Below are positions 1 through 37,584 of a stretch of DNA of 37,584 nt, piece by piece. The notes below the pieces were generated by a model that worked only from the letters and a program-made list of their open reading frames with translations, was not told the DNA's origin and did not search any database. Where the stretch lies: the NCBI GenBank assembly GCA_947177635.1, contig CAMWVQ010000022.1, positions 1 through 37,584 on the forward strand, written 5' to 3'. How positions within the stretch are numbered: the first letter of the stretch is position 1; each line of letters opens with the position of its first letter. The stretch comes from an uncultured Porphyromonadaceae bacterium. Its GTDB lineage: Bacteria > Bacteroidota > Bacteroidia > Bacteroidales > Muribaculaceae. The translations under genes were made by a program, and so were the position numbers.

Positions 1-2133
1 TATGTGTATACGAGACCGGGTCGGGGCGGGACCGATGCCGAGGGGGTCGGCGAAGGTGGCAAGGGAATCGTCGGGATTGAGGCGGTTCTCGCCGAATTGG
101 GAGGGGTAGATGAGCAGGAGGTTGTTGCGGTCGAAGTAGCGTTGCAGGAAGAGGGCGATGTCGGTCATCTCGGGGGTGTAGCTGACGGAGTCGCGACGGG
201 CGCCGATGACCACGAGCAGGTCGTCGTCAAGCACTTTGTTTGACAGCAGCATAAAGTCGTCGATGCCATCGGCCGGACGGTACTCGTGGCGGATGCCAAG
301 CCCGGTGCGGCCTATCACGGCGGCAATCAGGGAGCGGCCCTGGGAGTTGGCACAGAATATGAGGCGGCAGCCCACTTCGTGGGCGAGTGAGCTGAGGGCT
401 TCCACCCACTGGCGGAAGCCGGTCTCGTACTCGGCTTTTGGGGGCACGAACACCACAATCCGCGTCACGGTGTTGACGGGTATGTAGCATCTCGAGAGCA
501 CGACCATCTGGCGGGTGCCTTTGACGAGCTGTTCCACTTTCGAGCCGAGGAAGGTGTCGATGACATTGGCCTTGCGGTGCATCCCCATCACGATGGCTGT
601 GATGTCGCGCTCGTTGACGGTGTTGAGGATGCCGGTGACGGTGTTGAGGTCATACCTTTCTATGGCTTCCATCGGTATGTCGACGCCGGAGGCCGCTCCA
701 CGCGCAAGCGCGAGGGAACTGGCACCCATCTCTTTCGAGGCGCGTGAGTTGTCGTTGCGCACATGCAGGGCGAAGAAGCGGTCGGCCCGAGGGCCGCCCT
801 TGCGGCGGCGCATCAGCAGGGCCAGTTCGGCCAGCGAGGCGGCTGTGATTGGATTGGCGACCGGCACAAGGATATTCCCCACGAGGGGGGCTGACTGGCC
901 GGAGGCGGCCTCGGGCGCGCCGAGCATCCTGAGTTTTATTCGGGTGGCGGCGCGGGAGGTCACGATTGGGGCGATGGCGCAGGTCACGAGTATCACCAGC
1001 ACTGTGCCGTTGAGAATTGTCTCATCCATCATCCTCGACCCGTCGGGCAGGACCATGTTGTATCCGATGGTGACCACGGCCAGGGCCACTGCCGTGTGGG
1101 CCGTGGTGAGGCCGAACATCACCCCACGGTCTGCGGAATCCATCCGGTATGTCCGCTGGGCGATATACGCCGCGAGCCATTTGCTGGCCAAGGCGACGGC
1201 GAGCATCACTGAGGCCACCCACAGGGTGTTGCCTTTGACTATCACACCGACGTTAATCATCATCCCCACTCCGATGAGGAAGTAGGGGATGAAGAGTGCG
1301 TTGCCGACAAACTCTATGGAGTTCATCAGCGGGGAGCTCGACGGCACATAGCGGTTAAGCACCAGCCCGGCGAAGAAAGCCCCCAGCACTGGCTCAAGCC
1401 CGACAACTCCCGACAGCCACGCCGAGAGAAACACCATGGCGAGGATGAAGACATACTGCGTGACTTTCTCGGAATAGTTCTTGAAGAACCACCTGGTCAG
1501 ACGGGGATAGCCATACAGCACCCCGGCGCAATACACTCCCGACTTCCCGACTAGCCACAGCAGGCCGCCCACACTCAGCTCCCCGGTCTCCTGTATGTTG
1601 ACCGCGGCGGCCAGCACAAGCAGCGCGCCGATTACACACACGATGGTGGCCACCACCGATATCAGCACCGCCGGCGACTTGGTGATACCCAGCCTCGCGG
1701 CCACGGGATAGGCTATCAACGTATGAGAGGCATACATCGAGGCCAGCAGGAACGCTGTGAGCCAGGGGGTCTGAAGCACATACACGCTCGCGGCGACCCC
1801 CATCGCCATCGGTATGAGGAATGTCATCGCGCCGAACACCGCCCCACGCTTGAGGTTTAGCCTGAGATGGAACATGTCTATCTCAAGCCCCGCAAGGAAC
1901 ATGAGGTACAGCAGCCCCACCTGCCCGAAGATGTTGAACGAGCTGTCGCGGTCGAGGATGTTCAGCCCGAACGGGCCGACTACCACCCCCGCCACAATCA
2001 TCCCTATTATATGGGGAATCTTCAGCCTGTTCAACGCCACCGGCGCGAGGAGGATGATGACCAGCACTATCAGGAATATAGTGACAGGGTTGGTCACCAG
2101 CGGCGCGGTATGGTCAATCAGCAACGAGAGCAA
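1..2133 (-). CDS. Cation:proton antiporter (CPA2 family) with C-terminal cytoplasmic domain, partial
   Basis: An integral inner-membrane exchanger that probably couples Na+ or K+ movement to protons. The frame is open from 2133 to the window edge, giving 711 residues with the C-terminus missing. The first ~390 residues are a series of hydrophobic segments of Na+/H+ exchanger type, with family-like stretches such as GLLYLMFLAGLEID near residue 80. The last ~300 residues are soluble and resemble two universal-stress-like domains, for example GNILVPVANP and IVVFVPP. No ATG lies near the start: the frame opens just after a stop at 2137-2139, and TTG at 2131-2133 or TTG at 2122-2124 are the candidates. 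A GTAAGG stretch sits about 10 bases before the second TTG. It is the last gene of the ruvX-def-ettA-asd operon, 21 bases after asd. The transported ion cannot be read from the sequence. Confidence 0.85.
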   Translation of the reverse strand, partial: MLSLLIDHTAPLVTNPVTIFLIVLVIILLAPVALNRLKIPHIIGMIVAGVVVGPFGLNILDRDSSFNIFGQVGLLYLMFLAGLEIDMFHLRLNLKRGAVFGAMTFLIPMAMGVAASVYVLQTPWLTAFLLASMYASHTLIAYPVAARLGITKSPAVLISVVATIVCVIGALLVLAAAVNIQETGELSVGGLLWLVGKSGVYCAGVLYGYPRLTRWFFKNYSEKVTQYVFILAMVFLSAWLSGVVGLEPVLGAFFAGLVLNRYVPSSSPLMNSIEFVGNALFIPYFLIGVGMMINVGVIVKGNTLWVASVMLAVALASKWLAAYIAQRTYRMDSADRGVMFGLTTAHTAVALAVVTIGYNMVLPDGSRMMDETILNGTVLVILVTCAIAPIVTSRAATRIKLRMLGAPEAASGQSAPLVGNILVPVANPITAASLAELALLMRRRKGGPRADRFFALHVRNDNSRASKEMGASSLALARGAASGVDIPMEAIERYDLNTVTGILNTVNERDITAIVMGMHRKANVIDTFLGSKVEQLVKGTRQMVVLSRCYIPVNTVTRIVVFVPPKAEYETGFRQWVEALSSLAHEVGCRLIFCANSQGRSLIAAVIGRTGLGIRHEYRPADGIDDFMLLSNKVLDDDLLVVIGARRDSVSYTPEMTDIALFLQRYFDRNNLLLIYPSQFGENRLNPDDSLATFADPLGIGPAPTRSRIHI

Positions 2134-2154
2134 ACCTTACTTCTGTTATATGGA

Positions 2155-3162
2155 TTATCTGTGGGCAATCAGGTATTCGGCAATCTGGACGGCATTAAGG
2201 GCGGCCCCTTTGCGAATCTGGTCGCTCACAGTCCAGAAAGTCAGCGAATTCTCATCGGCGAGGTCCTGACGGATACGCCCTACATACACCGGGTCACACC
2301 CGGCCAGTCCGAGCGGCATGGGATAAAGCTTCTCGGCCGGATTGTCCATGACCACCACCCCTTCGGCGGCGGCGAACGCCTCGCGGGCCTCCTCCACCGT
2401 CAGCGGCTTCTCGGTCTCGACCCATATCGCCTCGGAGTGGGCGCGCATCACGGGGACGCGCACGCAGGTAGCGCTGACCTTGATTTCCGGGTCGTGCATT
2501 ATCTTGCGGGTCTCGTTGACCATCTTCATCTCCTCCTTGGTGTAACCGTTGTCGGTGAACACGTCGATATGGGGGATGACATTGTAGGCGAGCTGGGCCA
2601 CGAACTTCTCCACCTTCGGCTCACGCCCGGCGACGATGTCGGCATACTGCCCGACAAGCTCATCCATCGCCGACGCGCCCGCGCCGGAGGCAGCCTGGTA
2701 GGTGGCCACCCTGATACGGCGTATCTTGGCCAGACGGTCGACAGGCGCCAGGGCCACCACCATCTGTATGGTGGTGCAGTTGGGGTTGCCGATGATGCGG
2801 CGGGGAGCGTCAAGGGCATCCGCGCCGTTGACCTCCGGCACAACCAGGGGCACATCCTCATCCATTCGGAACGCGCTCGAATTGTCAATCATCGTCGCCC
2901 CGAGGGCTGTGATGGTCTCGGCATACTCACGCGAAGTGCCAGCCCCGGCCGAAGTGAAGGCGAAGTCGATTCCCCGGAAAAGCTCCGGGTCGTGGGTCAG
3001 TTCCTGTATGGTGATTTCCTTTCCCCGGAAAACCACCTTACTTCCCGCCGAGCGGGAGGAGCCGAACAGGCGCAGCTCATCTATCGGGAATTCACGCTGG
3101 TCAAGCACCCTGAGCAGTTCCTGACCCACGGCGCCACTGGCGCCAACGATAGCGATATTCAT
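2155..3162 (-). CDS. asd: Aspartate-semialdehyde dehydrogenase
   Basis: Makes L-aspartate 4-semialdehyde from aspartyl phosphate with NADPH, the branch point to lysine/diaminopimelate, threonine and methionine. It has 335 residues, normal for the family. The N-terminal nucleotide-binding loop is GASGAVG at residues 7-13. The conserved DNSSAFRM is at 93-100, and the catalytic cysteine is C129 in NPNCTT. The ATG at 3160-3162 fits the family N-terminus ([10 protein letters not shown]). It lies 15 bases after ettA and 21 bases before the antiporter, so it is almost certainly co-transcribed with both. Nothing is missing or odd. Confidence 0.97.
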
Positions 3163-3177
3163 TGTCTTGAATCAGTG

Positions 3178-4878
3178 TTAATCGTTCATCAGCTTGCGGT
3201 AACGGCGGCGGGGGAGCTCCTTGCCGCCATTCTGCGCCTTCTTGTACTCCTCGTAATCGGAGTAGGAACCCTGGTAGTAGACCACCTTCCCGTCACCCTC
3301 GAAAGAGAGGATGTGGGTGCAGATACGGTCGAGGAACCAGCGGTCGTGGCTTACAACGACGGCGCATCCGGCGAAATTCTCCAGACCCTCCTCAAGGGCG
3401 CGGAGGGTGTTCACGTCGATGTCGTTGGTAGGCTCGTCGAGCAGCAGCACGTTACCCTCCTCTTTCAGGGCCATCGCCAGGTGGAGACGGTTACGCTCAC
3501 CCCCTGACAGCACACCTATTTTCTTCTCCTGGTCGGCACCGGCGAAGTTGAACTTCGACAGGTATGCGCGGGCGTTGACGTCGCGGCCACCCATGCGGAA
3601 GCTCTCCACACCCTGCGAAATCACCTGGTAGACGGTATGGTCGGGGACAAGGTCGTGGTGACGCTGGTCGACATAGGCAACCTTGACGGTCTCGCCCACC
3701 TCGAACGAACCCGCGTCGGGCTTCTCCTGATCCATAATCAGGCGGAAGAGGGTTGTCTTACCCGCACCGTTCGGGCCGATGACGCCGACGATGCCGTTGG
3801 GGGGCAGCGCGAACTCCAGGTCCTTGAAAAGAAGTTTCTTGCCGAAAGATTTCTCCAGCCCCTTGGCCTCGATCACCTTGTTGCCCAGGCGCGGCCCGTT
3901 GGGGATGAAAATCTCCAGCTTCTCCTCACGCTCCTTCTGATCCTGGTTGAGCAGGCGGTCATAGCTCGACAGACGGGCCTTACCCTTGGCCTGACGGGCC
4001 TTGGGGGCCATGCGCACCCATTCCAGCTCCCTTTCGAGGGTCTTGCGGCGCTTGCTGGCCTGCTTCTCCTCCTGGGCCATACGCTTGGTCTTCTGGTCGA
4101 GCCAGGAGGAGTAGTTACCCTTCCAGGGTATCCCCTCGCCACGGTCAAGTTCGAGAATCCATCCGGCCACATGGTCGAGGAAGTAACGGTCGTGGGTGAT
4201 GGCGATGACCGTTCCGGGATATTGCTGCAGGTGCTGCTCGAGCCAGTCGATCGACTCGGCGTCGAGGTGGTTGGTAGGCTCGTCGAGCAACAGCACGTCA
4301 GGCTGCTGGAGCAACAGGCGGCAGAGGGCCACGCGGCGGCGCTCGCCACCCGAGAGGGTGTCAACCTTCTGGTCGTCGGGCGGACACTGCAGGGCATCCA
4401 TGGCCCTTTCGAGCTTGGAGTCGATGTTCCAGGCGTCGCAGGCGTCGAGGGCGTCCTGCAGCTCACCCTGACGCTGGATGAGCTTGTCCATCTTGTCGGG
4501 GTCCTCAAGCACGTCGGGGTCGGCGAAGGCGGCGTTCACCTCGTCGAACTCGCGCAGCAGGTCCATCACCGGCTGCACACCTTCGCGCACAACCTCGATC
4601 ACCGTCTTTTCGGGATCAAGCTTCGGCTCCTGCTCGAGGTAGCCGACCGAGTAACCGGGGGAGAACACCACCTCACCCTGGTATTCCTTGTCGATTCCGG
4701 CGATGATCTTCAGCAGGGAAGACTTACCGGAGCCGTTCAGACCGATGATGCCGATCTTGGCGCCATAGAAAAACGAGAGGTATATGTTTTTGAGTACCTG
4801 CTTCTGGGGAGGGTAGGTCTTGGATACGCCTACCATCGAGAAAATAATCTTCTTGTCGTCGGGATTGGGTGCTGCCAT
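3178..4878 (-). CDS. ettA: Energy-dependent translational throttle protein EttA (ABC-F ATPase)
   Basis: A soluble ABC-F protein that binds the ribosomal E site and adjusts early elongation to the ATP/ADP state. It has 566 residues, typical of EttA. It carries two ATP-binding cassettes: Walker A GLNGSGKS near residue 46 and GPNGAGKT near 367, each followed by an LSGGER signature and an LLLDEPTN Walker B. Between them is the basic linker (KRRKTLERELEWVRM) that marks ABC-F proteins. There are no membrane segments. The C-terminus is basic (RRRYRKLMND), as in EttA. It starts 3 bases after def, so the two are in one operon and may be translationally coupled. Confidence 0.95.
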   Translation of the reverse strand: MAAPNPDDKKIIFSMVGVSKTYPPQKQVLKNIYLSFFYGAKIGIIGLNGSGKSSLLKIIAGIDKEYQGEVVFSPGYSVGYLEQEPKLDPEKTVIEVVREGVQPVMDLLREFDEVNAAFADPDVLEDPDKMDKLIQRQGELQDALDACDAWNIDSKLERAMDALQCPPDDQKVDTLSGGERRRVALCRLLLQQPDVLLLDEPTNHLDAESIDWLEQHLQQYPGTVIAITHDRYFLDHVAGWILELDRGEGIPWKGNYSSWLDQKTKRMAQEEKQASKRRKTLERELEWVRMAPKARQAKGKARLSSYDRLLNQDQKEREEKLEIFIPNGPRLGNKVIEAKGLEKSFGKKLLFKDLEFALPPNGIVGVIGPNGAGKTTLFRLIMDQEKPDAGSFEVGETVKVAYVDQRHHDLVPDHTVYQVISQGVESFRMGGRDVNARAYLSKFNFAGADQEKKIGVLSGGERNRLHLAMALKEEGNVLLLDEPTNDIDVNTLRALEEGLENFAGCAVVVSHDRWFLDRICTHILSFEGDGKVVYYQGSYSDYEEYKKAQNGGKELPRRRYRKLMND

Positions 4879-4881
4879 AAT

Positions 4882-5448
4882 TTACTTGCGTTTGCGGGGA
4901 GCGTACTTCGCCGGGTATTCACAGCGGGTCTTCCCCTCGATGATGTTGTGGAGTTTGCCGCGGATGAACTGTTTGCGCAGCGGCGAGATATGGTCGATAT
5001 AGAGGTTACCGTCGAGATGGTCGATTTCATGCTGGACGATGCGGGCAAGGAAACCGGAAATCTCCTCCTCGTGGGGCTGGAAATCCTCGTCGACCCATTT
5101 CAGGCGTATGTGTTCGACGCGCTTCACCTCCTCGCTGAGGCCGGGAAGGCTGAGACACCCCTCGGAACGGCTGACTTTCTCCCCGTCGAGAATCTCCAGC
5201 TCGGGGTTGATGATCACCATCTTGCGCCCCTTGCATTCGGGGAAAGTGTCACTCACGGGGTCGGCGTCGATGACCACCATATCGATGTTGCGGCCTATCT
5301 GAGGAGCCGCGAGGCCCACACCCTCGGAGGCATACATGGTCTCGAACATGTCGGCCACGAGCTTCTTCAGGTCCGGATAGTCGGCCCCCACAGGCTCGGA
5401 GAGTTCCCTCAGAACCGGATGACCGTAAAGATAAACGGGTAATTTCAT
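4882..5448 (-). CDS. def: Peptide deformylase
   Basis: Removes the N-formyl group from new proteins. It has 188 residues. All three family motifs are present: GVGLAAPQIG (residues 43-52, Q50), EGCLSLPG (96-103, metal ligand C98) and QHEIDHLDG (139-147, ligands H140 and H144, catalytic E141). The start MKLPVYLYG places the N-terminal strand correctly. It lies between ruvX (32 bases upstream) and ettA (3 bases downstream). Confidence 0.97.
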   Translation of the reverse strand: MKLPVYLYGHPVLRELSEPVGADYPDLKKLVADMFETMYASEGVGLAAPQIGRNIDMVVIDADPVSDTFPECKGRKMVIINPELEILDGEKVSRSEGCLSLPGLSEEVKRVEHIRLKWVDEDFQPHEEEISGFLARIVQHEIDHLDGNLYIDHISPLRKQFIRGKLHNIIEGKTRCEYPAKYAPRKRK

Positions 5449-5480
5449 TATCTTGTGTGGATTTTTTTACATTTTGGTGA

Positions 5481-5900
5481 CTACTGGAAGCGCAGGCTGT
5501 CGAGGTAATCGTTGAGGATTATGCAGGCGGCCATCACGTCGGCGGTGCCCTTCTTTCGCCGCTCCGAGCGCTTCATCCCCGATTCGAGCATCGCCCGGTG
5601 GGCCAGCACGGAGGTGAACCTCTCGTCATACATCTCGAAGGTCATCCCCGGGAACGCCTTCCGGAGACGGCCAAGGGCCGGGAGCAGGTAGCGTTGCGAG
5701 TCAGAGGGGGAACCGTCAAGGCTCCTGGGCAACCCGACGATTACGGCGTCGACACTCTCGCGGCTGAAATATCCGCGCAGGAACTCCTCGAGCTTCGGGG
5801 TCTCCACAGTCGTCAGGCCGTTGGCCACGATTCTCATCGGGTCGCTGACGGCGATGCCGGTGCGCACTTTTCCGAAGTCTATAGCGAGCAATCTTCCCAT
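5481..5900 (-). CDS. ruvX: Putative pre-16S rRNA nuclease / Holliday junction resolvase-like YqgF
   Basis: An RNase H-fold nuclease of the YqgF/RuvX family, linked to 16S rRNA 5'-end maturation. It has 139 residues, the usual length. Visible family motifs are the first catalytic aspartate in LLAIDFGKVRTGIAVSD (D8), VGLPRSLDGSPSDSQ near residue 55, YDERFTS with E93, and TADVMAACIIL with D121. It is the first gene of the five-gene minus-strand operon. A TAACTTTG -7 element on the minus strand (complement of 5909-5916) lies directly upstream, so the leader is very short or absent. Confidence 0.93.
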   Translation of the reverse strand: MGRLLAIDFGKVRTGIAVSDPMRIVANGLTTVETPKLEEFLRGYFSRESVDAVIVGLPRSLDGSPSDSQRYLLPALGRLRKAFPGMTFEMYDERFTSVLAHRAMLESGMKRSERRKKGTADVMAACIILNDYLDSLRFQ

Positions 5901-5908
5901 ATCGGATG

Positions 5909-5916
5909 CAAAGTTA
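5909..5916 (-). promoter_or_regulatory. -7 promoter element of the ruvX operon
   Basis: The minus strand reads TAACTTTG, an exact match to the Bacteroidetes -7 consensus TAnnTTTG. It ends 8 bases before the ruvX ATG. No good TTTG -33 box is seen at the usual 19-21 base spacing. Confidence 0.6.
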
Positions 5917-6159
5917 CGAAAATTTCCGCAATCCGCCCTTAATCAAATCCAAGGTCTGCGTCTGCCCGCGCAATATCATAATCACGCACGAGACACTTTT
6001 CGCCCATTCCCGGCAGGCACCCTCCCTTTCCCTTCCCCTCCGAAAGGCATCCCGAAGGGTCTGGAACCCCAGACATTGTTAACAACCGTAAAAATAGCGA
6101 TGACCATATGGCACTTTTGCAAAACAACGTTAAATACACCTCTGTTTTTCAGCAGAAAG

Positions 6160-6175
6160 TATGTTTTAAAACATA
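6160..6175. promoter_or_regulatory. 16-bp perfect palindrome, possible operator
   Basis: TATGTTTTAAAACATA is a perfect inverted repeat. Its left end (TATG, 6160-6163) sits where the -33 box of the 6184-6191 promoter should be, 20 bases upstream, so a bound dimer would overlap polymerase contacts. The regulator is unknown, and an AT-rich palindrome could also arise by chance. Confidence 0.4.
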
Positions 6176-6183
6176 AAACCCCT

Positions 6184-6191
6184 TACCTTTG
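6184..6191 (+). promoter_or_regulatory. -7 element for the small-RNA-like unit 1
   Basis: TACCTTTG matches TAnnTTTG. It is followed within 75 bases by a terminator-type hairpin, so it appears to drive a short transcript rather than psd directly. Confidence 0.6.
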
Positions 6192-6194
6192 CAT

Positions 6195-6262
6195 CAGTTT
6201 TTCATGGTATTAGATTTAAGGTAAGAAGATTATTCGTCGCGACGACGAGTAATTTTTTTTTG
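6195..6262 (+). ncRNA. Small-RNA-like unit 1 (or leader with attenuator) upstream of psd
   Basis: A promoter, a 5' segment and an intrinsic terminator in about 70 bases. The segment TTTTTCATGGTATTAGATT (from about 6198) recurs with one base change in the unit at 11890-11966. The terminator stem is 6229-6238 paired with 6244-6253 (10 bp, one G-U pair), with loop GCGAC, then a run of T from 6253. No reading frame of note lies inside. It could be a free small RNA or an early-terminating leader. It resembles the layout of the multi-copy small RNAs known from Bacteroides, but family membership was not tested. Confidence 0.5.
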
Positions 6263-6289
6263 TACTTGCGAAAAAAACAGCTAACTTTG
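6259..6289 (+). promoter_or_regulatory. psd-pssA operon promoter
   Basis: TTTG at 6259-6262, 19 bases, then TAACTTTG at 6282-6289, which matches both Bacteroidetes promoter boxes at ideal spacing. The -33 box overlaps the T-run of the preceding terminator. Predicted leader to the psd ATG is about 85 bases. Confidence 0.75.
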
Positions 6290-6380
6290 TAAACTGAATT
6301 CGCGCCGGGATGCATTTCCCGGCGGTTCGGTCATATACAAGAGATACAAAACACCCCTATCCCTGAACACCAATCTGTAG

Positions 6381-7052
6381 ATGAGAGTCAAGATCCACCG
6401 CGAAGGCACTAACATACTGATCATCCTGCTGGCAGCCCTGCTGCTGGTGAATGCGCCCTTGTGGATATGGCTCATCGACCATATCTGGCTTCCAATCACG
6501 GTGTTGGCGGCCTCGACGATATTCTACCTCCTGGTGGTCAACTTCTTCCGCTCACCCCACCGCAACTTCCAGGGCGACCTCGAGAACGTTGTCGTGGCCT
6601 CGGCCGACGGAAAAGTCGTGGCCCTGGAGGAGGTGTATGAGCCGGAATACCTCAAATGCGACTGCATCCAGCTGTCGGTCTTCATGTCGCCGATGAACGT
6701 CCACGCCAACTGGTTTCCAGTCGACGGCGAAGTGATATACTACAGACACCATCCGGGCCGCTTCATGGCCGCATACCTCCCCAAGTCAAGCACCGAAAAC
6801 GAGCGGTCCACCGTCGTGATACGGACAAAAGACGGCCAGCTCGTGCTGATGCGACAAGTGGCAGGCGCAATGGCCCGGCGCATCGTGACATACGCCCGCC
6901 CCGGCGACGAAGCCTCGATTGAAGACCATATGGGATTCATCAAATTCGGCTCAAGGGTAGACCTTTACCTCCCAAAATCGACCACCATACTGGTCAACCT
7001 CGGCGACAAGACCATCGGAGGCATAACCGAGGTCGGACGCCTCAATCCATAA
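6381..7052 (+). CDS. psd: Phosphatidylserine decarboxylase (short, pyruvoyl type)
   Basis: Converts phosphatidylserine to phosphatidylethanolamine at the inner membrane. It has 223 residues, the compact form of the family. Two hydrophobic stretches near residues 12-54 would anchor it. Conserved decarboxylase features are FRSPHR (56-61), ADGKV (75-79) and MSPMNVHANW (102-111). The self-cleavage site is G190-S191 in FIKFGSRVDLYLP, where the serine becomes the pyruvoyl cofactor. pssA, which makes its substrate, starts 12 bases downstream, so the two steps are encoded together. Confidence 0.95.
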   Translation: MRVKIHREGTNILIILLAALLLVNAPLWIWLIDHIWLPITVLAASTIFYLLVVNFFRSPHRNFQGDLENVVVASADGKVVALEEVYEPEYLKCDCIQLSVFMSPMNVHANWFPVDGEVIYYRHHPGRFMAAYLPKSSTENERSTVVIRTKDGQLVLMRQVAGAMARRIVTYARPGDEASIEDHMGFIKFGSRVDLYLPKSTTILVNLGDKTIGGITEVGRLNP

Positions 7053-7064
7053 GAGATTGCCAAA

Positions 7065-7814
7065 ATGTTTTTGAGAAAGATTATAACTTCCGTACCCAAT
7101 ACGCTGACCCTCTGCAACCTCGTGTCGGGATGCCTGGCCTGCATATGCGCCTTCTCATTCGACAGCGACATCGAGGCCCTCGGAGGGCTAAACGGCCGAC
7201 AGCTCGCATGGATACTCGTAGGACTCGCCGCCGTCTTCGACTTCTTCGACGGCGCGGCAGCCCGCTGGCTCCACGCCCCCTCCCCCCTGGGGAAGGAACT
7301 CGACTCGCTGGCCGACCTGGTCAGCTTCGGAGTCGCCCCCTCCCTGTTGCTCTACAACATCCTGAGCGTCTGGACCGGCTCCTGGTGGATTCCGTTCGTG
7401 GCCCTCTTCATCCCCGCGATGGGCGCCCTGAGGCTCGCCAAGTTCAACCTCGACGACTCGCAGGCCACTGAGTTCAAAGGACTCCCCATCCCCGCCAACG
7501 CCATCTTCTGGATAGGCGCGACAGCCTGGATGCAGTCACATGCCGGCGAGTGGATGCACGCCCACGTCTACTGGGGCAACCTCATCGTCAGCGCCGTGAT
7601 CATCATCGTGGCCCTCCTGATGGTATGCGACATGCGCATGTTCTCACTCAAACTCAAGAACTTCCGCATCGGCGACAACCTGCTGCGCTACATCCTGCTG
7701 CTGGCAGCCGTCGCGTTCGTCTCCATCTTCGGAGTCGAAGGCTTCGCCTACACCATCATCCTTTACTTCCTGTTGTCGGCATTCGCCCTGACCCGCATCG
7801 GCCAGGCCGCCTGA
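7065..7814 (+). CDS. pssA: CDP-diacylglycerol--serine O-phosphatidyltransferase
   Basis: Makes phosphatidylserine from CDP-diacylglycerol and serine. It has 249 residues and is largely hydrophobic, with about six to eight membrane segments. The CDP-alcohol phosphatidyltransferase signature is complete: D62-G63, A66-R67, G76, D80 and D84 (spacing DGxxAR-x8-GxxxDxxxD). It lies between psd and the DUF4834 gene in one transcription unit. The product feeds Psd directly. Confidence 0.96.
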   Translation: MFLRKIITSVPNTLTLCNLVSGCLACICAFSFDSDIEALGGLNGRQLAWILVGLAAVFDFFDGAAARWLHAPSPLGKELDSLADLVSFGVAPSLLLYNILSVWTGSWWIPFVALFIPAMGALRLAKFNLDDSQATEFKGLPIPANAIFWIGATAWMQSHAGEWMHAHVYWGNLIVSAVIIIVALLMVCDMRMFSLKLKNFRIGDNLLRYILLLAAVAFVSIFGVEGFAYTIILYFLLSAFALTRIGQAA

Positions 7815-7846
7815 CACCACCCCAACTAACACAAGACCCTCTCCTT

Positions 7847-8218
7847 ATGTGGTTCGCAATAATCTGTTGCATAATAATATTCTACCTCTTCGTGCGCCCC
7901 GCCTGGAAAGTGTGGAAAGCCGTCAACGCGGCCCGACGCCAGGCCCGAGAGATGACCGACGCCTTCAACCGCGCCGCCGGAATCGACCCCGAAGAGGCCC
8001 GGCGCCACTCCGCCAGCCAGAAACAAGCCTCCCGCAAAGGTGGCTGGACAGCCCCCGTGCCGCGACGAAAGAAAATCGACCCCGAAGTCGGGGAATATGT
8101 GAAATTCAAGGAAATAGAATCCGAGACCACCGCCAACCCGGCTGACGGACAGACCTCCGCCCGCACCACCGTCGTCGAGCAGCAGGTTGAGGACGTCAGA
8201 TGGGAGGACATCGTATGA
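7847..8218 (+). CDS. DUF4834-like small membrane-anchored protein
   Basis: A 123-residue protein of unknown function. One membrane segment spans residues 2-18 (very hydrophobic, IICCIIIFYLFV). A basic, alanine-rich soluble region follows, ending in an acidic tail. The mid-region GEYVKFKEIE resembles the conserved part of the Bacteroidetes DUF4834 family, whose genes commonly follow pssA. The ATG at 7847 gives a clean membrane anchor. Its stop codon overlaps the next start (ATGA at 8215-8218), so the next gene is probably translationally coupled. The role is unknown; a link to lipid synthesis is inferred only from position. Confidence 0.75.
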   Translation: MWFAIICCIIIFYLFVRPAWKVWKAVNAARRQAREMTDAFNRAAGIDPEEARRHSASQKQASRKGGWTAPVPRRKKIDPEVGEYVKFKEIESETTANPADGQTSARTTVVEQQVEDVRWEDIV

Positions 8219-8934
8219 ACACCAACAGCTACATCCCCCGCCTTTACGACTTCCTGGCCGAACTCGGCCGACGCCAGGACCGCCAGTGGTTCAAGGAGAA
8301 CAAGCCTCTTTACGACGACCTGCGCGCAGCCTGGATTGCCGACATGGACCGCCTGATCGCCCTCTGCGCCCAATGGTGGCCCGAGCTCAACGGCCAGACC
8401 GGAGCCGGTTCGGTCTACCGCATCTACCGCGACACCCGCTTCTCACCCGACAAGTCTCCCTACAAGACATACTTCTCAGGGACAGTATCACCACGCGGAC
8501 GCTCCTCATCGGCCGCACACCTCCCCGGCTACTACATACAGGTAGGCCCCGGACGCGACGGAGGCGCCTCCGACAACTACGAAGCCGACTCAAGCGGCCT
8601 TTACGGCGGGTTATGGTGCCCCGAAAGCGCCATACTGAAAAAGCTCCGCAAAGCCATCGTCGACAACATCGACGAATTCGAGGAGATAATCAACGAGCCA
8701 CGCCTGGCCGCGCTCTTCCCCGGATGGTACGGCCCCAGGCTCAAGACCATCCCCAAAGGCTACGACCGCGACCATCCCCAGGCCGAACTCCTCCGCCTGA
8801 AAGAATACGGCCGCTTCATGCCCCAGGGGAAGGAATTCTTCAGCGACCCCGGATGGCCCGAGAAAGCCGCCGGACATTTCGAGATACTCCACCCCCTGCT
8901 GAGATTTCTCGAATACTCCATAAACGAAGAATAA
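8215..8934 (+). CDS. DUF2461 (TIGR02453) family protein
   Basis: A 239-residue soluble protein of the DUF2461 family, whose function is not established. Family features include the N-terminal FLAELGRRQDRQWFKENK stretch (residues 12-29), YRIYRDTRFSPDKSPYKT (near 72-89) and a GGxWCPE-like segment near 133. An ATG five codons earlier (8200) is possible, but the bases there (GGGAGGA) make a good ribosome-binding site for the ATG at 8215, and the family N-terminus starts at that codon. It is the last gene of the psd-pssA unit. Confidence 0.88.
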   Translation: MNTNSYIPRLYDFLAELGRRQDRQWFKENKPLYDDLRAAWIADMDRLIALCAQWWPELNGQTGAGSVYRIYRDTRFSPDKSPYKTYFSGTVSPRGRSSSAAHLPGYYIQVGPGRDGGASDNYEADSSGLYGGLWCPESAILKKLRKAIVDNIDEFEEIINEPRLAALFPGWYGPRLKTIPKGYDRDHPQAELLRLKEYGRFMPQGKEFFSDPGWPEKAAGHFEILHPLLRFLEYSINEE

Positions 8935-8983
8935 AACCACAAAAATAATCAGCGACAGACACCCGCGGGCGGAGAAAAATCAC

Positions 8984-8991
8984 TACCTTTG
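8984..8991 (+). promoter_or_regulatory. -7 element of the pfkA promoter
   Basis: TACCTTTG matches the Bacteroidetes -7 box, about 50 bases before the pfkA start. The expected -33 position has no TTTG. Confidence 0.55.
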
Positions 8992-9041
8992 CCGGGAGAT
9001 TATCAATCTGAAAAGACATCATCAAGAAATACAAGAAGGCC

Positions 9042-10022
9042 ATGGCAGAAATAAAATGTATAGGCATACTGACCTCCGGAGGTGACGCCCCCGGAATGAA
9101 CGCGGCCATCCGCGCCGTCACACGCGCGGCCATCTTCGCCGGATTCAAAGTAAAAGGCATCTACCGAGGATACCGCGGACTGGTGACAGACGAGATAGTG
9201 GAATTCACCACCGCCAACGTATCCAACATCATACAGCGCGGAGGAACAATCCTCAAAACCGCGCGATGCAAGGAATTCCAGACCCCCGAAGGACGCCAGC
9301 TCGCCTATGACACCCTCCGCCGCCACGGCATCGACGCCCTCGTCGTGATCGGCGGTGACGGCTCGCTCACCGGCGCGCGCATCTTCGCCAACGAGTTCAA
9401 CCTCCCCATCATCGGCCTTCCCGGAACAATCGACAACGACCTCTTCGGCACCGACACCACCATCGGATACGACACCGCCCTGAACACCATCATGGAATGT
9501 GTCGACAAAATCCGCGACACCGCAACCTCCCACGAACGCCTCTTCTTCATCGAGGTGATGGGCCGCGACGCCGGCTTCCTCGCCCTCAACGGAGCCATCG
9601 CCTCCGGAGCCGAAGCCGCCATCATCCCCGAAATCTCCACCGAGGCCGACCAGCTCGCCGACCTCATCGAGAACGGCTTCCGCAAGAGCAAGAACTCCTC
9701 GATAGTGCTCGTGGCCGAAAGCCCCGTTACCGGCGGCGCGATGGCCATCGCCAAACGCGTCGAAGAGGAATACCCCCAGTATGACGTGCGAGTGTCGATT
9801 CTCGGCCACCTCCAGCGAGGCGGCTCCCCCACCGCCCACGACCGCATCCTGGCCTCACGCATGGGAGCCGCCGCCATCGACGCCCTGCTCGACGACCAGC
9901 GCAACGTCATGATCGGCATCAAGAACGACGAGATTGTCTACGTCCCCTTCGTCAAGGCCATCAAGAACGACAAGCCCATCAACCGCGACCTGCTCAACAC
10001 CCTGCGTCGCCTCTCCATCTGA
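9042..10022 (+). CDS. pfkA: ATP-dependent 6-phosphofructokinase
   Basis: Phosphorylates fructose 6-phosphate in glycolysis. It has 326 residues, close to the bacterial PfkA length. The phosphate loop is [14 protein letters not shown] (residues 13-26). [12 protein letters not shown] (101-112) has glycine after GGD, which is usual for ATP-using rather than pyrophosphate-using enzymes. The catalytic motif is PGTIDND (127-133, general base D131), and the substrate-binding [10 protein letters not shown] lies near 258-267. It is monocistronic: its own promoter lies upstream and a strong hairpin directly downstream. Confidence 0.96.
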
Positions 10023-10044
10023 TTCAACTCCAAGACACCTGATA

Positions 10045-10088
10045 CGGCAAGCTATGACCAGTCTCCGGCCATAGCTTGCCGCATTATT
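10045..10088 (+). terminator. Terminator after pfkA
   Basis: A perfect 12-bp stem, CGGCAAGCTATG (10045-10056) with 10070-10081, and a 13-base loop, followed by the AT-rich stretch CATTATTATTC. It starts 23 bases after the pfkA stop. The stem could also act on transcription coming from tnaA on the other strand. Confidence 0.7.
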
Positions 10089-10098
10089 ATTCAAGGGG

Positions 10099-10370
10099 TC
10101 GCACGCAGATTCCGCAGATACGCAGATTTCCCGCAGATATAAAGGAAGGTCTCACAGATTACACAGATTACACAGATGCCATCCGGATGGAAATACAACA
10201 ACGTTCCATCCGGATGGCATCTGTGTAATCTGTGTAATCTGCGAGACCTTTCCCAAAATCCGCTTAATCTTGATTATCTCTAAAATAATCTGCGAGGAAT
10301 CTGCGTATCCGCGTAATCTGCGTGAGATATTTAATCTGCGTGAGATATTTAATCTGCGTGAGACCTTGGG
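10099..10370. repeat. Dispersed inverted-repeat element, copy 1
   Basis: The core is a 45-base arm (10148-10192) that pairs with 10204-10248 with a single mismatch, around an 11-base loop. Each arm carries repeats of CAGATTACA and the palindrome CCATCCGGATGG. Flanking bases consist of degenerate CGCAGAT or ATCTGCG words. A second copy with the same layout lies at 20133-20390. No coding potential is apparent. Both copies sit between convergent genes. Confidence 0.85.
10315..10365 (+). repeat. 18-bp tandem repeat inside element copy 1
   Basis: AATCTGCGTGAGATATTT occurs twice in full (10315-10332, 10333-10350), and a third copy begins at 10351 and ends as AATCTGCGTGAGACC. The second element copy has no such expansion, so this is a local duplication. 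Confidence 0.85.
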
Positions 10371-10396
10371 GAGATCCGGGAGGGTAAAGCGGGCCG

Positions 10397-11773
10397 TTAC
10401 TCGGCAGGGGCGAGCTTGACGGTGAAGTGGCGCATCAGCTCAGCCTCCCAGGTAATGCGCAGGCCACGGGTGATTGACTCGCGGCGGTCGTAGACATTCT
10501 TCAGGGCCACGGCTATGACATCCATATGGTTGTCGGTGTAGACCCTGCGCGGGATGGCCAGGCGCAGCAGGTCGAGACCGCCGAAACGGTTCTCACGGGT
10601 GACGGGGTCTCGGTCGGCGAGGATATAGCCGATTTCGCAACCACGGATACCCGCCTCGCGGTAAAGCTCCACGGTAAGTGTCTGCGCCGGGAACTCCTCG
10701 CGGGGGACATGGGTCAGCACCTTCGAGGCGTCCACGAAAATGGCGTGGCCGCCGGCCGGACGCTGGTAGGGGATGCCGAACTCATCGAGACGCTTGGCGA
10801 GGTATTCCACCTGGTGGATGCGGCTATGCAGATTGTCAAACTCGGTGTTCTCGTCGAGACCGACGGCCAGGGCCTCCATATCGCGGCCATTCATACCGCC
10901 GTAGGTCAGATACCCCTCGAAAGGTATGCAGAAACGCTTGGCCCCCTCATACCAGTCTTCGTGGCGAGTGGCGATGAAGCCACCCATGTTCACGATTCCA
11001 TCCTTCTTTGCCGACATCGTCATGGCGTCGGCCAGCGAGAAGATTTCACGCACTATCTCCTTTATGGAGCGGTCGGCCTGACCCTCCTCGCGGGTCTTGA
11101 TGAAATAGGCGTTCTCGGCGAAACGGGCGGAGTCGAGGATGACGCGCTTGCCCCACTTGTCGGCAACGCGGCGCACATCGCGCAGGTTCCGGAGCGAAAC
11201 AGGCTGTCCCCCGGCGGTGTTGTTTGTGATGGTTACGATGATGAAAGGAATCCGGTCGTGGTGTTCCTCAAGGGCCTTCTCAAGCTTGGCGATGTCGACA
11301 TTCCCCTTGAAAGGCACCTCAAGCTGGGTGTCGCGGGCCTCATCGACGGTGCAGTCGAGGGCAAACGCCTTGCGGCTCTCGATATGCCCCTTGGTGGTGT
11401 CGAAATGTGAATTGCCCGGAACGATGTCACCCTCCTTCACCAGGTGGCTGAACAACACATTCTCGGCGGCACGTCCCTGATGGGTCGGTATGAAATAGTC
11501 GAATCCCGTGAGCTTCCCGACCATCTCTTTCAGGCGGAAGAAGGAGCGCGCGCCGGCATAACTCTCGTCGCCGGTCATCATCGCGCCCCACTGGCGGTCG
11601 CTCATCGCACCGGTGCCCGAGTCGGTCAGCAGGTCGATGTAGACCTGGTCGGCGCGCAATTGGAAGACATTGTAATGGGCGTCGCGGAGCCACTGCTCAC
11701 GCTCCTCGCGGGTCGACTTGCGGATAGGCTCGACCATCTTGATTTTCCAGGATTCTGCAAAGGGTAATTCCAT
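10397..11773 (-). CDS. tnaA: Tryptophanase (tryptophan indole-lyase)
   Basis: A pyridoxal-phosphate enzyme that splits tryptophan into indole, pyruvate and ammonia. It has 458 residues from the ATG at 11773. The frame stays open a further 46 codons upstream, but that part covers a terminator and is not protein-like. The cofactor lysine is K257 in MSAKKDGIVNMGG. Other family blocks are TGDESYAGARSFF (67-79), PTHQGRAAEN and IPRRVYT near the C-terminus. Tyrosine phenol-lyase is a close relative; the GCEIGYILADRDP segment looks more like tryptophanase, so indole formation is the better guess. No tnaC-like leader peptide or tnaB transporter gene is adjacent. The small-RNA-like unit lies about 115 bases upstream. 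Confidence 0.88.
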   Translation of the reverse strand: MELPFAESWKIKMVEPIRKSTREEREQWLRDAHYNVFQLRADQVYIDLLTDSGTGAMSDRQWGAMMTGDESYAGARSFFRLKEMVGKLTGFDYFIPTHQGRAAENVLFSHLVKEGDIVPGNSHFDTTKGHIESRKAFALDCTVDEARDTQLEVPFKGNVDIAKLEKALEEHHDRIPFIIVTITNNTAGGQPVSLRNLRDVRRVADKWGKRVILDSARFAENAYFIKTREEGQADRSIKEIVREIFSLADAMTMSAKKDGIVNMGGFIATRHEDWYEGAKRFCIPFEGYLTYGGMNGRDMEALAVGLDENTEFDNLHSRIHQVEYLAKRLDEFGIPYQRPAGGHAIFVDASKVLTHVPREEFPAQTLTVELYREAGIRGCEIGYILADRDPVTRENRFGGLDLLRLAIPRRVYTDNHMDVIAVALKNVYDRRESITRGLRITWEAELMRHFTVKLAPAE

Positions 11774-11889
11774 GGTGTCGTGTCGTTGAAATTCGGTTGA
11801 TTTAAGGTAGAATAACCGCCCCTGAGGGGCCATAAACGTTACGGCACGCAATTTAGGGAAAAAATCCGGGGTGTGCAAGCATAGCGACA

Positions 11890-11966
11890 AAATAAAAAAA
11901 GGTCGTTTCACAACGACCTTTCTCCTTTAAACCTTTATCTTAATCTAATACTATGAAAAACACACA
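11890..11966 (-). ncRNA. Small-RNA-like unit 2 (or tnaA leader with attenuator)
   Basis: On the minus strand a promoter (TTG at 12000-11998, 20 bases, GAACTTTG at 11977-11970) is followed by GTTTTTCATAGTATTAGATT and then an intrinsic terminator. The terminator stem pairs 11898-11907 with 11912-11921 (10 bp, perfect, 4-base loop) and ends in TTTTTTTATTTT. The 5' segment matches unit 1 near 6200; the hairpins do not match. Since no other good promoter is seen before tnaA, terminator read-through could be the main route to tnaA transcription. Confidence 0.55.
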
Positions 11967-11969
11967 GTG

Positions 11970-12000
11970 CAAAGTTCAGAATTATTTCTGACTTTTGCAA
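11970..12000 (-). promoter_or_regulatory. Promoter of small-RNA-like unit 2 / tnaA
   Basis: On the minus strand, TTG (12000-11998), a 20-base spacer, then GAACTTTG (11977-11970), one base off the TAnnTTTG consensus. It lies between the bioB terminator and the unit 2 hairpin. Confidence 0.5.
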
Positions 12001-12019
12001 GCTTTTTTGGAAAAAATTC

Positions 12020-12069
12020 ACTTAAAAAATCAGCCCGACATTTTCCCGGGAAAACATCAGGCTGATTTT
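12020..12069 (-). terminator. Terminator after bioB
   Basis: The outer stem GGCTGATTTT pairs with AAAATCAGCC (12026-12035 with 12060-12069). Inside it is a 14-bp perfect palindrome TTTTCCCGGGAAAA (12041-12054), separated by short unpaired bulges. On the minus strand the structure ends in TTTTTTAAG. It starts 60 bases after the bioB stop. Confidence 0.75.
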
Positions 12070-12128
12070 CAAAATTTTACGTTTGTGACCTGTTTTCACA
12101 TTGGCCACGCCGGCAAGAATCGTACGGC

Positions 12129-13097
12129 TCAGAAATCATATCCGGCCGACTCGATAAGGGGCTTGTCATCCGCCACCTTCGAGCCGATGGTTGTCAGCAG
12201 GTCACCGACGATACCGCCGTTCATACCTATCTGCAACGCCCGCAACTGTGTGGCGCGGCTCAGGCGCGCGCGTCCCCCGGCGAAACGCAGGATGGTGCGC
12301 GGATGCACGAACCGGAATATCGCTATCGCGTCAAGCACCTCCTCTTCGGTCAGCGGCGCCATCCCCTCCAGCGGCGTCCCGGGAATCGGGCACAGCAGGT
12401 TGATGGGAATCGAATGAGGCTCCACGCGCCGCAGCTCCAAGGCAAGCTCCACACGCTGGCGCGGGGTCTCACCCATTCCGATGATGCCGCCGCTGCAGAC
12501 CTCGAAACCGATTTCGCGGGCTATGTCTATGGTCTTGATCTTGTCTTCCACCGTATGGGTCGAGCAGAGCGTGGGGAAAAACGAAGGAGCCGCCTCAAGG
12601 TTGCAATGGTAGCGGGTGACACCCGAGTCATAAAGCTTCTGCAGCTCCTCGCGCCCGAGCAACCCCATTGACGCGCAAAGGTGCATGCCTCCTTTGCAGC
12701 TCAGTTCACGGTAATAGCCACACACGGTGTCGAGGGCCTCTCCCCTCATTGCGCGGCCGCTGGTCACCAGCGAGAAGCGCCGTATCCCCTGCAGACGGTT
12801 GTGTTCGGCTACCGACATACACTGCTCCCGGCTTATCAGCGGATACACCTCCACCTCGGTCTTGTGGTGGGCCGACTGGGCGCACCATTTGCAATTCTCC
12901 GGACATTTCCCCGAACGCGCATTGACTATCGAGCATGAATCGAACTCTTTCGGACAGAATCGGCGGGTAATCTCACACGCGCTGTCCCACAGCTCCTCAT
13001 GCTGCGACGGGGTGATGTCACACAGGCCAAAGGCCTCATCGGCAGAGATTTCCCCGCCTTCAAGTATCTTGTTTTTCAGTGATTGGATATCAACCAT
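12129..13097 (-). CDS. bioB: Biotin synthase
   Basis: A radical-SAM enzyme that inserts sulfur into dethiobiotin, the last step of biotin synthesis. It has 322 residues. The radical-SAM cluster is C65, C69 and C72 in GKCPENCKWCAQS. Further family blocks are RFSLVTSGR, YHCNLEAAPSFFP and GGIIGMGE. Asparagine and arginine residues typical of the second cluster site are present (NLLCPIPGTPL, ILRFAGGRARL). It stands alone here; no other bio genes are adjacent. A TAATTTTG -7 element (complement of 13120-13127) precedes it on the minus strand. Confidence 0.95.
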   Translation of the reverse strand: MVDIQSLKNKILEGGEISADEAFGLCDITPSQHEELWDSACEITRRFCPKEFDSCSIVNARSGKCPENCKWCAQSAHHKTEVEVYPLISREQCMSVAEHNRLQGIRRFSLVTSGRAMRGEALDTVCGYYRELSCKGGMHLCASMGLLGREELQKLYDSGVTRYHCNLEAAPSFFPTLCSTHTVEDKIKTIDIAREIGFEVCSGGIIGMGETPRQRVELALELRRVEPHSIPINLLCPIPGTPLEGMAPLTEEEVLDAIAIFRFVHPRTILRFAGGRARLSRATQLRALQIGMNGGIVGDLLTTIGSKVADDKPLIESAGYDF

Positions 13098-13119
13098 GGC
13101 ATTTTTCCAATTAACTCCA

Positions 13120-13127
13120 CAAAATTA
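13120..13127 (-). promoter_or_regulatory. -7 element of bioB
   Basis: The minus strand reads TAATTTTG, matching TAnnTTTG, 22 bases before the bioB ATG. A matching -33 box at normal spacing is not clear. Confidence 0.5.
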
Positions 13128-13160
13128 CAAAATTCTGCCATCAATCTTAATATTTTTTTG

Positions 13161-13168
13161 TATTTTTG
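13161..13168 (+). promoter_or_regulatory. -7 element of the 13251 surface-protein gene
   Basis: TATTTTTG fits TAnnTTTG and lies about 80 bases before the start codon, back to back with the bioB promoter. The -33 box is weak. Confidence 0.45.
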
Positions 13169-13250
13169 CGACATCAGTATTCATCACTTTCACCAATCAA
13201 TCAATCAACATAAAACCATCCCGACTGTATTAGAATTAAATTAAGTGCTA

Positions 13251-16200
13251 ATGATCAAGAAGTTATCCCTCTTGTGCGGAGGACTGGCCACTGCCGGATT
13301 CCTCGCCGCCATCGGACTGCCCGACCAGAAGGAACAGCCGACCGTGCCCCCCACAGCCGAAAAGACAACCACCGTGGCCCCGCGCCTGGTGGAGCTTGGA
13401 GCTTCACGGACAATCCCCCACCGTGCCCCTGACGGAGGCTACACCGCCCCCGTGACATTCTCCCCCACCCCGGAGCAGTTTGCCGAATGCACCATCATCG
13501 ACGGCAACGGCGACGGCAAGACATGGGGACTCGACGGGGAGTATTTCAAATACTCCTACAGCTACAGCCTGCAGGCCGACGACTGGTGCATACTCCCGGC
13601 CATGAACCTCGAAGCCGGAACCTACAAGGTTTCCTTCACCTACAAGACCCGAAACGACCAGGAGGACTTCAAGCTATGTATAGGCTCCTCCACCGACCCC
13701 GCCTCCATGACGATGACCCTCATGGAGAAGACATCATACAACAACACCAATGACGTCACAGAGTCACGGACTGTGGAAATCCCCTCAGACGGCACCTGGC
13801 ACTTCGGCCTGTATGCCTTCTCCCCGGCCAACAAGTTCTACATATATTTTAAGGACATATCTATAGAGAAGCTATCTCTTGATCAGCCGAAAGCGCCGGC
13901 GCTTTCAGTCGAGGCCGACGGCCTCGACTGCGCCCTGACCGTCACCCTCCCCACCGAGACACTCGGCGGAGACCCGCTGACCGCGACGACCGTCACCGCC
14001 ACGGTCTCGCTCGACGGCAATGAAATCGAGTCAGGCACATTCTCTGGCACTCCCGGCGAGTCGAAGGTGCTCAACTTCAACGTCGCCACAAGCGGCACAC
14101 ACCTCATCTCGGCCAGGGCCACCGTCGGAGACCTCCTCTCCGAACCCGCCACCGTGGAACACAAGTTCACCAAAAAACAGCCCGTCCCCACCCCTCTGGG
14201 CTACACCTTCCTCCCCGACAGCGACGAGTTCGAATGGTGTACGGTAATCAACGCCAATGATGACTCCAGCACCTGGGAATGGAGTGCGAGCGGATATCCC
14301 TCCGGCAACTCCGCAGGCGACGGCTCCTTCCGCTACAACTATTCCTGGTTCAACCCCGGCGACGACTGGATTATCCTTCCCGCATTCGAAGGGAGCGCGG
14401 CCGGCGCGAGGAAAGTCACCTTCAACGTGGCCACGAGATACAACAACGAGGGGCTGGAGGTCTGCATGGCCTATGAACCCTCCGTCGAGGCCCTGAGCCA
14501 GAATGTGTTGTGGAGAAACGAGGCTTTCCAGTCCCCTGAATCTTTCCAGACCGAAGAGGCCATCTTCCCGGTCGAGGAGGGACGCCAGTTCTACATCGCC
14601 TTCCACGCAATATCTCCCACCAGTGCCTCTTATCTCTATCTGCAGAACATATCAGTGAACGAGACCGACGGCACAGCCCCGCAGGCCTCCGCGCTCACCG
14701 ACCCCGACTTTGACGGCGGCGACGGAACGGTCACCATCACCTTCCCCACCCACAACCTCGCCGGTGAACCGATGGCGGCTTCAACCACACTGTTCGCCGA
14801 CATAACCCTCGACGGTGAAACCTACGGCAGCCCGCTCCAGGGCGCGCCCGGCGAAAGCAGACAGATAAGCTTCGACGACCTGATGCTGGGTTCCCACACC
14901 GTGACGGCCACCACATACCTTCTCGGCGATAATGGCGAAAAGGTCGGCAGCCAGACAAGCACCATCTCGTTCAAATGCCGCATCTCCTCATCTTTCTCTT
15001 ACAGCCTGCCTCTCGACCTGACCCTCAACAAGGACATCTTCGAGAACTTCCTGGTAATCGACGCCAATGAGGATGACCGCACATGGACGGGTGAGGACAA
15101 CTCTTTCAAATACTCTTACAGCGGCTCAAACGTGGCTGACGACTGGTTCATATCCCCCGCTATCGAGGTCACAGACGGCGGCAAACTCTATGACATAGCC
15201 ATCAGCGTGAAATGCCAGTCATCGAACAACCCCGAGGACATCGAGGTGTTCATCGGACGCGAGCAGAGCATCGAGGCTATGACCATCGAGGCCATCGCCA
15301 AGACCACCATCACCAATGATGAAGACTGGATGCGCCTTGAGAACACCATCGCCCTGGAGGAGGCCGGCCGTTACTACATCGGCGTGCACTGCGTTTCCGC
15401 CCAGAACAAATATTACCTCTTTGTCAACAGGCTTGAGATGATGGAAAGCCAGGCCAACCTGGACACTCCGGCAGCCGTGTCTGACCTCTCCGGCGACGGC
15501 CTCGAGACCGGCGAGCTGCTGGCCGACATCTCATTCAAGTTCCCGACACAGACTAACGGCGGCGACGAGCTCGACCCTGGAACCCAGCTGACCGCCACCG
15601 TCACAAGCGCGAGCGAGTCGAAGACCGTCGAAGGGAAACCCGGAGAAGATGGCGCGGTGCGCGTCGCCTGCCCCTCGGGCAAGTCTCAGGTGACAGTGAC
15701 AGTATCCTCTGCCGTCGGCGTCGGCCCCCGTTCCTCAATCGAGGTCAACTGCGGCCTTGACCGCCCGACCGCCCCGGTAATCACCGCCCTGACCGTAGCG
15801 GAAGACAACATGAGCGTCAAAATCGACTACCAGGCCATCACCACCGGAGTTTCTGGCGGCCACGTCAACCCCGGCGGCATGGACTATTACCTCTGGGAAT
15901 GGGACGCCGACGATGAAGACTGGTATCAGATTGACGTCACCGACGAACTTTCAATGACCTATGAGCTTGAATACGCCAACTCACCCCTGACCATGCTCAC
16001 CCTCGGCCTGCAGGCCTACAACGGCATGAACTCCGGCTCGTCGATGACATCATTCACCGTGGTCCTCGGCAGGCCATACACCCTCCCGATGGATGAGACA
16101 TTCGAGAACGCCACCCTCCACTACCAGCCGCTGGCCCTCGGCTCATCGCTGGGCGCCGAGTACTCCCCCACCTGGGGCCTCGTCGACCCCTCAGACATCA

Positions 16201-16802
16201 TCGCCACCGCCACATCGGCAGAGGGTGGATATGCCCTTTACGGCCACACGTCCTGGAACCGTGGCGACTCCTTCATCTACATCCCGAAGTTCTCCACAGA
16301 GGGTGTCGACGACGCCGAAATCGAGTTCTCGAGCTACCACCACCCGACCGCCTGCGAGCTGACCCTGATGGCCGCCGGATATGGAATGGAAGAGTATGTC
16401 ATCCTCGGCCAGGTAGCCATACCCCAGACCACCGAAGGCTGGAAGAAGTTCAGTTTCAGCCTCCCTGAATCACTCCAGGGGGCCAAGTGGGTTGACGCGC
16501 GCCTGCATGTCAACTTCCTCGGAGGCAGCTCCTCGATTCCGATGTTCGACTCCTACTCGGTGCGCTCAGCCTCTCAGTCAGGAGTCACCGCTGCCGAAAC
16601 CGCAGTTTCCGGCATCGTGGAAGGGAAGACCGGCGCCATTGTCTTCAACGGCTTCGCCGGCAAGACCGCACGGGTGTTCACCCCCGCAGGAGTACGGACC
16701 GCGGCAGCCGAACTGACGGCTGACAGAGTGTCGCTCCCCGCCGCCCCAGGCATATATGTAGTGACCGTAGGTGACAAGACCTTCAAGGTGGCTGTCAACT
16801 GA
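13251..16802 (+). CDS. Large secreted multidomain protein, choice-of-anchor J-like repeats, T9SS-type C-terminus
   Basis: A 1183-residue exported protein. The ATG at 13251 is preferred over a GTG two codons earlier because it begins the signal peptide (MIKKLSLLCGGLATAGFLAA). Three repeats share a W/L-x-IDxNxDxxTW ... F(K/R)Y(S/N)YS ... ADDW(C/F/I)xxPA pattern, near residues 80-210, 325-470 and 590-730. A fourth, more distant copy starts with LPMDETFENA near 945. This pattern resembles choice-of-anchor J / cleaved-adhesin beta-sandwich domains, joined by fibronectin-like linkers. The last ~75 residues (ARVFTPAGVR ... PGIYVVTVGDKTFKVAVN) look like a T9SS type A sorting domain. Probable role is adhesion or carbohydrate binding at the surface, which is inferred. 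A strong terminator follows. Confidence 0.85.
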   Translation: MIKKLSLLCGGLATAGFLAAIGLPDQKEQPTVPPTAEKTTTVAPRLVELGASRTIPHRAPDGGYTAPVTFSPTPEQFAECTIIDGNGDGKTWGLDGEYFKYSYSYSLQADDWCILPAMNLEAGTYKVSFTYKTRNDQEDFKLCIGSSTDPASMTMTLMEKTSYNNTNDVTESRTVEIPSDGTWHFGLYAFSPANKFYIYFKDISIEKLSLDQPKAPALSVEADGLDCALTVTLPTETLGGDPLTATTVTATVSLDGNEIESGTFSGTPGESKVLNFNVATSGTHLISARATVGDLLSEPATVEHKFTKKQPVPTPLGYTFLPDSDEFEWCTVINANDDSSTWEWSASGYPSGNSAGDGSFRYNYSWFNPGDDWIILPAFEGSAAGARKVTFNVATRYNNEGLEVCMAYEPSVEALSQNVLWRNEAFQSPESFQTEEAIFPVEEGRQFYIAFHAISPTSASYLYLQNISVNETDGTAPQASALTDPDFDGGDGTVTITFPTHNLAGEPMAASTTLFADITLDGETYGSPLQGAPGESRQISFDDLMLGSHTVTATTYLLGDNGEKVGSQTSTISFKCRISSSFSYSLPLDLTLNKDIFENFLVIDANEDDRTWTGEDNSFKYSYSGSNVADDWFISPAIEVTDGGKLYDIAISVKCQSSNNPEDIEVFIGREQSIEAMTIEAIAKTTITNDEDWMRLENTIALEEAGRYYIGVHCVSAQNKYYLFVNRLEMMESQANLDTPAAVSDLSGDGLETGELLADISFKFPTQTNGGDELDPGTQLTATVTSASESKTVEGKPGEDGAVRVACPSGKSQVTVTVSSAVGVGPRSSIEVNCGLDRPTAPVITALTVAEDNMSVKIDYQAITTGVSGGHVNPGGMDYYLWEWDADDEDWYQIDVTDELSMTYELEYANSPLTMLTLGLQAYNGMNSGSSMTSFTVVLGRPYTLPMDETFENATLHYQPLALGSSLGAEYSPTWGLVDPSDIIATATSAEGGYALYGHTSWNRGDSFIYIPKFSTEGVDDAEIEFSSYHHPTACELTLMAAGYGMEEYVILGQVAIPQTTEGWKKFSFSLPESLQGAKWVDARLHVNFLGGSSSIPMFDSYSVRSASQSGVTAAETAVSGIVEGKTGAIVFNGFAGKTARVFTPAGVRTAAAELTADRVSLPAAPGIYVVTVGDKTFKVAVN

Positions 16803-16824
16803 CACCCCCTCACCCTGAATTAAC

Positions 16825-16877
16825 GGATAGCCATCCCCCCCTTCCACGGGCCGGATGGCTATCCTTGTTTTGTTTTT
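16825..16877 (+). terminator. Terminator after the 13251 gene
   Basis: A perfect 12-bp stem, GGATAGCCATCC (16825-16836) with GGATGGCTATCC (16853-16864), then the T-rich tail TTGTTTTGTTTTTT. A clear intrinsic terminator, 23 bases after the stop. Confidence 0.88.
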
Positions 16878-17078
16878 TATCGCGCTCAACACAACAGATT
16901 GCCATATTTCGTGTTAATTATGATAGATAGGATGCCCTCCGACCGGGAGCCACACCCTATATTCCAAACGTTTATACGCTAAGTAACTGGTCGAAATTAT
17001 TTTAATGTTTGTTCGAGGAAAATCTTCTAAAAATTTTGCCGAAAAAACATTGAAATAAGATGACCGGTTAGTATAAAA

Positions 17079-17086
17079 TAATTTTG
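17079..17086 (+). promoter_or_regulatory. -7 element of guaD
   Basis: TAATTTTG fits the -7 consensus only 11 bases before the ATG, implying a very short leader. The nearest TTG upstream is 26 bases away, longer than ideal. The rest of 16878-17097 shows nothing else of note. Confidence 0.4.
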
Positions 17087-17097
17087 AACAGTTACTT

Positions 17098-18495
17098 ATG
17101 AACAATAATATATCCCCTATACCGGCCAATCCGGATGGCGGCCCCCTCAAGGGGGTGCGCGGGGCTATGCTGACATTCCGTGACGACCCGTTCCGCAACC
17201 CTGCCGAATCCAGCTACGACTATTACGCTGACGGTCTGGCCGTAATACAGGACGGCAGGATTCTCGACGCGGGGGAATACAACGATGTCATCCCCTCATA
17301 TCCCGGCCTCAGGGAAATCGAGCACCACGAGGACGCCCTGATAATGCCCGGCTTCATCGACTGCCACGCCCATTACGTGCAGTCGCCGATGATAGGCTCA
17401 TACGGCGACACCCTCATCAACTGGCTAAACCGCTACACCTTCCCCACCGAGGCGCGCTTCCGTGACAAGGATTTCGCCGACGAGGTCGCCCGTATGTTCT
17501 TCCGCCAGACCCTGTCAAACGGAACCACTACAGCCAATGTCTTCTCGACCACCTTCGAGGCCTCGGTCAACGCCCTCTTCGAGGAGTCGGAACGCTACAA
17601 CGCCCGCACCATCACCGGGAAGGTGCTGCAAGACCGCAACCTCCCCGACAACCTAAAAGACCCCTCCACCGAAGGCTCGCTGCTGCTGACCGAGAAGCTG
17701 CTCGCCAAATGGCACAGGCGCGGGCGTCAGCTCTATGCCATCATTCCCCGCTTCGCCCCCACCAGCACCCCCCTGCAGCTCAAACTCGCCGGGGAACTTT
17801 ACCAACGTCATCTCGGCGAGGGGGTCTACCTCCACTCCCATCTCGACGAAGCGGAGAATGAAATCGAGTGGGCCTTGTCGCTCTTCCCCGAGGCTGAGGA
17901 CTACACCGACATATATGACCGCTTCGGGCTTATCGGCCACCACACGGTGATGGCCCACTGCTGCATCGTGCGCCCCCGTGAGTGGAAACGCCTCTCAGAG
18001 GCAGGCTGCGGAGTGGCCCACTGCCCCTCATCCAACCTTTTCCTCGGCGACGGGGAATTCAAATACCGCGAGGCCACCGCAGAGGCGCATCCCTGCAACG
18101 TCGGCATCGGCACAGATGTCGGCGCCGGCACGAGCTATTCCGTCATCCGCCAGCTCGGGGAGGCATACAAGGTCGCGATGCTCGGCGGCAACCCCCTCGA
18201 CGCCATCCGCGGATTCTACATGGCCACACGCGGAGGAGCCAGAGCCCTCCGCCTTGAAGACACCATCGGCTCCATACGTCCCGGCTATGAGGCCGACCTC
18301 GCCGTTGTCGACCTCAAAGCAACCGAATTCCTCGAATGGAGACTGCAGTTCGCCGACACCATCCCTGAAAAACTTTTCGTGTTGCAGACCCTCGCGCCCG
18401 ACAACCTCATTCGCGCCACTTACGTTGCCGGGAAGAAAGTCTTCGACCGCCAGCGCGCACATTCGCTTGTATATTCAAGCGAATTACCACTATAA
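17098..18495 (+). CDS. guaD: Guanine deaminase (amidohydrolase family)
   Basis: Hydrolyses guanine to xanthine and ammonia in purine salvage or breakdown. It has 465 residues. The amidohydrolase metal site is visible: GFIDCHAHYVQ (H90 and H92), YLHSHLDEAENE near 244, MAHCC near 285 and GIGTDVGAGTSYS near 339. The IDCHAHYVQ...LINWLNRYTFPTE arrangement is typical of guanine deaminase rather than chlorohydrolase or cytosine deaminase relatives. No purine permease is adjacent. The next gene starts 90 bases downstream with its own promoter. Confidence 0.9.
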   Translation: MNNNISPIPANPDGGPLKGVRGAMLTFRDDPFRNPAESSYDYYADGLAVIQDGRILDAGEYNDVIPSYPGLREIEHHEDALIMPGFIDCHAHYVQSPMIGSYGDTLINWLNRYTFPTEARFRDKDFADEVARMFFRQTLSNGTTTANVFSTTFEASVNALFEESERYNARTITGKVLQDRNLPDNLKDPSTEGSLLLTEKLLAKWHRRGRQLYAIIPRFAPTSTPLQLKLAGELYQRHLGEGVYLHSHLDEAENEIEWALSLFPEAEDYTDIYDRFGLIGHHTVMAHCCIVRPREWKRLSEAGCGVAHCPSSNLFLGDGEFKYREATAEAHPCNVGIGTDVGAGTSYSVIRQLGEAYKVAMLGGNPLDAIRGFYMATRGGARALRLEDTIGSIRPGYEADLAVVDLKATEFLEWRLQFADTIPEKLFVLQTLAPDNLIRATYVAGKKVFDRQRAHSLVYSSELPL

Positions 18496-18527
18496 TTTGC
18501 AAATAAGTCGAAAATTTAGTAACTTTG
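18496..18527 (+). promoter_or_regulatory. Promoter of the 18586 gene
   Basis: TTTG (18496-18499), a 20-base spacer, then TAACTTTG (18520-18527), a full match to the Bacteroidetes promoter. It starts 1 base after the guaD stop. Predicted leader is about 50 bases. Confidence 0.75.
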
Positions 18528-18585
18528 TCGCGAGTGCTATATCCTTAATGTCAATTAGCAGACAAATTCACTAAATTCTTATTGC

Positions 18586-19923
18586 ATGAAAAAAATCTAC
18601 ATTCTCCCTCTCTGCGCCTTACTGGGCGCTTCGACCGCAGTGGCAGCAGGCCGTTTCTCAACAAAAAAATACGCACCCCGCCAGACAACAGTCATCAAGG
18701 CAGCCGCAAGCGCTCCCGTATGGCGCCCCACAACCCAGACCGAATACCTCTGGGACGAGGAGTGGATTGAACTCGGAACCATCACATTCACCTATGATGC
18801 CAACGGCAACGCCATCCTCCAGGAAGGGGAATCCGACGGCGCAAAGACTCGCACCGAGACCGAATACGACCAGTTCGGCCAGCCCGTCATGAGCCTCTCG
18901 CAGGTCGATGAAGGCGACGGGTGGGAAAACGACTCCAAGCGCACCTATGTCTACGACCCCATCGTTCACGACTTCTTCACCGAGCGTATGAGCTTCGGCT
19001 GGTCTAACGACGAATGGGTCACGGACTACAAGTGCGAGACAAACGTCATCACCCGCAACGATGACGGCAACATCATCGAAATCGTGAAATCCCTCCCCTT
19101 CGGCAACGACATGACTCCCGCCTACAAGTCCGTATGGAACTATGACGAGACCACCGGCCAGGCCAACGAGTTCTTCTACTACCTCAACTACTCCGGCACT
19201 CCCGCCGAATGGACTCTCAACCAAAACACCAGCTACCACAACATCCTTTGGGAGGAGACCAACGGCCAGATGACCGAAACAAGCCTCACAGATATGGTGG
19301 AGGGAAGCAACCGTGTTAAATCAGCAGACGTGTACTACAACGGCGAACTTGACGGCCACTTCTTCGTGGAGTACTCCGCAGAAGTCCCCGGCAACTACTT
19401 CGCTTATGAGACATACGCCGACCCCACCCAAATCGGCACCTCGACCAAGAAGGAGATTATCGACGAGAACGGCAGCTTCCGCCTGACCGACGCCGAATAT
19501 TTCGACGAAGATGGCGAGCCCACCGAAGACCCCACATACATGATGGTACAGGAAGTGACCTTCGACAGCCACGGCAACGCTGTGCTCGAAACCCTCACCG
19601 AGTCATACGACGGGCTCACCGAACTTGTCGCCGCAACCAAGTGTGACTACATCTACGATGAAAACGGCAACCCCACAGAGATGACCGTCAGCGACTGGGA
19701 CTACGAGGAAGATGAATACTTCTATGTGTGGAAAACCACCTACGGCGACTACACTGATGTATCCGCCGGAATCGAGAATGTCGCCGCAGACAACGCCGCC
19801 GAAGGCTACACCGTCTACAACCTGCAGGGTATCCTCGTGATGCGCGCCACCGACGCCGCCAGCCTCTCCACCCTCCCCGCAGGCCTCTACATCATCAACG
19901 GAAAGAAGCACCTCATCCGCTGA
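18586..19923 (+). CDS. Secreted YD-repeat-like protein with T9SS-type C-terminus
   Basis: A 445-residue exported protein. The signal peptide is MKKIYILPLCALLGASTAVAAG. The body contains degenerate repeats of the type Y-D-x-N/F-G-N/Q-x (FTYDANGNAI near 65, TEYDQFGQPV near 91, YIYDENGNPTEM near 355), separated by tryptophan-rich acidic strands. This resembles YD/RHS-type beta repeats found in many Bacteroidetes surface proteins. The last ~55 residues (YTVYNLQGILVMRAT ... LPAGLYIINGKKHLIR) form a short T9SS sorting domain. Surface exposure is inferred from this tail; the ligand or role is unknown. It is monocistronic, with its own promoter and terminator. Confidence 0.8.
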   Translation: MKKIYILPLCALLGASTAVAAGRFSTKKYAPRQTTVIKAAASAPVWRPTTQTEYLWDEEWIELGTITFTYDANGNAILQEGESDGAKTRTETEYDQFGQPVMSLSQVDEGDGWENDSKRTYVYDPIVHDFFTERMSFGWSNDEWVTDYKCETNVITRNDDGNIIEIVKSLPFGNDMTPAYKSVWNYDETTGQANEFFYYLNYSGTPAEWTLNQNTSYHNILWEETNGQMTETSLTDMVEGSNRVKSADVYYNGELDGHFFVEYSAEVPGNYFAYETYADPTQIGTSTKKEIIDENGSFRLTDAEYFDEDGEPTEDPTYMMVQEVTFDSHGNAVLETLTESYDGLTELVAATKCDYIYDENGNPTEMTVSDWDYEEDEYFYVWKTTYGDYTDVSAGIENVAADNAAEGYTVYNLQGILVMRATDAASLSTLPAGLYIINGKKHLIR

Positions 19924-19997
19924 CATTCCTGATGGCAGGCCATAGACGGGCCTCCCGCCCCTCAACCTGACCCACTCAGCCATCACAACCCATAACC

Positions 19998-20037
19998 GCC
20001 CCCGACAGCCACCTACGGCTGCCGGGGGCCTTCTTTT
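19998..20037 (+). terminator. Terminator after the 18586 gene
   Basis: A 13-bp GC-rich stem with one mismatch: 19998-20010 with 20017-20029, and a 6-base loop, followed by CTTCTTTT. It starts 74 bases after the stop codon. Confidence 0.8.
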
Positions 20038-20132
20038 CCACCCAACCACCTCCTCTCGACAATCCCCCGCTCATATCAAGAAGCATCCGCCAACCTCCCC
20101 TCCCGCCACTCATTCCCGATTATTCCGAGAAA

Positions 20133-20390
20133 AAGTCTCACGCAGATACCGCAGATTATCCGCAGATATAAAAGGAGGTCTCGCAGATTACACAGATTAC
20201 ACAGATAGCCATCCGGATGGAAATCCAACAATATTCCATCCGGATGGCTATCTGTGTAATCTGTGTAATCTGTGAGCCCCTTCCCAAAAATCCGCTTAAT
20301 CTTGATTATCTCCATAGTTATCCGCGAAAATCTGCGGTATCTGCGATATCTGCGTGAGACCTTTCCTCCAAATAATCCGCGTGAGACCTT
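20133..20390. repeat. Dispersed inverted-repeat element, copy 2
   Basis: The same architecture as the copy at 10099-10370. A 46-base left arm (20177-20222) pairs with 20234-20279 with two mismatches around an 11-base loop. Compared with copy 1, each arm has one extra base (A in the left arm, T in the right arm) that pair with each other, so the stem is kept. The flanks again consist of CGCAGAT/ATCTGCG words and share the segment AATCCGCTTAATCTTGATT. It lies between convergent genes. The apparent minus-strand reading frame across it (20076-20504) is an artefact of the repeats. Confidence 0.85.
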
Positions 20391-20443
20391 ATGACAAATC
20401 GGGGCAATCTCTATGGTATCCGTATAGAACAGGCCGGTCAAAT

Positions 20444-20501
20444 AAAAAAATCGCTTCGCAATTCCAAGCCCGGGGAAACCAGGCTTGAAAAAGCGAAGCG
20501 A
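20444..20501 (-). terminator. Terminator after nifJ
   Basis: On the minus strand, TCGCTTCGC (complement of 20493-20501) pairs with GCGAAGCGA (complement of 20451-20459). It encloses a second stem of CAAGCC/GGCTTG, and is followed by TTTTTTTATTT (complement of 20440-20450). A small extra hairpin, GTGAGGC/GCCTCAC at 20517-20533, lies just after the stop codon. Confidence 0.82.
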
Positions 20502-20545
20502 CATTTATTGTAAGGAGTGAGGCAACGCCTCACTATTTATCAGGA

Positions 20546-23500
20546 TTATTCCACGACGGCGGGAGGCTCAACACCCCACTGGCTCTGAGACAGGCGCAGG
20601 TAGTTGTTGTAGCGCCAGAGAGCATTCGCCTTGGCGGCACCGAACAGCTCGGCAGCCTCGGCGGGATACTGCTTCTGCACAGACGCGTAGCGCACCTCAC
20701 CCTTGAGGAAGTCCTCGAACTTATCCCAGTCGGGAGTCTTCGAGTCGAGCGAGAAGGGATTCTTGCCTTCCTCTTCGAGAACGGGGTTGTAACGCCAGAG
20801 GTGCCAGTAACCGCATTCAACGGCCTTCTGCTCCTCAGCCTGCGACTTGCCCATACCCGAACGGAGACCGTGGTTGATACAGGGGCTGTAAGCGATGATG
20901 ATCGAAGGACCATCGTAAGCCTCAGCCTCGCGGATAGCCTTGAGGGTCTGGGCCTGGTCGGCACCCATGGCCACCTGGGCAGCGTAGACATAACCGTAGG
21001 TGGTGGCAATCAGACCGAGGTCTTTCTTGCGGATACGCTTGCCGGAAGCGGCGAACTTGGCGATGGCACCGATGGGGGTAGCCTTCGAAGCCTGACCGCC
21101 GGTGTTGGAGTAAACCTCGGTGTCGAGCACGAGGATGTTGACATTCTTGCCGGAAGCGAGAACATGGTCGAGACCGCCGAAACCGATATCGTAGGCGGCG
21201 CCGTCACCGGCGATGATCCACTGGCTGCGCTTGACGATGAAGCCCTTCAGGGTAACGATGCCCTTGCAGATGTCGCATTCGCAGGCAGCGCAGAGGGGAA
21301 CGATTGTCTCGTAAACCTCGCGGGTGGCGACAGCGTCGTTGCGGTTGTCGAGCCACTTCTGGGCCTGCTCCTTGATTTCGGCAGAGCAGCAGTCACAGGT
21401 GAGGGCCTGCTCCATCAGGGAGGTCAGGCGGAGCTGCATCTTCTCGTTGGCGATGGTCATACCCAGACCGAACTCGGCGAAGTCCTCGAAGAGGGAGTTT
21501 GCCCAGGCCGGGCCGTGGCCGCGGAAGTTGGTGGTGTAGGGGGTGGAGGGCACCGAACCGGAGTAGATCGAGGAACAGCCGGTAGCGTTGGCCACCATCT
21601 CGTGGTCGCCGTAAAGCTGGGAGATGAGCTTCACATAGGGGGTCTCGCCGCAGCCGGAGCATGCGCCTGAGAATTCAAACAGCGGGGTGGCGAACTGGGA
21701 GTTCTTCACATTGGCAGTGATGTCGATGAGCTCCTGCTTGGAGGATACGGACTTCACGCAGTAATCCCACTCGGGCTGCTTGTCGAGCTGAGTCTCCAGG
21801 GGCTTCATCTCGAGGGCCTTCACACCCTTCTTGCCGGGGCAGACATCCACGCAGTTGCCGCAACCGAGACAGTCGAGCACGTCGACAGCCTGAATGAAGC
21901 GCATGCCGGCAAACTGCTTGCCGATGGCGGGGAGGGTCTTGTCTTCAGCCACGGGAGCGTTCTTCATCTCCTCTGCGTCGAGCAGGAAGGGACGGATGGC
22001 GGCGTGGGGGCAGACATAGGCACACTTGTTACACTGGATACAGTTCTCCTCATTCCATTCAGGAACGAAAGCGGCCACACCACGCTTCTCGTAAGCGGCG
22101 GTGCCGTTCTGCCAGGTTCCGTCGGGGATGTTGGCGAAGTCGGAGACCTTCAGCAGGTCGCCGTCCTGGGCGTTGATGGGGCGCACGATCTTGTTGATGA
22201 ACTCGGGATCGTCGTTGGGGGCGGGCACCTCTACCTCGAGGTTGCTCCAGGCGGCGTCAACATCGAGCTTCTTGTACTCTCCACCACGGTCAACGGCGGC
22301 GAAGTTCTTGTCAACCACATCCTGACCCTTCTTGCCGTAGCTCTTGACGATGAATTTCTTCATCTGCTCGACAGCCAGGTCAACGGGGATAACCTCGGTG
22401 ATGCGGAAGAACGCGCTCTGGAGGATGGTGTTGGTGCGGTTGCCCAGACCGATTTCCTGAGCGATCTTGGTAGCGTTGATGTAGTAGACCGAGATGTTGT
22501 GGTCGGCGAAATATTTCTTCACCTTGGCGGGGAGGTTCTTGGCCAGCTCCTCACCTTCCCAGATGGTGTTGAGGAGGAATGTGCCGTTGTCACGCAGACC
22601 GCGGGTGACATCATACATGTGGAGGTAGGCCTGAACGTGGCAGGCTACGAAGTTGGGGGTGTTGACCAGGTAGGTCGAACGGATGGGAGCGTCGCCGAAA
22701 CGGAGGTGTGAGCAGGTGAAACCGCCCGACTTCTTGGAGTCGTAGGCGAAGTAAGCCTGGCAGTACTTGTCGGTGTTGTCACCGATGATCTTCACCGAGT
22801 TCTTGTTGGCACCCACAGTACCGTCTGCACCGAGACCGAAGAACTTGGCCTCGTAGGTCGACTTGTCGCCCAGGGCAACCTCCTCGGGGAGGGGAAGCGA
22901 AGTGAAGGTGACGTCATCGACGATACCCACTGTGAAGTGGTCTTTGGGCATCGGAAGGGCGAGGTTCTCGAACACGCCGATAATCTGGGCGGGAGTGGTG
23001 TCCTTCGAAGCCAGACCGTAGCGTCCGCCGACGATGAGGGGGGCGTTCTCCTTGCCGTAGAAACACTCCTTGACATCAAGGAAGAGGGGTTCGCCGGTAG
23101 CGCCGGGTTCCTTGGTGCGGTCGAGCACGGCGATGCGCTTGGCGGTCTTGGGGACAGCGGCGAGGAAGTGCTTGGCCGAGAAGGGGCGGTAGAGGTGAAC
23201 CGACACGAGGCCGACCTTCTCGCCGTTGGCGAGCATGAAGTCGATAGCCTCCTGGGCGGCCTGGGTAACGGAACCCATGGCGATGATCACACGGTCGGCA
23301 TCCTCCGCACCGTAGTAGTCGAACAGACCGTATTTGCGGCCGGTGATGGCGGAAATCTTATCCATGTACTCCTCGACCACATCGGCGATGTTGTCATAGG
23401 CGGGGTTGCAAGCCTCACGGTGCTGGAAGAAAACGTCGCCGTTCTCGGCCATACCGCGCGACACGGGAGCCTGGGGAGTCAGTGCGCGCTGACGGAAACG

Positions 23501-24109
23501 GTCGAGAGCCTCACGGTCAAGCAGCGGGGCGAGGTCGTCCTGCTCCATAACCTCGATTTTCTGAATCTCGTGGCTGGTGCGGAAACCGTCGAAGAAGTTG
23601 ACGAAGGGGATGGAAGCCTTGATGGAAGCCAGGTGGGCAACACCCGAGAGATCCATAACCTCCTGAACCGAACCTTCGCAGAGCATGGCGAAACCTGTCT
23701 GGCGCACAGACATCACATCCTGATGGTCGCCGAAGATGCTCAGCGCGTGGCTGGCAAGCGTACGGGCCGACACATGGAAGACACAGGGAAGCTGCTCACC
23801 TGCAATCTTGTACATGTTGGGGATCATCAGCAGCAGACCCTGCGATGCGGTATAGGTGGAGGTGAGCGCACCGGCCTGGAGCGAGCCGTGGACAGCGCCG
23901 GCGGCGCCACCTTCAGACTGCATCTCCTGTACAAGAACGGTCTCACCGAAAATGTTCTTTCGGCCTGCGGCAGCCCATTCATCGACATATTCAGCCATAG
24001 TCGAAGAGGGGGTGATGGGGTAGATGGCGGCTACCTCCGAGAACATGTAGGAGACATGAGCCGCTGCCTGGTTACCATCACAGGTCAGGAATTTTTTTTC
24101 TTTACTCAT
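20546..24109 (-). CDS. nifJ: Pyruvate:ferredoxin (flavodoxin) oxidoreductase, single-chain
   Basis: Oxidises pyruvate to acetyl-CoA and CO2 while reducing ferredoxin, central to anaerobic energy metabolism. It has 1187 residues, the fused homodimeric form. Domain order is the N-terminal pyrimidine-binding domain (PITPSSTMAEY near residue 36), domain II, the gamma domain, and then two ferredoxin 4Fe-4S motifs: CIQCNKCAYVCP near 688 and CLGCGNCVDVCP near 746. The C-terminal thiamine-diphosphate domain has a third cluster site beginning CSGCGE near 818, GDGAAYDIGFGG near 968 and DTEVYSNTGGQ near 996. The ATG at 24109 gives the standard start. It is monocistronic, with its own promoter and terminator. 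Confidence 0.97.
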   Translation of the reverse strand: MSKEKKFLTCDGNQAAAHVSYMFSEVAAIYPITPSSTMAEYVDEWAAAGRKNIFGETVLVQEMQSEGGAAGAVHGSLQAGALTSTYTASQGLLLMIPNMYKIAGEQLPCVFHVSARTLASHALSIFGDHQDVMSVRQTGFAMLCEGSVQEVMDLSGVAHLASIKASIPFVNFFDGFRTSHEIQKIEVMEQDDLAPLLDREALDRFRQRALTPQAPVSRGMAENGDVFFQHREACNPAYDNIADVVEEYMDKISAITGRKYGLFDYYGAEDADRVIIAMGSVTQAAQEAIDFMLANGEKVGLVSVHLYRPFSAKHFLAAVPKTAKRIAVLDRTKEPGATGEPLFLDVKECFYGKENAPLIVGGRYGLASKDTTPAQIIGVFENLALPMPKDHFTVGIVDDVTFTSLPLPEEVALGDKSTYEAKFFGLGADGTVGANKNSVKIIGDNTDKYCQAYFAYDSKKSGGFTCSHLRFGDAPIRSTYLVNTPNFVACHVQAYLHMYDVTRGLRDNGTFLLNTIWEGEELAKNLPAKVKKYFADHNISVYYINATKIAQEIGLGNRTNTILQSAFFRITEVIPVDLAVEQMKKFIVKSYGKKGQDVVDKNFAAVDRGGEYKKLDVDAAWSNLEVEVPAPNDDPEFINKIVRPINAQDGDLLKVSDFANIPDGTWQNGTAAYEKRGVAAFVPEWNEENCIQCNKCAYVCPHAAIRPFLLDAEEMKNAPVAEDKTLPAIGKQFAGMRFIQAVDVLDCLGCGNCVDVCPGKKGVKALEMKPLETQLDKQPEWDYCVKSVSSKQELIDITANVKNSQFATPLFEFSGACSGCGETPYVKLISQLYGDHEMVANATGCSSIYSGSVPSTPYTTNFRGHGPAWANSLFEDFAEFGLGMTIANEKMQLRLTSLMEQALTCDCCSAEIKEQAQKWLDNRNDAVATREVYETIVPLCAACECDICKGIVTLKGFIVKRSQWIIAGDGAAYDIGFGGLDHVLASGKNVNILVLDTEVYSNTGGQASKATPIGAIAKFAASGKRIRKKDLGLIATTYGYVYAAQVAMGADQAQTLKAIREAEAYDGPSIIIAYSPCINHGLRSGMGKSQAEEQKAVECGYWHLWRYNPVLEEEGKNPFSLDSKTPDWDKFEDFLKGEVRYASVQKQYPAEAAELFGAAKANALWRYNNYLRLSQSQWGVEPPAVVE

Positions 24110-24196
24110 AATAGTTTAGAAAAACAGTTTATGTTGAATTTGACGTATGTCAATCGTCTTCAAGGGGGAAGGACACAGCCCACCCCTATCATCCCG

Positions 24197-24204
24197 CAAA
24201 GTTA
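24197..24204 (-). promoter_or_regulatory. -7 element of nifJ
   Basis: The minus strand reads TAACTTTG, an exact consensus match, giving a leader of about 80 bases before the nifJ ATG. No clear -33 box. Confidence 0.6.
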
Positions 24205-24400
24205 CAAAAATTCCCCGAAAAACCTCCCTCCCACACCTTAAAATACGCAAAACTTCATTAATTTACACCCACCTTACACCCACCTACTCTCAACGTTCGT
24301 CCCATTAAACTACTAACTTGCCACCTGTCCTCATCCAACTGCTCCAACTTCGCCCCTATCCCTTACACAAAATTATCACAAGTATAATTAAAAAAATGCT

Positions 24401-24431
24401 TTTGCTAATTAAAAATTGTTCAGTAACTTTG
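24401..24431 (+). promoter_or_regulatory. Strong promoter at the left end of the AT-rich island
   Basis: TTTG (24401-24404), a 19-base spacer, then TAACTTTG (24424-24431), matching both boxes exactly. The next intact gene starts 280 bases downstream, so the leader is unusually long. Confidence 0.7.
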
Positions 24432-24700
24432 CCACAAAGAATCCAATCTCATTAAAAATTTTGTGCTTCTTCCTAACTACCAACATCAACGCTTCTTTTA
24501 AAACAGGACACGAGAAACAGCAAGATGTGGTAGGAGCTGTATGCTCTGGAGGAAAACGAATTTGAGATTGCACTCAAGATAGCCCTTGAAATGCACTAAA
24601 AAGGCCGGGCTATTTGCCTAATTAGGCATTCCTAAATTACTTGACAATGTCAATGGTGATTTTGGCACGTTCTATATCCACAAAATATGTCTATCACTAT
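24432..24700 (+). other. Leader/decayed region at the island edge
   Basis: No intact gene. One frame reads KMW, stop, then ELYALEENEFEIALKIALEMH and a stop (about 24524-24598), which looks like the end of a decayed reading frame of unknown family. A 12-bp palindrome GCCTAATTAGGC lies at 24616-24627. Confidence 0.35.
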
Positions 24701-24713
24701 TAAAACTAACCAG

Positions 24714-25085
24714 ATGAAAAAAACAACCATAGCCCTGTTTTTTAGTCTTCTTGCTTGTTCCAATATATCAGCAAAAAAAATATTTGTGGAGATGGAATTT
24801 CACAAAAACTGCATTAAACTTGATGATGGCACAAACAAAAAGAAACAGACGCTTAAAGATGAAAATGGCAAAGAGTTGAAATTCACATCGCTTATAGGCG
24901 CACTGAATTATATGTCGTTGCAAGGTTGGGATTTGGTAGACACCAAATCTGTCACATCTGGAAGTGGATATGTAGGGACTTATGGAGGCGCAAGTTCCAC
25001 AAGCACTAAAATTTATTACATATTTAGTCGGGATGTTTCAGAGGAAGAGTTAATGCATTTTGTCAAGGATAGTTATAAGGAATAA
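24714..25085 (+). CDS. Small exported protein of unknown function
   Basis: A 123-residue protein. The ATG at 24714 is preferred to the one nine codons upstream because it begins the signal sequence (MKKTTIALFFSLLACSNISA). LLAC could be a lipobox, giving a lipoprotein with Cys at about residue 16, or the signal could be cut after ISA. The body has GALNYMSLQGWDLVDT followed by a glycine/serine-rich loop and KIYYIFSRD, a fold-like pattern seen in short proteins of mobile regions of Bacteroidales. Its base composition is AT-rich like the rest of the island. It is probably driven by the promoter at 24401-24431. No function can be assigned. Confidence 0.65.
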   Translation: MKKTTIALFFSLLACSNISAKKIFVEMEFHKNCIKLDDGTNKKKQTLKDENGKELKFTSLIGALNYMSLQGWDLVDTKSVTSGSGYVGTYGGASSTSTKIYYIFSRDVSEEELMHFVKDSYKE

Positions 25086-25127
25086 TCCAGTTCCTGCATT
25101 GGTGGGCACTAAGATTTGTAGTACGAA

Positions 25128-25547
25128 ATGAGCCAGAAGTCGATACGTTTTTCCAATGACCGCGAGGTTCGGGCGGCGTGGGATGACGAGAACAGCTGCT
25201 GATGGTTTTCGGCTACGGATATCGTGCGGGCCATCAATGACGAACCGGACGATACAAAGGCCGGTAATTATTGGCGCTGGCTCAAACGAAAGCTAAGACA
25301 GGAGGGCATATAACCCGTGAGCGCCACTCACGGGTTCAAGTTTGAGGCTCCTGACAAGCAGCAGTGTATCGCAGACGTATTATGGAATCGGATTGACAAG
25401 AATGAATACTTGGGTGCGATGCGTGAAAACGTAGTTGACTCCACTCATATCAAAGCCTTGTTGAGAGGTGCTTTGACCGACAGAATCAATGACCGCGAGA
25501 TGTTTATGAAAGGGATTGGCTCCTCATACTACTATGAGGAGCCATAG
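25128..25547 (+). pseudogene. Decayed chimera: BRO-type antirepressor N-terminus joined to a Fic-protein C-terminus
   Basis: One frame from ATG 25128 to TAG 25547 is broken by two in-frame stops: TGA at 25200-25202 and TAA at 25311-25313. The first ~85 codons read like a BRO/antirepressor-type protein: IRFSNDREVRAAWDDENS, WFSATDIVRAINDEP, NYWRWLKRKLRQEG and HGFKFEAPD. After IADVL the sequence changes to the C-terminal end of a Fic-family protein: RIDKNEYLGAMRENVVDS, IKALLRGALTDRINDREM, then SYYYEEP. The Fic catalytic motif is absent. This is best explained by a deletion joining two neighbouring genes, followed by nonsense decay. Family names rest on motif recall. Confidence 0.72.
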
Positions 25548-25571
25548 TTCATTGATGAGCCATAGTTCATT
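25536..25571 (+). repeat. Tandem duplication, 2 x 18 bp
   Basis: GAGGAGCCATAGTTCATT (25536-25553) is followed directly by GATGAGCCATAGTTCATT (25554-25571), with one mismatch. It spans the stop codon of the Fic remnant. Confidence 0.85.
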
Positions 25572-25626
25572 TGAATCAATTCGTGGATTTTTAGGATTAC
25601 ATACCGCTAATCTCACGAAAAATAGC

Positions 25627-25634
25627 TAACTTTG
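25627..25634 (+). promoter_or_regulatory. -7 element of the restriction-modification operon
   Basis: TAACTTTG, an exact -7 match, 150 bases before the methylase-nuclease start. The -33 position is poor. A small hairpin (GCAT-CGCT-ATGC, 25643-25654) lies at the predicted 5' end of the RNA. Confidence 0.55.
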
Positions 25635-25715
25635 CAATATAAGCATCGCTATGCGAAATGACCAAGAATATCACAACGACATAACAGCGAAAACCGTAAA
25701 CAAGAACATTAGAAG

Positions 25716-25781
25716 CTCCAACGTAGTCGCTTAAAGGCTTTGGTCGGTCCCGCATAGCTGCGCTGGAGTTTTACTTTTTAG
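25716..25781 (+). terminator. Terminator-like hairpin in the leader of the restriction-modification operon
   Basis: CTCCAACGTAG (25716-25726) pairs with CTGCGCTGGAG (25758-25768): 11 positions with one A-C mismatch and one G-U pair, and a 31-base loop. It is followed by TTTTACTTTTTAG. It ends only a few bases before the ATG at 25785. It could attenuate the operon, or terminate a ~140-base RNA from the 25627 promoter. Confidence 0.5.
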
Positions 25782-25784
25782 CTA

Positions 25785-27701
25785 ATGGCGAAAAAAGAGG
25801 TTAAAACAGACCTTTGGGTTTATGAGTTGTTGCAAGAAGCTAACATTCAACTAACGCCACAAGGTTGCGACATAATAGAGATTGATGAGGCGTTGAAAAC
25901 AGCGTCAAAATCAAAAACTGGAAATGCAGGCTATCCCGAGTATTGCGGAGTAGTCAATGATTTTATTATCGTAATTGAGGATAAGGCCTCGCTTGACAAG
26001 CATATTTACAAAGATGACAACGGTTTGTTGTCTCAAGAAGTCAAAGCCGTAAAGGATTATGCAGTCAATGGTGCTTTATTCTATGCTTTACACCTGGCAG
26101 CAAATACTTCATATAACAAAGTCTTGGCTTTTGGCATTTCCGGAAATGAAAGACACCATAGGATAACACCAATATTTGTTAATGAAAGAGGGGATTATCA
26201 AGAACTATCAGATGTGGAAACTTTTATCTCCTTTAATAACGCAAACATTGACGAGTATTATGTAAAGGAAATATTACAAGAAGAGACCGACGTTGAAAAA
26301 ACCACAACGGAAATTCTCAAAGATGCCGAAAAGCTTCATAACGACCTGCGTAACTATGGTAATCTTACTACAGAGCAGAAGCCGTTAGTCGTATCTGGAA
26401 TAATGCTTGCTTTGCGCGAAATTGAACATCGAAATTTCGCAATAGATTCTCTTATTGGTGACGCACGGATAACAGACGGTCAGAAAATCTACGACGCAAT
26501 CAAGAGCAATCTATATCGTGCCAATGTCACTCCGGACACAAAGCGAGACAAGCTACTCAGCCAATTCTCTGTAATCAAAGACACGACAAAAATCAATGAA
26601 ATAGATGACACGTTAGGTAAGACACCTCTTCGGCATTATACCGAATTTCTTTACAACAGTATTTTTAAAAATATTAGGTATCGCAATTCAGCCGAAGACT
26701 TTCTTGGACGCTTTTATGGCGAGTTTATGTCATACTCTGGCGGTGATGGACAAACCTTAGGGATTGTTCTTACGCCAAAGCATATCACGGAACTATTTTG
26801 CGATTTAGCTCAACTTGATGTTTCGGATAAGGTTTTCGACCCCTGTTGCGGCACCGCTGGCTTTCTCATTGCTGCGATGCACGCAATGGTGAAGAAAGCT
26901 GATGACGAAAGCCAAAGAAGATGTATCAAGCGCGATCAATTATTCGGAATAGAATTGCAATCATACATGTTTACAATTGCCACTACTAATATGATTCTAC
27001 GTGGCGATGGGAAAAGCAATTTGCATAATTTAGATTTCCTCCGTCAAAACCCGAAACAGCTACAGCTTAAAGGGTGTACCGTAGGAATGATGAACCCTCC
27101 ATATTCTCAAGGGTCTAAAGCTAATCCTGATTTATATGAAATTAGCTTTACCGAACATTTGCTTGATTCATTAATTGAGGGTGCGCGAGCTATTGTTATT
27201 GTTCCTCAGTCATCCGTTACAGGCAAGAGCAAAGAAGAACAACACATCAAGAGTAACATTCTTAAAAATCACACATTAGAGGGTGTTATAACTCTAAATA
27301 AAAACACATTTTATGGCGTAGGGACAAATCCCTGTATAGCTGTATTTACAGCCGGGATTCCGCACGACAAAAATCATTTTTGCAAATTCATAAATTTTGA
27401 AGATGACGGATTTGTTGTTAGCAAGCACATCGGTTTGGAAGAAACCTCCAGCGCCAAAGATAAGCGGCAGCATTTACTTGATGTATGGTTTGGACGCGTT
27501 AAAGCTGAAACTAAGTTTTGCGTAGAAACAACTATTGAAGCAGAAGACGAGTGGCTCCACTCATTCTACTACTTCAATGATGAAATTCCATCTGAAAAAG
27601 AATTTGAGAATACAATGGCTGATTATCTGACTTTTGAGTTCAATATGATAACTCACGGCAGAGGCTATTTATTTGATAATGATACAAACTTAGATAAATA
27701 A
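25785..27701 (+). CDS. Combined restriction nuclease and N6-adenine DNA methylase (BcgI-type RM subunit)
   Basis: A 638-residue protein that probably both methylates and cuts DNA. The N-terminus carries a PD-(D/E)XK-like pattern: P51-E52 in AGYPEYCG and E65-D66-K67 in FIIVIEDKAS. A helical region (about 160-280) leads to the methylase domain, with motif I FDPCCGTAGF near 351 and the catalytic NPPYSQ near 436. Pairing with a separate specificity gene and a length close to 640 residues match the BcgA subunit of type IIB enzymes such as BcgI. It has no helicase domain and no hsdR gene is in the window, so it is not a standard type I set. The specificity gene starts 4 bases downstream. Base composition is AT-rich compared with flanking genes. 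An inactive nuclease cannot be excluded. Confidence 0.8.
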   Translation: MAKKEVKTDLWVYELLQEANIQLTPQGCDIIEIDEALKTASKSKTGNAGYPEYCGVVNDFIIVIEDKASLDKHIYKDDNGLLSQEVKAVKDYAVNGALFYALHLAANTSYNKVLAFGISGNERHHRITPIFVNERGDYQELSDVETFISFNNANIDEYYVKEILQEETDVEKTTTEILKDAEKLHNDLRNYGNLTTEQKPLVVSGIMLALREIEHRNFAIDSLIGDARITDGQKIYDAIKSNLYRANVTPDTKRDKLLSQFSVIKDTTKINEIDDTLGKTPLRHYTEFLYNSIFKNIRYRNSAEDFLGRFYGEFMSYSGGDGQTLGIVLTPKHITELFCDLAQLDVSDKVFDPCCGTAGFLIAAMHAMVKKADDESQRRCIKRDQLFGIELQSYMFTIATTNMILRGDGKSNLHNLDFLRQNPKQLQLKGCTVGMMNPPYSQGSKANPDLYEISFTEHLLDSLIEGARAIVIVPQSSVTGKSKEEQHIKSNILKNHTLEGVITLNKNTFYGVGTNPCIAVFTAGIPHDKNHFCKFINFEDDGFVVSKHIGLEETSSAKDKRQHLLDVWFGRVKAETKFCVETTIEAEDEWLHSFYYFNDEIPSEKEFENTMADYLTFEFNMITHGRGYLFDNDTNLDK

Positions 27702-27705
27702 CCGC

Positions 27706-28329
27706 ATGACAAAAATTGAAGATAAGAATTGGAAGGACTTTTATCTCTACGAGTTTTTTCATTGCGTAAAAGGTAATCAAAATAATATGGCATCATTACT
27801 ACCTGGTAATGTGCCTTTAGTATCCGCAAAAAAATGTGACAATGGATATAAAGGCTTTGTCACTTCCTATGGAAAAAAATATTTTGAAGGATGTATTATC
27901 ACGTTAAATAATGATGGTGATGGAGGCGCAGGGATTGCTTATTACCAGCCTTATAAAATGGCTTTAGATAGCCATGTTACTGCTCTCATTCCGAAACGTA
28001 ATATGGGTAAACATCTTCTTCTTTTTATTGCTGTGTGTATAACAAAACAGCGAAATAGATTTGGTCATGGTTATTCTTTGAATAGTAACAGATTAAGGTC
28101 TTTCAAGCTAATGTTGCCATTAGACCAAACAGGTTTTGTCCCTGATTGGCAATTTATGGAAGAGTACATGAAACAGAAAGAACAAGATATATTGAAGCCC
28201 ACAATAGAAAAGCTATGCAAACAACTGATAATCAACGATATACTGGGGGGGGTAAGTGTCTACACTCCAAATGGCAAGAATTCATATTTGGCGAACAATT
28301 CTCTATCCAAGCCACAAGTAGCGGCATAG
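27706..28329 (+). CDS. Specificity subunit, module 1 (phase-variable HsdS/BcgB-like)
   Basis: A DNA-recognition subunit partner of the upstream methylase-nuclease. The 207-residue product in this sequence holds one target-recognition domain (from NWKDFYLYEF), ending in LPLDQTGFVPDWQFMEEYM and a coiled-coil to about residue 180. It then meets a run of eight G at 28245-28252. With eight G the frame continues 25 residues to TAG at 28327-28329 and misses module 2. With nine G (or six) it reads straight into module 2 (GGGKCLHSKWQEFIFGE); with seven or ten G it stops at once at TAA. So this is the short state of a longer gene. Half-length S subunits can work as dimers in some type I-like systems. 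Confidence 0.82.
   Translation: MTKIEDKNWKDFYLYEFFHCVKGNQNNMASLLPGNVPLVSAKKCDNGYKGFVTSYGKKYFEGCIITLNNDGDGGAGIAYYQPYKMALDSHVTALIPKRNMGKHLLLFIAVCITKQRNRFGHGYSLNSNRLRSFKLMLPLDQTGFVPDWQFMEEYMKQKEQDILKPTIEKLCKQLIINDILGGVSVYTPNGKNSYLANNSLSKPQVAA
28245..28252 (+). repeat. Poly-G tract 1 (8 G), probable phase-variation switch
   Basis: Eight G bases followed by TAAG, exactly between specificity modules 1 and 2. Such runs are prone to slipped-strand length change. All three frames give a distinct outcome: immediate stop (7 or 10), a short junk tail (8, as here) or fusion to module 2 (6 or 9). Confidence 0.8.
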
Positions 28330-28826
28330 ATAAGAACAAACTCAATCCAAAAGAGGGGCCTATCCCATACATTACTCGTTCCGACTTAAATAACGGAATG
28401 GATATTTTCGTGACTGAGCAATCACCCCGATATAAGGTTGATGAAGGTAACGTGATTACTATCGGTCTTGACACTCAAACTGTTTTCTATCAGCCCACCT
28501 CATTTTATACTGGACAAAACATTCAAATCATTAGGCACTCTCAATTAGATAGATATAATGCATTGTTCCTAATTGTCGCGATAAAAAAACTCGTAGGAAA
28601 GTTTAGTTGGGGTAGTTATGGCGCAACTTTAACAAGATTGAGAAAGAGTAGAATATATTTACCTGCCACTAATACGGGCGAAATTGATTTTGCCTTTATG
28701 TCTGCTTTTATGAAAGATGTTGAATGTAACATCCTAAATTCCACACTTAAAATCTTCAAAAATAGAGCAATTATTAACAAATCTAAATATGGGGGGGGTA
28801 AAATGGAAGAACTTTCTCATACGTGA
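28253..28826 (+). CDS. Specificity subunit, module 2 (second target-recognition domain, out of frame here)
   Basis: This reading frame is open through the G tract and encodes a full recognition module: KWQEFIFGEQFSI, SSGIDKNKLN, PYITRSDLNNG, NVITIGLDTQTVFYQP, FYTGQNIQII, then a LRKSRIYLPATNTGEIDFAFM coil region. It has no convincing start codon of its own, only a TTG inside module 1 at 28146, so expression should depend on tract 1 changing to 9 or 6 G. With that change the joined product is about 373 residues, a normal two-domain specificity subunit. It ends at TGA 28824-28826, nine codons past the second G tract. The start given is the module boundary, not a start codon. Confidence 0.78.
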
Positions 28827-29310
28827 TGTATTTCCAACTCTTGTCCCAGGGAAATCAAAAGGACTTAATCACATACAAAAAACAGACAATGGGATAAGTT
28901 ATCTTGGTGCTACCAATCAAAACAATGGTGTGCTATGCTTTGTAAATCGAATTGATGACCTTATCCAAAAAGGGAATTGCATTGCCTTTATTCGGAATGG
29001 CGAAGGGTCTATGGGATATTCAGTTTATAAGGCTGAGAATTTCATAGCCACCTCAGATATGACTTTAGGTTATAATAAACACTTGAATAGATATACGGGG
29101 ACTTTCATAACTACCATAGCAGACCGAGTCAGAGGAAAATATAATTTTGGATATAAGCGTAGTGCGGCTCGTCTATCCAAAGAAATTATCTCTTTGCCAG
29201 TTGATAATGACGGTTTCCCCGATTGGGAGTATATGGAAACATATATGCGTAATATTGAAAGCACACAAATCTTGCAGTATCTACAATCTATCAAAACCAA
29301 GTGGCGATAA
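28789..29310 (+). CDS. Specificity subunit, module 3 (third target-recognition domain)
   Basis: A 173-residue frame starting at an ATG whose G is the first base of the second G tract (ATG GGG GGG GTA with eight G). It encodes another module: VKWKNFLIRDVFP, NGISYLGATNQNNG, NFIATSDMTLGYN, YNFGYKRSAARLS, then LPVDNDGFPDWEYMETYM and a short coil ending in KTKWR. With eight G it can be translated alone from this ATG. With seven (or ten) G, module 2 reads into it directly. Three modules in tandem exceed the usual two. The stop TAA at 29308-29310 is followed in the same frame by the 29311 remnant. Confidence 0.75.
   Translation: MGGVKWKNFLIRDVFPTLVPGKSKGLNHIQKTDNGISYLGATNQNNGVLCFVNRIDDLIQKGNCIAFIRNGEGSMGYSVYKAENFIATSDMTLGYNKHLNRYTGTFITTIADRVRGKYNFGYKRSAARLSKEIISLPVDNDGFPDWEYMETYMRNIESTQILQYLQSIKTKWR
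28791..28798 (+). repeat. Poly-G tract 2 (8 G), probable phase-variation switch
   Basis: Eight G bases followed by TAAA, between modules 2 and 3, with the same arrangement as tract 1. Coming from module 2, nine G gives an immediate stop, eight a nine-residue tail and a stop, and seven a fusion to module 3. Confidence 0.8.
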
Positions 29311-29877
29311 CCTCAATTAAATAATCTGACTGGCAGCATCGCAATATACGATGACCGCATAGAGATTGCCAACCCCGGCATATTCCCTCCTCAAATATCA
29401 CCCGAATCCATCAAGGAACCACACGAGTCATACCCCTACAATCTAAAGATTGCCGAAGCTCTATATAAGTCAACCTATCTGGAAAGCTGGGGTTCCGGGG
29501 CAAAACGAATAATGGATGCTTGCCGCGAGCAAGGTGTAGAAGAACCCATATGGCGTTGGGATGGAGGCTTCGTAATCGTCACTTTCAAACGCCATACTGG
29601 AAACATCGCTCCCAAAGAAAGCATCAAATCGAACGGCAAAGGGGACGACATACACGCTGGCAATCACGACAGAGAAACCAAAGAACTGCCCAAAGAAATT
29701 ATTGACGCAATCAATAATCGCGGTTTGACGGAAGTTCAATGCAATCTGTTGTCTCTGATTATATCAATGCCCTCTATAACATTGACCAAGATGGCGGAAG
29801 AATTGGATATGACCATAGATCAGGTTCGGACTTTGAGAAAGAAGATGGAAAATAAGGGTGTGTTTATTTGTCTATAG
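29311..29877 (+). pseudogene. C-terminal remnant of an AlbA_2-type ATP-binding transcriptional regulator
   Basis: The frame reads without a stop from 29311 to TAG at 29875-29877 but lacks an N-terminus and a good start codon (first ATG at 29512). Early residues fit the GHKL-ATPase-like end of AlbA_2/Schlafen-type regulators: GSIAIYDDRIEIANPG, LKIAEALYKSTYLESWGSG and AKRIMDACREQG. The end contains a winged-helix-like segment (LTKMAEELDMTIDQVRTL). The AlbA_2 domain itself is missing. It is in frame with module 3 upstream, separated only by TAA, as if a recombination cut off the rest of the gene when the RM locus arrived. Confidence 0.72.
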
Positions 29878-29937
29878 GAGCGACAAAGAAAGGCATTTGG
29901 AAAATAAAATTTGAGTGAAAAACACAACATTTTTTGC

Positions 29938-29945
29938 TAATTTTG
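29938..29945 (+). promoter_or_regulatory. -7 element of the mfd operon
   Basis: TAATTTTG fits the -7 box, 25 bases before the mfd ATG. A TTTG lies at 29910-29913 with a 24-base spacer, longer than usual. It marks the return to GC-rich core DNA. Confidence 0.5.
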
Positions 29946-29970
29946 CAATTCCGTCTTAATTGAGAATTAT

Positions 29971-32900
29971 ATGTCAGAATCTGTGACAGCCGCCTCCGCT
30001 GAGGGGGTATGCCTGCTGGAGTCTCTGGCGAAGGGATTTCTGTCTCCCGCCAGGAAGATGGCTATTGACCGCGCGCTCGAACTCGCACGCGGGGGAAATG
30101 TCGTGACCCTCGGTGGGCTTGCGGGTTCCTCCGTGGCTATGCTGTTCGGGGGGATGGCCCTCGCTGCCAATGGAAAGGCCAATGGGAATACCTCCGGGAA
30201 ACAGAAAGGGACACCGGAGAATGTGCCGGCGTTGCTTGTCGCCGACTCGATGGATGACGCGGGGTATCTCTACAACGACCTTGTCAAGATACTGGGTGAC
30301 AGCGCGGTGATGATTTTCCCGTCGGGTTACCGCCGCGACATCAAGTATGGCCAGGTGGACCCGCCGCAGCAGATTCTGCGCACCGAGGCTCTGAGCCACT
30401 GGACCTCCGACCCAGAGCTGCGTTTCGTGGTATCTTACCCTGAGGCGATGGCCGAGAAGGTGGCGTCGCGGCAGGTCATCAACGACAAGACGGCGACTTT
30501 CTCTGTCGGCGAGGAAATCGACCTGGAGAAGACGCGCCGATGGCTCCTCGACAATGGTTTCCTCCCGGTCGACTATGTGTATGAGCCGGGGCATTTCGCC
30601 ATCCGTGGCTCAATCATAGATATTTTCGGATATTCGGGGGAATTGCCTTACCGTATCGACCTCTTCGGCGACGAAATAGAGTCGATACGCACCTTCAACA
30701 TCGAGACGCAGCTGTCGGAACAGAAGGTTGACTCGGTTGCCATCACCGCCAATGTCTCCTCCGATGGTGACGCCGGGGAGAGTCTGCTCGACTTCATCCC
30801 CCCATCCACCGTCATAGCGGCTGCCGACCTCTCAAGGCTCGTAGGGAGAATCGAGGCTATCGCCAACGACAGTTTCTCATCCTCGGCGGTGATTGCCGGG
30901 GAGGGTGACGTCCAGGCGATGAAGCAGCTTGTCGACCCGGCGAAATTCGCCCGGAAGCTGGCCGGGTTCACCCGCCTGGAGTACACCGCCGCCACTCCCC
31001 CAAAGGAGTCGGAGACGGCCCTCGACTTCGGTTGCTCCCCGCAGGGGCTTTACCACAAGAATTTCGACCTAATCTCGGCCTCTTTCCTGAAATTCCTCAG
31101 TGAGGGCTACAAGATTTATATCCTGACCGACTCCCAGAAGCAGGCCCAGCGACTCCACGCCATCTTCGAGGAGCGGGAGGATAAGATTCCCTTCACCCCG
31201 GCGTCGGCCACCCTCCACGAGGGGTTCGTCGACCACAGGATGAAACTCTGCCTCTTCACCGACCACCAGATTTTCGACCGTTTCCACAAATACTCCCTCA
31301 AGAGCGACCGCGCCCGTTCGGGTAAACTCGCCTTGTCGCTCAAGGAGCTGTCGGCCATCGAGACAGGCGACTACATCGTCCATGTCGACCACGGTGTCGG
31401 TAAATTCGGGGGGCTGCTGCGCACCCAGGTCAACGGCACCACCCAGGAGATGATCAAGCTCATCTACAAGAACAACGACTGCATCTTCGTCTCTATCCAC
31501 GCCCTCCACAAGCTTGCCAAATACCGAGGGAAGGAGGGTGTCGAGCCTACCATCAACAAGCTCGGCTCGGGGGCCTGGAACCGGATGAAGGAGAAGACCA
31601 AGAAGAAACTCAAGGACATCGCCCGCGACCTCATCAAGCTCTACGCCGCCCGCAAGGAGGAGAAGGGTTTCAGCTTCTCCCCCGACAGCTATCTGCAGCA
31701 CGAGCTTGAGGCGTCGTTCATATATGAGGACACCCCCGACCAGCTGACGGCCACACGCGATGTCAAGGCCGACATGGAGAGCGAACGCCCGATGGACCGC
31801 CTGATTTGCGGCGATGTCGGTTTCGGCAAGACTGAAATCGCCATCCGCGCGGCATTCAAGGCGGCCACCGACGGCAAGCAGGTGGCGGTGCTGGTGCCGA
31901 CCACGGTGCTGGCCTACCAGCACTTCAACACCTTCCGCGACCGCCTGAAGGACTTCCCTGTCAGGGTCGACTACCTCTCCCGCGCCCGCACCTCCAAGCA
32001 GGTCAAGGATATACTCAAAGACCTCGCCGACGGGAAGATAGACATCCTGGTCGGCACCCACCGCCTTGTCGGGAAGGATGTGAAGTTCAAAGACCTCGGG
32101 CTGCTTGTCATCGACGAGGAGCAGAAATTCGGCGTGGCCGTAAAGGAGAAACTCAAACAGATGAAGGTCAGCGTCGACACCCTCACGATGTCGGCCACCC
32201 CCATCCCCCGCACCCTCCAGTTCTCCCTGATGGGCGCCCGCGACCTGTCGTCGATAACCACCCCGCCGCCGAACCGCTACCCAATCCTGACCTCGGTCAA
32301 CACCCTGACCGACGACCTCCTGGCCGAGGCCGTCAACTTCGAGATGTCGCGCAACGGCCAGGTGTTCATCATCAACAACCGCATCGAGGGGCTGATGCAG
32401 CTCGAGCAGATGGTCAAGCGCATCGTTCCCGACGCGCGCACAATCGTGGCCCACGGCCAGATGCCCCCCGAGAAGCTCGAACAGGCAATCATCGACTTCA
32501 CCAACCACGACTACGACGTGATGCTCGCCACCACAATCGTCGAGAGCGGCATCGACATGCCCAACGTCAACACTATGATTGTCAACAACGCCCAGAACTT
32601 CGGCCTCTCGGAACTCCACCAGCTCCGCGGACGTGTCGGGCGCAGCAACCGCAAGGCCTTCTGCTACCTGATGGTGCCGCCGGGCAACCCCCTCACCCCC
32701 GTGGCCCGTCGCCGCCTCCAGGCCATCGAGGGCTTCTCCGACCTGGGGTCTGGCATCCACATCGCGATGCAGGACCTCGACATCCGTGGCGCCGGAAACC
32801 TCCTCGGGGCGGAGCAGAGCGGCTTCATCGCCGACCTCGGCTACGAGACCTACCAGAAAATCCTCAAGGAAGCGGTCACCGAGCTGCGAACCGAAGAGTT

Positions 32901-33426
32901 CGCCGGGACGTTTACCAAAGAGGAGCACGGCCACTCCCCGGAGGAGGAGACCGAATATGTCGCAGACTGCGTGATCGAGAGCGACCTCGAACTACTCCTC
33001 CCCGCCTGGTATGTCCCGCAGGAGAGCGAACGCATCTCCCTCTACCGCGAGCTCGACTCGATGGAGCGGGAGATGGACATCCGCGAGTTCCGCTCACGCC
33101 TTGTCGACCGCTTCGGCAAGATACCCCCCGAGGCGGCGGAGCTTACCCGGGTGCCGCGCCTGCGCCGCCTGGCCCGCCAGCTCGGCATCGAGAAGGTGGC
33201 CCTCAAACAGGGGACGATGTACACCTACTTCGTCGACTCCCAGAACCTGGCCTACTACCAGTCGCCGATGTTCGGCCGGATGATCGCCTACCTGCAGAGC
33301 CATCTCTCCACCGTGAAGATACGCGAGAACGGCCAGAAACGCTCATTCGCCTTCTCCAACGTCCCCGACGTCGAGACCGCCGTCGCGATTCTCTCCGAAA
33401 TACTCAACCTCGAAACAACCCATTAA
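29971..33426 (+). CDS. mfd: Transcription-repair coupling factor
   Basis: A DNA translocase that removes stalled RNA polymerase at lesions and recruits UvrA. It has 1151 residues, the full length. Order: N-terminal UvrB-like domains (to ~460), the RNA-polymerase-interacting domain (GDYIVHVDHGVGKFGG near 468), then the helicase core with Walker A GDVGFGKTE near 612, DEEQKFGV near 714 and the motif VI region (QLRGRVGRSNR near 885), and the C-terminal TRCF domain. Residues 65-78 carry an insertion rich in G and N (NGKANGNTSGKQ). slyD follows 15 bases after the stop. Confidence 0.96.
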   Translation: MSESVTAASAEGVCLLESLAKGFLSPARKMAIDRALELARGGNVVTLGGLAGSSVAMLFGGMALAANGKANGNTSGKQKGTPENVPALLVADSMDDAGYLYNDLVKILGDSAVMIFPSGYRRDIKYGQVDPPQQILRTEALSHWTSDPELRFVVSYPEAMAEKVASRQVINDKTATFSVGEEIDLEKTRRWLLDNGFLPVDYVYEPGHFAIRGSIIDIFGYSGELPYRIDLFGDEIESIRTFNIETQLSEQKVDSVAITANVSSDGDAGESLLDFIPPSTVIAAADLSRLVGRIEAIANDSFSSSAVIAGEGDVQAMKQLVDPAKFARKLAGFTRLEYTAATPPKESETALDFGCSPQGLYHKNFDLISASFLKFLSEGYKIYILTDSQKQAQRLHAIFEEREDKIPFTPASATLHEGFVDHRMKLCLFTDHQIFDRFHKYSLKSDRARSGKLALSLKELSAIETGDYIVHVDHGVGKFGGLLRTQVNGTTQEMIKLIYKNNDCIFVSIHALHKLAKYRGKEGVEPTINKLGSGAWNRMKEKTKKKLKDIARDLIKLYAARKEEKGFSFSPDSYLQHELEASFIYEDTPDQLTATRDVKADMESERPMDRLICGDVGFGKTEIAIRAAFKAATDGKQVAVLVPTTVLAYQHFNTFRDRLKDFPVRVDYLSRARTSKQVKDILKDLADGKIDILVGTHRLVGKDVKFKDLGLLVIDEEQKFGVAVKEKLKQMKVSVDTLTMSATPIPRTLQFSLMGARDLSSITTPPPNRYPILTSVNTLTDDLLAEAVNFEMSRNGQVFIINNRIEGLMQLEQMVKRIVPDARTIVAHGQMPPEKLEQAIIDFTNHDYDVMLATTIVESGIDMPNVNTMIVNNAQNFGLSELHQLRGRVGRSNRKAFCYLMVPPGNPLTPVARRRLQAIEGFSDLGSGIHIAMQDLDIRGAGNLLGAEQSGFIADLGYETYQKILKEAVTELRTEEFAGTFTKEEHGHSPEEETEYVADCVIESDLELLLPAWYVPQESERISLYRELDSMEREMDIREFRSRLVDRFGKIPPEAAELTRVPRLRRLARQLGIEKVALKQGTMYTYFVDSQNLAYYQSPMFGRMIAYLQSHLSTVKIRENGQKRSFAFSNVPDVETAVAILSEILNLETTH

Positions 33427-33441
33427 AAAATATACAACATC

Positions 33442-34023
33442 ATGGAAAAAATCCAACCCGGAAAATATGTCGAACTCGGCTACGACCTCTACGCTGTCGA
33501 GCCTGACGGCACCGAGAAACTCGTCCACCAGACCGACGCCGAAGACCCCGAGAAGATTGTCTTCGGAGTAACCCAGGGGGTCATCGTCCCCCTTGAAAAG
33601 GCCATCGACGGCCTGGAGAAGGACGCCACCTTCAACGTCACCGCCACCGCCGACGAGGCTTTCGGCCCCTACGACCCCGAGCAGGTAGTGACCCTCGACA
33701 AAGACCTCTTCCTCATCGACGACAAATTCGACGACGAGGCCATCAAGCCCGGCGCGCTCGTGCCGATGATGACCGCCGACGGATTCCGCATCAACGGCCT
33801 GGTCAAAGAGGTCACCGCCGACAAGGTGAAGATGGACTTCAACCACCCCCTCGCAGGGAAGTCGGTGCGCTTCGACGGCAAGATTCTCGCCGTGCGCGAC
33901 GCCACTCCCGAAGAGCTCCACCCCGCCCACGGATGCGGCTGCGGTTGCGACCACGACCACTGCGGCGAGGAGCATGGGGGCGGTTGCTCAGACGGTTGCT
34001 GCGGCGGAGGCCATTGCCACTGA
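33442..34023 (+). CDS. slyD: FKBP-type peptidyl-prolyl isomerase, SlyD-like, with metal-binding tail
   Basis: A cytosolic prolyl isomerase and chaperone. It has 193 residues. The FKBP domain is split by an insert-in-flap domain as in SlyD (VTQGVIVPLEKAIDGL near 50 for the FKBP part). The last 34 residues (from about 160) hold seven His and eight Cys, as in GCGCGCDHDHC and GCCGGGHCH. Such tails bind Ni2+ or Zn2+ in SlyD proteins, but no hydrogenase or urease gene is in the window. It lies 15 bases after mfd and before a strong hairpin. Confidence 0.92.
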   Translation: MEKIQPGKYVELGYDLYAVEPDGTEKLVHQTDAEDPEKIVFGVTQGVIVPLEKAIDGLEKDATFNVTATADEAFGPYDPEQVVTLDKDLFLIDDKFDDEAIKPGALVPMMTADGFRINGLVKEVTADKVKMDFNHPLAGKSVRFDGKILAVRDATPEELHPAHGCGCGCDHDHCGEEHGGGCSDGCCGGGHCH

Positions 34024-34053
34024 GCCGGTTCCAAAGGAAAAATAATTTAACTT

Positions 34054-34090
34054 AATTTGTGGCAATCCGTTTGCCGGATTGCCACAAATT
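34054..34090. terminator. 16-bp perfect hairpin between slyD and the ctpA-like gene
   Basis: AATTTGTGGCAATCCG (34054-34069) pairs perfectly with 34075-34090 around a 5-base loop TTTGC. It begins 30 bases after the slyD stop. The arms end in AT-rich bases rather than a long T-run, so termination may be partial. It shows that the open frame starting at 34079 is not the real start of the next gene. TAACTTCG at 34095-34102, one base off the -7 box, directly follows. Confidence 0.7.
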
Positions 34091-34129
34091 ATCGTAACTT
34101 CGCGTGTCAAACACAGACGTCAGCAACCG

Positions 34130-35794
34130 ATGAGAAAACTTCCCCTACTGCTGCTGGGAGCATCAGCCGCCGCGATAGTGGCAGGCGCCGCCACCCGCAG
34201 CTCAAAGAACGACATATCCCGCAACCTCGACATCTTCACCGCTGTCTACAAAAACCTCCAGACAAGCTACGTTGACTCCATCGACGCCGACAAGTCGATC
34301 AACACCGCCATTGCCGCGATGCTCGACGAAATCGACCCATACACGGAGTATATCCCCGAAAGCGAACAGGAGGAATTCATGACCATCTCCACCGGGGAAT
34401 ACGGCGGAATCGGGTCATACATCGGCACCAGGGAGGGGAAGACCTTCGTGTCAGAACCCCACGAGGGAAGCCCCGCCCAACGCGCGGGCCTCAGGCCGGG
34501 CGACATCTTCATCAAAATCGACGGCGACTCGGTAACCACCCTCACCTCCGACCTCATCTCCAAGAAGCTCCGCGGACAGGCCGGGACAAAAGTCAACGTC
34601 ACCGTCAACCGCCCCTACGGCTCTGCCGCCCTCTCTGACACCACGCTGACGTTTGAAATCACACGCGAGAAAATCGACGTCGCCCCCGTGCCGTACTACG
34701 GCGTGGTTCGCGGCGACATCGGCTACATACAGCTGACCACATTCAACGAGAAAAGCTTCCAGGCCGTAAAGGACGCCCTGACCGAGCTGAAGAAAGACCC
34801 CAGGGTGAAGTCAATCGTCCTCGACCTGCGCAACAACGGAGGCGGACTTCTCGAAAGCGCCGTGCAGATCGTGGGCCTCTTCGTGCCCAAAGGCACCGAA
34901 GTGCTACGCACCCGTGGCAAGGGGCTGCTCAACGAGAAAATCTACAAGACCACCCACAAGCCTGTCGACACCGAGATACCCCTGGCCGTGCTTGTCAACG
35001 GCTCCTCGGCCTCGGCTGCCGAGATTGTCACCGGCGCCATCCAGGACCTCGACCGAGGGGTGATTGTAGGTGAACGCACCTTCGGAAAGGGTCTCGTGCA
35101 GTCGACCCGCGCCCTCCCCTACAACGGCCTCATGAAGGTCACCATCGCCAAATATTACATCCCCTCGGGACGCCTCATCCAGGCCATCGACTACAGCCAC
35201 CGCAACCCCGACGGCTCTGTGGCCCGCATACCCGACTCGCTGACCACCGTGTGGCACACCCGCGCCGGACGCGAGGTGCGCGACGGCGGCGGTATCACCC
35301 CCGACATCAAGGGTGAATACCCCGAAGGCAACCGCCTGGTCTACAACATCGTCCGCGACGGCTGGAGCTTCGACTTCGCCAACCGCTACGCCGCCTACCA
35401 TCCCGAAGGGGTGCCGGCCGAGGAATTCGAGGTGACAGACACCATCTTCTCGGAATTCAAGAAATTCATAGACCCCGGCAAATTCAAATATGACCGCGCC
35501 TGCGAGCTCGTCCTCGACCAGCTCGAGAAGTCGGCCAAGACCGAGGGCTACCTCAACGACTCCGTGCAGGCCCGCATCGACGCCCTCCGCTCGCTGCTCC
35601 AGCACGACCTCGAACATGACCTGAACCTCAACCGCGACATGATCGCCTCATACCTCGCCCCTGAGATGGTGATGCGGTGGCATGGCACCCGCGGCTCGAT
35701 AATACAGACCCTCAAGACCGACCAGGATGTCGACTCGGCGGCCAACGTCCTCCACGACGCCGCCCGATACCGCGGAATCCTCGGCAAGAAGTAG
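34130..35794 (+). CDS. Carboxy-terminal processing protease, S41 family
   Basis: A periplasmic C-terminal processing protease of CtpA type. It has 554 residues from ATG 34130. An ATG 17 codons earlier lies inside the hairpin and adds a non-signal sequence. The signal peptide is MRKLPLLLLGASAAAIVAG. The PDZ domain lies at about 80-190, including GSPAQRAGLRPGDIFIKIDG. The catalytic region has VNGSSASAAEI (Ser in the second SAS) and GERTFGKGLVQS (Lys). The ~200-residue C-terminal extension is helical and common in Bacteroidetes relatives. lepB starts 28 bases downstream, so two envelope protein-processing enzymes are co-transcribed. Confidence 0.92.
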   Translation: MRKLPLLLLGASAAAIVAGAATRSSKNDISRNLDIFTAVYKNLQTSYVDSIDADKSINTAIAAMLDEIDPYTEYIPESEQEEFMTISTGEYGGIGSYIGTREGKTFVSEPHEGSPAQRAGLRPGDIFIKIDGDSVTTLTSDLISKKLRGQAGTKVNVTVNRPYGSAALSDTTLTFEITREKIDVAPVPYYGVVRGDIGYIQLTTFNEKSFQAVKDALTELKKDPRVKSIVLDLRNNGGGLLESAVQIVGLFVPKGTEVLRTRGKGLLNEKIYKTTHKPVDTEIPLAVLVNGSSASAAEIVTGAIQDLDRGVIVGERTFGKGLVQSTRALPYNGLMKVTIAKYYIPSGRLIQAIDYSHRNPDGSVARIPDSLTTVWHTRAGREVRDGGGITPDIKGEYPEGNRLVYNIVRDGWSFDFANRYAAYHPEGVPAEEFEVTDTIFSEFKKFIDPGKFKYDRACELVLDQLEKSAKTEGYLNDSVQARIDALRSLLQHDLEHDLNLNRDMIASYLAPEMVMRWHGTRGSIIQTLKTDQDVDSAANVLHDAARYRGILGKK

Positions 35795-35822
35795 GGACGC
35801 AAACAACAATAAACCAATCTGA

Positions 35823-37286
35823 ATGAACGCAAACAAAGACTTCAAGGCCGATTTCATCCGTCGCGTCAAGGAGAACAAACCGACCCGCTGGGTTCGCTTC
35901 GGCGTCGTCTTCCTGATATTCATCCTCTGGGTAATATGGATGGGCAACCCCTGGCTTCTGCTCGGGGGAATCCTGCTGTTTGACATCTACATCACCGGCT
36001 ACATCCCCTTCACATGGTGGAAACGGTCGAAGAACCCCGCGGTGCGCAGCGTCATGTCGTGGGTCGACGCCATCGTCTACGCCCTGGTGCTGGTCTACTT
36101 CGTCTTCGCCTTCGTCGGCCAGAACTACCAGATACCCTCCTCATCGCTTGAGAAGACCCTCCTGACAGGCGACTACCTCTTTGTCGACAAGACCGTCTAC
36201 GGCCCGCGAGTGCCGATGACCCCCGTCTACTTCCCGCTCGTCCACAACGAACTCCCCTTCGGACTCGGGAAGAGCTACCTCGACTCCCCCTCCAACGGCT
36301 ACAAACGCCTCAAGGGACGCCGCGACATCGAGGCCGGAGACATTGTGGTGTTCAACTTCCCCGCCGGAGACACCGTGATGTCGAAAGTCTCCAACCCCGA
36401 CTACTACACCCTCAAGAAATGGAAAGGTGAGGCGATACTCAACACCGAGACCGCCGAGTTCGGCAAGAAGATATGGCGTCCGGTAGACCGCCGCGAGAAC
36501 TACGTGAAACGCTGCGTGGGACTCCCCGGCCAGCGCATCAAGATAGTCGACGGAGTGATTTACATCGACGGCGAACCATTCGAGATAGTCCCCGAGAATG
36601 TGCAGTTCAACCATTTCTACCAGGTCAACGGCGCCCCCCTGACCGAGGAGGAGTTCGAGCAGATGGGAATACCGGTGCTCGACCGTGGAGTGGCCGAACT
36701 TGACCAGGTCACCCCCGAACAGCTCGCCATGCTCGGCTACCACGTCAACGACGACGGCTCCGTGCCCCCCATCTATGTCTCCCCGATGACCCCCGCGATG
36801 GTCGAGGCCGCCGAGGCCAACCCCCGGATCGGGAAAATCGAGCGGCAGCAGCCCGCCCCCGAGACCCTCTACTCACTCTATCCCGAGGCAATCTCCGCCG
36901 ACTGGACCCGCGCCGACTACGGCGGCGCCAACGGCCTGCTGATACCCCGCAAGGGGATGGTCATGGAGATGAGCCGGGGAGTCTGGGACATCTACGGCCG
37001 CGTGATACGCGTCTACGAGAACAACCCCACCGCCGAGTTCCGCGACGGAAAGCTATACATCGACGGAAAACCGCAGGACTACTACACCTTCAAGATGGAC
37101 TATTACTTCATGATGGGTGACAACCGCGACAACTCCCTCGACTCCCGCTACTGGGGATTCGTGCCGGAAGACCACATCGTCGGCACCCCCCTGCGCGTGC
37201 TTATCTCCTTCGACCAGGACAAGGGGTGGCTCGACGGCAAAATCCGCTGGAACCGCATCCTCAAGGACGCCAACCCCGACAAGTGA
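35823..37286 (+). CDS. lepB: Signal peptidase I (long Bacteroidetes form)
   Basis: Cuts signal peptides from exported proteins at the inner membrane. It has 487 residues, much longer than classic LepB. Two or three membrane segments lie within residues 23-100. The catalytic serine is S108 in QIPSSSLEKTLLTGD. The catalytic lysine is in NYVKRCVGLPGQ near residue 229. The C-terminal box MMGDNRDNSLDSRYWGFVPE is near 431. About 190 residues between the lysine box and the GDNR box form a large inserted periplasmic region, a feature of this order. The WbqC-like gene follows 32 bases later. Confidence 0.95.
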   Translation: MNANKDFKADFIRRVKENKPTRWVRFGVVFLIFILWVIWMGNPWLLLGGILLFDIYITGYIPFTWWKRSKNPAVRSVMSWVDAIVYALVLVYFVFAFVGQNYQIPSSSLEKTLLTGDYLFVDKTVYGPRVPMTPVYFPLVHNELPFGLGKSYLDSPSNGYKRLKGRRDIEAGDIVVFNFPAGDTVMSKVSNPDYYTLKKWKGEAILNTETAEFGKKIWRPVDRRENYVKRCVGLPGQRIKIVDGVIYIDGEPFEIVPENVQFNHFYQVNGAPLTEEEFEQMGIPVLDRGVAELDQVTPEQLAMLGYHVNDDGSVPPIYVSPMTPAMVEAAEANPRIGKIERQQPAPETLYSLYPEAISADWTRADYGGANGLLIPRKGMVMEMSRGVWDIYGRVIRVYENNPTAEFRDGKLYIDGKPQDYYTFKMDYYFMMGDNRDNSLDSRYWGFVPEDHIVGTPLRVLISFDQDKGWLDGKIRWNRILKDANPDK

Positions 37287-37318
37287 CCCATACCATCCAA
37301 CCAACAGACCAACGGCTC

Positions 37319-37584
37319 ATGGAAGGTGAACTGCCGAGATACTTCGGTTCCGTCGACTACTGGGTGAGGCGCGCCGCCGGCATGCCGGTGGCCACCGACG
37401 CGCTGTTCGACAAACGGCGCAAGGAAATCCACCGCTACGACATCGCCGATGTCAACGGCCCCCTGACCCTGACCCGACCCATCGTCAAGCCCCACGGCAT
37501 CCCCCGTGCGCCCTTGCGCGACGTCCGCGTCCGCGCCCACCGCCAGTGGTGGCATGTCCACCGCGTCTCCCTTGCGTCGGCCTA
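37319..37584 (+). CDS. WbqC-like family protein, partial
   Basis: The first 88 residues only; the gene runs off the right edge. RYDIADVNGPLTLTRPIVKP and the later RAHRQWWHVHRVSLASA match the pattern of WbqC-like proteins, whose genes commonly follow lepB in Bacteroidales. Family members are linked to sugar or O-antigen gene clusters, but their biochemistry is not settled. The ATG at 37319 begins directly at the conserved YFGSVDYW segment. Confidence 0.75.
   Translation, partial: MEGELPRYFGSVDYWVRRAAGMPVATDALFDKRRKEIHRYDIADVNGPLTLTRPIVKPHGIPRAPLRDVRVRAHRQWWHVHRVSLASA

Follow-up and report, generated by a model that had tools for sequence, protein, structure and literature searches.

Introduction

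Most known phase-variable methylases are either turned on and off or exchange alleles through recombination. In the type I system NgoAV of Neisseria gonorrhoeae (hsdS1/hsdS2), the length of a G-tract is reported to determine whether a truncated 208-aa specificity (S) subunit (GCAN8TGC) or a fused S subunit (GCAN7STCA) is produced (PMC9577141). Three consecutive target recognition domains (TRDs) are described in the S subunit of the type I system JHP1422/JHP1423 (M.Hpy99XV) of Helicobacter pylori, where pairs of TRDs correspond to different motifs, two of which are methylated (PMC3936762). According to the same account, TRD3 of JHP1422 works alone and reads a palindrome, presumably as a homodimer, and TRD1 alone failed to methylate its half-site in palindromic form; three TRDs are also predicted for several S subunits in REBASE (PMC3936762). 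H. pylori further carries the type IIG system HP1353-HP1354 / JHP1272, in which the second of two homopolymers adds a C-terminal recognition domain and alters specificity, and BcgI-like systems (HP1471/HP1472 and JHP1364/JHP1365) consisting of a fused restriction-methylation (RM) protein and an S subunit with a phase-variable G13/G14 tract in the S gene (PMC3936762). In the type IIB enzymes BcgI and BsaXI, a fused RM subunit acts with a separate S subunit of tandem TRDs in a 2RM:1S complex (PMC3874165; PMC11997821). As stated in a 2013 review, one-TRD homodimers, natural or engineered, had been reported for type IC only (PMC3874165).

The locus described here lies in the window, a 37,584-nt stretch of DNA from an uncultured Porphyromonadaceae bacterium (family probably Muribaculaceae), and consists of a fused RM gene and an S locus of three TRD modules (M1, M2, and M3) with a G-tract at each of the two joints (T1 and T2). 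As in NgoAV, G-tract length would decide between a truncated and a fused S subunit; NgoAV has one tract, two TRDs, and separate HsdM/HsdR, whereas the window has two tracts, three TRDs, and a fused RM. TRD2 and TRD3 of JHP1422 are identical, and the relevant part of the published account describes no repeat-gated joints. In contrast, the pairwise identity of M1, M2, and M3 is only 24–28%, which indicates three different recognition domains and not recent copies, and their joints are gated. HP1353-HP1354 / JHP1272 is, in our judgement, the closest functional precedent, although it is an MmeI-like single chain whose first tract acts as an on/off switch and whose added part corresponds to part of a regular TRD, not to a full third one. 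HP1471/HP1472 and JHP1364/JHP1365 differ in having one tract, and no third TRD is mentioned for them in that part of the source. Like BcgI and BsaXI, the window has a putatively fused RM and a separate tandem-TRD S, whereas the two TRDs of BcgI and BsaXI occupy one fixed frame.

Results

The N6-adenine methylase family PF02384 was matched in the RM protein at E 1e-30, and residues 3–631 were aligned with positions 3–631 of the 637-position PADLOC model REase_MTase_IIG (E 2e-170). The NPPY and D...ExK residues were invariant across 5 aligned relatives, and the D...ExK-like pattern may represent a nuclease motif. The first 218 aa of RM gave no match to any Pfam family, nuclease domains included, at E 5. 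As in BcgI-like systems, the Methylase_S-domain S locus is separate from the RM gene and directly downstream of it, with M1 beginning 4 nt past the RM stop codon. No separate HsdR motor subunit was found between ORFs 20546–24109 and 29971–33426, where RM is the sole large ORF; judging from the translations, these ORFs presumably encode pyruvate:ferredoxin oxidoreductase and mfd, respectively. The G+C content of RM and the S locus is 36–39%, compared with 59% and 61% for the big neighboring ORFs, a difference that suggests horizontal acquisition. Within the host's own genome, a search with RM returned this locus as the one close copy, together with one weak match (27% identity, covering part of the methylase).

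A low-G+C island extends over positions 24300–29877 (36–45% in four measured stretches) between the large 59% and 61% ORFs. Just 3' of the S locus, positions 29320–29877 match HATPase_c_4, a RecG-like C-terminal family (E 3.5e-20), and this piece may be what is left of a gene cut short where the island ends.

The features of the locus are listed in Table 1. PF01420 (Methylase_S) gave a separate match for each of the three modules, which start with NWKDF (M1), KWQEF (M2), and KWKNF (M3) and end with LP...DWQFM, LP...DFAFM, and LP...DWEYM, respectively. The three successive modules, the frame shifts between them, and both runs of eight G had been recognized in an earlier sequence-only reading of this DNA, and the coordinates, frames, and borders given there were correct. 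Whereas BcgI-type systems typically have two TRDs in one frame, the S locus of the window is divided into three modules that occupy frames 1, 0, and 1, so the system would function in the manner of BcgI but with a variant S.

Table 1. Positions of the RM gene, the TRD modules, and the tracts in the window
Feature	Position	Strand	Frame and remarks	Match
RM subunit (fused restriction-methylation; BcgI-like / type IIG)	25785..27701	+	638 aa	PF02384, PADLOC REase_MTase_IIG
TRD module 1 (M1)	27706..28329	+	frame 1; 207 aa as assembled	PF01420, E 6e-13
TRD module 2 (M2)	28215..28826	+	frame 0; open from internal ATG at 28215	PF01420, E 1e-17 on longer ORF 28146-28826
Tract T1	28245..28252	+	G8, M1/M2 joint	
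TAA abutting T1	28253..28255	+	stop for one length class	
TRD module 3 (M3)	28789..29310	+	frame 1; open from ATG 28789 abutting T2	PF01420, E 1e-9
Tract T2	28791..28798	+	G8, M2/M3 joint	
TAA abutting T2	28799..28801	+	stop for one length class	

The reading frame behind each tract depends on the tract length modulo 3. For T1, a remainder of 0 fuses M1 to M2, a remainder of 1 stops M1 at the tract, and a remainder of 2, as assembled, adds 24 aa before a stop codon. For T2, a remainder of 1 fuses M2 to M3, 0 gives an immediate stop, and 2, again as assembled, adds 8 aa. The lengths of T1 and T2 in the window are those of one assembly consensus. In this 8/8 state no modules are fused; M1 carries the 24 additional aa, and since M2 and M3 are open from their in-frame ATGs, three separate one-TRD proteins are possible. 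The ATG of M2 overlaps the end of M1 and lies 112 nt upstream of the M1 stop codon, a distance that we think is poor for translational coupling, and M2 and M3 might each be translated alone from their internal ATGs. A start for M2 was not found in 5 of the 14 three-module loci that are unfused at the first joint. We dropped the idea that M2 has a conserved start of its own, both on account of these 5 loci and because its ATG coincides in part with coil codons, which are conserved in any case. The frames allow all of the products that had been proposed from the sequence (M1 alone, M1-M2, M1-M2-M3, and M3 alone); these forms and their separate specificities are predictions.

In a search of 297 genomes of the same family with RM, 29 matched at E 1e-20 or better, 5 of which, the window's own included, matched at 1e-200 or better; at the level of the order, 12 of 393 genomes matched at E 1e-80. 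The S layout of the more remote family matches (L007–L031) was viewed through a listing of G-runs alone (L003–L031). From a scan of named genomes, the best 80 of 313 relatives were taken and combined with the window, G173, and G006 into a survey set of 83 loci, in which two family genomes that, judged by length and position, share contigs with named loci (G292 = L084 and G008 = L074) were each counted once. Ten of the 83 loci had under 1,700 nt of sequence downstream of RM and were set aside, and 73 were counted. Because the 80 named loci were the best matches among 313, the following fractions describe near relatives and not the whole family.

Three modules were present in 33 of the 73 loci, two in 37, and one in 3, and two repeats on three modules were found in 15 of the 73. 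The layout thus recurs in related genomes, where the sequence-only reading had suggested looking for it. Besides the window, G173, and G006, the hosts of three-module loci were Bacteroidales, Streptococcus, Gemella, Anaerococcus, Ezakiella, Peptoniphilus, Fenollaria, Veillonella, two MAGs titled Tissierellia and Acholeplasmataceae, Moraxella, and Avibacterium. Thirteen of the 15 two-repeat loci are titled as Bacteroidales groups; the other two, the window and G173, both belong to the family of G292. The layout is present in independent assemblies, including those of the isolates Phocaeicola faecicola and Bacteroides mediterraneensis. In a quick RM tree, the presence of the third module changed at least 10 times and the state of the second joint ('none' included) at least 5 times, counts that are rough, with G006 on one long branch. 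Three RM relatives (L096, L110, and L120) have a single-TRD S, which suggests that one-TRD forms can serve this RM family, presumably as homodimers.

In three Streptococcus loci (L095, L099, and L103), RM is separated from the three-TRD S gene by a 342-codon ORF, which in L095 matches RhuM (PF13310, E 4e-111). A gap of the same size separates RM and S in L100, L101, and L104.

Simple repeats were counted in the 83 loci as G or C runs of at least 7, A or T runs of at least 9, dinucleotides repeated at least 5 times, and longer units as coded. The junctions, 7,190 nt in total, contained 58 repeats, whereas a single repeat was found in the module interiors (86,322 nt), another single one in the RM genes (155,210 nt), and 24 in the flanks (407,870 nt). 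The junction excess gave Fisher p values of ~1e-63 against the module interior and ~1e-82 against the flank, although these p-values, like the E-values, are not true probabilities because the surveyed loci are related. The joint between TRD2 and TRD3 contained a simple repeat in 32 of the 33 three-module loci, with G006 as the exception, and the kind of repeat varied by lineage: (AT)n in 14 loci, poly-G in 10, poly-C in 6, and (AGCCG)n in 2. At the first joint, a repeat was present in 26 of 73 loci with at least two modules (33 three-module and 40 two-module loci, three incomplete), and three-module loci had runs of 7 to 13 G there. A tract length of exactly 8 G recurs in several species. In the 17 gated three-module loci other than the two-tract ones, M1-M2 is one ORF and the repeat occurs at the second joint alone.

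Of the three phases at each of the 32 gated second joints, one gives a fusion and two reach a stop codon no more than 28 aa past the repeat. The tail of M2 beyond the domain was 3–34 aa in 20 now-unfused loci, compared with 0–19 aa in 37 natural two-TRD loci. Fused second joints numbered 12 of 32, approximately the one third expected without a favored phase; no preference for the fused or the unfused phase was seen at this joint or at the first joint of the two-tract loci (2 of 15, p 0.17). The single-ORF three-TRD form, which is unfused in the window, was found in 7 of the 33 three-module loci (L097, L099, L103, L105, L133, L139, and L141). On the other hand, none of the 15 two-tract loci was fused at both joints. 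An M1-M2-M3 protein was therefore not seen in Bacteroidales, and the seven triple ORFs belong to other lineages.

In Moraxella lacunata (L141:8031-8110), 16 AGCCG copies at the TRD2/TRD3 joint encode a PSRAE peptide repeat inside S, and L139 has four AGCCG copies at this joint. A G15 tract in an Anaerolineales MAG (L107) and a G11 tract in Neisseria dentiae (L089) lie at the TRD1/TRD2 joint of two-TRD S genes, so that the NgoAV-like arrangement of a single tract and two TRDs also occurs in BcgI-like systems.

Near-identical loci differed at the tracts. In an alignment of L076 and L077 over 7,329 columns, there were 1 substitution and 1 indel, and the indel was in T2 (8 versus 9 G). L076 and L075 differed over 3,176 columns by 4 substitutions, three of them at the alignment edge, and by 1 indel, in T1 (8 G in L076 and 9 in L075). 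L078 and L079, which are 95% alike, had two indels within RM and S, one in T1 (8 versus 12 G) and one in T2 (8 versus 11 G); three further indels lay upstream of RM. The resulting read-out is M1 | M2-M3 for L076, M1 | M2 | M3 for L077, and M1-M2 for L075, whose contig ends in M2. These results indicate that both joints vary, and not in step. Length differences between near-identical copies, the trait expected of SSR phase variation, thus occur in relatives (L075/L076/L077 and L078/L079), and the tracts are not fixed among relatives.

The stretch shared by L076:4568-11895 and L077:4568-11896 is at least 7.3 kb long at 99.97% identity, and the upstream DNA differs. The two loci are titled Bacteroides mediterraneensis and Mediterranea massiliensis, respectively, and the shared 7.3 kb reflects either recent transfer or cross-contamination, the strains having neighboring numbers in one series.

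Selection on the modules was assessed in 33 codon comparisons. Pairs with different alleles had a saturated or meaningless dS and were given no weight; same-allele pairs were relied on. Between the window and L072, the differences at codon positions 1/2/3 were 27/17/88 in M1, 17/7/86 in M2, and 23/13/79 in M3, and the third-position excess also held for modules that the assembled tract lengths place out of frame. The dN/dS values between L078 and L079 were 0.12, 0.10, and 0.33 for M1, M2, and M3, respectively. From these codon patterns, we conclude that all three modules are under selection; the frames past the tracts are conserved in relatives, and a lack of such conserved frames would have spoken against the sequence-only reading.

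Clustering of 186 modules at 60% identity gave 21 clusters of at least 2 members and 30 singletons. The largest cluster consisted of 40 modules drawn from first, second, and third positions. M3 of the window shared its cluster with the second domains of the two-TRD loci L116, L119, and L135. Taken with the third-position excess, this allele sharing makes it very likely that M3 is a genuine recognition domain. The predicted folds of naturally fused S proteins were those of two- and three-TRD subunits. The pTM of the models was 0.52 and 0.63, and the whole-chain TM-score of the first model against known S subunits was 0.22–0.36 by query length; with such low values, domain placement in the models is not evidence.

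Discussion

The locus is probably a horizontally acquired BcgI-like (type IIB/IIG) system in which a three-TRD S with a slippery repeat at both joints switches specificity, and we hold this reading with good confidence. The initial view of a BcgI-type specificity locus with three TRDs and two length-switches holds, and relatives beyond the window agree with it. In the proposed mechanism, DNA polymerase slippage would alter the lengths of T1 and T2 independently. Each run has three length classes: one fuses the neighboring modules, and in the other two the upstream product stops after a short tail, so that a lineage could switch among M1 alone, M1-M2, and M1-M2-M3, and possibly M2, M3, or M2-M3 through internal ATGs. 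G8 is short for fast slippage. M1 alone would be expected to pair with itself and to read a palindromic site, as for NgoAV. One-TRD S forms need not work, in view of TRD1 of JHP1422 and of the limitation to type IC. Each S form would direct the RM subunit to a different DNA site; as all forms would serve the same subunit, the methylated and cut sequence would change and the enzyme would not.

We are evenly divided on a broader proposal, in which repeat-gated third TRDs are widespread and repeatedly evolved, with one RM subunit served by a three-domain cassette of hypermutable joints, acting as a three-by-three-state switch in Bacteroidales and as a two-/three-TRD toggle in Streptococcus, other Firmicutes, Moraxella, and Avibacterium, with the triple form methylating two sites at once. 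The occurrence of four unrelated repeats at the same joint in different lineages points to repeated selection.

Other explanations of the tracts were considered. The extra TRDs might mainly be a reservoir from which domains move between positions by recombination (DOMO), the G-runs being tolerated linkers and frame switching incidental. DOMO has been published (PMC3077401), and similar TRD alleles do occur at positions 1, 2, and 3 of different loci. However, this explanation, which we consider unlikely, does not account for repeats of four kinds in 32 of 33 second joints, exactly where fusion is decided, or for tract indels in otherwise near-identical DNA; a TRD reservoir with DOMO may well act alongside the switch. 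A marginally less likely alternative places the slippage on RNA, RNA polymerase or ribosomes slipping at G8 to give several S forms per cell from a fixed DNA sequence. Although the exact G8 in several species would suit constant transcriptional slippage, the DNA lengths themselves differ between near-identical loci, the first-joint tracts of three-module loci range from 7 to 13 G, and ribosome slippage fits poorly with the (AT)n and (AGCCG)n repeats found at the second joint.

It is very improbable that the S gene is decaying or misassembled, with M3 as a relic and the G-runs as sequencing errors. Homopolymers are error-prone, and G006 has no second tract and an M3 broken over two frames. Against this stand the presence of the layout in independent assemblies, named isolates among them, the third-position excess in all three modules where alleles match, and the use of M3-type TRDs as second domains in L116, L119, and L135.

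The sequence-only reading had proposed that two independent switches on three domains are an undescribed arrangement. Since three-TRD S subunits, BcgI-like S subunits with a G-tract, and a two-tract type IIG system have each been published, this stands for the combination alone, which looks undescribed. In the literature searched, no description was found of two tracts on three TRDs, and surveys of type I repeats may list such loci; nor was one found there of a repeat-gated third TRD across unrelated lineages with different repeats. The expression 'three TRDs' is absent from part of the text of a survey of duplicated hsdS genes (PMC7394358), and GAGCC or AGCCG from part of a Moraxella catarrhalis survey (PMC6241649).

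Through one-base slips at two joints, a 1.6-kb locus could reach several specificities without needing a recombinase or a second copy of the gene. If this is true, gut Bacteroidales would be able to change their self/non-self marking quickly towards phages and incoming DNA, and perhaps their gene regulation as well. Such S genes may be mistaken for broken ones in automated annotation. Ordinary reads give the tract length and long reads the methylated motif, so the link between the two is directly testable.

The host genome contains ~33 runs of at least 8 G in 2.64 Mb, and of 18 contexts viewed, several were without a clear ORF. An element consisting of TTAAC, up to six bases, and at least 7 G was found in the host genome (G000) at 11 distinct places (20 overlapping matches), and the backwards pattern at none. 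The places are C10:27345, C12:8172, C12:45654, C16:43881, C23:24959, C28:27293, C29:734, C29:2991, C35:11933, C48:11504, and C96:3792. The element is often followed by TAA, like T1 and T2; G7TAA had 17 matches, compared with 3 for the backwards pattern.
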